A stretch of 64,000 nt of DNA from Psychrobacter sp. PL19 (lineage in GTDB: Bacteria > Pseudomonadota > Gammaproteobacteria > Pseudomonadales > Moraxellaceae): positions 372,001 to 436,000 of the forward strand of contig NZ_JAGING010000001.1 of NCBI RefSeq assembly GCF_017875835.1, in the 5' to 3' direction. Each line of letters begins with the position of its first letter. Within the stretch, counting starts at the first letter, position 1. A program made the position numbers and the translations under genes. Shown one piece after another: positions 1-64,000 of this stretch. The notes beneath the pieces are model-generated. The model had not been told where the DNA came from. It made no database searches and saw nothing but the letters and a program-made list of their open reading frames with translations.

Positions 1-105
1 TATTGTTCTTTGTCGGTTATTCCTTTTTACTTATCCGAACGGTTAGTATGTAAGTAGGGTCAGATGAACATAGTCGTACAAAAACCCTCATTTAAGAACC
101 GTCAG

Positions 106-765
106 TTAAGTTTTATTTTGCTTACGGTTCTTAAAACCACTCCATAAGCCTTCATGTTCTAGTTTGGGCATTTTTAGAGTGATGGTGTTGGATAGCATGT
201 CTTGCACTGCCAGACCGCGGGGGTTAAAGAGGCAAAACACATAATTAAATATCCACCCCAAAAAAATACTGGCTAATAGAACAGCCCGTGATCCATCAAC
301 GACACTGCCAATAATACCGCACAACAATGGTATCAAACAGGCGGCGAAAATACGTTTAAATGACTGACCCCAAGTCAATAAATGACCGGTGCTGTTGACC
401 GTTTTTAGCCGCCACGTTTGCATGCCTAATGTCTGACCGCCACGACGCCAAAACAGACCATAGAATCCGACCAGCGTCAGCACAAACGAGGGGGTCATGA
501 TAGAGTTCTGATACCAAGTTGGCAACGACTGCGCCTCTGCTGACTGGGTTCCAGCTTGCATCGTGAGCAGCGTACCGATAACGGTCAGTACCGTCCCCAC
601 CAAAAACAGTAGCGCCAGTATCAACATACCATCGTAGACAATAGCAACCACCCGCTCCGTTGGTTTGGCAATGGTAGGTTCTTCGACTTCGGGCAGGCGT
701 CGTGATGGCATTTTGGCTCTAGATTTTGAGTTAGCAGCAGCTTTTGGTGTATTTTTTGGCATCAT
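106..765 (-). CDS. RDD family integral membrane protein
   Basis: This 219-residue protein has a basic, Ala/Lys-rich cytoplasmic N-terminus (residues 1-37) followed by hydrophobic segments at about 38-69, 90-108 and 139-180. The first segment opens with Arg and carries an Asp (R38, D45), the pattern for which the RDD family is named. A conserved-looking RRGGQTLG stretch follows the second segment. RDD proteins are small inner-membrane proteins; some have been linked to ion transport, but no substrate can be read from this sequence. Two adjacent ATGs (765 and 762) could start it. A 12-bp inverted repeat (90-101 with 124-135) overlaps the stop codon but has no clear U-tract. The family call is fairly safe; the function is unknown. 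Confidence 0.8.
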   Translation of the reverse strand: MMPKNTPKAAANSKSRAKMPSRRLPEVEEPTIAKPTERVVAIVYDGMLILALLFLVGTVLTVIGTLLTMQAGTQSAEAQSLPTWYQNSIMTPSFVLTLVGFYGLFWRRGGQTLGMQTWRLKTVNSTGHLLTWGQSFKRIFAACLIPLLCGIIGSVVDGSRAVLLASIFLGWIFNYVFCLFNPRGLAVQDMLSNTITLKMPKLEHEGLWSGFKNRKQNKT

Positions 766-1294
766 ACAAGCTCATGGCAAGCGGAAAATAATAACTCTAT
801 TGTACCGTAATTAAACCCTTTATCGTACACAATCCTAATATGCTATCTGCAGATGAAACGAAAAGGTACTGATTATAAATTTTGAGCAATTCTCATCAGA
901 TCGCTATGATATGCAACAAAATGTTTGTGACTATATAGTTAAAATACCTTAAAAACGCTAGGGTACTGCTGGTATAAGCTTTTTGCAGCCTCTGTCTGCG
1001 TAGGCACAGCAAGCAAAAAAAACTTATGCCAGCAGTAGGTTATGTGTCGATATTACTTTTCATTGACTATAGGTTTGTGACTGTAGATTGGGTAAAGATA
1101 AGTGAGCAGCAAGCAGCATTGAGAGTCTGCGAGCATGATTTAAGAATCAAAGTATTCACTGCTCTTTGCTACATCGAGATTAGAGCGCATTTTTTGAACT
1201 GAGTGGGATCAATCTGTAAAAGTAGCAGACATAAAAAAACCGCCAAAGTGTCGTAAGACAGGCGATTGATCTAGTATATAAGCGATGATGCAAA
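766..1294. other. Intergenic stretch with dispersed repeat
   Basis: No convincing gene is present between the RDD gene and tRNA-Arg. The stretch holds one complete copy of the palindromic dispersed repeat at 931-1071 and otherwise AT-rich sequence. Confidence 0.7.
931..1071 (+). repeat. MITE-like palindromic repeat, copy 1
   Basis: This 141-bp element begins CTATATAGTTAAAATACC and ends TTTTCATTGACTATAG, so its tips are short inverted repeats (CTATAGT). Inside, ACTGCTGGTATAAG pairs with CTTATGCCAGCAGT to give a long hairpin whose apex contains CTGTCTGCGTAGGCACAG. Near-identical copies lie at 25753, 33251, 44076 and 56570. No coding capacity is seen. I infer a non-autonomous miniature transposable element or an ERIC-like repeat. 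Confidence 0.85.
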
Positions 1295-1371
1295 TGGTGC
1301 GCCTGGAGAGATTCGAACTCCCGACCCCTTAGTTCGTAGCCAAGTGCTCTATCCAACTGAGCTACAGGCGC
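1295..1371 (-). tRNA. tRNA-Arg (anticodon ACG)
   Basis: On the minus strand the 77-nt sequence folds as a cloverleaf. The acceptor stem is GCGCCTG/CAGGCGC with an A discriminator and an encoded CCA. The D arm contains AGCTCAGTTGGATAGAGC, the anticodon stem CTTGG/CTAAG holds loop CTACGAA, and the T arm contains GGTTCGAATC-type sequence (here GAGTTCGAATCTC). Anticodon ACG, read as ICG after A34 deamination, decodes CGU/CGC/CGA. Confidence 0.95.
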
Positions 1372-1555
1372 GTATTGCACATCATTTACTGCACAGTCAA
1401 AAACTATTACAGCAAATTAGGTTGGCCATTATATAGATAATACAGCTAGTGTCAATGCATTTTAACGATTAAGACAGAATTCTTTCTATTTCAAAAGTTA
1501 AATCATTTTTAACAGGAATAAGCTGCGTTCTAAATCTACAAACAACTAAATATAA

Positions 1556-1645
1556 TGGAGGTGAAGGAGGGATTCGAACCCTCGATACGCGCAAACGTAT
1601 GGTTCCTTAGCAGGGAACTGGTTTCAGCCACTCACCCACTTCACC
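1556..1645 (-). tRNA. tRNA-Ser (anticodon GCT)
   Basis: This 90-nt class II tRNA on the minus strand has acceptor stem GGTGAAG/CTTCACC, an anticodon loop with GCT, a long variable arm (CATACGTTTGCGCGTATCG region), T loop GGTTCGAATCC and an encoded CCA. It decodes AGU/AGC. The discriminator base reads T, whereas E. coli tRNA-Ser isoacceptors carry G. Together with tRNA-Arg it forms a small tRNA pair 184 bp apart on the same strand. Confidence 0.95.
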
Positions 1646-2798
<1,153 letters not shown>

Positions 2799-2813
2799 GA
2801 GAATCTTAGACGT

Positions 2814-2847
2814 AAAAAAGACGCCTGATTACTAAGGCGTCTTTTTT
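2814..2847. terminator. Bidirectional terminator between thiD and yggT
   Basis: The stem AAGACGCCT/AGGCGTCTT is flanked by an A-run and a T-run, so it can stop thiD (plus) and yggT (minus). Confidence 0.9.
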
Positions 2848-2895
2848 GATAGCAAAATAGTAGGTCTTTATTAGACCGACTTAAATCAGTCCAGC

Positions 2896-3465
2896 CTAGC
2901 CTAACATTGGCATAAAGTTTGAGGCCAAGCCACCAATGAAGATCTCTAGCAAGTAAAAAGCAAAGAAGGCCACCATAGGGGATAGATCGAGCATACCAAG
3001 GTTTGGCGTGATACGGCGGAACGGGGCTAAGATGGGCTCCGCTAAACGCATAATAATGCCAATGACTGGATGCGAAGAGTTGGTAAACACCACAATCCAG
3101 CTGACAATAATAGAGCCAATTACCAGATAGCGACACATACGCAAAAAGTCTAAAACCAAGCTTACTGAGCCGGTGAAAAATAGCGGCACAGGCGCAATGC
3201 CTTGTTGAGTTAATGCGGCTTTACCAGAAATGTCTATCAGACGAATTAACAGCATCAGTACAATTGCAGCAATACTGATACGCCCTTGAGCCACGGTCGG
3301 AAAGATACGACCAAACACATCTACAATATGGGTCGCTTTGTAAGCCGGCCGAATCATAGGATCGCTTGCATCCATGTCTGCAAACTGTAGCATGAAGCGT
3401 ATAAACACCAACAACATAGCGAAGGTGGTGACCAGATCAAAAATTTGCAATAACATGTTATTCAT
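2896..3465 (-). CDS. yggT: YggT family membrane protein
   Basis: This 189-residue integral membrane protein has two YggT repeats. Each has a hydrophobic helix, then a Ser/Pro-containing loop (ASDPMIRPAYKATHIVDVFGRIFP near 31-54 and SSHPVIGIIMRLAEPILAPFRRITP near 129-153), then another helix. It lies 117 bp downstream of proC on the same strand. The proC-yggT neighbourhood is conserved in gammaproteobacteria (yggS-yggT-proC in E. coli). The role is not firmly established; links to osmotic tolerance and division-associated membrane organisation have been proposed for the family. Confidence 0.88.
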   Translation of the reverse strand: MNNMLLQIFDLVTTFAMLLVFIRFMLQFADMDASDPMIRPAYKATHIVDVFGRIFPTVAQGRISIAAIVLMLLIRLIDISGKAALTQQGIAPVPLFFTGSVSLVLDFLRMCRYLVIGSIIVSWIVVFTNSSHPVIGIIMRLAEPILAPFRRITPNLGMLDLSPMVAFFAFYLLEIFIGGLASNFMPMLG

Positions 3466-3582
3466 GAAGCGCTACTCAATATGCCCGTGTTAACAGATAC
3501 CATTATTAAACTCTTATGCTTACAGCTAATATCACAACCACCATTGATGCGGCTGGCTTTATAGCTGATTTTTTATAACCAA

Positions 3583-4416
3583 TTAATCACTCATCTCATC
3601 ACTCAGTGCTTGACTACGGTCAGCGCAGGCTTTCATAGCCTCAGCGATTTGACGACCGATCTCATTGCCTTGCATTGATTCAATCGCCGCTTGAGTGGTT
3701 CCGTTTAGCGACGTGACTTTACGACGTAGCTCAGCTGGCGCGTCATCACTGCCAATAGCCATTTTTGCTGCGCCTAGGACAGTTTGCATAGCGAGTGCTG
3801 AGGCTTGCTCTTTGTCCAACCCTAAGGCAATCCCGCCATCTATCATTGATTCGATAAAGTAAAAGACGTACGCGGGTGCTGAACCGGAAACTGCGGTCAC
3901 CGCATGCATATGTTCTTCATTATCTACCCACATTACCAGACCTGACGCTTCCATCACTGCTGTTGCCAACCGTTGTTGTTCTTCAGTGGTATCATCGGTG
4001 CCATATAGACCCGTTGCACCCATTTGAATCATGGCTGGAGTGTTAGGCATAGCGCGCACAATATTGCGATAACCACCAAGCATACCGGATAAAATATCAG
4101 TCGATAAGCCCGCTGCTACTGAGATAACCAGCTGATTATCCAACACATCAGCAAATGCACTCACTACCACTTTCATCAGTTGCGGCTTTACCGCCAGCAC
4201 AATCACGTCAGCATCAATAACGGCCGATTTTGGATCGGCGACCGGATCAACAGTCTTCAGGTGCTGGGCCGCTAAATGCTGACGCACTTCCGCGCTAGGA
4301 TCTGCTACCGTAATCAGCTCAGGCTTGACACCACAGCTAATAAGCCCACTAATAAGGGCTTGGGCCATGTTCCCGCCACCGATGAAGCTAATTTTCTTGT
4401 TATCTAATACTGACAT
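3583..4416 (-). CDS. proC: Pyrroline-5-carboxylate reductase
   Basis: ProC reduces pyrroline-5-carboxylate to proline with NAD(P)H, the last step of proline synthesis. The 277-residue protein begins with a Rossmann motif (FIGGGNMAQALISGL, about 11-25). It retains the substrate-binding region around RAMPNTPA (about 119-126) and the VSGSAPAYVFYFIESM segment (about 175-190). The start codon is preceded by AGGAGATCAGA, an excellent ribosome binding site. Length is typical. It probably co-transcribes with yggT. Confidence 0.95.
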   Translation of the reverse strand: MSVLDNKKISFIGGGNMAQALISGLISCGVKPELITVADPSAEVRQHLAAQHLKTVDPVADPKSAVIDADVIVLAVKPQLMKVVVSAFADVLDNQLVISVAAGLSTDILSGMLGGYRNIVRAMPNTPAMIQMGATGLYGTDDTTEEQQRLATAVMEASGLVMWVDNEEHMHAVTAVSGSAPAYVFYFIESMIDGGIALGLDKEQASALAMQTVLGAAKMAIGSDDAPAELRRKVTSLNGTTQAAIESMQGNEIGRQIAEAMKACADRSQALSDEMSD

Positions 4417-4792
4417 TCTGATCTCCTAAGAACAGTCCCCTATCGGCAACATTTAAAAGCACTCAAACTAATATAATGCTATTGAAAATGACACTCATTC
4501 TATCATACTGCTACTGCTACCGTTTGATAAATTCGTGACGGTAACAGTGACAATAGACTCAGCTAGAGTATTGAGTTAACCACTGAGTGAGAACCAATAT
4601 GTTAAGTTTTTAGAAAGTTGTTAATAGAATTTTTCAGGGCAGGTTTTAGCAAACAGAGTTATACAAGAAAAGCGCTTACTTTTGTGACTTCATATTATTT
4701 CTAATAGACTTTTTTAAGAAAATTTTTTTACTAGCTTCCGCTTCAATTAGCTTGCAGCACTGTATCGTTTTTAAATTGGATCTACTGTATTT
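4417..4792. other. Intergenic stretch, no gene seen
   Basis: This AT-rich gap separates tilS (3' end) from proC (5' end) and probably holds the proC promoter. No RNA gene, repeat or terminator was recognised. Confidence 0.6.
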
Positions 4793-6472
4793 TTAGGATC
4801 TATTATTAAGGCTTAAAGTACTGTTGACAGTGTTATTCTCATCAAACTCGTCACTCATCATATTCGCTACCGATTTATCAAACCCTAATATCCAGCTGTC
4901 AAATGGTGATAGTAGTAATATGGGTAAATCAAACGGTAGATCATTCTGCGTATCTATACAGACAATACTAACCACTGCTAGGCTGTCACGTAGCCATAAA
5001 GGAATACCCAGCGTCTGGTACAGCTTTTTGCCGGCTTGTGGACGTGTAGCCAGGGTGGTTTGTAATCGCTGCTGCCGACCTAATGGGGCGATCTTTAACA
5101 CAACTTTATCTTGATGACTTATCAAGTTTAATACATTTATTGGTGTGTGAGCGTTACCTAATAAAGTGTTTAAACGGCTTAATAACGGCCCTATTGAATC
5201 GCAGGTCAGTGGTAAATGCCAAACAAAATTTTCATCTGTACGTAAGGTAAGTGTCGTTAAGGTATTTTGAGAACCATTAGTTTCAGCCCCATTAGTTTCA
5301 GCCCCATTAGTTTCAGCCCCATTAATTTCAGACAAACGGGTTTCAGACACAACAGTACTAGGTAAGACGTGCGTTTGTTCAATCAGTGGTATGGTCAGCC
5401 AGGTCAGCCAGCTCTTGCTGAGACGATACAATTGCTGACGGTAGCGACAAATGAGGTACTGTTGCTTACGGCCTTGCCAATATAGCTGAGTCTGATGGTC
5501 ATTATCGCTACGCTGAATCAGCATAATCACATCATCGACTAATTGCTTAGCAGGCGGTAATGGCTCATCTTGTGCGAGCCAATAGTGCAGCAATTGTCGC
5601 TGGCGATAGGATGGCAATAGCTGTAAATCAAGAATACTCAGCACCCGTTGCGCCGGTACAAATTGCAGCGATGTGATGGCGGTCTGCTGAAAATCTTGGG
5701 CAGCTTGCGCGCTGACCGTTGCTTGAGCATCGGCGAGCAACTGCGCACTACGAGCAATATTATCAATGACATTCGTATTATAATGTGCCAATGCCGGCAT
5801 GATTTCATGACGCAAGCCACTACGTACATTGTCACCACTGGTATTAGTAGGATCGTCAATGTAGGGGAGCTGTAGACGCTGGGCGTAGCTGCTGATATTC
5901 GCACGACGTACTGTTAACCAAGGCCGCCATACGACGTTGCGACGTGCGCCTTGCGATTGTACTCGCCATGCTTCCATACCGGACAAGCCATTTACTCCTG
6001 CGCCTTGAATCAAGCGCATCAGCACAGTTTCAGCTTGGTCATCGGCATGATGGGCTAATAATAAAACATCATCTTGATTGATATGAGCGAGCATGGCTTG
6101 ATAACGTGCTTGCCGGGCGGCTTGCTCATCATGACCGTTAACCGTTGCTTGTAAAATATGGCAAGGCATTTGTTGCGCATGCGCCCACTCAGCAAGGTGC
6201 AGCGCCCAACACTTACTATCAGCTTGCAGGCCATGGTCGACATGCAATAGTTGCGGTAAAAACGCTAGCTGACCTTGCCGATACAATTGTAAACAGATAG
6301 CAGCTAACGCCAATGAATCACGCCCACCACTACAGGCCAGCCAGATCCGGTGACCCTGTAGCTGGTCAGTATATTCAGCCACGCTGATTAGTAACGCCTG
6401 TGCTAAGTCTTTATCTATTAGCGATTTGGCTATTGATTCAATAGGATATTGACGGATTGCGCTGCTGGTCAT
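4793..6472 (-). CDS. tilS: tRNA(Ile)-lysidine synthase
   Basis: TilS attaches lysine to C34 of the CAU-anticodon tRNA-Ile, converting it to read AUA. The 559-residue protein carries the PP-loop ATPase motif SGGRDS (residues 48-53), the LLAHHADDQAETVLMRLIQGAG segment of the N-terminal domain, and a C-terminal TilS domain with RLQTTLATRPQAGKKLYQTLGIP-like sequence. It is longer than E. coli TilS (about 430). Part of the excess is a four-unit repeat of E-T-N-G-A between the central and C-terminal domains, encoded by a 15-bp minisatellite at 5273-5332. It is probably transcribed separately from accA, because a terminator lies between them. Confidence 0.93.
   Translation of the reverse strand: MTSSAIRQYPIESIAKSLIDKDLAQALLISVAEYTDQLQGHRIWLACSGGRDSLALAAICLQLYRQGQLAFLPQLLHVDHGLQADSKCWALHLAEWAHAQQMPCHILQATVNGHDEQAARQARYQAMLAHINQDDVLLLAHHADDQAETVLMRLIQGAGVNGLSGMEAWRVQSQGARRNVVWRPWLTVRRANISSYAQRLQLPYIDDPTNTSGDNVRSGLRHEIMPALAHYNTNVIDNIARSAQLLADAQATVSAQAAQDFQQTAITSLQFVPAQRVLSILDLQLLPSYRQRQLLHYWLAQDEPLPPAKQLVDDVIMLIQRSDNDHQTQLYWQGRKQQYLICRYRQQLYRLSKSWLTWLTIPLIEQTHVLPSTVVSETRLSEINGAETNGAETNGAETNGSQNTLTTLTLRTDENFVWHLPLTCDSIGPLLSRLNTLLGNAHTPINVLNLISHQDKVVLKIAPLGRQQRLQTTLATRPQAGKKLYQTLGIPLWLRDSLAVVSIVCIDTQNDLPFDLPILLLSPFDSWILGFDKSVANMMSDEFDENNTVNSTLSLNNRS
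5273..5332. repeat. 15-bp tandem repeat (x4) inside tilS
   Basis: Four adjacent units of CCCATTAGTTTCAGC, with minor changes in the outer units, encode an ETNGA repeat in an interdomain linker. The period is a multiple of three, so copy-number change would keep the frame. Confidence 0.9.
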
Positions 6473-6502
6473 AATTGATCTTATTTATCTGGTTTTATAT
6501 AC

Positions 6503-6530
6503 AAAAAAACGTGCCACAAAGTAGCACGTC
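6503..6530 (-). terminator. accA terminator
   Basis: On the minus strand GACGTGC...GCACGT forms a hairpin followed by seven Ts, just downstream of accA. Confidence 0.8.
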
Positions 6531-6589
6531 AGTTATTATTTAGTTGGCAATATTTAATCTGCTATCGTCACTTGTCAAAACAACATCAG

Positions 6590-7393
6590 TTAGCAGGGCA
6601 ACATCACTTCTGAGTCAAAAGATTTTAGCTTTTCATAACGCTGCTCACAACGGTCGTGCGCATCCATATCTTGTAGCTCGTCTAGCTGCTCAATTAACAG
6701 GGCTTTAAGCGAGTTCATTACCGGTTGTGGATGAATATGTGCCCCTTCACCTTCTTCGATGACCGCATCAATCAAGCCCATTTGATAAAGGTTGATAGCA
6801 TTTAATTTTAAGGCTTCGCTAGCCTCTTGGGCTTTTTCAGCTGTTTTCCAGAGAATGGCAGCACACCCTTCAGGAGAAATGACCGAGTAGATACTATTTT
6901 GTAGCATATTAACTTTATCACCAACCCCAATAGCCAATGCACCACCTGAACCACCTTCACCGATAATGGTGACGATAATAGGGGTTTTAAGACTTGAGAA
7001 TACTGCGATACTTTCAGCGATAGCTTGCGCTTGTCCCCGCTCTTCAGCACCAATACCAGGGTAAGCACCTTGAGTATCAACGAAAGTCATTACCGGAATA
7101 TTGAAACGCTCAGCCATTTTGACTAAGCGAATAACCTTACGGTAGCCTTCAGGGTTTGCCATACCAAAGTTATGGGCGATACGCTCGCGAGTACTGCGCC
7201 CTCGATGTTGACCAACCACCATTACTGGCTTACCATCTAAGCGCGCTAGACCACCAATAATCGCTTTGTCATCAGCGAAGGCACGGTCGCCATGCAGCTC
7301 ATCAAACTCAGTAAATAGCTGATTAACATAGTCCATAAATAATGGACGCTTGGCATGCCGTGCCAGCTGAACGCTATCCCAAACAGTACTCAT
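6590..7393 (-). CDS. accA: Acetyl-CoA carboxylase carboxyltransferase subunit alpha
   Basis: AccA with AccD transfers the carboxyl group from biotin to acetyl-CoA to form malonyl-CoA for fatty acid synthesis. The protein contains the oxyanion-hole region [21 protein letters not shown] (about 144-164) and [13 protein letters not shown] (about 170-182), both highly conserved. At 267 residues it is about 50 shorter than E. coli AccA: it starts at the QLARH segment and lacks the N-terminal helical region. The ATG follows AAGGAAACGTCT, so this start is well supported and the short form looks genuine. Short AccA forms also occur, as I recall, in Acinetobacter. Confidence 0.93.
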
Positions 7394-7834
7394 AGACGTT
7401 TCCTTTTTTGTCGTTTTGTGGTCAAAACCATATCACTTCGCTACCGTGCCAGCCCTACCTATTGAACGATGCGTACTATTTACACACAGTTCGCTAGTAT
7501 TGTTTACTGGCACTTGTTATGGATGCTCGTTTTATAGTTACTCGTTTTATGGTTACTCGTTTTATGGTTAAACGGGTATTAAAATGATATGGTTTTGGTT
7601 ATATGAATCTGGTTATGTTATGTGAATCTAATTATATAGCACGGTTATTACTTTGAGTAACACAGCAGTACAGTTGTAAACTCAATAAAAGCTATAGTAG
7701 CACATCTCAAATGTCGTGGCATTACCGAGAAGGCAGCTTTTGTAATGTTAGTTTTTGATTGACTGTTGAGCAAACAATCATGCCATCTAATATTTAAATC
7801 AGTTGCTGAGTTAATGACTAAGTTAATGACTAAG
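7394..7834. other. Intergenic stretch with tandem repeats
   Basis: This is non-coding AT-rich sequence between ppx and accA. It contains a 15-bp tandem repeat at 7525-7569 and a 12-bp tandem repeat reaching into the ppx stop codon (7811-7846). It probably contains the accA promoter. Confidence 0.65.
7525..7569. repeat. 15-bp tandem repeat (x3)
   Basis: Three units of ACTCGTTTTATGGTT (the first is GCTCGTTTTATAGTT) lie upstream of accA. They are non-coding. Confidence 0.85.
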
Positions 7835-7846
7835 TTACTGACTTAG
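7811..7846. repeat. 12-bp tandem repeat (x3) at the ppx 3' end
   Basis: Two exact units TTAATGACTAAG and a third variant TTACTGACTTAG. The third unit includes the ppx stop codon and its last codons, so repeat slippage could alter the extreme C-terminus. Confidence 0.8.
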
Positions 7847-9403
7847 TTTTTTAATAACACTAGATTCGATGACATTTAGCTTGACGCCCCACTTGGCAAA
7901 CTGTTCAATCTCAGCACAAAGATCGGAATATAAAAATGCATAATGCTTTTTGTCAGTACTAACAGTAATTTGCCAGCAATTGGTGTCTGTGACAATCAGC
8001 TGCATCTGAGGCAGGTCATATTCACTACGGCTATGATGAGCTAAGACCGCAAGTCTGAGTAGCAAGCATAAATAAACCAGTTGATTACCACCAATGAGAC
8101 AAGTTTTCTCGAGCATATCACCTTTTAACTTGCGCCTATGACTCAGCATCAATTGGGCCATACGCTTTTGATCCACTTGTGAAAAACCAGGAATATCCGA
8201 ATTTTCAAGTAGATAAGCACTGTGGCGATGATAATTGCTGTGACTGATTGCCAGTCCAATCTCATGCAAATAAGCAGCACGTCTCAATACATCTGCATCA
8301 TCGCTAGTCAACTGTAAGTCATTTTGGACTTGCTTGAGTAAATGACGGCTGGTCCTGACCACTTGGCGGGCTTGTTTTTTGTCCACAGAATAGCGTTTGA
8401 TTAGCGCCAAGACACTGCGGTCGCGCACATCTTCACTAGCAAAGCGACCAAGCATGTCATACATAACACCTTCGCGTAGCGCCCCATCAGAGTAAGTTAT
8501 AGTCTCCACACCCAGTACTTTCATAGCGGCACGCAGTACCGCCACCCCTGCTGGAAATACGGCTTTGCGATGTTCTTTGACCCCAGTGAGCTCAATATCG
8601 TTCACATCACCGATTTTAATCAATAGCTTTTCTAATTCTTTGACCCCTCGATAAGTCACGCGTTCTTGAGCATCAGACCAACCTTTTGAGACTAGCACGT
8701 TTCGTACGGCTTTAATCGTCCCACTAGAGCCAACTACGCTGTTCCAACCAGTCTTTTGATAGCGACCATTAATCGATAATACTTCTTTGCGGGCCGCTGC
8801 GATAGCATGGTTAAAAGCCTCTTTAGTAATCTGTCCATCCGCAAAAAACTTCTGAGTAAAGGCCACACAGCCCATCTGTAAACTTTCGGTCAATAACGGA
8901 TCAAAGCCTTTTCCAATGATAAATTCTGTCGAACCCCCGCCAATATCAATCACTAAGCGCTTGTCGCTACTGGCATTGGTATGTGATACGCCCAGATAAA
9001 TCAACCGCGCCTCTTCACGACCGGCGATAATTTCAATCGGCTTGGGCAAAATTTCATTAGCGCGTGCGATAAAATCGTTAGCATTTTTAGCTTGGCGCAG
9101 GGCATTGGTTGCGACAATACGAATGCGCTCAGGCGGCACTGAATCAAGGCGTGCCACAAAGCGACTCAGACAATCTAGCCCTCGGTTTTCGGCAGCAGCT
9201 CCTAAGATATTATGCTCATCTAATCCTGCTGCTAACTGTACCTTTTCGGACATGGAAGCTACTTTTCGTACTTCGCCATGATCAAGGCGAGCAATCGCCA
9301 AATGAAAGCTGTTAGAGCCAATATCAATGGCTGCTATCAGTTCATCATCAGCGATGGGTGGATTTTCAAGGGTGTTATTGAGCATAGGAAAAATAGTTAC
9401 CAT
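7835..9403 (-). CDS. ppx: Exopolyphosphatase, Ppx/GppA family
   Basis: Ppx hydrolyses terminal phosphates from polyphosphate. The 522-residue protein has the actin-like ATPase phosphate-1 motif AIDIGSNSFHLAIARL (about 25-40) and the RIVATNALRQAKNANDFI segment. It also has the phosphate-2-like DIGGGSTEFIIG motif (about 148-159). A C-terminal HD-like helical region (ALIKRYSVDKKQARQV onward) follows. Length matches Ppx rather than a shorter GppA, although the two cannot be separated with certainty by eye. Two Met codons (1 and 7) are possible starts and neither has a strong ribosome binding site. No ppk gene is adjacent. Confidence 0.88.
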   Translation of the reverse strand: MVTIFPMLNNTLENPPIADDELIAAIDIGSNSFHLAIARLDHGEVRKVASMSEKVQLAAGLDEHNILGAAAENRGLDCLSRFVARLDSVPPERIRIVATNALRQAKNANDFIARANEILPKPIEIIAGREEARLIYLGVSHTNASSDKRLVIDIGGGSTEFIIGKGFDPLLTESLQMGCVAFTQKFFADGQITKEAFNHAIAAARKEVLSINGRYQKTGWNSVVGSSGTIKAVRNVLVSKGWSDAQERVTYRGVKELEKLLIKIGDVNDIELTGVKEHRKAVFPAGVAVLRAAMKVLGVETITYSDGALREGVMYDMLGRFASEDVRDRSVLALIKRYSVDKKQARQVVRTSRHLLKQVQNDLQLTSDDADVLRRAAYLHEIGLAISHSNYHRHSAYLLENSDIPGFSQVDQKRMAQLMLSHRRKLKGDMLEKTCLIGGNQLVYLCLLLRLAVLAHHSRSEYDLPQMQLIVTDTNCWQITVSTDKKHYAFLYSDLCAEIEQFAKWGVKLNVIESSVIKKLSQ

Positions 9404-9796
9404 TTATGAGGGTTGGGGTAGCTTATAAGGTCAAATACAAACAAATATCTTATGCACATCGTATCAATAACTTTTTAATAGTAGTGTCAGCCATGCGCAT
9501 CATAGACAAGTTTCGTCATTAAAGCATTTATGCCAAACACTGGCAAGCAGGACGCAACGCTTGCTCAGGTGCGCCCAGAATACGAACGCTCAGTCAACGC
9601 CTAGCACTTGTATTAACCAGCGCTATTTGCTACATTTAAAATCAGCAATATTACAATAAATAACAAGCATTTAACTGTCATTCATAAATAATTTATTGAA
9701 CATGACTATGGATGATGCTGATTAATCACTGATAACCAGGACGTTGTCAATGATTAATCAATAGTAGATAAACCACCGGCAAAGGAAGCTAATATA
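9404..9796. other. Intergenic stretch, no gene seen
   Basis: This is the divergent region between ppx (minus) and the DUF962 gene (plus). It must hold both promoters, but no clear operator or repeat was recognised. Confidence 0.6.
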
Positions 9797-10234
9797 ATGA
9801 ATCAGACTGCTACCACTCAAGCACAACAAGTCGCTAATGCTAACAACATTAAAACCGATACTAATTCTAAATCTAGCAGCGCCAGGACTGATATGGTAAA
9901 AATGGATAGGTCAGTTGAAACGGGCTTCTATGATTTTTATTTAGCTGAGCATCAAAACATGGCTTGCCGCCGCCTCCACTTTGCAGGTAGTAGTTTTGGC
10001 TTATTAGGCATAGCCAACTCTATCAGAACCCGTTCACCGAAACCATTACTGAAGGGTATTGCGGCAGGCTATGCTTGTGCTTGGGTCGGGCATTTTTTCT
10101 TTGAAAAAAACAAACCGGCCTCTTTTAAATTTCCACTAAAAAGCTTTGTCAGTGATTTTCGCATGTATGGCGACGTGCTGCGCGGTAACTTAAGCTTGAA
10201 AGATCGCACGTTTGATAAGCCGCGACAGCAGTAA
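9797..10234 (+). CDS. DUF962/Mpo1-like protein
   Basis: This 145-residue protein has a polar N-terminal tail (1-40) followed by the DUF962 core. FYDFYLAEHQNMACRRLHFAG carries H52 and H61, and a hydrophobic helix ends in WVGHFFFEKNKPASF with H99. Yeast Mpo1 of this family is an iron-dependent dioxygenase that alpha-oxidises 2-hydroxy fatty acids. Whether this bacterial member does the same is inference from family membership and the retained histidines. AAAGGAAGCTAATATA precedes the ATG. It is monocistronic and followed by a strong hairpin. Confidence 0.8.
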   Translation: MNQTATTQAQQVANANNIKTDTNSKSSSARTDMVKMDRSVETGFYDFYLAEHQNMACRRLHFAGSSFGLLGIANSIRTRSPKPLLKGIAAGYACAWVGHFFFEKNKPASFKFPLKSFVSDFRMYGDVLRGNLSLKDRTFDKPRQQ

Positions 10235-10252
10235 GTGCCGGGTTCGTCTGGG

Positions 10253-10292
10253 CCAGCAGTACCGTGGCTTTTTTAAGGTATTTTAACTATAT
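10253..10292 (-). repeat. Fragment of the MITE-like repeat (left end, inverted)
   Basis: The minus strand reads TATAGTTAAAATACCTTAAAAAAGCCACGGTACTGCTGG, matching the first 40 bp of the dispersed repeat. The rest of the element is absent. It sits just after the DUF962 gene. Confidence 0.75.
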
Positions 10293-10308
10293 AACTAAAA
10301 GCTTCCAG

Positions 10309-10352
10309 CCATAGAAAAGGCCAGCATAATTATATGCTGGCCTTTTCTATGG
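10309..10352. terminator. Terminator/hairpin between the DUF962 gene and hemL
   Basis: A 20-bp near-perfect inverted repeat (CCATAGAAAAGGCCAGCATA with its complement) has an A-rich 5' side and a T-rich 3' side. It probably terminates both convergent genes. Confidence 0.8.
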
Positions 10353-10401
10353 AGATTGATTAGACGTTAAAACTTATCATTTAAAGCTTAAAGCCATTAA
10401 A

Positions 10402-11703
10402 TTACGCGTTGGCCATTTCTGCAAATATCTCGTCAGCGGCTTGGATAGAAAAATCTAAATCTTCGTTGCTATGCTTAATAGACATAAAGCCGGCTTCATA
10501 AGCAGAAGGCGCGAGATAAATACCCCGATCAAGCATGCCATGGAAGAAGGTGTTAAAAGCATCCATATTACATTCAGTGACATCATCAAAATCGAGTGGG
10601 GTTTTGGTATCGCTGTCTTTGACAAAAAACATACCGAACATACCGCCAAGCTTGTTGGTGCGCAAATGGATACCGTGCTTGTCAGCGGCGGCCTGGATAC
10701 CATCAATGAGACGGTCAACTTTGCCGGCCAGCTCGTCGTAAAATCCCTCTACCGTTAAGTCTTCAAACATGGCGATGCCAGCACGCATAGCGAGAGGATT
10801 ACCAGATAAGGTACCTGCTTGATAGACCCCGCCCATTGGTGCGATGCAAGACATAATCTCACGCTTACCACCGAATGCACCAACCGGTAGGCCGGCACCG
10901 ATGATTTTACCAAAACAGGTTAAGTCAGGGCTAACACCAAAATGTGCTTGAGCACCGCCCAGTCCCACTCGAAAGCCAGTCATTACTTCATCAAAAACCA
11001 GCACGGCTCCATGTTCAGTACATTGAGCACGTAAGGTATCGTGAAAAGCCTGCTCTGGGATAACCATATTCATATTGCCAGCGATAGGCTCGACGATAAC
11101 ACAAGCAATAGTGTCGCCCCATTTTTCGAAGCAGTCTTTGATCGCTTGTGGGTCATTATAAGGTAGAGTAATCGTGTGTTTGGCAAAGTCAGCTGGCACG
11201 CCTTTTGACGTGGGCTCACCAATATCAAGCATTCCTGAGCCAGCTTTGACTAGCAAGCTGTCTGAATGACCATGATAACAGCCTTCGAATTTGACAATAT
11301 TATCACGCTCAGTAAACCCGCGTGCCAGACGAATTGCACTCATGGTTGCTTCAGTACCCGAGCTGGTCATACGAATCATCTCAACACTAGGAACGATGTC
11401 ACATATCTTATCAGCAACCGTGGTTTCAAACGGTGTTGGCGTACCAAAGCTAAGTCCATCCTCAGCGGCTTGTTTGACCGCATCAATGACTTTTGGATGG
11501 GCGTGACCCAAAATCATCGGTCCCCATGAGCCTATATAGTCGATATAAGCATTGTCTTCAGTGTCATAAATCTTGCTGCCCTTAGCGCGGTGCATAAATA
11601 CGGGTGTGCCGCCCACCCCAGCAAAGGCACGAACTGGGGAGTTCACACCACCAGGAATATGTTTGCGGGCTTGGGCGAAGAGTTGTTCGTTTTTAGTACT
11701 CAT
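10402..11703 (-). CDS. hemL: Glutamate-1-semialdehyde 2,1-aminomutase
   Basis: HemL converts glutamate-1-semialdehyde to 5-aminolevulinate in the C5 route to tetrapyrroles. It uses PLP bound to the lysine in [17 protein letters not shown] (K266). The N-terminal [11 protein letters not shown], the [21 protein letters not shown]-phosphate loop (about 111-128) and EPIAGNM (about 205-211) are all present. The length of 433 residues is typical of the family. The gene is monocistronic on the minus strand. Confidence 0.96.
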
Positions 11704-11873
11704 AAATGATCTCTATTATGTTATTTTATTAAGAATTGAGCAGCAACAGTCGATGCTTTATTTAATAGATAACTAACATCGTCAGTTTCGAATAAAAGGG
11801 ATAAACGTGACATTAAATAAAGCTAAAACAGCTCAGTTAAGGATTTAAAAACTAGGGATGTAAATCCTGTTTA

Positions 11874-12227
11874 TTAAGCTTTTTTAACCACTGAAGACTT
11901 AAGCTTCATGGGGCCAAAGCCGTCGAGTTTACAGTCAATATCATGACCATCGGATGCATCGGGCAATAGGCGGATACTTTTTGCTTTGGTACCCACTTTA
12001 ATGACGGTGGACGAGCCTTTGACTTTTAGATCCTTAATTACGGTGACGGCATCGCCATCTTGCAGCTCATTGCCAACGGCATCACGTATCACAGTGTCTT
12101 GCTCGTCAGTTTGCGCTACATCATTTTCAGCCGCGGTCCACTCATGGGCACACATTGGGCATATTAGTAGCGCACCATCTTCGTAAGTATAATTTTCATC
12201 ACATGCTGGGCAATTGGGTAAACTCAT
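11874..12227 (-). CDS. phnA: PhnA/YjdM family zinc-ribbon protein
   Basis: This 117-residue protein starts with a zinc ribbon: C6 and C9, then C23 and C26 (CPAC...CPMC). The C-terminal PhnA domain follows, with [17 protein letters not shown] and [11 protein letters not shown] sequence. Despite the historical name, E. coli YjdM is not required for phosphonate use and its function is unclear. I chose the ATG at 12227, seven codons inside the longest reading frame, because GAGGATATT directly precedes it. Length and domain order fit the family. Confidence 0.88.
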
Positions 12228-12558
12228 AATATCCTCGTTAGCCGTCATAAATTAGGTCCGCTTTAGAGTACTCATTGTACCGTAAGTCGCTGATTTTAAC
12301 CAATCGGTTCGGTTGAAAACCATACTATATGCCCAACTTACACTATAAGCTCAGCATTTTTTTTGAGGCTGTTTTTTATGGTACTCTCTTTGAACTCATT
12401 TACTTCTATATATTACTTTTCTACCTTTAGGTTATACCCTTTAAATCATGCTAGGTTAATCAGTTGTTCTTTAGTAGCCAATCTCAGCACCTACATCTGG
12501 ACGTTGTTTTTTGTACCTAAAGGTCAATCACTCAATTCTCATAATAAGGATGACCACT
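12228..12558. other. Divergent intergenic region
   Basis: This is non-coding, AT-rich sequence between the phnA-like gene and the YgfZ gene. It presumably contains both promoters. No operator could be assigned. Confidence 0.55.
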
Positions 12559-13353
12559 ATGACTCAATCTTTGACTCCAGATTCTTCTGTACCCGCTGCT
12601 ACGGTCAAATTCCAACAATTAACCATCCAAGGTGACGATGCCGAAAAATTCTTACAAGGCCAATTAACCTGTGACGTGACCAAACTGGGTCTCAGTTATC
12701 AGGCCGCTGCTATCGGCAACTTAAAAGGTCGTATTGAGTTTGGCATTTGGATTAAAAAACAAGCCGAAAAGCATTATGACGTGGTTATCAGTGCGGATTG
12801 TGCAGAGTCTTTAAAAGCACATCTTGGTAAATATGGTGCCTTTTCAAAGTTTGAAACCAGTGCACCAACCCCGATTTATCCTTGCGTACTGGCAGATGAG
12901 CCAACCTTTAGCCATAAAGATACTCACGATACGCCAGAAGATACGCAAGCATGGGTGCAGTCTAGTATTGCAACCGGTAACTACTGGATAGTGGCCGCCA
13001 CCCAAGGCGAGTTTCAGCCACAAGAGTTACGCTTACATCAGCGCGGCGGTATGGACTACGATAAAGGCTGTTATTTAGGTCAAGAAGTCATCGCGCGTAT
13101 TTACTTTAAATCAGCGCCTAAGGCATTTTTACATTATGTACAGGGGACAGGCGACCTACCAGCAGTAGGCGAAAAACTAGGCAAAATTCAAGTGGTCAAT
13201 GCAATAGTAAGTGGCCAAGATAGCCAACATAACCAACGTAACAAAGGTTTTGAAGCATTAGTAGTGGCCCGTCCAGAACATCTTGCTGATAGCGACCTAA
13301 CAGTATTAGCACTGCCCCCAGCGCTACAAACAGATGTTGCCCGTCCTAAATAG
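12559..13353 (+). CDS. ygfZ: YgfZ/GcvT-like folate-binding protein
   Basis: This tetrahydrofolate-binding protein of the YgfZ family assists iron-sulfur cluster enzymes such as MiaB in E. coli. The N-terminal GcvT-like region contains FLQGQLTCDVTKL. The signature motif KGCYLGQEVIARIYFK lies near residue 176-191 and includes the family's key cysteine. I chose the ATG at 12559 because AAGGA lies 8 bases upstream; another ATG nine bases earlier is possible. The protein is about 265 residues, shorter than E. coli YgfZ (326). It precedes dadA with a 77-bp gap, but no functional link is evident. Confidence 0.85.
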   Translation: MTQSLTPDSSVPAATVKFQQLTIQGDDAEKFLQGQLTCDVTKLGLSYQAAAIGNLKGRIEFGIWIKKQAEKHYDVVISADCAESLKAHLGKYGAFSKFETSAPTPIYPCVLADEPTFSHKDTHDTPEDTQAWVQSSIATGNYWIVAATQGEFQPQELRLHQRGGMDYDKGCYLGQEVIARIYFKSAPKAFLHYVQGTGDLPAVGEKLGKIQVVNAIVSGQDSQHNQRNKGFEALVVARPEHLADSDLTVLALPPALQTDVARPK

Positions 13354-13430
13354 ATGGCGGTTAATAGGTAAATAACGGCCTTAATCGACATTCCGACAGT
13401 ATGACTTAATCCATCACAGTAGAGAATTCT

Positions 13431-14771
13431 ATGACCCATATCTCAGTACTCGGTGCAGGCGTAGTCGGTGTAACTACCGCATGGTATCTGCGGCAAGCAG
13501 GCTATAACGTGACTGTGATTGAACGTGAGCCAGCCGCAGGACTACAGACCTCGTTCGCTAATGGTGGTCAAATATCGGTATCACATGCCACTCCCTGGGC
13601 CAACCCAGCCGCACCGATGAAAGCGCTCAAATGGTTGTTCCAAGAAGATGCGCCGCTACTGTATCGCTTGCGTGCGGATAAAGCCCAACTCAAGTGGGCA
13701 ATGCAGTTTTTACAAGAGTGCCGCGCTGATAAGGCCGATGCCAATCTAGTACAGATGGTACATTTGGGCCTATATTCAAGAGCCGCTTTGCAGCAGCTAC
13801 GCGCCGATATAGATATCAGCTACGAGCAGCAAACGCGAGGTATCATGCATTTTTATACCAGCCAAGCTGAGTTTGATGCGGCCATTGCGCCAACCGAGCG
13901 TATGCAAGAACTAGGCTGTGAGCGCCACTTCATTGATATCAATACTGCCGCCAGCTTAGAGCCAGCACTGTACCCCATTGCCCACAAACTGAAGGGTGCA
14001 ACCTATACCAGCAGTGATGAATCAGGCAATACGCACTTATTTACCCAGCGTCTAGCAGAACGTTGCGTCGAAGCTGGCGTGCAGTTTTTATACGATACTG
14101 ATATTTTAGCCATAAATACTGATACTGAGTCTACCAGACCTCGTGTCCATAGCATCACCATTCGCCCAGCGGGTGAAAATGCGCAGACTTTTAGTGCTGA
14201 TAGTTATGTACTGGCACTCGGCAGTTATAGTGTGCCGCTCGTGAAGCCGTTAAATATTCATCTACCCATCTTCCCAGCCAAAGGCTATTCTGCTACCTAT
14301 CAAGTGAATCCACGCGCGCCACACTTAGCGCCGTTTATTAGCCTCATTGATGATGAGTACAAACTGGTTGTGTCGCGCCTGGGTGATAAATTACGGGTAG
14401 CGGGGACAGCCGAATTTAATGGTTATAATCTAGACCTTAATAGCACACGCTGCGAAGCTATTACCCAGCGCGTACAGCAGCTATTCCCTAAAGGCATCGT
14501 TGCCAATTCTGTTAAGTATTGGGCGGGGCTACGCCCTATGACTCCCTCAAATGTACCGTTAATTGGGCGGGCACACGCTGGTCACGTTCGTCATGGTAGT
14601 CATAATACAGGGGCTACCTTTGATAACCTGTGGCTAAATACTGGCCATGGAACGCTTGGCTGGACGCACGCTTGCGGCTCAGCTAAAGCGATTAGTTTAT
14701 TGATGCAGGGTGAAGTACCCGCAGTCGATTTTGACTTCGTTGGTATAAAGGCTCAATACATGCCAGTTTAA
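13431..14771 (+). CDS. dadA: D-amino acid dehydrogenase, small-subunit type
   Basis: DadA is an FAD-dependent, membrane-associated dehydrogenase that oxidises D-amino acids (chiefly D-alanine) to keto acids and passes electrons to the quinone pool. The 446-residue protein begins with the dinucleotide-binding motif VLGAGVVGVTTAWYL (about 5-19) with a following acidic residue. It has ANGGQISVSHATPWANP (about 43-59) and the C-terminal WAGLRPMTPSNVPLIGR and NTGHGTLGWTHACGSAKA motifs typical of DadA. No alanine racemase gene adjoins it. The plus-strand stop is followed by a repeat fragment and a terminator. Confidence 0.93.
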   Translation: MTHISVLGAGVVGVTTAWYLRQAGYNVTVIEREPAAGLQTSFANGGQISVSHATPWANPAAPMKALKWLFQEDAPLLYRLRADKAQLKWAMQFLQECRADKADANLVQMVHLGLYSRAALQQLRADIDISYEQQTRGIMHFYTSQAEFDAAIAPTERMQELGCERHFIDINTAASLEPALYPIAHKLKGATYTSSDESGNTHLFTQRLAERCVEAGVQFLYDTDILAINTDTESTRPRVHSITIRPAGENAQTFSADSYVLALGSYSVPLVKPLNIHLPIFPAKGYSATYQVNPRAPHLAPFISLIDDEYKLVVSRLGDKLRVAGTAEFNGYNLDLNSTRCEAITQRVQQLFPKGIVANSVKYWAGLRPMTPSNVPLIGRAHAGHVRHGSHNTGATFDNLWLNTGHGTLGWTHACGSAKAISLLMQGEVPAVDFDFVGIKAQYMPV

Positions 14772-14788
14772 CGGCGTCAGTCTCATAG

Positions 14789-14822
14789 CTATAGTTACAA
14801 TATCTTAAAAATGCTACGGTAA
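14789..14822 (+). repeat. Fragment of the MITE-like repeat (left end)
   Basis: The sequence CTATAGTTACAATATCTTAA followed by AAATGCTACGGTAA matches the first 34 bp of the dispersed repeat. The remainder is missing. Confidence 0.7.
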
Positions 14823-14832
14823 TACAAACATA

Positions 14833-14865
14833 AAAAAGGCGCTTACTATAGGTAAGTGCCTTTTC
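14833..14865. terminator. Bidirectional terminator after dadA
   Basis: AAAAAGGCGCTTAC...GTAAGTGCCTTTT forms a hairpin with A- and T-tracts between the convergent dadA and molybdoenzyme genes. Confidence 0.85.
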
Positions 14866-14910
14866 AGTTTAGATTATTAATGAGTCCTCTAGCCTCTAGA
14901 TCGATACCAC

Positions 14911-17166
14911 TTAACCCGATACCTCAAGTTCAGTAGCTTCTAATTTATCGATCTTATTTACCTCTAGCTCACCTGCTTCTGCATGGATTGCCTCTAATTG
15001 CACCGGTACGCCGTTCACTGCCGCATTACCACTCAACTGATCAATTAAAGTATCATCTGTTAAATCATTAACGCTGACGCCTGCATGCGCCTGGGCAATC
15101 TTTTGCTTAACGCCTTTGCGACCGTGACCCCAACCATGCGGAATACTTACAACCCCTGGCATGAGCTCATCGGTGACTTCTGCTGCAATGACAACGCTAC
15201 CCACCCGAGAGCTGACTTTTACGTCTTGACCGTGCTCAATACTATGCTGCTGCGCCGTTTCAGGATGCAACATCAAGGTACAGCGCGACTTGCCTTTTAC
15301 CAATCGATGGCTGTTGTGCAACCATGAATTATTACTACGCACATGACGACGGCCAATGAGTAGAATCTGACTGTCGTCATATTGCTGCATCATCTCTTTC
15401 ACACGGTCTAAATCTGCTTGATAAAAATCAACATTAAGATGAATCTTCTTATCTTTGTGCTTTAAGGCTTGCGGTAACATACTTTTTAAAGGTCCTAGAT
15501 CAATACCGTGAAGATTTTTTTTCAGCTTCTTTAACGTCATGCCTTCATAAGGACCACGTCTCAAACCTTGATCAAGCAAGAATTTTGGCCCTAAAACCTT
15601 GATTAACAAGCGTTCGGCTTTGGTTGCCAAAGGCACTTTTTTATTCAAGCGTTTCGCAAGCTCTAGGTAAATTTGCCAATCATGTCTTTCATTCTTTTTC
15701 TTACTGAACAATGCCTTCGAATATTTGGCCACATTATGCACAGCAAAACCATTAAAAGTAAGGTCATAATGATCGCGCTCTAATGGCGATACTGGCGGTA
15801 AGATAATATTGGCATGACGACTGGTTTCAGTAACGAAGTAATCGAGCGACACCATAAAGTCTAATTGTGACAGCGCTTTATCTAGCTTTTCACCATTGGG
15901 GGTACTTAATACAGGATTGCCAGCGACGCTGATGAATCCCTTCAATTGCCCTTCCCCTTCTACCAGCATCTCATCCGCCATAGCCACTACCGGATACTCG
16001 CCATTAAAATCAGGCAAGTTACTTACTCGGCTAAGCCGCTTACCTAGATAGCCTGGACCCGAATTATTGACGACGTCGACCGCAGGGTTAGGGAACATTA
16101 AACCGCCAACTTCATCCAAACGGCCCGTGACGATATTAATGACCATAGCGAGATACTGGCTTAATAAACCAAACTCTTGCACCGATATACCCATACGACC
16201 ATAGCAGACTGAACTTTCAGCCTCACAAAACTCTTTCACTAGACGTTTGATTTCAACGGCGGTAATACCAGTAATACCCGCCACTGACTCAGCGGTATAA
16301 TCTTTAGCAAAAGAGGCGATACGGTCGATTTCTGGTGCTAAAGCCGCCGCTCTATTATTTTTGGCATGCTCTTTAGCATAACCTTGTAAGTGGATTTCAT
16401 TCAGCATGGCCAGCAGTAATAAAACATCGGTCGCTGGGCGAATAAAGTGATGTTCGCTGGCAATATCTGCTGTTTCCGTACGTCTTGGGTCAATCACCAC
16501 CACTTTGCCATCACGTGCTTTGATGTCTTTTAGCTTCTGACGCATATTCGGCGCGCTCATGATACTGCCGTTAGAGGCGAGCGGATTACCACCAATGATC
16601 AGCATGTACTGGGTACGATTGACATCCGGTACAGGAATGCGCAGCATGTGACCAAATAAATGCATGCTAACAATGTGATGCGGTAATTGGTCGATTGAGG
16701 TGGCAGAGAAGCGACTGCGCGTTTTTATACTGTGCAGTAAATGCCTAATCGTCAACATGCCTCCCAAGTTATGTACGTTCGGATTCCCCAGATAAATACC
16801 GAGGGCGTTTTGACCGTGCTGTTTCTGTACTGATTGAATACCGGCAGCCACTTTATCTAGGGCGTCCGTCCAGCTGATTTCCTTCCAGCCGTTAGCAGTT
16901 CTCTCGACAGGCTGACGCAAGCGATCAGGGTCTTCATGCAAATCTTGTAAGGCCGTCGCTTTTGGACAAATATAGCCTTGGGAAAAAGGGTCGTTTTTAT
17001 CCCCTTTAATGGATAAGACCTTGTTGCCATCGTGCTTTATCTCGATGCCGCACATCGCTTCGCATAAGTTACAGGTTCTAAAGTGTGTCTGTTCGTTAGC
17101 CCTAGTTGCTTTAACTGTAGTTACTTTAGCTGTAGTTACTTTAGCCGCTTTAGCTGCTTTAACCAT
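14911..17166 (-). CDS. Molybdopterin-dependent oxidoreductase (FeS/Mo-bisMGD family)
   Basis: This 751-residue catalytic subunit belongs to the DMSO reductase/formate dehydrogenase superfamily. An N-terminal 4Fe-4S site is formed by C32, C35, C39 and C67 (Cx2Cx3Cx27C). The molybdopterin domain follows (LGIYLGNPNVHNLGG and MLIIGGNPLASNGS segments). A C-terminal dinucleotide-binding domain (LLIGRRHVRSNNSWLHNS, then IPHGWGHGRKG) completes it. There is no Tat signal and no partner subunit nearby, so I expect a cytoplasmic, single-subunit enzyme; the substrate cannot be read. Residues 2-21 are a repeat of AKAAKVTT type encoded by 15-bp units. GGAGCACGACA precedes the ATG. It lies 65 bp downstream of a TetR gene, probably as one operon. 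Confidence 0.85.
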   Translation of the reverse strand: MVKAAKAAKVTTAKVTTVKATRANEQTHFRTCNLCEAMCGIEIKHDGNKVLSIKGDKNDPFSQGYICPKATALQDLHEDPDRLRQPVERTANGWKEISWTDALDKVAAGIQSVQKQHGQNALGIYLGNPNVHNLGGMLTIRHLLHSIKTRSRFSATSIDQLPHHIVSMHLFGHMLRIPVPDVNRTQYMLIIGGNPLASNGSIMSAPNMRQKLKDIKARDGKVVVIDPRRTETADIASEHHFIRPATDVLLLLAMLNEIHLQGYAKEHAKNNRAAALAPEIDRIASFAKDYTAESVAGITGITAVEIKRLVKEFCEAESSVCYGRMGISVQEFGLLSQYLAMVINIVTGRLDEVGGLMFPNPAVDVVNNSGPGYLGKRLSRVSNLPDFNGEYPVVAMADEMLVEGEGQLKGFISVAGNPVLSTPNGEKLDKALSQLDFMVSLDYFVTETSRHANIILPPVSPLERDHYDLTFNGFAVHNVAKYSKALFSKKKNERHDWQIYLELAKRLNKKVPLATKAERLLIKVLGPKFLLDQGLRRGPYEGMTLKKLKKNLHGIDLGPLKSMLPQALKHKDKKIHLNVDFYQADLDRVKEMMQQYDDSQILLIGRRHVRSNNSWLHNSHRLVKGKSRCTLMLHPETAQQHSIEHGQDVKVSSRVGSVVIAAEVTDELMPGVVSIPHGWGHGRKGVKQKIAQAHAGVSVNDLTDDTLIDQLSGNAAVNGVPVQLEAIHAEAGELEVNKIDKLEATELEVSG

Positions 17167-17231
17167 TGTCGTGCTCCATTTTATTCTGTATTAGTCCTAG
17201 TTTTCATTATATGAATTACTTTTAATCATCG

Positions 17232-17969
17232 TTACTTGCGGGCAAAAAAATTGATAAAGAGTGCGTTAAAATTCGTACTTAATATAGCAATGGCCTGTTG
17301 TCTTGAATAACGCTCTTGATGACAACCCAGTATTAATTCATGGACCTGTGCACTAGCGATATCGACACAGAGATTCACATCAGTGCGTTCGAAACAACGA
17401 TTGGATAACTGTAACCCCTGAATAAATATGTCCGCCCACTCTTCTTGTATTTCTATAATTAAGTTTCCTAGGCCTTTGTTTAATGAGCCTTTATTTTCTA
17501 AACCCTTATTATCTAAACCTTCTATCTTTGAGCCACAACGCGAGCGGTCTTCGATTAAATGTTGAAATAAAGCAATGTTTTTAAATGCTGAGTCAAAAAT
17601 TAGGGTCAGGCACTGCTGGCAACGCTGACTGAACTGGTCTTTGTTCAAGGAATCATAATCTTTTATCATGTTCACCCAAGCCATGCGCATAGGGGATAAA
17701 TAATTGGCTTTCAGCTGTGCACTTAATTCACTTTGCAGGTCATCCATGCTATCAAAATGATTGTAAAAGCTGGGCTGAGCGATACCTGCGCCCTTAGCGA
17801 CTTTGTTCATGCTCATACCACAAGCGCCCTCCAAGCTATAAAGCTGTAATGCACTTTTCAATAGCGCTCGACGCGTATTGGCTTTTGCCAGCTCACGCTT
17901 CGATTCTACTGGTACTGATGCTGATGCTGCTGTCAGTACTACTGAATGTTGCTGTGCTAATGCATTCAA
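17232..17969 (-). CDS. TetR family transcriptional regulator
   Basis: This 245-residue protein has an N-terminal helix-turn-helix (RRALLKSALQLYSLEGACGMSMNKVAKGAGIAQPSFYNHFDS, about 33-74) matching the TetR DNA-binding domain, and a ligand-binding C-terminal domain of no obvious subclass. The start appears to be TTG at 17969, preceded by CAGGGAT; no in-frame ATG exists upstream of the HTH. A low-complexity NKGLENKGSLNKGLGN stretch near residues 151-166 comes from degenerate 15-bp repeats. It is followed by the molybdoenzyme gene and diverges from the flavin oxidoreductase gene, so it probably controls both. Confidence 0.88.
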   Translation of the reverse strand: MNALAQQHSVVLTAASASVPVESKRELAKANTRRALLKSALQLYSLEGACGMSMNKVAKGAGIAQPSFYNHFDSMDDLQSELSAQLKANYLSPMRMAWVNMIKDYDSLNKDQFSQRCQQCLTLIFDSAFKNIALFQHLIEDRSRCGSKIEGLDNKGLENKGSLNKGLGNLIIEIQEEWADIFIQGLQLSNRCFERTDVNLCVDIASAQVHELILGCHQERYSRQQAIAILSTNFNALFINFFARK

Positions 17970-18065
17970 AGCTGATCTATCCCTGTCTAGTAAATGATTG
18001 AATCAAGGTTCAAGTAACTTGTTTGAGGTTACATAAAGCGATTATAAATTTATAAAGATTACTTC

Positions 18066-18095
18066 GACTATAAGGCTATAGTCATTTAAACTATA
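18066..18095. promoter_or_regulatory. Candidate TetR operator in the divergent region
   Basis: A perfect inverted repeat GACTATA-N4-TATAGTC (18066-18083) is followed by a second overlapping inverted pair TATAGT/ACTATA (18077-18095). It lies between the TetR and OYE start codons, where a TetR repressor controlling both directions would bind. Function is inferred from position and symmetry only. Confidence 0.5.
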
Positions 18096-18158
18096 AGTCT
18101 ATCGTTTAATTCATAGCAGAACTTATTTTTCACAAAACCACACCGTTAGGTTGCCATT

Positions 18159-19388
18159 ATGACGTCAGCAGTTTTTACTCCGTTTTTACTCCCTTGTGGT
18201 GCCAGTCTCCCCAATCGCCTAGCCAAAGCTGCCATGGAAGAAAATATGGCCGATGAAGGACAAATTCCTGGCCCTGCTATTCTGCGCTTGTATCAGCGCT
18301 GGGCTGAAGGCGGTACAGGCTTATTAATCACAGGTAACGTAATGGTCGATGGCCGCGCTATGACCGGTCCAGGTGGCATCGTATTAGAAAAAAACAGTGC
18401 TATAGCCCCTTTCAAAGCGTGGGCTCAAGCTGCCAAACAGAAGAATACTCAAGTCTGGATGCAGATTAATCACCCTGGCCGCCAAGTGTATGCGGCTATG
18501 GGAGGCGATGTGTTGTCTCCTTCTGATGTGCCCCTTGATTTGGGAAAGCACTCTCACTTATTTGGTAAGCCTAGAGCCATGACCCACCAAGATATTGAGC
18601 AACTGATTCAGCGCTTCGTTGATACCGCTGTAAAAGCAGAACAAGCAGGCTTTGATGGCGTGCAAATTCATGCCGCTCACGGTTATCTACTCTCTCAATT
18701 TTTATCGCCATTAACCAATAAACGTGAGGATGAATATGGCGGATCCATTGAGAACCGTATGCGCTTATTGATTGCTGTTATCAAGGCCGTGCGTGCTCAA
18801 GTTGCCTCTAGCTTTGCGGTAGCCGTAAAAATAAATTCGGCTGATTTTCAGCGTGGTGGCTTCGATGCCAATGATGCAAAAACCGTTATTCTGGCGATGA
18901 ATACGCTGGCCGTTGATTTGGTCGAACTGTCTGGTGGCAGTTATGAAAGCCCAGCAATGCAAGGATCAACCGCTGATGGCCGAACCTTACAGCGAGAAGC
19001 CTACTTTTTGGACTTCGCAAAAGATATTGCGCAAGTGGCCACTATGCCTATTATGACCACGGGCGGTGTCAGGCGTTTAGCGATAGCGGAAGACGTATTG
19101 ACTCACGGTATCGATGTCATCGGAATGGGAACAGCTTTAGCAATGAACCCTTCTTTGCCCAATGATTGGAAAAAAGATGAGCAACTCAGCGCTCACAACC
19201 CAAGGGTGCAATGGAAGGACAAAACCTTAAGTGCGATTGCCACGATGGCAGTGGTCAAGCGCCAACTGCGACGTATGGGAGAAGGCAAGCCGCCTAAACC
19301 AAACGCCTCACCGATATTTTCACTGATTAGTGATCGCATTCGAATAAAAAAACTAACGAAGCGCTATCAAGGCTACTTAGCCAGATAA
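18159..19388 (+). CDS. NADH:flavin oxidoreductase, Old Yellow Enzyme family
   Basis: This FMN-dependent ene-reductase-type TIM barrel has 409 residues. Typical family sequences are present: [20 protein letters not shown] near the N-terminus, [13 protein letters not shown] (about 103-115), and the [25 protein letters not shown] signature (about 171-195). [16 protein letters not shown] in the phosphate-binding C-terminal part completes the fold. It is a single-domain enzyme without the FeS/NADH extension of 2,4-dienoyl-CoA reductase. The natural substrate is unknown. It diverges from the TetR-molybdoenzyme pair and ends at a clear terminator. Confidence 0.88.
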   Translation: [409 protein letters not shown]

Positions 19389-19798
19389 CTCAGGACTTCA
19401 TACTAGAAGAAGTATAAAAAAGCAGAAGTTCCATGTTTTGGCTTCTGCTTTTTATTGATTTTCTTTCTGATAGATTCTCCGCTACTCATTAATGTCAGTA
19501 AAAATCACTTCGATGAATTATTAATCATCATTACGCATAATAGACATAATTCACGTTTGCTATAACACAGCATTTGTATGGACAACACATACAGGGCGTT
19601 TCTTATAATTAAGTAACATTATAAACATTGTGTATACAGACAACACAATCTAAACCGCCTATATTCAGTGCTACAAGCTAAGCGCTTGTATAGCAAAGCA
19701 ATAATAAAATTGGTGATGAAGAGCAATAACTAAAAAACATCCATTACAATATAAGTATTGCGGTCAATAATTTAATAAATAGAAAGAGGAATATAACT
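19389..19798. other. Intergenic stretch before csbD
   Basis: Apart from the terminator at 19415-19454, the stretch is AT-rich and non-coding. It includes two similar GTATGGACAACACA/GTATACAGACAACACA segments (about 19575-19650) that could belong to the csbD promoter region. Confidence 0.55.
19415..19454 (+). terminator. Terminator of the OYE gene
   Basis: AAAAAGCAGAAG...CTTCTGCTTTTTA forms an 8-bp GC-containing stem flanked by A- and T-tracts. Confidence 0.85.
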
Positions 19799-20002
19799 GT
19801 GAATGAACATACTCTAAAAGGTGAGTGGAATCAGATGAAAGGCGCAGTAAAACAGAAGTGGGCCGACCTAACTGATGATGACCTCACCCATATCGAAGGT
19901 AGCCGCGACAAGCTAGTCGGCCGTGTGCAAGAGCGTTATGGCCATGCTAAAGACGATGCTGAACGTGAAGTGGACGAATGGCGCCGTGATAATAAATATT
20001 AG
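19799..20002 (+). CDS. CsbD family stress-response protein
   Basis: This 67-residue hydrophilic protein carries the CsbD pattern: GEWNQMKGAVKQKWADLTDDDL, then GSRDKLVGRVQERYG and a charged tail. Family members are induced by general stress; their biochemical role is unknown. The start is GTG at 19799, with AGAGGA about 10 bases upstream. The nearby ATG at 19803 is out of frame, so GTG is the only sensible start. It is monocistronic. Confidence 0.88.
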   Translation: MNEHTLKGEWNQMKGAVKQKWADLTDDDLTHIEGSRDKLVGRVQERYGHAKDDAEREVDEWRRDNKY

Positions 20003-20177
20003 TTGATAGATACATCACACATAAAAACTTGTATGAGCTATCAATAATTTTATAAGAACTGAATATAATGACCACTTATAACAATGCACTAAAAAAAGAG
20101 TGGATTTTAAGTACTACGAAAAAAAAGAGGCCAACTAAATTTTAATGATCGGTAGCGCCATTTATATAGGCGCTTCT

Positions 20178-20228
20178 TATATCACTTATAATTTTATATC
20201 GCTTATAATTTTATATCGCTCATAATTG
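20178..20228. repeat. 17-bp tandem repeat (x3)
   Basis: Three units of TATATCGCTTATAATTT type (the first with CAC, the third with CTC) lie downstream of csbD. Confidence 0.8.
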
Positions 20229-20248
20229 TCATAAACTCTAGACACGAT

Positions 20249-20283
20249 AAAGCCGCATAGCAATTAATTGTTATGCGGCTTTA
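20249..20283. terminator. Terminator-like hairpin
   Basis: AAAGCCGCATA...TATGCGGCTTTA is a strong inverted repeat in the csbD-ZIP interval. It is the probable transcript end for csbD. Confidence 0.8.
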
Positions 20284-20625
20284 TTGTTAACGATCCATGT
20301 TACCCATCACCACTCTAATCGCTGCATCCTTGCAAGATATCAAGTGTGTCGTGACAGCTGGGCATCCTGCCCATTACGTACAACTACTATTGGCATTATC
20401 TACCACCAGCACGGGATATGTGTCCTTTCTTCAGTTGCTATTACCATCCTGATGCTAGTAACTGAATTATTATCCATAATACGGTAAACTCAATCCTTGA
20501 GTCGCACTCCCTAATGCCGTGTATCTATAGTGCCAAATTGTTGCCTTGTTGTTAAGTCGCGTGAGCGTCTTTGCTTGTAAGCATATGCTTACAAGCGCTT
20601 TATAATGAGTCATTTCTTCTTACTT

Positions 20626-21333
20626 TTAGATCAACATCTCACCAACGACACCCACTAAAAACCCAAGCGAGGCACCTAGTGAGGTCAAATGGTTGTTATT
20701 CAACTTACTCTCAGGAATGATGTCTTGAATAAGTAAATATAAAATACCACCACTGGCAAATATCATCAGATGCGCAGTGAGGTTAGGATGCTGACTCAAC
20801 AAGAAATGACCGACAAGCGCTGAGAGAATACCAAAGAAGCTGAGCCCGAAGAAAATAAATAAGGTTTTATTGACACTAAAACCACTTTGTACCAAATCGC
20901 GAAACGAGTTAAATGATTCCGGTAGATTCTGTAACCCTATAAATACAGCCAATAATAATGCCATCTGTGGCTCAATGGCAAATACGGCGCCGAGTGCGAT
21001 AGACTCTGGCACAAAATCCATCATCATCGCCAAAAGCGTCGCTTGCTGACTGCCTGATTTGGCAAGCTTGCGATCAATGAGCATAAACAGCACTGCCCCC
21101 AATAAAAACGAACCCACCACGCCCCAAATGCTGAGTGTCTCCATACCTTTGGGCACCAATACTAAGGCCAGCGCGGATAAAATAATGCCTGCCCCAAATG
21201 ACATCAAAGTATGAATAACTTCATATTTAATTGGGCTGTCTTTAACATGATGATCGAATAAATTAGCCAGTAATCCCCCTATAAATACGGTCGCTCCAGC
21301 AAAGCCTGAAAACAAAATGAGCGTTAATAACAT
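20626..21333 (-). CDS. ZIP family metal transporter-like protein
   Basis: This 235-residue membrane protein has about eight hydrophobic segments in ZIP order. The helix 4 and helix 5 motifs, usually HNxPEG and HExPEG, read DFVPES (about 107-112) and QNLPES (about 135-140). The Pro-Glu is kept but both histidines are replaced by Asp and Gln. GAGIILSALALVLVP and SGGILYLLIQDIIPES are the other diagnostic segments. It is probably a divalent cation transporter of altered specificity. AAGGAGTAATTATA precedes the ATG. Confidence 0.8.
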   Translation of the reverse strand: MLLTLILFSGFAGATVFIGGLLANLFDHHVKDSPIKYEVIHTLMSFGAGIILSALALVLVPKGMETLSIWGVVGSFLLGAVLFMLIDRKLAKSGSQQATLLAMMMDFVPESIALGAVFAIEPQMALLLAVFIGLQNLPESFNSFRDLVQSGFSVNKTLFIFFGLSFFGILSALVGHFLLSQHPNLTAHLMIFASGGILYLLIQDIIPESKLNNNHLTSLGASLGFLVGVVGEMLI

Positions 21334-21774
21334 TATAATTACTCCTTCTTACTACGGGCATGCCGTACTTGATAAATAGCGGTAGTGTTAGCGACAAAAA
21401 CAGCACTTAGCAAGCCCCCATTCACTCAAAGCCTTTAATTCTTACGCAAGCATTTGCAATATTTACAACTTATTAACGCCGAAGACATCTGTTATCAAGT
21501 TTGGCACCTTAATATACGAATGTAAGAAATTATTTCAAGAAATCGGCTAACAATAAAGCTAATGACTCTGATTTTTGGTATTAGACCAGCCCTAAATATT
21601 TATTTTGATAGGCAATTTCTGTACGAACGCTATTTAGTGGCTGCTCGTTTTTGATAAGAGTCATATCAAAAAATATTCTTAGATAAGTTGTTTACCACCA
21701 TTATCAGAGCAAAAAAATAACGTTAAGAAAAACATATAAACAGTAAGCTACCAAATACTATGAGAGATTACATC
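21334..21774. other. Divergent intergenic region
   Basis: This AT-rich non-coding sequence lies between the ZIP gene and the PepSY-like lipoprotein gene. No metal-regulator operator was recognised by eye. Confidence 0.55.
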
Positions 21775-22503
21775 ATGAAATTTTTACAACCTTCAACACT
21801 CAATACAGCAATAGCTACTGGACTTGCAGCAGCTTTATTGCTCACTACAGCCGGTTGTACCACTGTGGCCTCAGGCTACGACAACCAGCCTACATATGGC
21901 GGTGGTGACTATAGAGATAACAATTATCGTGACAATAATTATCGTGACAATAATTATCGTGATAGTAATTATCGTGATAGTAATTTTGGTCGTATCACCC
22001 AACAGCTACGCCAAGATTTACGCCGTAAGGGCTATCAGGTGATGGATATAAAACCTGATAATTACCGTGGTAACCAAGCTGTTACGGTATATGCTAAAAA
22101 GAACAATCAACCCTATGAGCTGAAATATAGTTATCCTGGGCTAAAGCTCATAAGTTCGAACAAAAAAGACTGGTCGAACGTTTGGCAAGACAACAAGCAT
22201 AATAATGGCAATGACTATTACGATAACGGCAAATATAAAAACAACGGTAAACATAAAAATAATAATAAACGTTATAAGAACGATGATGTTGAAGACAATA
22301 TTAAAAGAGAAGCGCGTTACCCTGCCGTTAAGCAGCGGGCAATTAATAAGGTTCAAGGGATGGGTTATCGGGTCAAAGATATTGAGCTTGAGGAAAAGAA
22401 TAATCGTGGTATCTTTGAAATTGAAGCCAAACGCGGCTCACAAGACTACGAGATCACCCTAGGCTATCCCAACCTAAACGTGATTAAAATTGAAAAAGAT
22501 TAA
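21775..22503 (+). CDS. PepSY-like lipoprotein with NYRD repeats
   Basis: This 242-residue predicted lipoprotein has a signal peptide ending in lipobox TTAGC (C28). A five-unit repeat of D-N-N-Y-R (about 46-70) follows. Two PepSY-like modules come next: one at about 73-126 (RRKGYQVMDIKPDNYRGNQA) and one at about 190-242 (NKVQGMGYRVKDIELEEKNN). A Lys/Asn-rich linker joins them. PepSY-like domains often inhibit proteases or act as periplasmic chaperones; the role here is unknown. I chose the ATG at 21775 because it opens the signal peptide and follows GAGAGATTACATC. A degenerate paralogue lies directly downstream. Confidence 0.8.
   Translation: MKFLQPSTLNTAIATGLAAALLLTTAGCTTVASGYDNQPTYGGGDYRDNNYRDNNYRDNNYRDSNYRDSNFGRITQQLRQDLRRKGYQVMDIKPDNYRGNQAVTVYAKKNNQPYELKYSYPGLKLISSNKKDWSNVWQDNKHNNGNDYYDNGKYKNNGKHKNNNKRYKNDDVEDNIKREARYPAVKQRAINKVQGMGYRVKDIELEEKNNRGIFEIEAKRGSQDYEITLGYPNLNVIKIEKD
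21910..21984. repeat. 15-bp tandem repeat (x5) in the lipoprotein gene
   Basis: Five in-frame units of TATCGTGACAATAAT type encode the YRDNN repeats just after the lipid anchor. Copy-number change would lengthen or shorten the tether without a frameshift. Confidence 0.9.
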
Positions 22504-22571
22504 CGCTTGATGCCTATATTTTTTTCAATGTTAAGCTAAAATTTTGGCGTTGTTTATGTCTTGACGTCTAT

Positions 22572-22612
22572 AGCCAGATAAACCAGTCCTTGGTTCTATC
22601 TGGCTTTTTTTA
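22572..22612 (+). terminator. Terminator of the PepSY-like lipoprotein gene
   Basis: AGCCAGATA...TATCTGGCT forms a 9-bp stem followed by TTTTTT. Confidence 0.85.
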
Positions 22613-22674
22613 TTATGAAGTCCTATTCTAAAATTTTATAAAACCAAAATACCTATCAGCGGAGTATTGACAGC

Positions 22675-23076
22675 ATGATAGAAAGTTTTATTATAAAAAC
22701 TTTATCACCCTTAATGTTAAAAACAGCCCTCTCTGCCAGTCTAGTGGTTGTTTTATTAGGTACCGCTGTTGGTTGTACTACTGTGACGCCAAGCGATAAC
22801 AATAACAATAACAATAACAATAACCATCATAAATAAGAGGGCAGTATAAATAAGAGAATTATCTCGAAGATACCCTAAAAACTCAGAAACTTCTTCAAAA
22901 AAGAAGCCCGCTACTGAGTCGGCTGCTATATTATTGAAGTCAAAGCTGAGCACGACCACAAAGATTATAACATCGAGCTTGGCTATCCCAATTGTAATAT
23001 ATTTAAGGTCAGCAAGGACGAGCAGTCACTCAAATTCATAATAGTTATTTCTACATATTTCTGTCTTTATACTTAA
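22675..23076 (+). pseudogene. Degenerate paralogue of the PepSY-like lipoprotein
   Basis: An ATG at 22675 opens a 53-codon frame with a signal peptide and lipobox AVGC (C34) followed by TTV, as in the upstream gene. It then runs into a poly-Asn stretch made of AACAAT hexamers and stops at 22836. Downstream, KEARY (matching REARY of the intact gene) and then YIIEVKAEHDHKDYNIELGYPN (matching the last PepSY module) are still readable. They are interrupted by a TGA and by loss of about 30 residues. The frame ends at 23076. A short lipoprotein could still be made from the first part. Confidence 0.75.
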
Positions 23077-23151
23077 AGCCAAATAAGTCAATGTTCGGTA
23101 TATTTAGCTGTCTACCGAGCATTTTTATGACCTCTCTTATGATTAATTAAG

Positions 23152-23463
23152 TCAAAAGTCCAACACCTTGATCACGTCATAGGCAGGTGTCTCATAAGGG
23201 TGGGCTTCCTTTAGCACTGCAATAACAGCCTGAATAGCAGAGTCTTTAACCACCATCTCAACCCGCCATTCATTGACGATCTCTAAACTATCTTTTGACC
23301 CAATATGCGGTGTGCTACCTGCCAGCGGCATAAACTGCCCTATTCCTTGTACCTGCCAGCAGCACTGTTCATAATTGCCGATTGTCCCTGCACCCGCTGC
23401 AAACAGCGCAGACTTTACTTCGTTCAGAGCTTGTTCAGGAATAAAAACCGTTAGCTTATACAT
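23152..23463 (-). CDS. NIF3/YqfO-like small protein
   Basis: This 103-residue protein resembles the CutA-like insertion domain of YqfO/NIF3 proteins. It starts MYKLTVFIPEQALNEVKSAL, has a central GAGTIGNYEQCCWQVQGIGQF and ends with AHPYETPAYDVI, the family's most conserved stretch. It is the stand-alone short form. Biochemical function is unknown. AGGTGATGAC precedes the ATG. It lies downstream of mpg on the same strand. Confidence 0.85.
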   Translation of the reverse strand: MYKLTVFIPEQALNEVKSALFAAGAGTIGNYEQCCWQVQGIGQFMPLAGSTPHIGSKDSLEIVNEWRVEMVVKDSAIQAVIAVLKEAHPYETPAYDVIKVLDF

Positions 23464-23570
23464 GTCATCACCTTATGATCTAATTTTAACAACGCAACTT
23501 TTTTTGACAACGCAACTTTGAAAAGATCTTTAGAAGAGGCATTGAAAAGAAATATTTAAAAAACACTTTT

Positions 23571-23618
23571 GAGTAATCGATGTTGAATAATCAATGTTGA
23601 ATAATCGATGTTGAATAA
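23571..23618. repeat. 14-bp tandem repeat (x3.4)
   Basis: Units of GAATAATCGATGTT lie between mpg and the NIF3-like gene. They are non-coding. Confidence 0.85.
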
Positions 23619-23629
23619 ATAGCCATGCT

Positions 23630-24277
23630 CTACTTCTTTGATAAAGAGGGATGATCGGTCCATATATAACGTAATAGCCAGTCCTTGGCATCGCCAGCAT
23701 AATCAATACCGATACGCGGTCGCAGCGATACTGGCGGCTGGCAACCATCGTCCTCAACCCAAACCTCAGATTCTGGACTGATAGACTTGCCATATAAGTC
23801 CCGATTGACTTGCAAACGCTTAGTCAATTTTCCGGGGCCGGCAAGTTGCTTAGGATGTGTCAGCTGCTTATCCGCGCTGAGCAATTGCTCCTCTACCAGT
23901 CGATCACTATTGACCGTTAAAAACCCCGCCCGTATAAGAACCGATTCTGGTGATTCTGAAGGCCCACTGATCAAGTTAAGCATATGATGAATGCCATAAG
24001 TCAGATATACATAAAATACGCCCCCTTCGCGATACATGATTTCAGATTTTTCTTTTCCTTTTGCCACATGCGCCTGAACTGATCCATCATCTTCGCCGAT
24101 ATAAGCTTCAGTTTCAGAGATCCGCATCCTTAGCACTTTTTGTGAGCCATCACTATCTGTCAGCTGTCGACATAGTATTTTACCAACCAAATCGCCAGCA
24201 ACCACACAGGTTGGGCGGGTGAACCAAGAGGAGTCTAGTATAGTTATTTGGGGAGGTGAGGATTTAGAGGATGTCAT
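23630..24277 (-). CDS. mpg: DNA-3-methyladenine glycosylase (AAG/MPG family)
   Basis: This monofunctional glycosylase removes alkylated purines in base excision repair. The 215-residue protein contains SWFTRPTCVVAGDLVGKIL near the N-terminus and the catalytic region RISETEAYIGEDDGS with the expected Glu (about 48-62). FYVYLTYGIHHMLNLISG (about 92-109) and VLIRAG follow, then GPGKLTKRLQVNRDLYG (about 150-166). These are hallmark AAG motifs and the length is normal. AAGGTCTAACTA precedes the ATG. Downstream is a small tandem repeat, so it is probably not tightly coupled to the next gene. Confidence 0.92.
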   Translation of the reverse strand: MTSSKSSPPQITILDSSWFTRPTCVVAGDLVGKILCRQLTDSDGSQKVLRMRISETEAYIGEDDGSVQAHVAKGKEKSEIMYREGGVFYVYLTYGIHHMLNLISGPSESPESVLIRAGFLTVNSDRLVEEQLLSADKQLTHPKQLAGPGKLTKRLQVNRDLYGKSISPESEVWVEDDGCQPPVSLRPRIGIDYAGDAKDWLLRYIWTDHPSLSKK

Positions 24278-24488
24278 TAGTTAGACCTTATTTTTATCTT
24301 TATGATATAAGTATAGATAATCAATAACTTAGCATAAAAATAAGATGGGATGACGGCTCTATTGGCTCAAATTCCAAAGGAAGCTAATTTATAACCAGTT
24401 ACTGTTGCCGCTGCTATTTCTAATCGAACGTAGTTAGTAGTAAGATGATAGTCCTCATATCCAGCTTAAGTGGTTACCATAAATAATT

Positions 24489-25190
24489 ATGACTTCCTCA
24501 CTGCATCGCCTGTACTCTTTTCGTCGCTGTCCCTATGCCATGCGTGCCCGTCTCGGCCTGTTGTTTGCCGAAGTGCAGGTGGAGTTGCGGGAGATAACTC
24601 TGAAAAATAAACCAGTGCAGATGCTAGCGATTAGCCCGAAAGGCACTGTGCCTATTTTACAAGTTTTTGATGCTACTGTGGATGGTGCTGTGATTGAAGA
24701 AAGCCGAGAGATAATGACTTGGGCGCTTGAGCAAAAAGATTCACAGGGGCTATTGGATGCAAAGGTTTTGCCTCAGGCCAATACTTTGATCGAACAAAAC
24801 GACAACGACTTTAAACATTGGCTAGATCGCTATAAATACGCCGACCGTCATTTTGAGATGACCCAGACCGAGTACCGGCAGCGAGGTGAAGCCTTTTTAC
24901 AGATTTTAGAAGAGTTGTTGGCTAAAAATCATTACCTGCTGGGGGATAGTGCGACCATTGCCGATATTGGTATCATGCCTTTTGTCCGCCAGTTCGCTCA
25001 TGTAGATCGTGATGTTTTTTACAGCTTACCTTACCCGAAGCTGCAGCTATGGCTACAACACTGGTTGGAGCACCCATTGTTCTTGCAAGCTATGACCAAA
25101 TTTCAGCCATGGCAAGAAGGAGATGACCTGGTCGTTTTTCCTACATCATTGGGCCTGCTTGATGGGGTGTGCTTGCCTCATCCGCAGTAG
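24489..25190 (+). CDS. Glutathione S-transferase family protein
   Basis: This 233-residue protein has an N-terminal thioredoxin-like domain with YSFRRCPYAMRARLGL (about 9-24), a Cys-Pro-Tyr motif where omega/beta-type GSTs keep the catalytic cysteine. GTVPILQV with the cis-Pro follows (about 53-60). The helical C-terminal GST domain includes YLLGDSATIADIGIMPFVRQF (about 149-169). The substrate cannot be inferred. The gene converges on the DUF3817 gene with an 8-bp gap. Confidence 0.88.
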   Translation: MTSSLHRLYSFRRCPYAMRARLGLLFAEVQVELREITLKNKPVQMLAISPKGTVPILQVFDATVDGAVIEESREIMTWALEQKDSQGLLDAKVLPQANTLIEQNDNDFKHWLDRYKYADRHFEMTQTEYRQRGEAFLQILEELLAKNHYLLGDSATIADIGIMPFVRQFAHVDRDVFYSLPYPKLQLWLQHWLEHPLFLQAMTKFQPWQEGDDLVVFPTSLGLLDGVCLPHPQ

Positions 25191-25198
25191 GGTTAGTT

Positions 25199-25561
25199 TT
25201 AGTTTGCTTTCTTCACATCTTTCTTTAAGCTCTTTTTCAACAAATGGTCGAATATAAACGGGCCAAACGGTAAGAACGATCCAAGTACGCCCGCGGGCAT
25301 GACCCAGAGTGGCATTTTGATTTTGTTGACGACGACCATAAGCATCAAGATATAGGCGATGAACAATACCCCATGTGCCATACCGATGTATTTCACACCT
25401 TCTGGAATACCCATCATATATTTTAGTGGCATGGCGATGCCGAGCAATAACAAGAAAGAGGTGCCTTCTAGGTAGCCTATAACCGTGAGGTTTTTTAAAG
25501 CGGTGTGTTGTTCTTTCTTAAGACCGGGTATTTGTTTGGCATTTGACTGAGCCTGCGACAC
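25199..25561 (-). CDS. DUF3817 family membrane protein
   Basis: This 120-residue protein has three hydrophobic helices and the DUF3817 core: YLEGTSFLLLLGIAMPLKYM (about 31-50), then GMAHGVLFIAYIL (about 61-73). The start is GTG at 25561 with AAAAGGAAAACACA upstream. Function is unknown. Confidence 0.85.
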   Translation of the reverse strand: MSQAQSNAKQIPGLKKEQHTALKNLTVIGYLEGTSFLLLLGIAMPLKYMMGIPEGVKYIGMAHGVLFIAYILMLMVVVNKIKMPLWVMPAGVLGSFLPFGPFIFDHLLKKSLKKDVKKAN

Positions 25562-25752
25562 TGTGTTTTCCTTTTGTTATTATCAATAAATAATTTAGGG
25601 GTCAATCAATATTGCTATGATACTGGCTCTACTCAGGGCTTTGAAGTGTTAGTTTGTTTCAGCTACCACTTAGTACGATACGCCTTAATCTAGCCATTAT
25701 GCAATCACTCTGCATTCGCTCACATTTTAATTTCCTTCTTATATTCTGAAGA

Positions 25753-25890
25753 TATAGTTAAAATACCTTAAAAACGCGACGGTACTGCTGGTATAAGCTT
25801 TTTGCAGCCTCTGTCTGCGTAGGCACAGCAAGCAAGAAAAACTTATGCCAGCAGTATATTATGTATCAATATTACTTTTCATGAACTATA
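25753..25890 (+). repeat. MITE-like palindromic repeat, copy 2
   Basis: A full-length copy, TATAGTTAAAATACCTTAAA through TTTTCATGAACTATA. It has the ACTGCTGGTATAAG/CTTATGCCAGCAGT hairpin and differs from copy 1 at only a few positions. Confidence 0.85.
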
Positions 25891-25976
25891 TTTATCACAA
25901 TTTTTTATACTAACAAACACTCAAACTCTAGTCGATTATCCTTATAGTCAAGCTTACGTTAAATCGAAATTGCCAT

Positions 25977-26007
25977 AAAAAAACTGAGCACATGGCTCAG
26001 TTTTTTA
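25977..26007. terminator. purC terminator
   Basis: AAAAAAACTGAGC...GCTCAGTTTTTT is a bidirectional hairpin immediately downstream of purC. Confidence 0.85.
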
Positions 26008-26047
26008 TTGTAATGAAATTGGTTAAACACTTCATTCAATTTTACGC

Positions 26048-26764
26048 TTAGCTTAATGGCACACCAATACGTTTGGCCACTTCTTCATAACCTTCAATAA
26101 CGTCCCCTAATGACTGGCGGAAACGGTCTTTATCTAATTTTTTCTTAGTGTTCTTGTCCCAAATACGGCAGCCATCTGGGGAGAACTCATCACCTAAAAC
26201 GATACGGTCATGAAAGACGCCAAATTCTAGTTTGAAATCTACTAACATTAAATCACCAGCATCAAACAACTTTTTAAGTACCTCATTAACTCGATAGGTC
26301 AGCTCTTCCATTTTTGCTAGCTGCTCTTCTGTTGCCCAGTCTAAGGTTACTGCTAGCGATTCATTAACCATCGGATCGCCGAGTGCATCGTCTTTATAAA
26401 ATAGCTCAAAGGTCGGCGGTGTTAGCACTTGGCCTTCTTCTAATCCCAAACGGCGTACCAGGCTACCAGCAGCAAAATTACGTACCACACACTCAACCGG
26501 AATCATCTCTAGACGTTTGACTAATACTTCATCGGCAGACAATTGCTTTTCGAAATGGGTTTCAATACCCGCTTCCGCTAGTTTTTGCATAATAAAAGTG
26601 TTGAAGCGGTTATTAACCACACCCTTACGTGCTAGTTGCTCGATACGCTGGCCATCAAGAGCTGAGGTATCATCACGGAAGTGTAAAATCAAAAAATCGT
26701 TGTTATCAGTTTCGTAGACAGATTTAGCTTTGCCTTTATATAGCAATTGTTGCTTTTGCATCAT
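26048..26764 (-). CDS. purC: Phosphoribosylaminoimidazole-succinocarboxamide synthase
   Basis: PurC joins CAIR and aspartate to give SAICAR in purine biosynthesis. The 238-residue protein has [14 protein letters not shown] (about 7-20), [10 protein letters not shown] (about 30-39), the [23 protein letters not shown] substrate loop, and DFKLEFG plus [13 protein letters not shown] near the C-terminus, all hallmark SAICAR synthase motifs. It follows dapA and the BamC-like gene on the same strand, the conserved gammaproteobacterial order dapA-bamC-purC. Two adjacent ATGs are available; AGGAACTCCC precedes them. Confidence 0.96.
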
Positions 26765-26923
26765 GGGAGTTCCTGTTCGTTCAAGCTTATGTGGTAAAAA
26801 CGCGCAGCTACCGCTAAGTACTCTCTACAACAGCATTAATAAGCAGTTCAATAGTTATGTTATTGATGACTATATTAATAATAGCAAAAGTACGTTAGCC
26901 GTATAAATGGAGACCTAGGGTGT

Positions 26924-27247
26924 TTATTCAGAAGAGGCCGTAGTCACAGTAACGGAGCGCTCAGGCTTAGGCAGTTGGTACTGTTTGCCCGACTCGTTTT
27001 CTAGTGTCAGCGTATTTGCGCCCGTATTAGGCGTGGGATATAAAGGTACGAATGGTGCTGTCTCTTGCGCAGCAGGTAGCTGTAAAGGGTCAAGCTTTTT
27101 GCTCTCTTGATACTCCAAGCTGCCATTATCCCGCTTACCAATCAAGCTTTTTGCAGTTTGACAGCCGCTCAATACGACAGTGCTACCTAACACTAAGGTA
27201 AATATGACGGTAAGCAGTTTTGGGGTGGTTAATGATGTCTTCATCAT
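26924..27247 (-). CDS. bamC: Short BamC-like outer membrane lipoprotein
   Basis: This 107-residue lipoprotein has a signal peptide with lipobox LSGC (C29). Its position between dapA and purC is that of bamC (nlpB/dapX). The mature part (NGSLEYQESKKLDPLQLP, then a Pro-rich segment, then GKQYQLPKPERSV) resembles only the N-terminal unstructured region of BamC, which in E. coli lassoes around BamD. The two helix-grip domains are absent. I chose the tandem ATGs at 27247/27244, preceded by CTGAGAG; a longer frame would need a TTG at 27268. The symbol rests mainly on synteny and the lipoprotein/lasso pattern. Confidence 0.6.
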   Translation of the reverse strand: MMKTSLTTPKLLTVIFTLVLGSTVVLSGCQTAKSLIGKRDNGSLEYQESKKLDPLQLPAAQETAPFVPLYPTPNTGANTLTLENESGKQYQLPKPERSVTVTTASSE

Positions 27248-27337
27248 ACTGTCTCTCAGAGTTAGCAATCGACGTCAGTATGGACGTATCGCTGATAGTG
27301 GTTAGCGTAGCGTCTATACTGACTTATAGCTTAAAAA

Positions 27338-28243
27338 TTATAGTAAATTTGCCCGTACCAAAGCGTTATCAATGGTCGCATGATGCTCTTCAGCCAACCA
27401 TACTAACGGCAAACGAATACCAGTATCTATCATACCCATTTTATGTAGTGCGTATTTGGTAGGGATAGGACTAGAATCAATAAATAGGTCGCGATGTAGG
27501 TGCTTGATGACATCATGTATATTATTAGCAGCGGTAAAATCACCACGTAGTGCGGCTGTAAAGGTCTCACTCATCGCTTTTGGGGCAACATTAGCAGTGA
27601 CAGAAATATTACCTTTAGCGCCTACTTTCATTAAATCAAGCGCGGTACCATCATCACCTGATAACACCACCATTCTACTACCCACCGCTTTGATTAATTG
27701 TTCACCGCGAGCGACAGAGCCGGTTGCATCTTTGATCGCAACAATATTATCAATATCCGCTAGGCGTTCAACGGTCGCTTGAGCAATATCAACTACGGTA
27801 CGTCCTGGTACATTATAGAGCATTTGTGGCATATCAACTGCAGCCGCAATGGCTTTATAATGTTGATACAAACCTTCTTGGGGCGGCTTATTATAATAAG
27901 GGGCTACTAATAATGCGCAGTCCGCACCAGCCTCTTTGGCGTCTTGAGTCAACTTGATTGCTTCAGTAGTATTATTGGCACCCGTCCCCGCAATTACGGG
28001 TACACGACCTTTGACATGCTTAACAAAATAGCGAATGACATCGCTGTGCTCTTGCATGGACAAGGTCGCCGATTCACCAGTAGTACCAACGGCGACTAGG
28101 CAATGGGTACCCTGTTCGATTTGCCAATCTATGAGATCTGCCAGATGTTTATAGTCGACTGTGCCGTCAGGATGCATGGGCGTTACTAACGCTACCATTG
28201 AGCCTTGTAGTTGGATTTTGATGTCGTCGTATGCTGTACTCAT
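27338..28243 (-). CDS. dapA: 4-hydroxy-tetrahydrodipicolinate synthase
   Basis: DapA condenses pyruvate with aspartate semialdehyde in the lysine/diaminopimelate pathway. The 301-residue TIM barrel has GTTGES (53-58), the catalytic Tyr in MLYNVPGRT (Y143) and the Schiff-base Lys in VAIKDATG (K171). Length is typical. AAGGCAGGGTT precedes the ATG. It heads the dapA-bamC-purC block. Confidence 0.96.
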   Translation of the reverse strand: MSTAYDDIKIQLQGSMVALVTPMHPDGTVDYKHLADLIDWQIEQGTHCLVAVGTTGESATLSMQEHSDVIRYFVKHVKGRVPVIAGTGANNTTEAIKLTQDAKEAGADCALLVAPYYNKPPQEGLYQHYKAIAAAVDMPQMLYNVPGRTVVDIAQATVERLADIDNIVAIKDATGSVARGEQLIKAVGSRMVVLSGDDGTALDLMKVGAKGNISVTANVAPKAMSETFTAALRGDFTAANNIHDVIKHLHRDLFIDSSPIPTKYALHKMGMIDTGIRLPLVWLAEEHHATIDNALVRANLL

Positions 28244-28708
28244 AACCCTGCCTTACTGTATTATCATAGCTTTTATCAAAGCCGTCACATGATAGGTCGT
28301 TTGCAAGTATCAATGTTAATAACAATGCCTTGCACGATGTTAATACCGTTTGTTCATATACTACATTTACGTTCACGCAGTGAGCTCGCAGCGAATGACA
28401 GCATGCTCAATTAAACCCTACTATTATTTGCGTTTAACACGTATATAGCAATAGAAACGCCCGTTAGTGTAGCATATTTTGGTTTGACCGCTATCTATCA
28501 ATTGACAAGCAGTCTACCCATTGAGCAGCAATTTGCCTTTTATTTGCCCAACTGTTGACACGAACAAATAGCACGAACAAATCACATGCGTTTAATAATT
28601 AGTTTAGCGTAATTTCTCAGTGTTGATGAAATATTTTGAGTGGTTTTAACGAATCGTCAACACATCGATAAGTGGGAGACTACCAAAAGCACGACCTTAT
28701 TGTATTAG
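28244..28708. other. Intergenic stretch, no gene seen
   Basis: This AT-rich interval separates the 3' end of the Do-family protease gene from the dapA start. It presumably contains the dapA promoter. No hairpin terminator or repeat was recognised. Confidence 0.55.
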
Positions 28709-30151
28709 TTACTCAATACGCAAGCCAATGATGCTAGGAAGACCTTGGCGCATTACTTCAATGGTGACCACTCCTTTTTTGGGTAGTGCTGAGATGGCGC
28801 TTGAAAAGTCCGTTAACTTTTTGATAGGTTTTTGGTGAAAGTTCGTGATAACGTCCCCTGCCAAGATTCCTGAGCGCGCAGCGAGGCCTGTCGGGTCAAC
28901 GGCGGTAACCAATATGCCGGTCTTATTGTCGGCAGCCAGCTCTGCTTGTTCCTCTGGGGTTAAGCTGCGCAAACGCAGCCCTAAGCTTACGTCATCGTCT
29001 TGCTGGTCACGGCCTTGGGCCTGTACATCTTTTGGGGCATGACTGAGCTTACCCGCCATGCTCATTTGCTTACCATCACGCTGAATCAACGCGCGAAATG
29101 AGTCATTGGGACGAGCCCGATTAATTAGATTCAGTAAATCTGATGCACGCATAATCTGGATATCATTATACTGCAAAATAATATCGCCCGACTTCAAGCC
29201 TGATTGTTGTGCCGGTGAGTCTGGTGATACTCGGGTCAGTAATGCACCTTGAGGACGGGCTAGCTTATAAGCTTCAGCCAAATTACGATCAATATCCTGT
29301 GGATAAATACCTAAATAGGCACGCTTTACTTCGCCGTTAGTTTTGAGCTGCTGGTAGATATCCATCGCCGCGTCGATCGGAATGGAGAACGATAGCCCCA
29401 TATAACCACCCGTGCCGCTAAAGATACGTGAGTTGATACCAATAACTTCGCCACGTTGATTGAATAGTGGTCCACCTGAATTACCAGGATTCAATGCCAC
29501 ATCAGTTTGTATAAACGGGACACTGGTCTCGCGAGAGAAGTTGCGTGATTTGGCACTAACAATGCCTGCAGATGCTGAATAATCAAAGCCAAACGGCGAG
29601 CCAATAGCCAATACCGGTTCACCAACTTTGATAATATTAGAATCGCCAATGGGTAAGGCTGGGAACTCTCTACCAGTAACTTTTAGCACGGCCACATCAG
29701 AGCGTTCATCACTGCCAATAACGGTTGCATCTAGCTCCGTTCGGTCATTGAGCGTCACAGTGATCTTATCTGCCCCGACGATCACATGATGATTGGTAAG
29801 CATATAGCCATCGGTTGTGACAAAAAAAGCGGTCCCATAAGCATACTCAATCGCTGGGGTCACCGCTTGTTCAGGAATACGTATTTTATCACCAAAGAAC
29901 TGCCGTAGTAGTTCAGCGGTTTGGGCTTTGGCCAGCTCTTCCTCACTAACCGTTTTGGTCACATTAACGCGCGCCACCCCTGGGGTTACTTGCTGTACCA
30001 GATCTGAAAAATCTGCGGTAGTCACTGCTGCATGTGCTTTTGGCATGGTCGCAGCACTGACACTAACCATCATGGTGGTGCCAATAGCTAGCGCCAGAGT
30101 ACTGCGCTGTAGCCAGTTATGCATCTTACGAGTACTGCGTTGTTTAGGCAT
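28709..30151 (-). CDS. Do-family periplasmic serine protease (DegP/MucD type)
   Basis: This 480-residue HtrA-family protease/chaperone is predicted to be exported by a signal peptide ending near AHA (about 41). The trypsin-like domain has the triad His in TNHHVIV (H122), Asp in SDVAVLKV (D152) and Ser in NPGNSGGPLF (S225). Two PDZ domains follow (about 265-375 and 395-475). It is the MucD/DegP type with two PDZ domains, not the single-PDZ DegS. Function would be removal of misfolded envelope proteins. It stands alone with a long upstream region; no mucABC-like genes are adjacent. Confidence 0.9.
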   Translation of the reverse strand: MPKQRSTRKMHNWLQRSTLALAIGTTMMVSVSAATMPKAHAAVTTADFSDLVQQVTPGVARVNVTKTVSEEELAKAQTAELLRQFFGDKIRIPEQAVTPAIEYAYGTAFFVTTDGYMLTNHHVIVGADKITVTLNDRTELDATVIGSDERSDVAVLKVTGREFPALPIGDSNIIKVGEPVLAIGSPFGFDYSASAGIVSAKSRNFSRETSVPFIQTDVALNPGNSGGPLFNQRGEVIGINSRIFSGTGGYMGLSFSIPIDAAMDIYQQLKTNGEVKRAYLGIYPQDIDRNLAEAYKLARPQGALLTRVSPDSPAQQSGLKSGDIILQYNDIQIMRASDLLNLINRARPNDSFRALIQRDGKQMSMAGKLSHAPKDVQAQGRDQQDDDVSLGLRLRSLTPEEQAELAADNKTGILVTAVDPTGLAARSGILAGDVITNFHQKPIKKLTDFSSAISALPKKGVVTIEVMRQGLPSIIGLRIE

Positions 30152-30631
30152 GTTGTCCCCATGTGAGTGGTCTTTATATCTGTTATTAATTATTGACGCC
30201 TATTTTATAACTGTTATTGCTAGCAATGCTTAGTCCGCCTATCAGTTAATATTGAGGACTGGTTGTAAACTTAGCATTTATAGATATCGGTATTGAATGA
30301 ATGACTGATTATTTAGTTTACCTGACATCTGTGCATCTAAGAGTTTATCAGTTTAATAGTGAGCCGTGCCAAAACTTGCAGCCATATTCTTAATAAACCC
30401 AATAGACACAGCTATTGTATGATAAATTTTATTATTATCTTATTATTATCTTATTATGGTCACTACACAGTAGAATAACCTAAGGCAGGGCTATTTAGGT
30501 AACCAAATAATAGCTCAAACAGAACGACTACCCTTACCTACCATTACAATGAACAATGGGCTTGACATCAATAAAATAAAATCATGCTATTATAATAAGC
30601 CAAATAACTTCAGAAGCAAACAAAAGTCAAT

Positions 30632-30694
30632 ATGGAAATATTATTATTGACCGCCTATAAGCTTGCTAAGTTGGCTATCATTAGCTTTTATTGA
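30632..30694 (+). CDS. Possible 20-codon leader peptide
   Basis: The frame MEILLLTAYKLAKLAIISFY ends seven bases before a terminator-like hairpin. It is hydrophobic and lacks a good ribosome binding site. It could be a leader peptide, a tiny membrane peptide or chance; I keep it only because of the promoter-frame-terminator arrangement. Confidence 0.2.
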   Translation: MEILLLTAYKLAKLAIISFY

Positions 30695-30700
30695 TTATCT

Positions 30701-30725
30701 GTTGAGACCCTCAACGACCTTTTTT
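30701..30725 (+). terminator. Terminator-like hairpin upstream of the antiporter gene
   Basis: GTTGAG-ACC-CTCAAC forms a perfect 6-bp stem followed by GACC and six Ts. It lies 160 bp before the antiporter start on the same strand, so it may be an attenuator or the end of a small RNA. Confidence 0.5.
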
Positions 30726-30886
30726 AACTCGGAGCACTTTTGTCCCTGCTACTCTATAACACAACTACACTAGATGGCTTATATTACCAAAACCGTTATA
30801 ACCGTTTGTCATAATTTCACTATAGTAAGCTCTATGGCAGCCATTACTCGACATAAAGTATAACAAGATTATAAAAGGATTAATTT

Positions 30887-33136
30887 ATGGATACCGCCCT
30901 CTTGCTATCCGGCGTGGTTGGGATTGGCATTGCCGCCCAATGGTTGGCTTGGTATTTAAAGCAACCGTCCATTTTGTTTTTGTTACTGATTGGTATTATT
31001 GTTGGACCTGTTCTGGGCATTTTCGATCCTGATTTAGTCTTGGGTGAACTGATGTTTCCCTTTATCTCTTTGGGGGTCGCGATTATTTTGTTTGAAGGTT
31101 CGCTAACCCTAGAATTTGATGAGATCAAGCAACACGGTACTGTGGTACAGATGCTGGTATCGGTCGGGGTACTCATTACTATCGCCATCGTGGCACTATC
31201 AACTTATCTATTATTCGACGTTGATCCCTTAATCGCCTTGTTATTTGGTGCGCTGGTTTGTGTGACTGGCCCAACCGTGATTATGCCGCTCCTACGCAGT
31301 GTCCGTCCGAATAAGACTATTTCTAATATCTTGAAATGGGAAGGCATTATCATCGATCCAATCGGTGCCATTGCGGTGGTATTGGTTTATGAATATATCA
31401 TTTCCGGCGGCGAGGCCAGTAGTATTTTGCTATTTGCCAAGATTGTAGTCTTGGCAACGGCTATCGGTCTGGCTGGCGCCTGGGCGCTGGCTTTCCTCAT
31501 GCGCCGACATATGGTGCCTGAATTTTTGCGCAATGTGTTTACTCTAGCCTTTGTGCTGCTTTTGTTTTCGATATCGAATCATTTAGAGCACGAATCTGGC
31601 TTATTAACGGTCACGGTAATGGGGGTAGCGCTGGCCAACTGGCCTAAGTTCCCGCGTGATACGATTTTGGAATTTAACGAGTCGCTGACGCTGTTATTAA
31701 TCTCGGTCTTATTCATTATTCTCGCCGCTCGTGTTGAGTTAGAGAGTCTATTGAGTATTGGCTTTGCAGGTCTAGTATTGTTGGCCATAGTCATGTTTAT
31801 CGCCCGTCCATTATCAGTCTGGGCGTCCTCTATTGGCTCCGACCTAAAAACCAACGAAAAACTGATGATCAGCTGGATTGGCCCGCGCGGTATTGTCGCC
31901 GCAGCTATCTCCTCACTATTTGCCATTCGCTTGCAAGAGTATGATATTCAAGGCGTTGAGCTATTGGTACCGTTAGTATTTATAGTTATCATCGGTACCG
32001 TGATGATTCAGGGCTTAGGCGCAAAGATGGTTGGCAATTGGTTAGGCGTGCGCGAGCCTGAGACCAATGGTATTTTAGTAGTCGGCTCCAATCCCGTCGC
32101 ACTATTGGTCGCCACGTCATTGAAAGACCAAGGCTTCGATGTCATTGTCGCTCATAATAACTACACCAACATTGCACGCGCGCGCATGAGTGGCCTGCGC
32201 ACCTATTTTGGTAACCCAATTTCTGATCACGCTGATCATCACCTCGACTTAATCGGTATCGGTCATTTGTTCGCCATGAGTATGGATAAGGAAATGAACA
32301 CCTTGTCTGAGATTCATTATCGCCACGAGTTCGGTGAAAGAAGACTCTTTCGACTCAAATTCAGTGATGAAAAAGTCAGAAGCGAACGCGATGATAAGCA
32401 ATCAAACTTTCATTCCCAGTGGCTATTTGGTAAAGATGTGACCTATACCAAGCTGGCCAGCATGCTATCAAAAAAAGCGCGTATTAAAATTACCAATATT
32501 ACTGACAGCTATAGTTTTGAGCAGTATAAAGCTGATAATAAGCAGTTTGTGCCACTCTATACCGTCGATAAAGAAGGTAAGATTCAAATCTTTACCGATA
32601 AGTTTGATGGTACTGTTTCGCGCGATCGCAAACTTATCGCTTTAGTGGTTGATGATGATATCCAGCCGAGACCCGTAGATGTCACTGCCAAACAAGAGCA
32701 AGCTCGCGCGATTGCAGATGCTGAGTTTGAAGCCAAATCTAAAGCACCTGAAAAGCGTAAAGAAAAAGAATTGCCTATTGACATAGTAGATGAGTCAGAG
32801 CAAGAGCAGAACAAGTTGGTAGAACACAAAGAAAACGCCGCGCAAGATGAATCACTCAAGACTGCCAATATAGCATCGCCAACAGTAATAGAGAAAACGG
32901 TTAAAGAAGTCACCGATAAAAAAGCCGCTTTGAAAGAAAAGGTAGCTAGTGTAAAAACTAAAGGCATCGTGTCTGAAAACTCAGCAACATCCAAGAAAAC
33001 CGTTAGTAGCAGTACTAATGGTAATGGCAGTGCCCCCAAAACGAAGAAAGGAGCACTTGATCCCAATCGTCTGCCTGACACCAGTAATGATAAAGGCGCT
33101 ATCAAGGCTAGCCCTGATGAAGACTTAGACAAATAA
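30887..33136 (+). CDS. Cation/proton antiporter with NAD-binding-like domain and long charged tail
   Basis: This 749-residue inner-membrane transporter of the monovalent cation:proton antiporter superfamily has about 12 hydrophobic segments (1-385). It includes ILFEGSLTLEFDEI, GALVCVTGPTVIMPLLRSVRP and EGIIIDPIGAIAVVL, the last carrying the ion-binding-type Asp. A Rossmann-like TrkA-N/RCK-type region follows (GILVVGSNPVALLVATSL, about 394-411), suggesting gating by a nucleotide. From about residue 600 on, the protein is a low-complexity Lys/Glu/Ala/Ser-rich cytoplasmic tail of 140 residues. Na+ or K+ specificity cannot be read. AAAAGGATTAATTT precedes the ATG. Confidence 0.85.
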   Translation: MDTALLLSGVVGIGIAAQWLAWYLKQPSILFLLLIGIIVGPVLGIFDPDLVLGELMFPFISLGVAIILFEGSLTLEFDEIKQHGTVVQMLVSVGVLITIAIVALSTYLLFDVDPLIALLFGALVCVTGPTVIMPLLRSVRPNKTISNILKWEGIIIDPIGAIAVVLVYEYIISGGEASSILLFAKIVVLATAIGLAGAWALAFLMRRHMVPEFLRNVFTLAFVLLLFSISNHLEHESGLLTVTVMGVALANWPKFPRDTILEFNESLTLLLISVLFIILAARVELESLLSIGFAGLVLLAIVMFIARPLSVWASSIGSDLKTNEKLMISWIGPRGIVAAAISSLFAIRLQEYDIQGVELLVPLVFIVIIGTVMIQGLGAKMVGNWLGVREPETNGILVVGSNPVALLVATSLKDQGFDVIVAHNNYTNIARARMSGLRTYFGNPISDHADHHLDLIGIGHLFAMSMDKEMNTLSEIHYRHEFGERRLFRLKFSDEKVRSERDDKQSNFHSQWLFGKDVTYTKLASMLSKKARIKITNITDSYSFEQYKADNKQFVPLYTVDKEGKIQIFTDKFDGTVSRDRKLIALVVDDDIQPRPVDVTAKQEQARAIADAEFEAKSKAPEKRKEKELPIDIVDESEQEQNKLVEHKENAAQDESLKTANIASPTVIEKTVKEVTDKKAALKEKVASVKTKGIVSENSATSKKTVSSSTNGNGSAPKTKKGALDPNRLPDTSNDKGAIKASPDEDLDK

Positions 33137-33164
33137 CAGGTGACCTTGACTCAACTGTATTGAC

Positions 33165-33206
33165 AAAAAGCCCAGCGGCTATTAATAACAGCACGCTGGG
33201 CTTTTT
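33165..33206. terminator. Terminator after the antiporter gene
   Basis: AAAAAGCCCAGCG...CGCTGGGCTTTTT is a strong 9-bp GC-rich stem with flanking A- and T-tracts. Confidence 0.9.
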
Positions 33207-33250
33207 GATGGGGATTTGTGGATTGCAACCGATATGAAGGTTGGCGTAAC

Positions 33251-33390
33251 CTATAGTTAAAATATCTTAAAAACGCGACGGTACTGCTGGTATACGCTTT
33301 TTGCAGCTTCTGTCTGCGTAGGCACAGCAAGCAAGAAAAACTTATGCCAGCAGTAGATTATGTATCGATATTACTTTTCATTGACTATAG
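33251..33390 (+). repeat. MITE-like palindromic repeat, copy 3
   Basis: A complete 140-bp copy. Here the terminal inverted repeat extends into the flanks (TAACCTATAG at the left, CTATAGGTTA at the right), giving 10-bp perfect inverted ends. It lies between the antiporter terminator and the 3' end of tmk. Confidence 0.85.
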
Positions 33391-33391
33391 G

Positions 33392-34105
33392 TTAACTCAA
33401 CTGGAATTGCGTTTGCATCACTTGCCACACTCGCATGCTCACTTCATCAGCATTACCTGACGCATCAATACGCTGAATGCGTTCAGGATGCTCAGCAGCA
33501 AGGGTGGTAAAGCCTTCATGTACTCGTGTAAAAAATGCCGTTGCTTGTTGCTCAAAGCGATCGGCGGCACTGCGCTTGCCAGCCCGTGCCATGCCCTCTA
33601 ATACGGGCAAATCTAACCACAACGTTAGCTCAGGCAATTGCGGAACAAACTGCGCAATGAGCGTCTCAATCTTAGTCAATACAGCACTGTCACCATGAGC
33701 ACGGCCAAAGCCCTGATAAGCAATGGTCGAGTCTATAAATCGGTCACATATCACCCAAGTCCCACGCTGTAATGCCGGTAGAATAATCTGCTGCAGATGA
33801 TCACAACGTGCGGCAAACAATAACAGCAGCTCAGTATCGTCATTGATATCAGTCGCAGGATCTAGCAATATACTTCGTAACCGCTCAGCAAAAGGACTGC
33901 CACCCGGCTCACGTGTGCGTAGATAATCAATATCATTGGCTTGTAGACGTGCGCATAACTGTTGTATAGCGGTGGTCTTTCCCACGCCTTCTGTACCCTC
34001 AACACTAATAAAGCGCCCTTGCTGTTCTAGCCTAGCTGGCGCTTTATTGGTAGTAGCAGAGTCAGTATCAGTTTGGGTCGAACCAGCGGTTAACGATGCT
34101 GACAT
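33392..34105 (-). CDS. tmk: Thymidylate kinase
   Basis: Tmk phosphorylates dTMP to dTDP. The 237-residue protein has a P-loop GTEGVGKTT (37-45), the DR(E/Y)-type TREPGGSPFAERLR substrate segment (about 60-73) and CDRFIDSTIAYQGFGR (about 112-127). A LID segment follows (DLPVLEGMARAGKRSAADRFE). It has a Ser/Thr/Ala-rich extension of about 28 residues before the kinase core. The start is supported by AAGGCGACATC. It follows mltG on the same strand, as in the E. coli pabC-mltG-tmk-holB order, but no holB follows here. Confidence 0.95.
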   Translation of the reverse strand: MSASLTAGSTQTDTDSATTNKAPARLEQQGRFISVEGTEGVGKTTAIQQLCARLQANDIDYLRTREPGGSPFAERLRSILLDPATDINDDTELLLLFAARCDHLQQIILPALQRGTWVICDRFIDSTIAYQGFGRAHGDSAVLTKIETLIAQFVPQLPELTLWLDLPVLEGMARAGKRSAADRFEQQATAFFTRVHEGFTTLAAEHPERIQRIDASGNADEVSMRVWQVMQTQFQLS

Positions 34106-34250
34106 GATGTCGCCTTATATTTTGTATGTCTTTTATGACTTGGCAAGATTAATTTTAAATAAATAGCCGTTATCCTTTATAAAAACTGAGCAGTGTGTAT
34201 GGCAACTATCAACGATTAATGGCTATTAATAAGTAATAGCACACGCGAAT

Positions 34251-35576
34251 CTATTGCGGCGGCGTTTGTGATTTTTTTTCACGCATCACGCTCAAATAAT
34301 CTCTTACCGCCTGATTGTGCTCAGCCAAGCTATTGGTAAATTTGTGCCCACCATTACCAGTTGCCACAAAGTATAGCGCCTGGCTATCAGCAGGATGTAA
34401 GGTCGCTTCAATAGAAGCTGCTGAAGGTAGCGCAATTGGCGTGGGCGGCAAGCCATCAATTTGATAGGTGTTATAAGATGTTTTTTCATCAATATCTTTG
34501 CGGCGAATATTGCCTTCGTAGCGGCTGCCCATACCATAAATAATGGTCGGATCAGTTTGCATACGCATGCCTTTATTCAAACGATTGTTAAAGACCGCAG
34601 AAACGATTGGACGCTCTGCAGCGACGCTGGTTTCTTTTTCAATAATAGAGGCCATCACTAGCGCTTCATAAGGGCTCTTATAGGGCAGATCTGGTGCACG
34701 ATTCTCCCACGCTTTAGCGAGTGCTTGTTGTTGACGCTTATACAAGTCCGTCAGTACCTGCTTATCACTGGTGCCTTCACCATAATAATACGTATCAGGT
34801 GAAAACCAACCTTCAAGGTTATGATTGACGATAGGGTCATCACTATTAATTACAGAGTCCGGCAATATACCAACCAAGTCCAATGCTTGTGCAATACTGG
34901 CATTATCTGCATCAGCGGTCAGCACTTCTTTTTTGATGCCTTTATTATCGCGTAACGCTTGATATAAATCCTTAGAGGTTTTACCTTCAATAATTTGCAC
35001 TTTTACCATGGCCGCTTTTGCGCCTTGCTCTAACACTTGCAACACTTCAGCGACCGTTGGGTTCTCAGGTATTTGGTAAATGCCAGCATGTAGCGGTGCA
35101 TCGACTTGCGACTTGATATAAAACTTGGCGATACTGGCAGAAAACAATGGAACATTCTGCCACTGCGGCAATAACCCATAATAAGTCTGGCCTGGCTCAA
35201 TAGTGACCATCTGCTGCGACTGGGTAATACGTCCAAACAGAGTCTGATAAACCATCACTAATAAAAATGCAGCAATCAACCCGACCACTAACAATATCTG
35301 ATAGCCGCGCTGCATAAAAAATGATTGATGGTCTGTTTCATAGTGTCGCGAAGTCTTCTCTGCACCGATCAATGAGATGTCGGTCGCTGGCGCTTTATCT
35401 GCTTCTATTTTATCGGCGCTCGAATCTGTTTGCTCTTGCTGCACGCGCGACTCATCAACTGCTGCTGGTTCTGAGTCTATCGGTGTATCAACAGTCTCAT
35501 TAATCTCGCCATTTTTTTTATTTGGTGGGGTATCATCAGAGTGATTGGAGGGTGTTTCGGGTGTTAGCTTGCTCAT
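34251..35576 (-). CDS. mltG: Endolytic murein transglycosylase
   Basis: MltG (YceG) cleaves nascent glycan strands at the inner membrane and helps set glycan length. The 441-residue protein has an acidic/polar cytoplasmic N-terminus of about 90 residues, longer than in E. coli. A single transmembrane helix follows (about 92-113). The YceG domain has the catalytic Glu in ASIIEKETSVAAERP (E313), VFNNRL and MRMQTDPTIIYG. The downstream partner tmk is conserved; the usual upstream partner pabC is separated by an inserted cassette. Confidence 0.94.
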   Translation of the reverse strand: MSKLTPETPSNHSDDTPPNKKNGEINETVDTPIDSEPAAVDESRVQQEQTDSSADKIEADKAPATDISLIGAEKTSRHYETDHQSFFMQRGYQILLVVGLIAAFLLVMVYQTLFGRITQSQQMVTIEPGQTYYGLLPQWQNVPLFSASIAKFYIKSQVDAPLHAGIYQIPENPTVAEVLQVLEQGAKAAMVKVQIIEGKTSKDLYQALRDNKGIKKEVLTADADNASIAQALDLVGILPDSVINSDDPIVNHNLEGWFSPDTYYYGEGTSDKQVLTDLYKRQQQALAKAWENRAPDLPYKSPYEALVMASIIEKETSVAAERPIVSAVFNNRLNKGMRMQTDPTIIYGMGSRYEGNIRRKDIDEKTSYNTYQIDGLPPTPIALPSAASIEATLHPADSQALYFVATGNGGHKFTNSLAEHNQAVRDYLSVMREKKSQTPPQ

Positions 35577-35737
35577 GGCAACTCGCGAGGCAGAAGTTTG
35601 TTAGAATTTAGCATTGAACCGTGCGCTTTTCAATGGCATTTGCTTAGCTTGTGAATTAACTTGGTGTTTAGACAGAAAAATGTAGTTGAATAACCACTAT
35701 TCATAAAAATTTTAAACAATAAATACAACACCTGGTT

Positions 35738-35767
35738 TTGACTACATTTATGTTCAAATATTATAAC
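35738..35767 (+). promoter_or_regulatory. Candidate promoter of the DpnI-like gene
   Basis: TTGACT (35738) is followed after 17-18 bases by TTATAA/TATAAC (35761-35767), a good sigma-70-type pair. Transcription would start about 7-9 bases beyond, leaving almost no leader before the first of three in-frame ATGs and about 40 nt before the third. Confidence 0.55.
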
Positions 35768-35781
35768 AATGGCTCTTTGCT

Positions 35782-35826
35782 ATGGATTTAAACACAATGG
35801 ATTTAAACACTATGGACTTAAACTTT
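35782..35826 (+). repeat. 15-bp tandem triplication of the start region
   Basis: Three units of ATGGATTTAAACACA (the last ATGGACTTAAACTTT) each begin with an in-frame ATG and encode MDLNT, MDLNT, MDLNF. Confidence 0.95.
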
Positions 35827-36594
35827 GATACTAAGTTAGCTACCAACTACCATTCAAAATCACAAATTATTCGTGTGCTTAGTGAAGCCTGGGTAAAAGA
35901 CCATGGTTACTGTCCTAATTGTAGCGTTAAACCGTTGGCTGAATTTGCTAATAATCGACCAGTTGCAGACTTTTATTGTGCGAATTGTAATGAGCAATAC
36001 GAGCTTAAAAGTAAAAAGGCCAAGTTAAGTAATGTGATTAACGATGGCGCTTATGACACCATGATGCAACGCATTAGTAGTGAAGATAATCCAAGCTTTT
36101 TCTTTTTGACCTATTCAGCGCATCAGGGTGACTCAGCACAGTATAGCGTCAATAACTTTCTAATCATTCCTAAGCATTTTTTTAAGTCGGATATGATTGT
36201 GAAGCGTAAGCCTTTATCACCCAAGGCAAAACGTGCTGGTTGGATTGGCTGTAATATCGACCTACGCCAAGTGCCAGAATTAGGCAAAGTGTTTTTGGTC
36301 AAAAACCAACAAGTGATACCAAGAGATACTGTCACCCAAAGGTTCCAGCAAACGCTATTTTTACGTGGGCAAACGCAACGTGCGCGTGGCTGGACATTGG
36401 ATGTTTGGCAGTGTATTGATAAGCTTGGTGCAAATTTTTCTTTGAATCAGGTTTATACTTTTGCAGGCGAGCTACAACTCAAGTATCCTGATAACCATCA
36501 CATTCATGACAAAATCCGTCAGCAGCTGCAAATTTTACGAGATAAAGGCATTATTGAATTTTTGGGAGGCGGTAATTATCACAAATTAAACTAA
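35782..36594 (+). CDS. dpnI: DpnI-like methyl-directed restriction endonuclease
   Basis: This is a close homologue of DpnI, which cleaves GATC only when the adenine is methylated. Numbered from the third Met (35812), it has zinc-site cysteines C34, C37, C56 and C59 and the PD-(D/E)xK residues D53, E64 and K66, the same spacing I recall for DpnI. It shares near-identical stretches such as NNRPVADFYC, ELKSKK, INDGAY, PSFFFLTY and RAGWIGCNIDL. The C-terminal winged-helix domain ends IRQQLQILRDKGIIEFLGG. The first 15 bp are tandemly triplicated, giving three in-frame ATGs (35782, 35797, 35812); the third matches the DpnI start. No GATC methylase adjoins it. It is convergent with the next gene, overlapping by 9 bp. 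Confidence 0.95.
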   Translation: MDLNTMDLNTMDLNFDTKLATNYHSKSQIIRVLSEAWVKDHGYCPNCSVKPLAEFANNRPVADFYCANCNEQYELKSKKAKLSNVINDGAYDTMMQRISSEDNPSFFFLTYSAHQGDSAQYSVNNFLIIPKHFFKSDMIVKRKPLSPKAKRAGWIGCNIDLRQVPELGKVFLVKNQQVIPRDTVTQRFQQTLFLRGQTQRARGWTLDVWQCIDKLGANFSLNQVYTFAGELQLKYPDNHHIHDKIRQQLQILRDKGIIEFLGGGNYHKLN

Positions 36595-37152
36595 GCATTT
36601 TTCAGGATAACCTTTAGGTCTTAGACGACCTTCGTTATCACGATAAACATCTGAAATTAGTTCATCTCTATCCTCCCAGAGCGGCAAACGTGCTGTAGCC
36701 ACTAACCGATCATGAAACTTATATGGTGGATAATCCATCTCTAACTCGTCATTCACAGGGAAAAAACAGTGAATGTCAGTACCTACATAAGTATACCGTC
36801 TATTTTTTATATAATTATTCCAATGCCATAATAGCTCAAAGGACGTACGAACGGGTTTGGTAAACGCTTGAGGTTTCACGGTAATGGCACACATCACATA
36901 TTCATCATGAGGCAGATGATGCACGCCTTGCTCAATAACGTCTTTGCGTGTGTGTGCATACTCAAACACGCCACCAAATGCGATATATTTCTTACTATTC
37001 TGTAAATACATGACGCCTAAAGCTAACTGAGATTCAGGAGTTAAATACACAACTTCGTCAGGATACTGTTTCGCTTTACGGCAAATGTCATTAAAAATCA
37101 TCAAACGGCGAATTTGTAGCGGTATTCTTGCATCTTCATAGACTGAGCGCAT
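36586..37152 (-). CDS. Uncharacterised protein in the DpnI cassette
   Basis: I do not recognise this 188-residue soluble protein. It has no signal peptide, transmembrane segment or obvious catalytic motif. Visible features are an N-terminal helix-forming RIPLQIRRLMIFNDICRKAKQ, then YLTPESQLALGVMYL, an aromatic-rich middle (FELLWHWNNYIKNRRYTYVG) and a C-terminus rich in Arg, Asp and Pro. AGGATAATATTTC precedes the ATG. It sits between the DpnI-like gene (convergent, 9-bp overlap) and the DpnD-like gene (divergent, 168 bp to its ATG), so it probably belongs to the same accessory cassette. An immunity, regulatory or effector role is only a guess. Confidence 0.75.
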   Translation of the reverse strand: MRSVYEDARIPLQIRRLMIFNDICRKAKQYPDEVVYLTPESQLALGVMYLQNSKKYIAFGGVFEYAHTRKDVIEQGVHHLPHDEYVMCAITVKPQAFTKPVRTSFELLWHWNNYIKNRRYTYVGTDIHCFFPVNDELEMDYPPYKFHDRLVATARLPLWEDRDELISDVYRDNEGRLRPKGYPEKCLV

Positions 37153-37247
37153 GAAATATTATCCTGTATTAAAAACAGGATCATTGATCACTTTTCTTTA
37201 GGGTGCAAGTCTAGGTAACAAAAGACGATCACTTCTCTTAAGTCTTT

Positions 37248-37278
37248 TTGACAATCCGAATGACATAATAAATATAAT
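37248..37278 (+). promoter_or_regulatory. Candidate promoter of the DpnD-like gene
   Basis: TTGACA (37248) is followed by an AT-rich TATAAT (37273), with 17-19 base spacing depending on the hexamer chosen. It lies 40-70 bp upstream of the start codon. Confidence 0.45.
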
Positions 37279-37320
37279 ATAAATGGCGAGAGTTGTTTGA
37301 TGATTTTGAGAGAGGATATT

Positions 37321-37515
37321 ATGAGCAAAAACGCAACAGCCGCAAAAATATTTCACATTGAAATTGTTGAGACCCTTAGCCAAATAGTTGAGATTATAGC
37401 TGAGGACGAGCAAACCGCTCTTTTAAAGGCGCAGGAACTTTATAGCAATGAAGAAGTGGTTTTATACGCAGATGATTGTATCGATACCAAATACAATATT
37501 TTTAAATATGAATAG
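37321..37515 (+). CDS. DpnD/PcfM-like small protein
   Basis: This 64-residue protein has the pattern of the DpnD/PcfM domain: FHIEIVETLSQIVEIIAEDE, then an alpha-helical ALLKAQELY, then EEVVLYADDCIDTKYNIF. DpnD is the small protein of unknown function encoded with DpnI in Streptococcus pneumoniae; PcfM is plasmid-encoded. Finding it beside a DpnI homologue supports the assignment. I chose the ATG at 37321 because AGAGAGGATATT precedes it, in preference to weaker upstream starts at 37297 and 37300. Its stop lies 4 bp from the pabC stop on the other strand. Confidence 0.75.
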   Translation: MSKNATAAKIFHIEIVETLSQIVEIIAEDEQTALLKAQELYSNEEVVLYADDCIDTKYNIFKYE

Positions 37516-37519
37516 ATGA

Positions 37520-38533
37520 TTATGCTGAGAAACAAACTCTGTCACCCGATAACAGCGTAAGCGCTGTCACCGGCATCACACCGCGCACAGCATTACAAAA
37601 AAACAGCCGAGTAATATGCGGTAAATCGTCGTCAGTTAAAACTCGCATCTGCACCGGATTGTCAGTCGTAGCAAAGCCATCAATAACGACTTGACGCATA
37701 ACACCGGCAACCCCTGATTGAGTGAGCGGTGGCGTCAACCATTGGCCGTTTAGTAGATAGTCTTCGTTTAAATGAGGGTTTTTGATATTATTTTGAGTGG
37801 TTATCTCTGAGCTTGAGAATGACTGTCGGAGACTTGCTTTGCTGTCATCCGCTAGTTGATCGTCACTTGCTAGTTGATAGAACACATTGCTCATCGTGCC
37901 CTCCACCCAGCTTCCCATCATGTCACGAACCAGTCCTTCGCCCAGTCTTTTATCGAGATTCAATTCTGTGCTCTTAATGCGTTGCAGCTCACCACTTGCC
38001 AGCACGCTATCGAGGCGGTTGAGACTCTTAAGACCTGCCAAAATGGGCGGTAGACAGGCCATTTGTGAGGTTAAACAGACCGCTGAGCTGGCAGGCTGCA
38101 TTAACACCACTCGCCCATCCGGCAGATGCGCCTGCTCAGTAGTGTTAATAGTCATGGCAGAGGACTTCAGCCAAATCTCGCACACACTACCGGACACACT
38201 TGGCGTAAAACCATAACCACGAACGTCTTGCACGGCGCGGGTGATGATTAGTTTTAACATCCCTTGCTGAAGCTGCTGAGCGTGAACTTGCAACATAGCG
38301 AGCAGGGCTTGGTCATCTATCGCAAATTGTAAGGCCTGGGCGTGAGAGATGAGCCGTTGATGATGACAGTCTTGCCATAATATCAGACCGTCAATGACGC
38401 CCATAGTGGTAAAGAAGCCATCTGCGTATGTCAGCCCTCGATTGTCTAGCGTCACCGAAACCTTATCTGTGGCCTTATCCTCTGCATAATCTGGTGGCTG
38501 TAAACGCGACCAGCCATCAGGCTGAGCGGTCAT
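37520..38533 (-). CDS. pabC: Aminodeoxychorismate lyase
   Basis: PabC is a PLP enzyme of fold type IV that releases p-aminobenzoate from 4-amino-4-deoxychorismate for folate synthesis. The 337-residue protein has NRGLTYADGFFTTM (about 31-44), the PLP Lys in LAGLKSLNRLDSVLA (K169) and GVAGVMRQVVIDG in the C-terminal part. It is longer than E. coli PabC (269), with an extra polar segment around 225-260. Its usual partners mltG and tmk lie beyond the inserted cassette. It follows a lipoprotein gene by 3 bp, probably translationally coupled. Confidence 0.88.
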   Translation of the reverse strand: MTAQPDGWSRLQPPDYAEDKATDKVSVTLDNRGLTYADGFFTTMGVIDGLILWQDCHHQRLISHAQALQFAIDDQALLAMLQVHAQQLQQGMLKLIITRAVQDVRGYGFTPSVSGSVCEIWLKSSAMTINTTEQAHLPDGRVVLMQPASSAVCLTSQMACLPPILAGLKSLNRLDSVLASGELQRIKSTELNLDKRLGEGLVRDMMGSWVEGTMSNVFYQLASDDQLADDSKASLRQSFSSSEITTQNNIKNPHLNEDYLLNGQWLTPPLTQSGVAGVMRQVVIDGFATTDNPVQMRVLTDDDLPHITRLFFCNAVRGVMPVTALTLLSGDRVCFSA

Positions 38534-38536
38534 AGT

Positions 38537-39217
38537 TTAGCTGTCATCGGCTTTTACGCCTGATTTATTAAGTACCAACATACAACTATAAAACTCACAT
38601 TTTGCCAGTTCTACTTTTTGTTCGCCGATAGTTTTGTTTTTGATAATTTGACCATTAAGGATATCAGCGATCAACTTACCGCCATCATCGCTCATCAGTT
38701 GCCGCGCTAGCTTATAGGATTTTTTGGCGTGGTCGCGACTGACTTCTTTTTCTTTATCAGAGTCAGTGGGATTGGCATAATACCAACCAAGTTCGAGATA
38801 TTTCTCAGAGTCAACAAGATCTAAATAAGGAGCATCAGCCGCCATAAAACGATATTTGGATGCCGTATTACTGGCATAGTCTAAGCTGTTCTCATCAGTG
38901 CCCACCACTTTTCCAAAAGTAGACTTGATCCGATCAAGCTCATCGATTTTGAGTGGCTTTACCTTATTAGAACTCCAGGTCGATATGTCATAACTGACCG
39001 GCGTACCTTGGTCAACGTCCGCCCCATCTAAGTCAGGGCTTGCCGGTACAGGCTCACTAACAGCTGGTTGCGCGCTTGTGGTGTCAGAGGCTATTTCTTC
39101 TTCTTGCACCACCTCTTTTTTAGAGCCGTCGCACGCGCTCAACGAGATTCCCGCCGCCATCGTTATACCGACCAACAAGGTCTGTAGGTTGTTATTCCAC
39201 ATGGGCAATTTACTCAC
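38537..39217 (-). CDS. Uncharacterised lipoprotein upstream of pabC
   Basis: This 226-residue protein has a signal peptide with lipobox LSAC (C29) and an acidic linker rich in Glu, Ser and Pro (about 34-66). A C-terminal region ends with KVELAKCEFYSCMLVLNKSG, in which two Cys could form a disulfide. I recognise no domain. It is the first gene of a likely two-gene unit with pabC (3-bp gap). The location suggests co-transcription, not a shared function. Confidence 0.75.
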   Translation of the reverse strand: MSKLPMWNNNLQTLLVGITMAAGISLSACDGSKKEVVQEEEIASDTTSAQPAVSEPVPASPDLDGADVDQGTPVSYDISTWSSNKVKPLKIDELDRIKSTFGKVVGTDENSLDYASNTASKYRFMAADAPYLDLVDSEKYLELGWYYANPTDSDKEKEVSRDHAKKSYKLARQLMSDDGGKLIADILNGQIIKNKTIGEQKVELAKCEFYSCMLVLNKSGVKADDS

Positions 39218-39532
39218 ACTTTTAGGTTGGTCTCAAAATAGTATTAACCAGCTGGCACTGCGCCGCCGATAATAAAAAGTAACTTCTATCAGTTTTTATA
39301 AGTTTTTTTAAGTAGCGGTTATTAGCAGGTATTAATACCTCGCTGTCATACCTTACAGTGTACCCAACTGCCTGACACTTGACTACCTTTTACGTTACGG
39401 TTAACAATCCCAGGTAGTAGAAATTTGTTAAACACATTGTTATCCCCTATGATAAAGGCGGTTTATTATTTTTATCATTAATACTTTTTAACTCATTTAT
39501 CCTTTGCGGGTAACAGACAGGCTATGATTTAG
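39218..39532. other. Divergent intergenic region
   Basis: This AT-rich stretch between the lipoprotein gene and aroE presumably holds both promoters. No repeat or RNA gene was recognised. Confidence 0.55.
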
Positions 39533-40399
39533 ATGACTCGACATTTTATCGTTATTGGCAACCCGATTGCCCACAGTAAATCTCCTCAAATTCATCAGGT
39601 GTTCGCCACGCAGGTCGATATCGATATTTGCTATCAGCGTCAACACTGCCCCGATAACGCGGCTGGTTTTAGCGCAGTGATTGAAGCGTTTTTTCATGGT
39701 GGTGGCGTTGGCGCTAATGTTACTGTGCCGTTTAAACAGCGGGCTTATGATAACTGCCTGGCGCGTGGCGGCTTATCTGAGCATGCCAAGATCGCAGGGG
39801 CGGTCAATACCCTATTACTAAACGAGGCCGTGTTAAAAAACGGTGGTTCCATAAAGGACGCGATATATGGTGACAATACTGACGGACAAGGATTGGTCAA
39901 TCATATCGTGCGTTTGGGCTGGCCACTCAGCGGAGCACGCGTGGCCCTTATTGGTGCAGGCGGTGCAGCACGTGGAATAATACTGCCGCTCATTGAAGCG
40001 GGTATCGCACAGCTGACTATTGCTAATCGTACGGTAAGCAAGGCAACAAAATTGGTAACTGACCTTAGCGCTGCCAGTCCTACTATTGCACAACATCACA
40101 TAACCACTTGCGCGACTACCGACTTAACAGGGCAGTTTGATTTAATTATTAATGCAACATCTATCGGGCTGTCAAGCAATACCCTACCATTAGCCGACGA
40201 TTTAAATTGCCATTATGCTTACGACATGATGTATGGACGGGCACTGCCGTTTTTACAGCGCTTTGCCGATCGGGGTGCGCAGACATCCGAAGGCTATGGC
40301 ATGCTTATTGGACAAGCGGCATTAAGCTTTGAGCGCTGGACCGGACACGCTATTAACGTCGAGCAAGCAACTACGACGTTAAGCAAACAGCACGAGTAG
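39533..40399 (+). CDS. aroE: Shikimate dehydrogenase
   Basis: AroE reduces 3-dehydroshikimate to shikimate with NADPH. The 288-residue protein has GNPIAHSKSPQIHQVFA (about 9-25), the catalytic Lys in NVTVPFKQRAYD (K68), and GDNTDGQGLV (about 109-118). An NADPH-binding GAGGAARGIILPL follows (about 137-149), then NRTVSK. The C-terminal GYGMLIGQAALSFERW is typical. Length is normal for AroE. The upstream ribosome binding site is weak. Confidence 0.96.
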   Translation: MTRHFIVIGNPIAHSKSPQIHQVFATQVDIDICYQRQHCPDNAAGFSAVIEAFFHGGGVGANVTVPFKQRAYDNCLARGGLSEHAKIAGAVNTLLLNEAVLKNGGSIKDAIYGDNTDGQGLVNHIVRLGWPLSGARVALIGAGGAARGIILPLIEAGIAQLTIANRTVSKATKLVTDLSAASPTIAQHHITTCATTDLTGQFDLIINATSIGLSSNTLPLADDLNCHYAYDMMYGRALPFLQRFADRGAQTSEGYGMLIGQAALSFERWTGHAINVEQATTTLSKQHE

Positions 40400-40470
40400 A
40401 CTTAAGCGCTTTGGCACCCTTAGCTAGTCTTTAAGTCGTTACCGATACGCTGATTTTAACTAAAGCTACT

Positions 40471-41598
40471 TTAACCAAAACGCGCCAGTAGCCAAGTTTC
40501 TATACGACGTAGCGGGACGCGCAAATTGGTTGAATGCATCACTATCCCACCGCTAAGGCCGACCATGCAGCCCAATAACGTATCAAGCAATCGCGTACGA
40601 ATGACTGCTTGGTAGGCTTGCGGTGAATGCGGCAAGCCACTGCCATATTCCGCAATAAATATCGTCAGCGGCGTGATAAATATCACGGCCAGCCCATAAT
40701 GGCGATCGACCAATGACTCGATGCATAACATCATGATTAGTATCGAAACCGCCACTCCCCACATCGGTAGGCCCCAAGACAGCATCCAACTGGCCAGCCC
40801 TACGCCTATTAGTGTCCCAAGCAAACGATGGAATTGTTTAATCCACATGGTACGCAGGTGGATACCTTGGATAATAATGAAGCAACTGACTGCCGCCCAG
40901 TATGGGTTAGACATATTCAGCACTACCGCTATCAATAACGCTAAACTGACAAAGCCTGCCACAATAACACTTTCACTAATAGTATCCGGCTCATAATTAT
41001 AAGTCGGCATAGGCATAGAAGGACGCGTCGCCAATAAAAATAACGAGTACAGCAGTCCCATCACTAAGGCAAAACCACTACCAAGCATCACTAGCCCCGT
41101 GGCTGGCATGATTTGTTCTAAAGGGAGCGGTATAAACAACGCAATAGCCCCTGCCATCATCACAAACAGTCCTGCTGGCGGCGGCTGACGATAATAGCGC
41201 CCAAAAATAATAATGCCAAAAGCCATCAGTACAAATACAGGCAGCCTAAGAATAGGCACTTGCTGTGCGATTAGACCGAAGGCAAAGCATAACGACATCG
41301 CAAACCCCCAAGCCATAATAGTCACCAAGCGATAAGGAAGCTTGCCTACTAACGGTAAGTTTAAAATGACCATAGCCCCTAATGAGGCTTTAATCCCCGA
41401 AGATAGCGCACCAAAATAGGCGCCAACAAATACTGGAAAGCTGATAGCAATAGCAGCGATAATCGGCATGTGCCATGGCCGTTGGCTTTGCTTGATTGTT
41501 AGCAAGTGGGTTAGCTCACCACCAATCAAACGCTTGAGACCACTAAGCAAATACTTCATCCAAAGTATTAGCCCTACCATGAGCCTTGATGCGGCCAT
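40471..41598 (-). CDS. FUSC family inner-membrane protein
   Basis: This 375-residue protein has two blocks of about five to six transmembrane helices (about 45-190 and 215-345), each ending with the FUSC-like pattern (second: NPYWAAVSCFIIIQG, then HRLLGTLIGVGLASWML, about 248-264). FUSC proteins include YccS and aromatic acid efflux AaeB and are often annotated as efflux components. The protein lacks the large soluble domains of those relatives, so it is a compact two-repeat form. The substrate is unknown. Confidence 0.8.
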   Translation of the reverse strand: MAASRLMVGLILWMKYLLSGLKRLIGGELTHLLTIKQSQRPWHMPIIAAIAISFPVFVGAYFGALSSGIKASLGAMVILNLPLVGKLPYRLVTIMAWGFAMSLCFAFGLIAQQVPILRLPVFVLMAFGIIIFGRYYRQPPPAGLFVMMAGAIALFIPLPLEQIMPATGLVMLGSGFALVMGLLYSLFLLATRPSMPMPTYNYEPDTISESVIVAGFVSLALLIAVVLNMSNPYWAAVSCFIIIQGIHLRTMWIKQFHRLLGTLIGVGLASWMLSWGLPMWGVAVSILIMMLCIESLVDRHYGLAVIFITPLTIFIAEYGSGLPHSPQAYQAVIRTRLLDTLLGCMVGLSGGIVMHSTNLRVPLRRIETWLLARFG

Positions 41599-41983
41599 AA
41601 AATACCGTCCTTATTACTCTATTTATCTTAATCATCATTGATTTATTTATTACTGCTATAAAGATAATATAAAACTCGATAAATGTGTAATTTAGTAGTG
41701 ACATATAACTTAATGTCATATATAATTTAGTTTGAAATGAATATTAGTTATAGGTTATATATTTGTTAGGGGAGAACACTTATACTAAACTCAAGCCTAT
41801 GACCGATAATCCTATTAAAAAAACGTAACCATAGCCAAAACGGATAATAAGTACTTAATAATATTTAAATATCTTCGACACATTGGTGCTCTTAGATACA
41901 TTGATCCTTATCAAAAACGACGCTTAACACCTTAGTAACTGGCTGATAAGCTTATTTAAGCGCACTGACTAAAGAGACTGATT
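41599..41983. other. Divergent intergenic region, AT-rich
   Basis: This is non-coding and very AT-rich (TATATAATTT-type sequence around 41700-41770). It should contain promoters for the FUSC and acyl-CoA dehydrogenase genes. No defined operator was seen. Confidence 0.55.
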
Positions 41984-43804
41984 ATGTTAACTTACAAAGC
42001 CCCATTACGTGATATCAAGTTTTTGATTAATGACGTATTTGATTATCAAACCCATTATAAAGACTTAAGTAATGGCCACAATGCTGATCCTGAAACAGTT
42101 GATATGGTCTTGCAAGGTTTTGCTGACTTTGCTGAAAATGTTTTGGCGCCTATTTATCAACCAGCTGATGCCGAAGGCTGCCATTTTGAAAACGGTGTCG
42201 TAACGACTCCTAAAGGCTTTAAAGAAGCGTATAACCAGTTTGTAGAAGGTGGCTGGCAGAGTATTTCATATCCTGAGCAGTACGGTGGTATGAACTTACC
42301 CATGTCCATCAACCTCATTAAATCTGAGATGATGGGCACAGCGAACTGGCCCTTTTCGATGTATCCAGGCCTCGCAACTGGCTGTATCAATACCATCATG
42401 CAATATGGTACCGATGAGCAAAAAGACTTATATCTACCGAAATTAGTAGAGGGTTCTTGGTCTGGCACCATGTGCCTGACCGAGCCACAATGTGGTACTG
42501 ATTTGGGTCAGGTCAAGTCAAAATCTATTCCACAAGATGATGGTACTTATAAGCTTAGCGGTACTAAAATCTTTATCTCAAGTGGTGAGCATGACTTAAC
42601 TGAAAACATCGTTCATATCGTGCTAGCTCGCCTACCAGACGCGCCAGAAGGCACACGCGGTATCTCCCTATTTATCGTACCAAAATTCCTACCGAACGCT
42701 GAAGGTGAAATTGGCGAGCGCAACAGCCTATCTTGTGGTTCTATCGAACATAAAATGGGTATTAACTCATCAGCCACTTGTGTTCTAAACTTTGACGGTG
42801 CGGTCTGTTACCTGATCGGCGAGCCTAATAAAGGTCTAAAAGCGATGTTCACCTTTATGAACACTGCCCGTATCGGTACTGGCATCCAAGGCCTTGCACA
42901 TACCGAGCTGTCATTCCAAAACGCCCTACCATATGCTAAAGATCGTCGTTCTATGCGAGCGTTATCCGGTACTAAAGACCCTGAAAAAGTCGCTGATGCT
43001 ATTATTCATCACGCCGATGTTCGCCGCATGCTACTGACTCAAAAAGCTTTTGCCGAAGGCGGCCGCTCAATGATTTATCATTCAGCCCGCTATGCAGATA
43101 AAATGTCAGAAGGCATCACTAATGGTGATGACGAAGAGTTTAGAAAATGGGATGACAAGCTTGGCTTTTATACGCCTATCCTTAAGGGCTTCTTGACTGA
43201 ACTGGGTATTGAAGCGGCCAAACACGGTCAGCAAATCTACGGCGGCCACGGCTACATTAAAGAATGGGGCATGGAACTTATCGCTCGTGATGCTCGTATT
43301 GCTACCATGTATGAAGGGACTACCGGTATCCAAGCGCTAGACTTATTGGGTCGTAAAGTTCTGTTGCAGTCAAAAGGCAAGGTCATCCGCGATTATACCT
43401 CAAGCATTATGAAGTGGTGTGGCGAGTACGCACTTGACAAAGATATGCGTAAATTTGTTTGGGCATTGACCAAGCTGTGCGCTGAGTGGAATACCCTTAC
43501 CGTGCGCTTGATGCTAATGGCACGTAAAGACCGCGAAATCATCTCAGCAGCATCAGATGACTTCTTGATGTACTCAGGCTATGCCATGATGGGCTACCAC
43601 TGGGCACGTATGGCGGCAGTAGCCTATGACAAGCTAGAAAATGGTGGCACTGAATCACCAGAATTCTATAAGGCTAAAATCCAGACTGCAGAATTCTACT
43701 TTGATAAAATTCTGCCACGTACGTCAGGCCATGCCGAAGGTATGGTTGCCCCAAGCAACAGCATGACGGCAATGCCTATTGAAAGCTTTGCTTTCTTAGA
43801 CTAA
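41984..43804 (+). CDS. Acyl-CoA dehydrogenase, DmdC-like
   Basis: This 606-residue flavoprotein belongs to the large acyl-CoA dehydrogenase subgroup that includes 3-methylmercaptopropionyl-CoA dehydrogenase. It has the N-terminal YKAPLRDIKFLINDVFD signature, FAD-binding MCLTEPQCGTDLGQVK, the GTKIFISSGEHD segment, and QIYGGHGYIKEWGMEL. ATMYEGTTGIQALDLLG has the catalytic-type Glu (E444), and a C-terminal extension follows. Sequence alone does not separate DMSP catabolism from general medium/long-chain beta-oxidation, and no dmd genes are adjacent. It is monocistronic with a terminator. Confidence 0.88.
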   Translation: MLTYKAPLRDIKFLINDVFDYQTHYKDLSNGHNADPETVDMVLQGFADFAENVLAPIYQPADAEGCHFENGVVTTPKGFKEAYNQFVEGGWQSISYPEQYGGMNLPMSINLIKSEMMGTANWPFSMYPGLATGCINTIMQYGTDEQKDLYLPKLVEGSWSGTMCLTEPQCGTDLGQVKSKSIPQDDGTYKLSGTKIFISSGEHDLTENIVHIVLARLPDAPEGTRGISLFIVPKFLPNAEGEIGERNSLSCGSIEHKMGINSSATCVLNFDGAVCYLIGEPNKGLKAMFTFMNTARIGTGIQGLAHTELSFQNALPYAKDRRSMRALSGTKDPEKVADAIIHHADVRRMLLTQKAFAEGGRSMIYHSARYADKMSEGITNGDDEEFRKWDDKLGFYTPILKGFLTELGIEAAKHGQQIYGGHGYIKEWGMELIARDARIATMYEGTTGIQALDLLGRKVLLQSKGKVIRDYTSSIMKWCGEYALDKDMRKFVWALTKLCAEWNTLTVRLMLMARKDREIISAASDDFLMYSGYAMMGYHWARMAAVAYDKLENGGTESPEFYKAKIQTAEFYFDKILPRTSGHAEGMVAPSNSMTAMPIESFAFLD

Positions 43805-43831
43805 GCGTGTTTAAAATCATAAACCACCTAT

Positions 43832-43864
43832 AAAAAAGCGCCCATATAATGGGTGCTTTTTTTG
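43832..43864 (+). terminator. Terminator of the acyl-CoA dehydrogenase gene
   Basis: AAAAAAGCGCCCAT...ATGGGTGCTTTTTTT hairpin. Confidence 0.85.
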
Positions 43865-43925
43865 TGCTATTTGTGCTATTTGTGCTATTTGTGCTATTTG
43901 TGCTATTTGTGCTATTTTTGCTATT
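43863..43925. repeat. 9-bp tandem repeat (x7)
   Basis: Six exact units of TGTGCTATT and a seventh variant TTTGCTATT begin in the T-run of the terminator. Confidence 0.95.
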
Positions 43926-43929
43926 TGTC

Positions 43930-44075
43930 CCGTCCTAAAATGAGTTGACACATTTGGATATCAGTGCCGTCTATCAATACCAACTCATCAGCACATTCGA
44001 TCCGATGAGTTGGCCGTATTAAGGGAATGGATTGGTTTCTACCGAATGTTCATGCCAAAGCTTGATAGACGTAAA
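43930..44075. mobile_element. Possible insertion-sequence remnant
   Basis: CGTCCTAAAATGAGTTGACA resembles the ends of IS3-type elements. A short open stretch follows (SDELAVLREWIGFYRMFMPK) that could be the tail of a transposase or other gene. There is no complete gene and no second end. The call is weak. Confidence 0.3.
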
Positions 44076-44214
44076 CTATAGTTAAAATACCTTAAAAACG
44101 CGACGGTACTGCTGGTATAAGCTTTTTGCAGCCTCTGTCTGCGTAGGCACAGCAAGCAAGAAAAACGTATGCCAGCAGTAGGTTATGTATCGATATTACT
44201 TTTCATTGACTATA
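44076..44214 (+). repeat. MITE-like palindromic repeat, copy 4
   Basis: A full-length copy, CTATAGTTAAAATACC through TTTTCATTGACTATA, abutting the possible insertion-sequence remnant. Confidence 0.85.
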
Positions 44215-44333
44215 AATTAAGCGGGAGTGAGACCTATCAAATGAAGGCTTAACAGGTTTGGCTATAACCTAAGAGTGAATATGAGTAGTAATGGTTGGTC
44301 TATGACTAGCAACCTATAAAAAACACCCCAGAG

Positions 44334-44810
44334 CTAACTCTCCGCGATATCCTCAAAGCGAGCGCCAAGCGTTTCGGCCAGTTGCGCGGGTGGTAGTTCA
44401 ATCTCAAGTCCGCGGCGTCCCGCACTCACATAAATAGTCGACTGGGCTCTAGCTGAACGATCAAGCACAGTCGGTAAGCGCTTTTTTTGCCCTAACGGAC
44501 TGACACCGCCTAGTACATAACCCGTACTACGCGCGACTAGTTTGGGATCAGCCATTTGCACTTTTTTGCAACCAAGGGCTTTGGCCATTTTTTTGAAACT
44601 TAATGTCGTATCAACGGGCACAATAGCCACTGCTAACGTGCCCGTTTCTGTGGTTACGACTAAAGTTTTAAAAATTTGTACAGGGTCGACACCTAGTTTT
44701 TCAGCAGCTTCTAACCCATAAGAGGCGGCATAACTATCATGGCTATATTCATGCAGCTGATAATTGAGGCCACGCTGTTTGGCAAGCTTGATAGCAGGAG
44801 TCATAAGCAT
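44334..44810 (-). CDS. ybaK: Cys-tRNA(Pro)/Cys-tRNA(Cys) deacylase, YbaK/EbsC
   Basis: This 158-residue editing enzyme hydrolyses Cys mischarged onto tRNA-Pro. Family motifs are present: AAEKLGVDPVQIFKTLVV with the key Lys (about 34-51), FKKMAKALGCKKVQMA and TGYVLGGVSPLGQKKRLPT (about 91-109), and SAGRRGLEIELPPAQL near the C-terminus. Length is standard. Two close ATGs (codons 1 and 3) are possible starts; GGATATGA lies just upstream of the first. Confidence 0.93.
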   Translation of the reverse strand: MLMTPAIKLAKQRGLNYQLHEYSHDSYAASYGLEAAEKLGVDPVQIFKTLVVTTETGTLAVAIVPVDTTLSFKKMAKALGCKKVQMADPKLVARSTGYVLGGVSPLGQKKRLPTVLDRSARAQSTIYVSAGRRGLEIELPPAQLAETLGARFEDIAES

Positions 44811-44887
44811 TCATATCCAATAAGTTAGGATGAGGGATAAAATCAAGTACAGATTTACTCGTTTGGCACCAACAACCTAATGGTTTA

Positions 44888-44936
44888 AATACCTAGTATC
44901 TCAAAATACCTAATATCTCAAATGCCTAATAGCTTG
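44888..44936. repeat. Degenerate ~16-bp tandem repeat (x3)
   Basis: Units of AATACCTAATATCTCA type lie in the ybaK-plsB divergent region. Confidence 0.6.
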
Positions 44937-45078
44937 AATATAAGGTAGTTTGAATGGTGTTTCGAACCATAATATTATGGCAGGATAATATTATTAGTAT
45001 ATACAGACACTATATATCGCTTTGCGTGCTTTTATGGCATCATGAGGCCATTATATTTGACGAATTTGACTTTTGATT

Positions 45079-47913
45079 ATGATACCAAAGTTCATAAAGA
45101 AACGGATTTTTAAGGCGCCCGTAGTTAATAATACTACGTCAGTAACTGATGCCAATCCAGTGGCAGCAAAATCCTATTCTAATGCCCCTATTAATCAACT
45201 GTATCGCAAGATTTCGGGGCGGACGCTAGATGTAGCCGTTAAGGCTAAAATTTTAGGCGAGCTACCAGAATTTGATGCTGCCGATCAGACGCTGACCTTT
45301 TACGTGCTACAAGATTATTCGCGCTCTAACAGTATCTTGATTGACCTACAAACTCAAGAGCATAAGCTACCGCCTGCTTTGGTCGCAGTCAAAGATGCTG
45401 CCCATCATATTTACGAGAATGCGGCTATTATATTTTTGCACCACCCAAAAGCTAAAAACAGTCAATTGTCGCCACGCCTTTCGCGTTTGGTCTCGGCCAT
45501 CTTACAATATCCAGACTTGCAGATACGGCTAGTACCAGTGTCGATCCTCTGGGGACGCGCACCTGAAAAAGAAGACTCTTTATTTAAGCTACTGACGGCC
45601 GACAACTGGGAAGACCCTAGTATTAGCAAGCAATTATTTAATATTGGCGTGATGGGACGCGATACCTTTTTACAGTTCCACCCTGCCCAAGATTTGCGTG
45701 GTGTTGTTTATAAAAGCCTCAACGACGACCTAGATGAAGCAGCAATCACTAGTAGCATTGAGGATAGCTTCAATGACACCGATAGCTTCAGTGACACCGA
45801 TGACAGCATCGATACGGTTAATTTAACAAGCAGCAATAACCAGACCATCATTAATCGAGCCAGTACTACTACAGATGGCCTAAATAATACAGCTAACCAA
45901 CCAGCTCCTCATACCTTGGTGCCATCTGCTGATGCCAATCGCGAGCTGGTGCGCACCTTACAGCAACAGCTCAATGTTTACCTGGATAAACAGCGGGCCA
46001 GTATGCTTGGTCCTGACTTGTCAGATCGGCGTAACTTAGTAGACAAGCTGATTTATTCGCCGGCGATCAAACATGCGATAGAAAACGAGGCCCAAGCAAG
46101 CGGTGTCAGTGTTCATGAGGTACGCAGTCTGGCAAAAGGTTATGCCAATGAGATGGTGAATAACTATTCTCACCAGATTATTCGAGTCTTCGATCGGTTT
46201 TTGACCTGGTTATGGACCCGGCTATATGACGGTGTAGAAGTGCATCATTTCGAGCGTGTGCGAGAACTTGCAGCCGATCACGAGATTATTTATGTGCCCT
46301 GTCATCGTAGCCATGTCGATTATCTGCTGTTGTCCTATGTCATCTACAAGCGCGGACTGAGTATTCCTTATGTCGCTGCTGGTGATAACTTAGATGTGCC
46401 GGTATTAGGCCCACTGTTACGCGGTGCCGTCGCTTTTTATATTCGTCGCAGCTTTCGCGGTAACCCGCTTTATACTGCTGTATTACGCGAATATATGCAC
46501 ACGCTTATCACCCGTAATACGCCCATTGAATACTTTATTGAAGGTGGGCGCTCACGCACAGGAAGATTACTACCACCGAAGATGGGTATGTTAGCAATGA
46601 CCATACACAGTCAGCTACGCCATACTAACAAGCCGGTGGCATTCATTCCGACTTATATCGGCTATGAGCGTATTATGGAAGGCGGTACTTATGTCGGTGA
46701 GCTAAAAGGCCAACCCAAAGAGACTGAATCCTTGATGGGCTTGCTCAAAGTGGGTCGTAAGATTGAGCGAATCTTTGGCAATGTGCATCTCAGCTTTGGT
46801 ACCCCGCTACATCTGAATGATTTTATGCAAAAGTTCGATGTGGATGCTGATAGCTTGCCAGCTGATCGTACAGATACCCCACTTGATGCCAAAGCCAGCG
46901 CTATGGTTGATAATATTGGCGTAAAAATCATGCAGCACATTAATAAAGCAGCGGTGGTCAATCCCATATCGCTATTATCATTAGTACTGCTGTCAGCACC
47001 AAAAGCGGCACTGGATGAAGATATTTGTCGCGAGCAGATCGCCCTTTACCAAGGTATCGCTCACCAGCTGCCTTATGCTGACGATACGGTCATCACAGAT
47101 ATGACCCCACAACAAATTATCGATTACGGTATTAAGCTCAAGCTCATTGAGCGCACACCGCATATTTTGGGCGATATTATTCAGATTGCTGATAAGCAAG
47201 CGGCGTTACTCAGTTATTTCCGTAATAATATATTGCATGTGTTTATTCTAATATCGTTCTTAGCGGCCTTGGTTGCACGCAATGGCCGTATTGAACGCAG
47301 CCGCTTAGATGATATTGTGGCGCAGCTGTATCCCTTCTTACAGAGTGAATTATTTTTATATTATCCAGCCCATGGTTTGACCGATACCCTCAATCAAAAA
47401 ATTGATAATCTATTGACGCATGGCCTCATCGTCGAATTAAGTGACGGTGTGCTTAGCATCCCTGAAACCAATAGTAACAGTTACCAGCAGCTTGAAGTGC
47501 TCGCGACGCCAGTCGGGAATAGTCTTGAGCGCTACTTTATGACCCTTGCCCTACTTGCTCAGCAAGGGTCAGGCAACTTCACCGCAGAAGAAGTGGTCGA
47601 TCTGTGCCACTTACTCGGTCAGCGCTTGTCTGTCCTTTATGCCGATAACATCCCAGATTTCTTTGATCGTTCACTATTTCTCAGCTTCGTCAATGCCCTT
47701 ATCCGCCTCGACTATTTGCGAAAAGATGATGAGACTGGGGTATTAACTTTTGATCAGCGTATCGATGACATTGCACTTTATGCCAAATACGTCCTCAACC
47801 CTGATGTGATGCAAACGTTGCAACAAGTAGCGAGCCTCGACGACGACGAAATTGCGCACGCTATTACTGAGATTCACAATAAAAAGCAGCGTAAATTTGG
47901 CCGTAAACGTTAG
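45079..47913 (+). CDS. plsB: Glycerol-3-phosphate acyltransferase
   Basis: PlsB acylates sn-glycerol-3-phosphate at position 1 at the inner membrane, the first step of phospholipid synthesis. The 944-residue protein has the acyltransferase block HRSHVDYLLLSY (HxxxxD, His about 409) followed by block GAVAFYIRRSFRGNPLY. EYFIEGGRSRTGR and VAFIPTYIGYERIMEG come next. It is about 135 residues longer than E. coli PlsB. Most of the excess lies between about 210 and 300 and is Asp/Ser/Thr/Asn-rich with near-repeats (SFNDTDSFSDTDDS). The ATG at 45079 is preferred to an in-frame TTG two codons earlier. Confidence 0.94.
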   Translation: MIPKFIKKRIFKAPVVNNTTSVTDANPVAAKSYSNAPINQLYRKISGRTLDVAVKAKILGELPEFDAADQTLTFYVLQDYSRSNSILIDLQTQEHKLPPALVAVKDAAHHIYENAAIIFLHHPKAKNSQLSPRLSRLVSAILQYPDLQIRLVPVSILWGRAPEKEDSLFKLLTADNWEDPSISKQLFNIGVMGRDTFLQFHPAQDLRGVVYKSLNDDLDEAAITSSIEDSFNDTDSFSDTDDSIDTVNLTSSNNQTIINRASTTTDGLNNTANQPAPHTLVPSADANRELVRTLQQQLNVYLDKQRASMLGPDLSDRRNLVDKLIYSPAIKHAIENEAQASGVSVHEVRSLAKGYANEMVNNYSHQIIRVFDRFLTWLWTRLYDGVEVHHFERVRELAADHEIIYVPCHRSHVDYLLLSYVIYKRGLSIPYVAAGDNLDVPVLGPLLRGAVAFYIRRSFRGNPLYTAVLREYMHTLITRNTPIEYFIEGGRSRTGRLLPPKMGMLAMTIHSQLRHTNKPVAFIPTYIGYERIMEGGTYVGELKGQPKETESLMGLLKVGRKIERIFGNVHLSFGTPLHLNDFMQKFDVDADSLPADRTDTPLDAKASAMVDNIGVKIMQHINKAAVVNPISLLSLVLLSAPKAALDEDICREQIALYQGIAHQLPYADDTVITDMTPQQIIDYGIKLKLIERTPHILGDIIQIADKQAALLSYFRNNILHVFILISFLAALVARNGRIERSRLDDIVAQLYPFLQSELFLYYPAHGLTDTLNQKIDNLLTHGLIVELSDGVLSIPETNSNSYQQLEVLATPVGNSLERYFMTLALLAQQGSGNFTAEEVVDLCHLLGQRLSVLYADNIPDFFDRSLFLSFVNALIRLDYLRKDDETGVLTFDQRIDDIALYAKYVLNPDVMQTLQQVASLDDDEIAHAITEIHNKKQRKFGRKR

Positions 47914-47946
47914 TTATTACTAGTTTGACAAAAACAGCCGCTGAAT

Positions 47947-47981
47947 AAAAAAGACCTCTAAATAATTAGAGGTCTTTTTTT
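47947..47981. terminator. Bidirectional terminator between plsB and ettA
   Basis: AAAAAAGACCTCTA...TAGAGGTCTTTTTT hairpin between convergent genes. Confidence 0.9.
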
Positions 47982-48042
47982 AAATACTTATTAGGTTAGT
48001 AAGAATAGCTTAATATAAACAGCTCTTAGCCTAATCAATAAA

Positions 48043-49704
48043 CTATTTAGTGATTTTCTTATACTTCATACGCTTAGGACCAGAGTCAGCACCCAGTTGT
48101 TTTTTACGATAAGTCTCAAACTCAGAGTAGTTACCGTCGAACCAAATTGGGCCTTCTTCTTCAAATGCTAAGATATGGGTAGCAATACGGTCAAGGAACC
48201 AACGATCATGCGACACTACCATTACCGTACCAGGAAAGACTTGGATCGCATCTTCTAGCGCACGTAAAGTCTCAATGTCCAAATCGTTTGATGGTTCATC
48301 AAGGAGTAGTACGTTCGCACCCTGCTTTAGCGTTTTTGCTAATTGCAGACGGTTGCGCTCACCACCGGATAGTTGACCGACACGTTTTTGTTGGTCTGCA
48401 CCTTTAAAGTTAAAGCGGCCGATATAGGCGCGACTTGGGGTGGTGTATTCGCCAACAGTAATGATATCAAGACCGTCAGAAATTTCTTCCCATACGGTTT
48501 TGTCATCGTCTAAATTATCGCGAACCTGACCGACATAAGCAACGCTGACACTTTCGCCCAAATCAACGTCGCCGACGTCTGGCTTATCGCGCTCGGTAAT
48601 CATGTTAAATAGCGTGGTTTTACCGGCACCATTCGGACCAATAATACCAACAATGGCACCCGCTGGCACATTAAAGCTTAGGTTTTCATACAGCAAACGG
48701 TCGCCAAATGATTTGGAGATATCGTTTACTTCAATAACTTTGTTCCCGAGACGTGGACCGGGCGGAATATAAATCTCAGAGGTTTCGTTACGTTTTTGGA
48801 ACTCTTGCGAGTTTAACTCTTCAAAGCGCTGCACGCGAGATTTAGATTTGGCTTGTTGGCCTTTTTGGTTTTTACGAATCCAATCAAGCTCTTTTTTCAA
48901 AGCTTTGGCAAACGATTCTTCTTGTTTATTCTGCTGCTCTAGACGGGTGTTTTTTTGTTCGAGCCACTGGGTATAGTTGCCTTCATACGGATAACCATGG
49001 CCACGGTCAAGCTCCAAAATCCACTGTGCCACATTATCCAAGAAATAACGATCATGGGTAATGGCCACGATGGTGCCGCTGTAGTTCTGCAAAAATTGCT
49101 CAAGCCATGCAACAGATTCGGCGTCCAAATGGTTGGTTGGTTCGTCGAGGAGTAACATGTCAGGGCGAGACAATAGCAGACGGCATAATGCCACACGGCG
49201 TTTTTCACCGCCAGACAGTCTACTGACATCAGCATCCCATGGTGGCAGGCGTAGCGCATCGGCCGCTTTTTCTAACTGCGTGCTTAGATTATGGGCATCC
49301 CACGTTTGGATGATATCTTCCATTTTGCCTTGTTCTTCGGCAAGCTTATCAAAGTCTGCATCAGGGTCCGCATACTCACCGTAAATAGCATCCAAGCGCG
49401 ATAGCGCATCTAAGGCTTCACGCATACCGTCTTCGACATTACCGCGCACATCTTTGCTATCGTCGAGCTGTGGCTCTTGTGGTAAATAACCGATTTTAGT
49501 GCCAGTTTGGGCCCGCGCCTCGCCACTAAATTCAGTGTCAACACCAGCCATAATGCGTAGCAAGGTCGATTTACCCGAACCATTGATACCCAATACGCCA
49601 ATTTTAGCGCCAGGGAAAAAGGACAGATTGATATTTTTTAAAATCTCACGCTTAGGCGGAACAAGTTTTGACACGTTGTTCATCGTGTAAATATATTGAG
49701 CCAT
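48043..49704 (-). CDS. ettA: Energy-dependent translational throttle protein EttA (ABC-F)
   Basis: EttA is a ribosome-associated ABC-F ATPase that gates early elongation according to the ATP/ADP ratio. The 553-residue protein has two ABC modules: Walker A GINGSGKST with signature LSGGEKRRVALCR, and GPNGAGKTT with LSGGERNRLQLAK. The ABC-F linker lies between them, with an arm-like insertion in the first module. I set the start at the ATG at 49704 (MAQYIYTMNNVSKLVPPKRE), which aligns with E. coli EttA and follows GGAGTGTTA. The frame stays open 59 codons further upstream, but that part does not look like EttA. Confidence 0.95.
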   Translation of the reverse strand: MAQYIYTMNNVSKLVPPKREILKNINLSFFPGAKIGVLGINGSGKSTLLRIMAGVDTEFSGEARAQTGTKIGYLPQEPQLDDSKDVRGNVEDGMREALDALSRLDAIYGEYADPDADFDKLAEEQGKMEDIIQTWDAHNLSTQLEKAADALRLPPWDADVSRLSGGEKRRVALCRLLLSRPDMLLLDEPTNHLDAESVAWLEQFLQNYSGTIVAITHDRYFLDNVAQWILELDRGHGYPYEGNYTQWLEQKNTRLEQQNKQEESFAKALKKELDWIRKNQKGQQAKSKSRVQRFEELNSQEFQKRNETSEIYIPPGPRLGNKVIEVNDISKSFGDRLLYENLSFNVPAGAIVGIIGPNGAGKTTLFNMITERDKPDVGDVDLGESVSVAYVGQVRDNLDDDKTVWEEISDGLDIITVGEYTTPSRAYIGRFNFKGADQQKRVGQLSGGERNRLQLAKTLKQGANVLLLDEPSNDLDIETLRALEDAIQVFPGTVMVVSHDRWFLDRIATHILAFEEEGPIWFDGNYSEFETYRKKQLGADSGPKRMKYKKITK

Positions 49705-50108
49705 TAACACTCCGATAGACTGCATAAACGAGGTCAGCAAGCTCTCGTTATAAAGAAAACAAAGCGACTGCGCTTGCTGTGCCTCAAAATAAGGGTACAA
49801 ATTATCTGCTATTATCGCATTGTAGCGCATGCCCTGCAAGCTGACAGCCTGTTTTGCAGCCTGTTTTGCACCTTTTACCACAAAGCAGTCGCCCTTTTAC
49901 CTAAAAGCTAGTATTAAAAGTATTGTTTGACTGACTAAATGGTATTTTTGAATTACTGCTGTTTTATAAAGCCCACAAAAAATAGCATCAAACCTTTCGC
50001 AAATTTAATCAATAGGCGTTATTATGTAAGGTAATCTTAATAAAACCAATTGTAGTAACCAATCCATCTTACGAATTGGTACAAAATTTTTTAAAAGGTA
50101 ACTTAACT
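49705..50108. other. Divergent intergenic region
   Basis: It is non-coding apart from an open but unconvincing upstream continuation of the ettA frame. The repeated GCAGCCTGTTTTGCA-type words at 49845-49875 form a small direct repeat. Confidence 0.55.
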
Positions 50109-51362
50109 ATGCCCAGTGGCTATCGTCCTGAAATTATTCAACGTTCTTTTATTGATTTTATTGGGTCACAGCTGCATCCGTTTCGGTCACTGTCAGTGCC
50201 CAAGCTACGACTGATTGCCCGCCGCGCGCTAGGTGATGACTTGATAGCCTTACAATTTGAACCTAACCGCGCTTTCAAAAAGCAGGCAGTTGAGTTACGT
50301 GGGGGCTGGCATGGTGGTCAACATATTAATCTAAGCGTTGTTATTGACGGTATTTATCATCAGCGCAGTTACTCGTTGGTAGGCTTGCCACAACAGCCCA
50401 TTTGGTTGAGCAACACTTCTAATGATTCTGCTGCAAGTAATGGATATGACAAAAATAACCAACGTCATACCGTCACTATTGCGATTAAGCCCCAAGGTTT
50501 GATTTCTAATTATTTGACCCAGCACCTGCCGCTTGGCACAGTATTGGCGAGTAGTGTACCGAATGGTGACTTTACCTTAGAACAGGCTAGGTTAACCAAG
50601 CCGGTCAGCTCATCGGTGAAAGAATCGAGTTTTGAAAAGCGACCACCGCTTTTATTTATCGCGGGTGGTAGTGGCATTACGCCGATGTTAGGTTTGATTA
50701 CCGAAGCCTTGCAATATGGGCACAAGGTAACCTTGCTATACTATAATCGTGCGTCGCTATTAGAAAGCCCCTTTCAAAACCACTGGCAGCACTTGGCCGC
50801 TAAATATCCACTGTTCAGCTATTATTGTGTGAACACTGAAGACCCCAGCACTTATTTGGCGGGTACACGGCATTTAAACGCATCGAGCTTATTGGCCCTA
50901 GATCTGCCACTGGCTGATACGGTGATATTTGCCTGTGGCTCGCAAGCATTACTAGCAGGATTGTACCGCGCTGCTACAGAGATTACGCTACCAAATGTCC
51001 ACTCATTAACTGCTCAACCATCACTACGCGACAATATTATCATCGAGCGTTTTGGCAATGCGGTATCTGATCCTGATATAGATCAAGTTTACGATACAAC
51101 AGCAGACATAGAAGAGCGAACGGTCTATTTACGGGGACGACAACAACAATTCAATACCAGTGACAAGTTGCTAATGGGTGCCGAGGACGCCGGTATTCGT
51201 CTGACCTATGGCTGCCGACAAGGCATCTGCCAATTATGCCGCTGCAATAAAGTGAGCGGTGTAGTCAAAAATATCCAAACAGGAAAAATAAGCAGTGATG
51301 GCTACGAATCTATCCAAACCTGTGTCAATGTGGCCATGACTGACGTAGTGCTTGATATATAG
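50109..51362 (+). CDS. Ferredoxin reductase-like flavoprotein with C-terminal 2Fe-2S domain
   Basis: This 417-residue electron-transfer protein has an FAD-binding barrel (YHQRSYSLVGLPQ near 84-96) and an NAD-binding domain (LLFIAGGSGITPMLGLI). A plant-type ferredoxin domain follows, with cysteines in YGCRQGICQLCRCN (Cx4Cx2C) and a fourth Cys in YESIQTCVNVAM. The architecture fits reductases that feed membrane fatty acid desaturases. The desaturase gene follows 151 bp downstream on the same strand, which supports the pairing. The start is the ATG at 50109 with AAAAGGTAACTTAACT; an in-frame TTG lies 33 bp upstream. Confidence 0.88.
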   Translation: MPSGYRPEIIQRSFIDFIGSQLHPFRSLSVPKLRLIARRALGDDLIALQFEPNRAFKKQAVELRGGWHGGQHINLSVVIDGIYHQRSYSLVGLPQQPIWLSNTSNDSAASNGYDKNNQRHTVTIAIKPQGLISNYLTQHLPLGTVLASSVPNGDFTLEQARLTKPVSSSVKESSFEKRPPLLFIAGGSGITPMLGLITEALQYGHKVTLLYYNRASLLESPFQNHWQHLAAKYPLFSYYCVNTEDPSTYLAGTRHLNASSLLALDLPLADTVIFACGSQALLAGLYRAATEITLPNVHSLTAQPSLRDNIIIERFGNAVSDPDIDQVYDTTADIEERTVYLRGRQQQFNTSDKLLMGAEDAGIRLTYGCRQGICQLCRCNKVSGVVKNIQTGKISSDGYESIQTCVNVAMTDVVLDI

Positions 51363-51513
51363 CAGCATTTGGCACCGAGACACTCGCTTACAACAGCTTA
51401 TTACACGAAGAAGAGACAAATTTTCACTCATATTTTTGCTAAAATCTAGACTCACTATTAAACCGAACCTCGTGCTTATTGTTTATTTAAGCCGTTTTGG
51501 TTAAGGATTATAA

Positions 51514-53043
51514 ATGCGCTTATTACCGCCTATATCCACCGCACAATCTGCTGTACCTATACTTACTGTGCCAACCGATGCCCAGTTAGCGGCCCAAAGT
51601 CGTCTGCTATTGACGCCGTCAACTACTCATTCTGTTCACGATGATGTAGCACTTGATAACAGTGTAGCACTTGATAACAGTGCAGCACTCAATAAAGACC
51701 AACGTGATATTAATAGCACTGCTGCCCAATTCCAAAATACTCAGTCCCAAAATTCTCAGTCTCAAGCGGCGCCCTACCCAACGTTGACAGGTGCGCCGTT
51801 ACCAAAAGCGCAGACCGAAGCGCTCGCTGAAGAGTTGAATACGCTCTATCAAGGTGTAATGGGCTCACTAGGCGCCGATGAAGCACGATACATTCAACGC
51901 GTGTATGCGACGGTAGTCTATAGCGAACTAGTGGCGCGTGGCCTACTGGCTGTAGCTGGACGACTGCCATCACGGCGGCAAAAAGTAGGGACCTGGCTAC
52001 TCGGCACTTCCCTATTGAGCTTTAGCAAAATATTAAACAATATGGAGCTTGGCCATAATGTCATGCACGGACAATATGACTGGATGCAACATCCCCACCT
52101 TAATAGTCAAAAATTTGATTGGGATATCATCTGTCCTGCACCGCTGTGGCAACACTCGCATAACTATCTGCATCACACCTTTACCAACATCGTTGGCCGT
52201 GATCATGATGTAGGCTACCACTTGATTCGGGTTACCGATGAGCAGCCTTGGACGCCAAGCGATCGTTATAACTTATTTAAGACTGCGGTATTGGCTTTAG
52301 GCTTTGAATGGGCAGTCGCGTTCCATGATATCCAAATCAGCGATGTAGAATACGCGGACTCGCCGCAATTGATGGATATCATGCAACAAAAAACCCACGC
52401 GTTATTAGCTAAAATTACACGGCAAGTGAGTAAGGACTATATTGCTCTGCCTACGATAGCCGGGCTAGCATTAGGTCGTGGTAGCGCCATGACGACATTG
52501 AGCGGTAATATCACTGCTAATATTACTCGCAACCTGTGGACTTGGGCAGTAATATTTTGTGGACACTTTACTGAACAAGCTCATATTTACACTCATCTTG
52601 ATCCTGATGAGAGTAAAGGTGACTGGTATGTGCGCCAGATACTTGGCTCTAGCAACATCCAAGGCAACAAGCTGTTCCATATTTTGACCGGTAATTTGTC
52701 ACATCAGATAGAACATCATATTTTCCCTGATATGCCCTCTAGCCACTATGCCCGTATTGCACCGCAGGTACGAGCCATATGTCACAAATATGACTTGGCT
52801 TATAACACTGGGCGCTTTGGTACTCAATTTAAACAAGTACTGAAACGCATTCACCACTTTAGTAAGCCCAGCGCAAAAGAATGGGACGCCTACAATCTAT
52901 CAGTGGCTAGTAGTGATGTTGACTCTAGTAGTGATGCTGACTCGTTGTCAGCTGCTAAGAAGACTAAGTCCGATAAGCAAACGACAGGTGGCTTGCGTAG
53001 ATTTCTACCTGAAATCGTTCGCCAAACGTTAGCTTATTTATAA
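51514..53043 (+). CDS. Membrane fatty acid desaturase
   Basis: This 509-residue integral-membrane di-iron desaturase has the three histidine boxes HNVMH (about 180), HSHNYLHH (about 212) and HQIEHH (about 395). Spacing and sequence resemble acyl-lipid or acyl-CoA desaturases that adjust membrane fluidity, as expected for a cold-adapted bacterium. The first 90 residues are polar and contain an 18-bp/6-residue repeat (VALDNS) and Gln/Ser repeats; the last 40 are Ser/Asp/Lys-rich. Both tails are low complexity. The upstream ferredoxin reductase is the likely electron donor. Confidence 0.9.
   Translation: MRLLPPISTAQSAVPILTVPTDAQLAAQSRLLLTPSTTHSVHDDVALDNSVALDNSAALNKDQRDINSTAAQFQNTQSQNSQSQAAPYPTLTGAPLPKAQTEALAEELNTLYQGVMGSLGADEARYIQRVYATVVYSELVARGLLAVAGRLPSRRQKVGTWLLGTSLLSFSKILNNMELGHNVMHGQYDWMQHPHLNSQKFDWDIICPAPLWQHSHNYLHHTFTNIVGRDHDVGYHLIRVTDEQPWTPSDRYNLFKTAVLALGFEWAVAFHDIQISDVEYADSPQLMDIMQQKTHALLAKITRQVSKDYIALPTIAGLALGRGSAMTTLSGNITANITRNLWTWAVIFCGHFTEQAHIYTHLDPDESKGDWYVRQILGSSNIQGNKLFHILTGNLSHQIEHHIFPDMPSSHYARIAPQVRAICHKYDLAYNTGRFGTQFKQVLKRIHHFSKPSAKEWDAYNLSVASSDVDSSSDADSLSAAKKTKSDKQTTGGLRRFLPEIVRQTLAYL
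51646..51699. repeat. 18-bp tandem repeat (x3) in the desaturase gene
   Basis: Two exact units GTAGCACTTGATAACAGT and a third diverged unit encode VALDNS repeats in the N-terminal tail. Confidence 0.9.
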
Positions 53044-53242
53044 TGATAGGTCTGAATAAAAACCTTTAAGTAGTAGCTGGCTTAACCATAAACTTATTTG
53101 GATAAAGGCACATTCAAATAGAAATCGCTCAAATGGGTAGGGCTGGCTGCGACTGAATAGTTGCTTAAGTTATTAAGTTATCAACATGTTTAAATTATAA
53201 TCATAAAAATTTGAACATAAGAATTAATAATGGAGTGCCATC

Positions 53243-53536
53243 ATGAGTCAAGAAACCCCTAAGCAAGAGCTAGATATTACCCATAACCAAGACGCTGAAC
53301 GCTTCGAAGTTGCAATCGATGGTCAAATCGGCTATATCAGTTATCAAGAGCGTGGTGATACGTTAATCTATGATCATACTATCGTACCCCAAGCGTTAGG
53401 TGGTCGCGGTGTCGGTTCAGCATTAGTTAAGCATGCTCTAGATTATGCGCGCGAACATAACAAAAAAGTTGTTCCACAATGTTCATTTGTCTCATCATAT
53501 ATTAATCAGCATCCTGACTATCAAGATTTAGTCTAG
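53243..53536 (+). CDS. GNAT-like N-acetyltransferase, YjdJ type
   Basis: This 97-residue protein of the short GNAT type (YjdJ/Gcn5-related) has GQIGYISYQERGDTLIYDHTIVP, then the acetyl-CoA loop LGGRGVGSALVKHALDYAREH (about 53-73). It ends with KVVPQCSFVSSYINQHPDYQDL, the family's diagnostic C-terminus. The acceptor is unknown. AATGGAGTGCCATC precedes the ATG. It is monocistronic. Confidence 0.9.
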   Translation: MSQETPKQELDITHNQDAERFEVAIDGQIGYISYQERGDTLIYDHTIVPQALGGRGVGSALVKHALDYAREHNKKVVPQCSFVSSYINQHPDYQDLV

Positions 53537-53836
53537 ATTGGAATTTGTGAGCCCGCCGTTATATTTATAAGTAGATATATGGCAAGATACGAGAGATAGC
53601 TGACTTTCTTACATCTGTTGCTTACGAGTTAGAGCCGACCTGCTGACAGTAGTTTTATTCTCCATACCCTATAACTTAATACTACCGTTATCTAAAATTT
53701 TAAATAGCTATTGAGAATTGGACGTCAATGATCAGCCCTATCTTTCCATAGGCTCTTTCCATAGATTCTTTCCATAGACTCTTTCCATAGATTCTTTCCA
53801 TAAATTAAATTTAAGATACTAATAAAGGATATTCCG
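53537..53836. other. Intergenic stretch with tandem repeat
   Basis: This is non-coding sequence containing a five-unit 13-bp repeat (53741-53805) directly upstream of phhB. Nothing else was recognised. Confidence 0.65.
53741..53805. repeat. 13-bp tandem repeat (x5)
   Basis: Units TCTTTCCATAGAT/C alternate in their last base. The array ends about 30 bp before the phhB start codon, so it probably lies in the promoter or leader. Confidence 0.9.
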
Positions 53837-54130
53837 ATGAGCAGTTTATCTGATAGACAAGTCAATTTGCAGCTAGAAGAGCTGCCGGGCTGGCAACGCG
53901 ATGGCCATAGTATCGTTAAAACTTATCATTTTAGTGATTTTATTGAAGCTATCAGCTTTATGAATCAAGCAGCATTTCATGCCGAAGCGCTCGAACATCA
54001 CCCTGAATGGCGTAATACTTATAACGTCGTTGAGGTGCGTTTAACGACTCATGATACGGGTGGTATTACCAGCCTTGATATTCGCCTAGCAAAACGCATG
54101 GAACACATTATTCAACCGAAACGCTTGTAA
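53837..54130 (+). CDS. phhB: 4a-hydroxytetrahydrobiopterin dehydratase (PCD/DCoH family)
   Basis: This enzyme dehydrates 4a-hydroxytetrahydropterin to quinonoid dihydropterin, recycling the cofactor of phenylalanine hydroxylase. The 97-residue protein has the active-site motif EHHPEW (53-58) and the second His in TTHDTGGIT (H72). Length is standard. No phhA lies nearby, so the symbol reflects the family, not an operon. AAAGGATATTCCG precedes the ATG. Confidence 0.92.
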
Positions 54131-54153
54131 CTATTTATTTACAGTTTGTGCAG

Positions 54154-54299
54154 TATAGTCAATTCAATTTAAACAAGATGCAATGCTACTGGAATGAATT
54201 TTTTGCAGCCTCTGTCACGCTTGCGAACAGCACGCAAGAAAAGTTTATACCAGTGGCACATTGCTATGCACAATTTTTTTATTGTGAACTGACTATAGT
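54154..54299 (+). repeat. Diverged relative of the MITE-like repeat
   Basis: TATAGTCAATTCAATTTAAA opens the element and TTGTGAACTGACTATAG closes it. The core TTTTTTGCAGCCTCTGTC and the arms GCTACTGGAATGAA and TTTATACCAGTGGCA parallel the main repeat, but the sequence is clearly diverged. The tips are an inverted TATAGTCA/TGACTATA. Confidence 0.7.
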
Positions 54300-54316
54300 C
54301 AATTAAACTGATAGAT

Positions 54317-54348
54317 AAAAAAAATGTCCTCGATTGAGGACATTTTTT
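54317..54348. terminator. Bidirectional terminator
   Basis: AAAAAAATGTCCTCGATTGAGGACATTTTTT hairpin between phhB (plus) and the DUF1328 gene (minus). Confidence 0.88.
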
Positions 54349-54385
54349 GTGAAAACTAATTAGGATTTGCTTAATATTATCGCTA

Positions 54386-54541
54386 TTAGGTCTTACGGCC
54401 GATAAATGCGACAATAAATAGAATTACTGCGACTACTAGGAAAATATACGCCAAATTAGACGATAGTCCAGCAACACCGCCAAATCCTAGTAAACTTGCT
54501 AACAGTGCGATGACTGCAAAAATGATAGCCCAGCGAAACAT
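54386..54541 (-). CDS. DUF1328/YtjA family small membrane protein
   Basis: This 51-residue protein begins [20 protein letters not shown] and ends [16 protein letters not shown]. It has two hydrophobic helices around a Gly-rich turn ([10 protein letters not shown]), the complete YtjA/DUF1328 pattern. GAGGAGAATAATT precedes the ATG, an excellent ribosome binding site. Function is unknown; relatives are often stress-induced. Confidence 0.9.
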
Positions 54542-55042
54542 AATTATTCTCCTCAAAATAAATGTTGAATGGTTAGATCTTAAGATGGGTAACGAATTAA
54601 TTTTTATTTATTACCTTACCACTCATTTCTCAATAGCTTGTGTTGCCACCTTGCGGTGAGAACCAATTCAAGCCTTGTTAGACCTAACGTTGGTCAGTAC
54701 TTTTTTTAAAACTTACTTACTGCTTAAAAAGATAGATTAACAACATTCAGATGAAAATAACGTTCACTTTGGTAATGAACACGCTATGTTATGTAACCTT
54801 TGTAGCGTTATTACCTAGTTTTTAGTGGAGTTTCACGACTCATAGTTTTTTATATGGTCTTTGAGTATTTATGTGTATGGGTAATTTGTGTTTACTTAAT
54901 ACCTATCGTTATTATTAATAAATCTGCTATAAATATTAGTCTATTATGCTGAGCTTAAAAACCAACACCCCTTTAATAATAAAAATCCTGGCTTTTATTA
55001 ACGACAACTATTCACGCAAAATGACGATTGAGGAAAGTAATT
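54542..55042. other. Divergent intergenic region, no gene seen
   Basis: This AT-rich stretch lies between the DUF1328 gene and the saccharopine-dehydrogenase-like gene. I see no RNA gene or repeat I can support. Confidence 0.55.
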
Positions 55043-56416
55043 ATGGACACCACGACCGATACAGCGACCAATATTAATAAATCAGATAATACAAAAACAG
55101 CCACCGATGAAAAGCGTCACTATGCGATCATTTTGTACGGAGCTACTAGCTTTGTTGGGCAAATTACTGCCCACTACCTAACGCAATTTTTATCTAGCCC
55201 AGCGGCTAAAGCGGCTAAAGATAGCGCAACTGTCACATGGGCGATAGCAGGACGTGATGAAGACAAGCTTAAAAAGCTACAGTCTGAGCTTAGTGGCGCT
55301 GATGCTAATAACCCTGATTCTGATTCTGATTCTGATTCTAGCAATAAAGTTGATATTATAATTGCTGACAGCACCGATGACGCCAGCCTCAATGAGATGA
55401 CCCAACAGACCCAAGTCATCATTTCAACGGTAGGCCCTTATCTTAAATATGGTGAATCCCTGATTAAAGCGTGTGCTACTAATGGTACAGACTATGTTGA
55501 TCTCACAGGCGAAGCGATCTTTATCAAAGACATGCTGGATAAATACCAAGATACGGCTAAGAAAAGCGGCGCTCGTATCGTCAACTCATGTGGCTTTGAT
55601 TCTATTCCTTCAGATTTAGGTGTTTACTTTACCCAACAGCAAGCCCAAGCCCAATTCGATAAACCCTGTGATGTCATTCATATGCGCGTAAAAGCGGCCA
55701 AAGGTGGCTTATCCGGTGGTACCATTGCGTCGATGGCCACTATCTTTGAGGAAGTAGGGACCGATAAAGCACGTCGTGGCCAACTGGCCAATCCCTATCT
55801 ACTCAATGACGATAAAGATGCGCCTAGCGTACGCCAAGACAATGTTGGTAAGCCTGAATACGATATTGAACATGACCGCTGGCTAGCTCCCTTTGTAATG
55901 GCAGTGATTAACACGCGCATCGTCCATCGTAGTAACCAATTGCTCGGTTATGAATATGGGCGCGAGTTTAAATATGATGAAGCGATGTGGATGCAGGATG
56001 GCATTAAAGGTCAGCTGATGAGCTATGGTATGAGTGTGGGACTATTAGGTTTCGCCACGGCTATGACTTTTAAGCCCAGTCGCGAGTTTCTATCAAAGCA
56101 CGTTCTACCCAAATCAGGCTCTGGTCCTTCTAAATCCGAACAAGAAAATGGTTTTTTTGATATTCGCTTCTTTGGTGAAACCTCTAAAAAAGATACTATT
56201 AACACTAAAGTCACTGGTGACAAAGATCCAGGCTACGGCAGTACCTCGCGTATGCTGGCACAGTCCGCATTATGTCTTGCGCAGGATATTAGTAAAGACG
56301 AAGTCACAGGTGGCTTTTGGACGCCATCGGTCGCTATGGGTGATCAGCTGCTAACGCGGTTGGAAGACCATGCCGGACTTTGTTTTGAAGTGGTTGATGA
56401 CCTTAGCTCTAATTAA
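55043..56416 (+). CDS. Saccharopine dehydrogenase family/trans-acting enoyl reductase-like protein
   Basis: This 457-residue protein has an N-terminal Rossmann motif IILYGATSFVGQITAHYL (about 29-46) and conserved family segments STVGPYLKYGESLIKAC, YVDLTGE and NSCGFDSIPSDLGVYF. A C-terminal region is typical of relatives annotated as trans-acting enoyl reductases or saccharopine dehydrogenase-like oxidoreductases. Lysine metabolism is not implied. An Asp/Ser repeat (DSDSDSDSS, about 93-101) interrupts the NAD-binding domain surface. The ATG at 55043 is preferred, with GAGGAAAGTAATT upstream; an in-frame TTG lies 15 bp earlier. Confidence 0.8.
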   Translation: MDTTTDTATNINKSDNTKTATDEKRHYAIILYGATSFVGQITAHYLTQFLSSPAAKAAKDSATVTWAIAGRDEDKLKKLQSELSGADANNPDSDSDSDSSNKVDIIIADSTDDASLNEMTQQTQVIISTVGPYLKYGESLIKACATNGTDYVDLTGEAIFIKDMLDKYQDTAKKSGARIVNSCGFDSIPSDLGVYFTQQQAQAQFDKPCDVIHMRVKAAKGGLSGGTIASMATIFEEVGTDKARRGQLANPYLLNDDKDAPSVRQDNVGKPEYDIEHDRWLAPFVMAVINTRIVHRSNQLLGYEYGREFKYDEAMWMQDGIKGQLMSYGMSVGLLGFATAMTFKPSREFLSKHVLPKSGSGPSKSEQENGFFDIRFFGETSKKDTINTKVTGDKDPGYGSTSRMLAQSALCLAQDISKDEVTGGFWTPSVAMGDQLLTRLEDHAGLCFEVVDDLSSN

Positions 56417-56466
56417 CAACCGTTAAAGCGCTTTCTAGATGGGTTATGTTAGCCATATCTTTACCG

Positions 56467-56496
56467 CCACATTTTAGCAATAAGATGTGGCGGTTT
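56467..56496 (+). terminator. Possible terminator of the saccharopine-DH-like gene
   Basis: ACCGCCACAT...ATGTGGCGGTTT forms a 10-bp stem with a short T-run only, so it is a weaker candidate than the other hairpins in the window. Confidence 0.55.
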
Positions 56497-56569
56497 GTCA
56501 TACAGTCGGTGCAAAATACAAGAGAGTCGTTTTTTTACCAACTTCGCTTATATTGATACTCGCGCTTAT

Positions 56570-56708
56570 CTATAATTAAAATACCTTGAAAACGCTACGG
56601 TACTAATGGTGTAAGCTTTTTGTGGCCTCTGTCTGTGTAGGCACAGCAAGCAAGACAAACTTATGCCACCAGTAGGTTATGTCTCGATATTAATGTTTAT
56701 TGACTATA
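56570..56708 (+). repeat. MITE-like palindromic repeat, copy 5
   Basis: A full-length copy with more substitutions than copies 1-4 (ACTAATGGTGTAAG paired with CTTATGCCACCAGT). The loss of pairing at some positions suggests an older insertion. Confidence 0.8.
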
Positions 56709-56827
56709 ATGATATGTTGTTTTGAACCACAAACAACAGAGCAAAGTTCATAAATGAACCAGCAAAATTTGCTATCATGTATTTTTAAGTTTTATGATTC
56801 AGGTTTTATTATTTAGGTGATTGGATT

Positions 56828-57373
56828 ATGGCCAAAAACGCCCTACAGGCTCAACTTTTAAAAGCTGGACTGGTTGATAGCAAAAAAGCCAAGCAATTAA
56901 GCAAACAGTCTCAACATGCCAAGCGTACTGGCGATTCGTCAGATATTGAAGCAAAAAAATCTGTGGCAGATGCTCAAGCAAAAAAAATGGAAAAAGATCA
57001 AAAGCTTAATCAAGAAAAACAACAAATTTTAGAACAAAAAATGCTGACAGCTAATATTGTTCAAATGATTAAGCAGCATCAGATTACTGATACAGCTGGT
57101 GAAGTCAGCTATCAGTTTGTTGATGACTCTAAAGTGAAAAAAATTAATATTACCCAAAAATTATATGAGCAAATAGTGGCCGGTCATGTGGTTATTGCAC
57201 GATTGGAAGAAAACCAAGTATTAAACTATGCCCTGCTCCCTCGTCCATTGGCGGATCGTATAAATACGAAATTAGAAGGCTTTATGGTGGTATCTAACGA
57301 TAAGCCAGATATTGAGCTAGAAACTGACGACCCTTATGCAGCCTATGTGATCCCAGACGATTTAATGTGGTAG
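56828..57373 (+). CDS. DUF2058 family protein (YaiL-like)
   Basis: This 181-residue protein starts MAKNALQAQLLKAGLVDSKK followed by a long charged helix rich in Lys, Gln and Asp (about 20-75), probably a coiled coil. A compact C-terminal domain (about 85-181) ends DDPYAAYVIPDDLMW, the typical DUF2058 terminus. Members are described as nucleoprotein/polysaccharide-like only by annotation; function is unknown. AGGTGATTGGATT precedes the ATG. Confidence 0.88.
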   Translation: MAKNALQAQLLKAGLVDSKKAKQLSKQSQHAKRTGDSSDIEAKKSVADAQAKKMEKDQKLNQEKQQILEQKMLTANIVQMIKQHQITDTAGEVSYQFVDDSKVKKINITQKLYEQIVAGHVVIARLEENQVLNYALLPRPLADRINTKLEGFMVVSNDKPDIELETDDPYAAYVIPDDLMW

Positions 57374-57593
57374 CGATTAATTTTTGGCGACAGTTAGTTT
57401 TTAAGGTTTCAAAAGTAGTTGCCAAATATCACTGATGTAAGATCAAGCCGGTTATGGTGCTGCTTATTACCACTCTTCTTATTTTATTATTATATTAGCA
57501 GCAAAAATAAAGCCAAATGAGCGTTTTATTGAGCCTAGATTACGCCATAGAGCAACGACACATTGATGTAAAAATTGTTGCATTATTACGACC

Positions 57594-57625
57594 AAAAAAA
57601 GGCAGCCTGATGGCTGCCTTTTTTA
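57594..57625. terminator. Bidirectional terminator before tex
   Basis: AAAAAAAGGCAGCCTGATGGCTGCCTTTTTT hairpin between the convergent DUF2058 and tex genes. Confidence 0.9.
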
Positions 57626-57677
57626 ATGACTGATTGTGAGTAAGCAGTTTAAATACCGCTGTAGGGTCTTTGGCCCA

Positions 57678-60254
57678 TTACTTCTTGCCTTTAGACACGC
57701 CAGCTTCTTTTAATAATGCTCCAAGAGTACCCATTTTGATAGGCGCTTCTGATTTGGCGGCCTTCGGCGTACTACTACGAGTATTAGTCGTGGCGCCTGC
57801 GTTGCCTTTATCACTCTTGTTGTCACCACTTCTATCAGGACGCTTGCCGCGCGGTGCTGACGGGCGTTTATTGGCATCTGGACGGGTGCTACGTGGACGA
57901 CTGGCTTTGTCATCACTACTAACATTGCTGTCATTGCTACCGTTACTTGCCGCAGCAGGTTTATTAGCAGTGCGCGTCGGTTTTGCGACTTCTGGTTTCA
58001 TACTAAAACCAATACGACCACGCTTTTCATCAATAGCAATCACACGTACAGAAATGATATCACCTGGTTTGACACGGTTCATCGGGTCAGCGACGAAATC
58101 ATTGGCCATCTGTGAAATGTGTACTAAACCATCTTGATGTACACCCACATCAACGAAGCAACCAAAGGCCGTCACGTTGGTAACGACACCCTCTAGGGTC
58201 ATGCCTTCAGTCAAATCTTTAATGCTATTCACGTCATCACGGAAATTAGCCGTTTTAAACTCAGGACGTGGATCACGTGCAGGTTTAGCCAACTCTTCCA
58301 TAATAGCTTTGACACTGATATTGTCATCATTGGCAGCAAGGGTAGCAGTATCAATGGTATTGAGCACACCATCATTACCGAGTATTTCGGCCAGACCTTT
58401 GCCAGACAAGGCTACTAAGCTATCCACTAGCGCATAGCTTTCTGGATGTACACCAGTCGCATCGAGTGGGTTACTGCCGTCATACACCCGTAAGAAACCT
58501 GCGGCCTGCTCAAAGGTTTTGACCCCTAGGCGTGGCACATCTTTTAAAGCTTCACGGCTAGCAAAGGCGCCATGTTCTTTACGATAGGTAACAATTTGCT
58601 GGGCAACGTTACGATTAAGACCCGCGATATGCGCCAAGATTGCAGGACTGGCAGTATTGACATCAACACCAACCGCGTTCACGCTATCTTGAGTCACTTT
58701 ATCAAGGCTATCAGCCAATTGCGTTTGGTTGACATCATGCTGATACTGACCCACACCAATAGCTTTTGGATCGACCTTGACCAGCTCTGATAAGGGATCT
58801 TGTAGGCGGCGGGCGATAGAAACCGCTCCGCGTACAGAGACATCCATATTGGCCAGCTCATCACTAGCCAGCTCACTAGCTGAGTAAACCGAGGCGCCGG
58901 ACTCATTAACGATAACGGCTTTGGCTTGTAGTTTATCATTAGCGGCTAAAATTTCTTTAACCATCGCATCCGTTTCACGGCTGGCGGTACCATTACCGAT
59001 AGCGACTAAATCGACGTGATAAGTGCTTAGTAATTTATCAATAACTGTTTTAGCTTCAGCCATTTTATTATCAGGTGCAAAAGGATAAACGGTAGCAATG
59101 ACTGGCTGGTCAGCATCATTGAGCATGACATGACCTTGGGCATCAATAATAGCCATTTTCACACCATGACGGATACCAGGATCAACACCCAAAATAACTT
59201 TACGGCCAGCAGGTGCTGACATCAATAAGTGCTGCAAGTTATTGGCAAACACGTCAATGGCATCAGACTCAGCGGTCAGACGCTTTTCAGTCAATAAACG
59301 ATGCTCAATATGTGGGCGCCACTTATCTTTCCATAAACTACTAGCCGCTTCAGTCAAAAATTCACGACGGGCATCTGGAGCCTTGGTATCAATATCGAAA
59401 TGCTTAACGATTTTGTCAATGAATGGAGCATCTTCGCCTTCGATCTTCAGACCTAGGACATTTTCTTGACGACCACGCAGCATGGCTAATAAGCGATGAT
59501 TGGGCAAACGCGCCAGTCCTTCGCTATGTTCAAAGTAATCTTTAAATTTCTCGCCCACTTCGCGCTTTTCGTCACTGGCTACTGCCGACACGATACTTGC
59601 CGTTTTGGCAAAGCCGTTACGCAGATTGTCTAGCAGATCCAACGCTTGCGTCCATTCATCGACGATGATGGCTTGCACGCCAGCCAGTTGCTTGTCTAAA
59701 TCGCTAAAGTCGACTTCAATATCATTACCACTATCATCAGTAATGCTAGTGGGCGTTTGATAGCCTGCTAATGCTTCTGTCGGGGTAACTTCTTGGGTCA
59801 AGACCGCTTGTGCTGCATTATCTAGACCTGCCGCGCGGGCCTTAGCTGCTGGTGAACGACGGCGTGGACGGTATGGCAGGTAAATATCTTCCAGCTCAAG
59901 CTTGGAAGTCGCATTATCAATGCGGGCTTGCAACTCGTCTGTTAAATTGCCTTGCGTGCTCAGCAATTCTACGATTTTGAGTCGGCGGGTTGCCATATCA
60001 CGTTCATAGTTGAGCGACTTCTCTAGCGCGCGCAACTGTGCGTCGTCAAGGTCTTGGGTTTTTTCTTTCCGGTAACGCGCAATAAATGGGACCGTTGCCC
60101 CTTCATCGTACAGCTTCACAAACGCATTGACTTGAGCAGTCTTAATGCCAAGCGCGCGAGCAAGCTTGTCGTGAATATTCGCGTGTGTGGTTGCATCCAA
60201 CCCCTGTGCATTTGTCGGGGCCTGAGATGACGTTAAGGTATCAATGCTACTCAT
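57678..60254 (-). CDS. tex: Tex family RNA-binding transcription accessory protein
   Basis: This 858-residue protein has the order typical of Tex. An N-terminal helical domain contains VPFIARYRKEKTQDLDDAQLR. A YqgF-like domain contains VILGVDPGIRHGVKMAI. Tandem HhH motifs follow (VNTASPAILAHIAGLNRNVAQQIV and FASREALKDVPRLGVKTFEQAAGFLRV), then an S1 RNA-binding domain (LEGVVTNVTAFGCFVDVGVHQDGLVHIS, about 680-750). A 100-residue Lys/Arg/Ser/Asn-rich tail follows S1, a basic extension probably aiding RNA binding. Tex is an essential or stress-related factor in several bacteria. Confidence 0.95.
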   Translation of the reverse strand: MSSIDTLTSSQAPTNAQGLDATTHANIHDKLARALGIKTAQVNAFVKLYDEGATVPFIARYRKEKTQDLDDAQLRALEKSLNYERDMATRRLKIVELLSTQGNLTDELQARIDNATSKLELEDIYLPYRPRRRSPAAKARAAGLDNAAQAVLTQEVTPTEALAGYQTPTSITDDSGNDIEVDFSDLDKQLAGVQAIIVDEWTQALDLLDNLRNGFAKTASIVSAVASDEKREVGEKFKDYFEHSEGLARLPNHRLLAMLRGRQENVLGLKIEGEDAPFIDKIVKHFDIDTKAPDARREFLTEAASSLWKDKWRPHIEHRLLTEKRLTAESDAIDVFANNLQHLLMSAPAGRKVILGVDPGIRHGVKMAIIDAQGHVMLNDADQPVIATVYPFAPDNKMAEAKTVIDKLLSTYHVDLVAIGNGTASRETDAMVKEILAANDKLQAKAVIVNESGASVYSASELASDELANMDVSVRGAVSIARRLQDPLSELVKVDPKAIGVGQYQHDVNQTQLADSLDKVTQDSVNAVGVDVNTASPAILAHIAGLNRNVAQQIVTYRKEHGAFASREALKDVPRLGVKTFEQAAGFLRVYDGSNPLDATGVHPESYALVDSLVALSGKGLAEILGNDGVLNTIDTATLAANDDNISVKAIMEELAKPARDPRPEFKTANFRDDVNSIKDLTEGMTLEGVVTNVTAFGCFVDVGVHQDGLVHISQMANDFVADPMNRVKPGDIISVRVIAIDEKRGRIGFSMKPEVAKPTRTANKPAAASNGSNDSNVSSDDKASRPRSTRPDANKRPSAPRGKRPDRSGDNKSDKGNAGATTNTRSSTPKAAKSEAPIKMGTLGALLKEAGVSKGKK

Positions 60255-60759
60255 ATACGTATCAATCGTTGAGAAATGGTGTTTGGCATTATAGCAAAAG
60301 CTGCATGAATAAAAATCCTTTTTATATTTTCGTTACTTATTACTATTTTTATGGCGTAAATTACGCTATATATTAGTTTCTGAGCCCTTATTAAACAAAC
60401 CCATACAGCATTTATGTCTATGGGTGATGCAATTAGGGGTGCAATCTTATACACTAAAGCAGTAACGTTATAAATATCAATCAATAGTAATCTCTTGCAC
60501 AAAGGTTGTGCTTAATATGTAAACCATAATAACGCAAGTCAATATAAAGGCAAGGTTGATTTTTATCAGCATTTTTATTAAAAAGTTCGCCAGGTTTAAA
60601 TACTAATAATCTGATAATAATGGCTGAATAAAAACCAATAATGATTGTTTAACAATAGCAGCACCTTAATAACAACAGCATCGATTGGCTTATGAATTAT
60701 AAGCTGCCAAATCATTCAATAACTTCTGACAATAATAATGTTTATTAAAGGATCCCTTC
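60255..60759. other. Divergent intergenic region, no gene seen
   Basis: This is AT-rich sequence between tex and ompR. Both promoters should lie here. No sensor kinase fragment, repeat or RNA gene was recognised. Confidence 0.6.
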
Positions 60760-61524
60760 ATGACTGACAATAAAAGTCCCGACACCCTGACTCAGCGTAT
60801 TTTAGTGGTCGACGATGATGCGCGTCTGCGCTCGTTGCTACAACGCTTTCTAGAAGATGATGGTTTTGTCGTCCGTACCGCTCATGATGGCAGTCAGATG
60901 GACAAATTGATGCAGCGCGAACTGTTCTCGCTAGTGGTCTTAGATCTAATGCTTCCGGGCGAGGATGGCATTAGCATCTGTAAACGTCTACGTGAAGATA
61001 ACAGTGATATTCCAATTATCATGTTAACTGCAAAAGGCGGTGATGCTGACCGTATTGCTGGACTTGAAGCCGGCGCCGATGATTACTTACCCAAGCCTTT
61101 CAACCCAAAAGAGCTGTTAGCCCGTATCAAAGCGGTATTGCGTCGTCAAAATCGTGAGCTACCTGGTGCGCCAAGCTATCAGCTAGAAGTGGTTGAATTT
61201 GGACCGTGGACGCTTGATTTATCTACCCGTACGCTAAAACGCGATGGTACGGTAGTGACCTTGACCACTGGCGAGTTTTCAGTACTAAAAGCCTTAGTAC
61301 AGCACCCACGCGAGCCATTAACGCGCGACAAGCTGATGAACCTTGCCCGTGGCCGTGAATGGGGCGCGATGGAACGTTCTATCGATGTACAAGTCTCACG
61401 TCTACGTCGTCTGATTGAGGATAATCCCTCACAAGCGCGTTATATCCAAACCGTATGGGGCGTCGGCTATGTGTTTGTGCCTGACGAAGCAGAACCAGAA
61501 GCTCCTGCTGCAACGCCTGTTTAG
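60760..61524 (+). CDS. ompR: OmpR family response regulator
   Basis: This 254-residue two-component regulator has a receiver domain with phosphoacceptor D62 (VLDLMLPGEDG), acidic pair D18-D19 and K112 (YLPKPFNP). The winged-helix DNA-binding domain (about 145-240) ends YIQTVWGVGYVFVPD. The sequence is closest to OmpR in style (RILVVDDDARLRSLLQRFLEDDG). An envZ-type kinase normally follows, but the next gene, 66 bp downstream, is a COG0523 GTPase. The partner kinase must be elsewhere. AAAGGATCCCTTC precedes the ATG. Confidence 0.88.
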   Translation: MTDNKSPDTLTQRILVVDDDARLRSLLQRFLEDDGFVVRTAHDGSQMDKLMQRELFSLVVLDLMLPGEDGISICKRLREDNSDIPIIMLTAKGGDADRIAGLEAGADDYLPKPFNPKELLARIKAVLRRQNRELPGAPSYQLEVVEFGPWTLDLSTRTLKRDGTVVTLTTGEFSVLKALVQHPREPLTRDKLMNLARGREWGAMERSIDVQVSRLRRLIEDNPSQARYIQTVWGVGYVFVPDEAEPEAPAATPV

Positions 61525-61590
61525 TTGTCGCTGAGCGTTTTACGCCTTATGACCCTGTATTTATGAACCGGCCTTTATGACCCATTTTTT

Positions 61591-62838
61591 ATGAACGCCT
61601 CCGCAATCATTCAAAATATACCCTGCACACTTGTGACAGGGTTTTTGGGCTCTGGCAAGACCACCGTTATTAACCAATTACTTGCCACTAAGCCGGCTGA
61701 ACAGCGCTGGGCATTACTGATTAATGAATTTGGTCGTATTGGTGTTGACGGTGCTCTACTAAAAAATACACTCGATGCAAAAGGTCAGTCAGGCGGTATA
61801 GCCATTCGCGAAGTCAGCGGTGGTTGTATCTGTTGTACCAGTCAACTGCCCTTACAAATCGCTATTACACGTCTGTTAAGTGATCATCACCCACAGCGGC
61901 TGATTATTGAGCCGACCGGACTGGCGCATCCACGCGAGCTGATACGTCAGCTCAGTGCGCCACACTGGCAGACAGCCTTGAGCATGCAAGCGGTCATTAC
62001 GGTGCTGAGCGGCTTACAATGGCAACAAGAGAAGTATCGCACGCACCATGGCTTTCAAGCGCATGTCCGCGATGCTGATGTGCTAGTGATTAATCGTTAC
62101 GAGCAGCTGAGCAGCGCTTGCCGGCAAGATTTGCAAGCGTGGATTGCGACGTTAAACGAACCAGCAAAAATAATATGGGCAACTGCTGACTCTGAGACAG
62201 CGCCTGAACCGCAAACGACACCTCACTGTCAAGCAGTAACTAACAACCTCGATGTTATAAAACCTTCGAACCCTTATTTAACAGAATTAGCCGCCCAGCT
62301 TATTAAGCCCAGTCGTACTATTTCTCAGCAACGCATAGCAAATATAGAGAAGTCTCGTGTGAGCCTAACCCCGCCTACCCACTTGCCGTCCAACATGCCT
62401 ACAAATGCTAATGCTGACACTAGTATTGAGGCAGATGGGCAAAATGAGCTACCCTATCGTTATCATGAGGAACAGCAAGGCATGCTATTAGCTGGGTGGC
62501 GATTACCACCGCATTGGACATTTGCTGCTGACGAGTTACAACAATGGTTATTACAACTGCCAAACTGGCAACGTATCAAGGGTATCGTCAATACTTCTGA
62601 TGGCTGGCTACAACTAAATTTCACGCCCGATAGCTTAACCATTACCACCACCAGCGCACAGATTGATAGCCGACTAGAGATTATTTTACTTGCTGACTCA
62701 GATATAAAAAGCAATGCCACTACTAGGGTAGGTAATAACAGCTCAGAGACTAAGAGTGAGCAGCAATCGTTAATAGAATGGGAACGCTGTGACCGTGAAT
62801 TGATGGCGCTGGTTGTCCCGTCAAATAGCCAACCATAA
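61591..62838 (+). CDS. CobW/COG0523 family GTP-dependent metallochaperone
   Basis: This 415-residue G3E GTPase has Walker A TGFLGSGKTT (16-25), the metal-binding GGCICC motif (77-82), EPTGLAHPRELI (about 110-121) and the NRYEQL guanine-specificity-like segment. A C-terminal CobW_C domain (GMLLAGWRLPPHWTFAADELQQWL, then RIKGIVNTSDGWLQLNF) follows an inserted Pro/Ser/Thr-rich linker. Family members deliver zinc or other metals; no zinc-regulated neighbours or Zur box were seen. It follows ompR by 66 bp and may be co-transcribed. Confidence 0.87.
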   Translation: MNASAIIQNIPCTLVTGFLGSGKTTVINQLLATKPAEQRWALLINEFGRIGVDGALLKNTLDAKGQSGGIAIREVSGGCICCTSQLPLQIAITRLLSDHHPQRLIIEPTGLAHPRELIRQLSAPHWQTALSMQAVITVLSGLQWQQEKYRTHHGFQAHVRDADVLVINRYEQLSSACRQDLQAWIATLNEPAKIIWATADSETAPEPQTTPHCQAVTNNLDVIKPSNPYLTELAAQLIKPSRTISQQRIANIEKSRVSLTPPTHLPSNMPTNANADTSIEADGQNELPYRYHEEQQGMLLAGWRLPPHWTFAADELQQWLLQLPNWQRIKGIVNTSDGWLQLNFTPDSLTITTTSAQIDSRLEIILLADSDIKSNATTRVGNNSSETKSEQQSLIEWERCDRELMALVVPSNSQP

Positions 62839-62886
62839 ATAGCCGGACATAAATAACTAGAGATAAATTTGATAGAATAATTAGCA

Positions 62887-62928
62887 TAAAAAAGGGCTAG
62901 CGTTGAATATCAACGCTAGCCTCTTTTT
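62887..62928. terminator. Bidirectional terminator
   Basis: A 12-bp stem GGCTAGCGTTGA with its near-complement and flanking A- and T-tracts lies between the convergent GTPase and DksA-like genes. Confidence 0.9.
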
Positions 62929-62947
62929 ATCAATCAATAACTACCTG

Positions 62948-63214
62948 CTAACGCAATTGACTGTCTTTACTGCCGCGGCGATTGAATAGCTCAGCCGCCC
63001 TAGCTTCTTGCTCAAGTTCAGTCTGGCAACCAACACAGTGTTGCACCCCTGGCACTGCTATTCGCCGCGCTTCTGGTATGGCATTACCGCATTCATCACA
63101 TAATTCTGCACTCTCACCTTTCGGTAGTGAGCTCCTGACTCGATCTAGGGCATCACTGACCGTTGCATCCATCTGTTCGTGCTCTGCCCCATCTCTTGAC
63201 CATCCACCTGCCAT
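62948..63214 (-). CDS. DksA/TraR-type C4 zinc-finger protein (YbiI-like)
   Basis: This 88-residue protein has a zinc finger with C39, C42, C60 and C63 (CDECGNAIPEARR...CVGCQ), as in the DksA/TraR family, but lacks the long coiled coil. It resembles YbiI in size and in the N-terminal GGWSRDG segment. DksA-family proteins bind RNA polymerase; the short members are uncharacterised. AGAGGGTACAATT precedes the ATG. Confidence 0.88.
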   Translation of the reverse strand: MAGGWSRDGAEHEQMDATVSDALDRVRSSLPKGESAELCDECGNAIPEARRIAVPGVQHCVGCQTELEQEARAAELFNRRGSKDSQLR

Positions 63215-63366
63215 AATTGTACCCTCTTTAATTTATTGATGGCTTATTATTCATACTATAAAAGTTTTTTATAACAGATAGATGGGGTTATTTAGCGTTA
63301 ACTTCAATATATAGATGTGTATGAAAAAAGCACTAAAATAAGGTCCCTTACCCTGCACAATCGCCA

Positions 63367-64000
63367 CTAATTTTTAGGTTGCAGCGCCACTACTTGGCCG
63401 CGCACATTAACGCTAGCATCGCTCATTAGACACACATAACCTGCCATGATGTCTTCTGGTGTTTTGAGAGACATCGGGTTTTCACCTGGAAAAGCATGGG
63501 CGCGCATATTGGTACGGGTGCCACCAGGATTAATACAGTTAAAACGCAAATTAGTGGTGTTCTGAGTCTCTTGGGTGAAGATATCACTCATGCCTTCAGT
63601 CGCTTGTTTAGAGAGCGCATATGCGCCCCAGAACGCACGAGGATGGGTACCCACTGTACTAGAGGTGAAGACGATAGAACCATGTACAGCGTCTTTGAGC
63701 AGCGGTAATAATGCTTGAGTGAGCATAAAGGTGGCGGTACAGTTGACCTTCATCACCTTAGCAAAGATATCCACATCGTACATCTCAAGCGGTGTCAACT
63801 CACCTAGTATGCCAGCATTATGCAATATGCCATCAAGTTGTCCAACTTCTTTATTAATCATTCCCTCTATCTGCTGCATCTCAGCATAAGTAGCACTCTC
63901 AAGATTCAGCGGTAGCATCGCTGGCTGTTTGCCACCAAAACTCTCAATCTCATCATAAACATATTCAAGCTTGCTACTAGTGCGGCCTAATAACAGTACC
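63367..64000 (-). CDS. Short-chain dehydrogenase/reductase, YciK-like (5' end outside window)
   Basis: An NAD(P)-dependent SDR whose start lies beyond position 64000. The frame remains open to the window end and adds VLLLGRTSSKLEYVYDEIES to the visible part, the end of the cofactor-binding region, so an internal ATG at 63918 is not the start. Visible motifs are NAG (about 60 residues into the 63918 frame), FTSSTVG with the catalytic Ser, YALSK (YxxxK) and NCINPGGTRTNM. The overall pattern resembles E. coli YciK. The substrate is unknown. Confidence 0.88.
   Translation of the reverse strand, partial: VLLLGRTSSKLEYVYDEIESFGGKQPAMLPLNLESATYAEMQQIEGMINKEVGQLDGILHNAGILGELTPLEMYDVDIFAKVMKVNCTATFMLTQALLPLLKDAVHGSIVFTSSTVGTHPRAFWGAYALSKQATEGMSDIFTQETQNTTNLRFNCINPGGTRTNMRAHAFPGENPMSLKTPEDIMAGYVCLMSDASVNVRGQVVALQPKN

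Follow-up and report, generated by a model that had tools for sequence, protein, structure and literature searches.

BamC (NlpB; Pfam family PF06804) of Escherichia coli and most beta- and gamma-proteobacteria is a lipoprotein whose gene lies beside dapA and which carries an N-terminal lasso sequence and two helix-grip domains, the latter being mobile and often unresolved. According to the respective papers, the lasso of E. coli BamC (residues 32–85 in the compared structures) makes extensive contact with BamD (PMC5056442), the BamC N-terminus is packed on BamD at an interface that persists in bilayers (PMC9540533), and the lasso sits in the presumed substrate pocket of BamD (PMC4890855). It is further reported that the C-terminal helix-grip domain of E. 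coli BamC moves with the chaperone SurA (PMC11970506), that bamC is dispensable in E. coli, with little phenotype upon its loss (PMC13067283), and that BamC has been termed the most mysterious BAM subunit (PMC13067283, PMC11130730). Helix-grip motifs are reported by Anwari 2012 (PMC3359395) to be conserved across beta- and gamma-proteobacterial BamCs. The same paper describes BamF, a BAM lipoprotein found in alpha-proteobacteria only, which resembles BamC solely in a short disordered motif at its N-terminus, has an extra region with its own predicted secondary structure and was judged to be of independent origin. No description of a lasso-only or single-domain BamC was found in searches of an open-licence literature library.

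The locus described here lies in Psychrobacter sp. PL19, in a stretch of 64,000 nucleotides (hereafter the window) that corresponds to bases 372001–436000 of a single-contig, 3.12-Mb genome. Its gene at 26924–27247 resembles that of BamC in encoding a lipoprotein with a homologous lasso and in its position beside dapA, but the product lacks both helix-grip domains and has 79 mature residues as against 319–446 in 11 full-length relatives. With the single-domain BamC found in Acinetobacter and elsewhere in the family it shares the lasso, the slot and the missing N-terminal helix-grip domain. It differs from BamF in its BamC descent within bamC's own slot, a distinction drawn from the published description of BamF and not from its sequences.

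Results

A short lipoprotein gene in the dapA-purC slot

The initial annotation had placed a 107-aa lipoprotein in the dapA-purC slot normally held by BamC, and this is borne out by the open reading frame, by its lipobox and by the occupation of the same slot in 133 loci. The features of the locus are as follows.

26924..27247, minus strand: lasso-only BamC gene, 107 aa (ATG start, 107 codons and a stop codon at 26924–26926)
27164..27247, minus strand: signal peptide, residues 1–28 (hydrophobic stretch and lipobox LSGC, assigned by eye from the sequence)
27161..27163, minus strand: Cys29 of the lipobox, the presumed lipidated residue
26963..27130, minus strand: lasso segment, residues 40–95 (DNGSLEY...LPKP), a homologue of the N-terminal part of BamC that binds BamD (hhalign, profile searches, purifying selection)
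26927..26962, minus strand: variable 12-residue tail behind the last lasso motif, weakly constrained (dN/dS)
27338..28243, minus strand: dapA, the upstream neighbour that defines the slot
26048..26764, minus strand: purC, the downstream neighbour that defines the slot

The product of this gene (P0001) has a lipobox, VVLSGC, that ends in Cys29 and leaves a mature part of 79 aa. The G-C of the lipobox is invariant in 8/8 uncut lasso-only proteins; rows of the later lasso-only alignments were trimmed to start at the lipobox Cys, the invariance of which is there by construction. Judged from the sequence letters, the gene thus carries the predicted lipoprotein signal of a BamC, and it stands beside dapA and purC as bamC does; the N-terminal lasso sequence of BamC is recognised in it by profile comparison (see below). 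Its nearest named relatives are found in Psychrobacter, with some in Moraxella.

A purine-rich GAGAGA lies a few bases 5' of the double ATG of the gene. Terminator-like sites were found neither in the dapA-lasso gap nor in the lasso-purC gap, those on the minus strand falling inside dapA, and co-transcription of dapA, the lasso gene and purC is therefore plausible. One promoter-like site (26907–26878) was detected in the lasso-purC gap, although such sites occur at chance level (8 found versus 7.1 expected). No RNA element was identified in the slot at Rfam gathering scores, and PADLOC returned no match. Elsewhere in the window (21760–22503), a predicted 247-aa lipoprotein containing consecutive repeats of the NNYRDNNYRDN type was observed.

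Descent from BamC

That the window protein is a reduced BamC, descended from bamC, is well supported by profile searches. A profile built from the lassos of nine single-domain relatives, which had been chosen by PF06804, mainly through the C-terminal domain, and hence independently of any likeness to the window gene, identified that gene as the sole significant match among the 571 window frames of at least 40 codons each (E=2e-15, or 3.5e-13 when scaled to 100,000 frames; next match E=2). Similarly, a second profile was built from the lassos of 11 full-length BamCs, which represent 11 other families of the order and all match PF06804 (E 1.8e-33 to 1.5e-18). Run over the complete genome, it gave the window gene as its only match at E<=10 (E=1.3e-6). 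This E-value is flattered, because a weak similarity to P0001 had led to these 11 proteins in the first place, a fault from which the value of 2e-15 is free. The full-length set derives from 25 genomes of other families in which P0001 had a match at E<=1, and from which 14 were taken, mostly for their best E-values and long frames; dapA lay beside the match in 13 of these loci but not in L080, L068 gave no protein and L081 proved single-domain, leaving 11. It is informative in its own right that a search started from P0001 arrived at dapA-adjacent proteins which turned out to be BamC.

The likeness to the N-terminal segment of BamC that the initial annotation had perceived was further supported by hhalign, with which the lasso-only sequences were aligned to the full-length lassos at a probability of 97.3 and to the single-domain lassos of the family's own BamCs at 98.9. 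In a set of 40 non-redundant lasso-only mature sequences, ten match PF06804 (E<=1, best 6.2e-5) and no other Pfam family is matched at E<=1; in genome G165, positions 1–63 of the PF06804 model match the lasso gene at E=1.7e-4. P0001 by itself is matched by no BamC model of Pfam or NCBIfam, and so does not reach the Pfam cut-off, and none of the 40 relatives has a BamC match in NCBIfam. The absence of similarity to BamC in profile searches, which the initial annotation had named as a finding that would speak against it, thus holds for P0001 alone and does not hold for ten of its 40 relatives or for the two lasso profiles. Among PDB chains, the only one under E=1 was a chain of BamC, 9pxg_C, in which the N-terminus of BamC is the aligned part and the E-values are weak (0.015 with P0001 including its signal peptide, 0.048 with the mature profile); since the mature profile still matches this chain, the signal peptide is excluded as the cause.

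Lasso-only, single-domain and full-length BamC have a conserved pattern in common, in which a Tyr is followed by Pro turns and these by a late Pro. Twelve residues are invariant in the 40 lasso-only sequences, which come from three genera (one of the twelve, Cys1, by construction), and certain residues, such as Phe38 and Tyr42 in mature numbering, are invariant within the lasso-only clade only. The failure of P0001 alone to match BamC in Pfam or NCBIfam would suit a small unrelated lipoprotein that had come to occupy the slot and whose likeness to BamC is coincidental, but this explanation is refuted in practice by both lasso profiles, by the hhalign probabilities, by the PF06804 matches in the ten relatives and by the gradation that leads, within this one slot, through single-domain forms (see below), and may be regarded as barely credible.

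Absence of the helix-grip domains

AlphaFold2 modelling of the mature part (79 aa), with an alignment that included 40 relatives, yielded a pTM of 0.24 and a mean pLDDT of 66.0, in a model without any helix of at least four residues or strand of at least three residues. Such a model is as expected for a peptide that would become ordered only on a partner. Additionally, a PF06804 search of the whole genome gave zero matches at E<=10, with a positive E. coli control. The initial annotation was therefore correct in stating that both globular domains are missing from the product, and the full-length bamC elsewhere in the genome that would have contradicted it was not encountered in this search. 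As the gene is of BamC descent and its product lacks the two helix-grip domains that characterise BamC, it is classed as a lasso-only derivative and not as a canonical BamC.

Separate genes for the globular domains, for which the initial annotation had proposed a check, were sought with a profile of the C-terminal (helix-grip) domain. This profile found its target in 3/3 control genomes at E<=3.6e-34, and in 22 lasso-clade genomes (21 without G192, which looks unreadable; see below) it found nothing below E=0.028. Matches at E<=10 occurred in four of the 22, the best (E=0.028) in the window's own genome, where it is partial and falls in a 548-aa Asn-rich protein that is not lipoprotein-like; a further match in this genome is also partial (E=0.425, in a 207-aa frame). 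A separate helix-grip gene was, by this search, not convincingly found in the genome. A split BamC, with its globular domains encoded by another gene and acting together with the lasso, would draw little from these two partial matches, and with no PF06804 match in the genome and a C-domain profile that performs as described on its controls it is highly improbable.

A loss of the downstream domains through a frameshift or an annotation error was likewise rejected: 159 bp separate the lasso stop codon from purC here, the dapA-purC gaps of the 133 lasso-only loci measure 331–694 bp with the lasso gene included, and the C-domain profile gave no convincing match.

Distribution and stepwise domain loss

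The gene order dapA-slot-purC was conserved in 60/60 loci first examined, some of which come from the same genome. A lasso-only protein occupies the slot of 133 loci (92 different gene sequences), with purC present on all 133 pieces; locus L039 was an artefact and was dropped from this set. The encoded proteins have 90–124 residues, with a mature part of 69–87, and in most Moraxella forms the chain stops a few residues past the last lasso motif (LPxP). By genus, the lasso gene was detected in 105/105 genomes of Psychrobacter (g1), 6/6 of g55 (Moraxella atlantae and M. boevrei) and 21/22 of g58 (named after one Moraxella MAG), in frames of 92–170 codons where listed (G204 matched, but its frame was not listed). 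The sole g58 genome without a match, G192, has zero PurC and zero BamD candidates too and was for this reason set aside, as it looks unreadable rather than gene-less. This distribution is not a matter of chance, and the lasso-only state is not peculiar to Psychrobacter sp. PL19 but clade-wide, a point that the initial annotation had missed.

When 199 genomes of the family were searched with PF06804, 85 gave a match at E<=10 and 28 were above the cut-off, none of the latter from g1, g55, g58 or g63; a match in G223 was spurious, lying in a region without dapA, and the lasso gene of that genome sits elsewhere. The best-matching stretches in the 28 genomes lie within positions 192–318 of the model, which belong to its C-terminal part, many with a weaker N-terminal piece in addition. 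Alignment of single-domain with full-length BamC showed the former to match the lasso and the C-terminal helix-grip domain of the latter, the N-terminal helix-grip domain being skipped. This form is found in 12/16 genera of the family (g50–g54, g56, g57, g59–g61, g63 and g64, from a reading of the slots that left out g62), and full-length BamC is the form seen in other families of the order. The slot frames of g63 are of about 198–205 aa, and the DapA of this genus matches 3pud at 624 bits; g63 is here named Acinetobacter on the basis of this entry, which we take to be from Acinetobacter baumannii.

The lasso-only state is apparently the second, single step of domain loss, common to the whole Psychrobacter/Moraxella clade. 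In a DapA+PurC tree of 48 hand-picked loci, the 23 lasso-only rows are separated from all others by a single branch (support 100/100, present in 100% of bootstrap trees); they are nested within the family's single-domain rows, and these in turn within the full-length rows; the single-domain labels of L040, L047, L049, L052 and L056 were taken from the PF06804 search and slot reading and not from an extracted protein, and L064, with a distant PurC, has a very long branch. The lasso-only state of Psychrobacter and Moraxella has, on this phylogeny, one origin. Locus L081 (genome G131, from another family) also encodes a single-domain BamC with the C-terminal helix-grip domain only, with a dapA-purC spacing of about 1.5 kb; as its position in the tree is apart from the window's family, a full-length locus lying between them (support 97/77), the single-domain rows taken together do not form one group, and the N-terminal helix-grip domain may have been lost twice, independently.

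A Moraxella-type dapA-lasso-purC locus of 45% G+C was also observed in the public record BMPS01000004.1 (L132), titled Streptomyces cinereus JCM 3040. Its counterpart, G183, falls in the window's family, and the Streptomyces record looks mislabelled or contaminated.

Selection on the lasso

Median dN/dS was estimated for the 30 best-scoring Psychrobacter loci of the P0001 search, pairs with dS outside 0.05–2 being dropped; with a mean pS of 0.71 in the lasso, synonymous sites are close to saturated and the values accordingly approximate. The lasso gave 0.068 (170/435 pairs usable), the signal peptide 0.191 (330 pairs) and the tail 0.525 (239 pairs), and in 29 of the loci dapA gave 0.040 and purC 0.037, the lasso value being about 1.7 times these two. 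By these estimates the lasso is under purifying selection, less tight than that on two enzymes of essential pathways, and constraint falls behind the last motif.

It might be supposed that bamC is dying in this clade and that the lasso is simply the part not yet lost, given the stepwise domain loss in the family, the reported dispensability of bamC in E. coli (PMC13067283) and a lasso dN/dS above those of its two neighbours. However, the value of 0.068, the retention of the gene in 105/105, 6/6 and 21/22 genomes and the 12 invariant residues across three genera (Cys1 by construction) largely refute a decaying relic, which is considered very unlikely. The low dN/dS of the lasso compared with that of the tail argues instead for a maintained minimal BamC.

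BAM partners and proposed role

BamA, BamB, BamD and BamE are present in the window's genome. Its BamD has as best PDB match 9pxg_D (1.4e-43), from the same complex as the BamC chain 9pxg_C. This BamD (L076:692–1732, in the region of G000:C1:2475748–2476368) extends about 85 residues past the part that aligns with the solved 9pxg_D; a link between the long C-terminal part and the lasso-only state was considered and rejected, long BamDs being found also in Acinetobacter and other genera and short ones in others. Two BamE-family lipoproteins, both above the Pfam cut-off, are encoded (G000:C1:217813–218049 and 2322600–2322791), and a second Omp85-type match (G000:C1:2685986–2686987, in a 1144-aa frame) lies below the BamA cut-off and is possibly TamA-like, but long.

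We propose that the gene is a descendant of bamC in the dapA-bamC-purC place whose product is reduced to a lipid anchor and a lasso and lies across BamD as in E. coli, a reading to which we assign a probability of about 0.78. By analogy with E. coli, the mature protein would be held by its anchor in the inner leaflet of the outer membrane, its lasso running as an extended chain over the BamD TPR repeats and through the pocket used by E. coli BamC. It could thereby steady BamD in the BamA-D-E module and/or screen the BamD substrate pocket. The role of the C-terminal helix-grip domain in E. coli, moving with SurA, would in the lasso-only clade be either dispensable or taken over by something else. 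As E. coli loses BamC with little phenotype, even a BamD-binding lasso may do little.

The predicted binding to BamD is transferred from E. coli structures, and a lasso of BamC descent might now serve another partner, such as a different outer-membrane complex or a BamE-like lipoprotein. The analogy on which BamD binding rests here, the two BamE-family lipoproteins of the genome and the invariant residues of the clade's own (e.g. Phe38 and Tyr42) leave some room for this, but the Tyr/Pro pattern is common to full-length and single-domain BamC and the genome has a BamD with ordinary matches to solved BamDs, so that we consider a change of partner unlikely.

Implications of a lasso-only BamC

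The proposed reduction of BamC to an anchored lasso bears on how the family is described and detected. The lasso-only clade contradicts the helix-grip conservation across beta- and gamma-proteobacterial BamCs that PMC3359395 reports, and it shows why a domain profile would score such a genome as lacking BamC. Furthermore, the series of two domains, one and none provides a contrast for testing the SurA-BamC coupling described for E. coli (PMC11970506), and the lasso-only protein is a ready-made minimal BamC construct. A clade that keeps the lasso alone under selection shows which part of BamC is worth keeping, and suggests that what really counts in BamC is its N-terminal tail.
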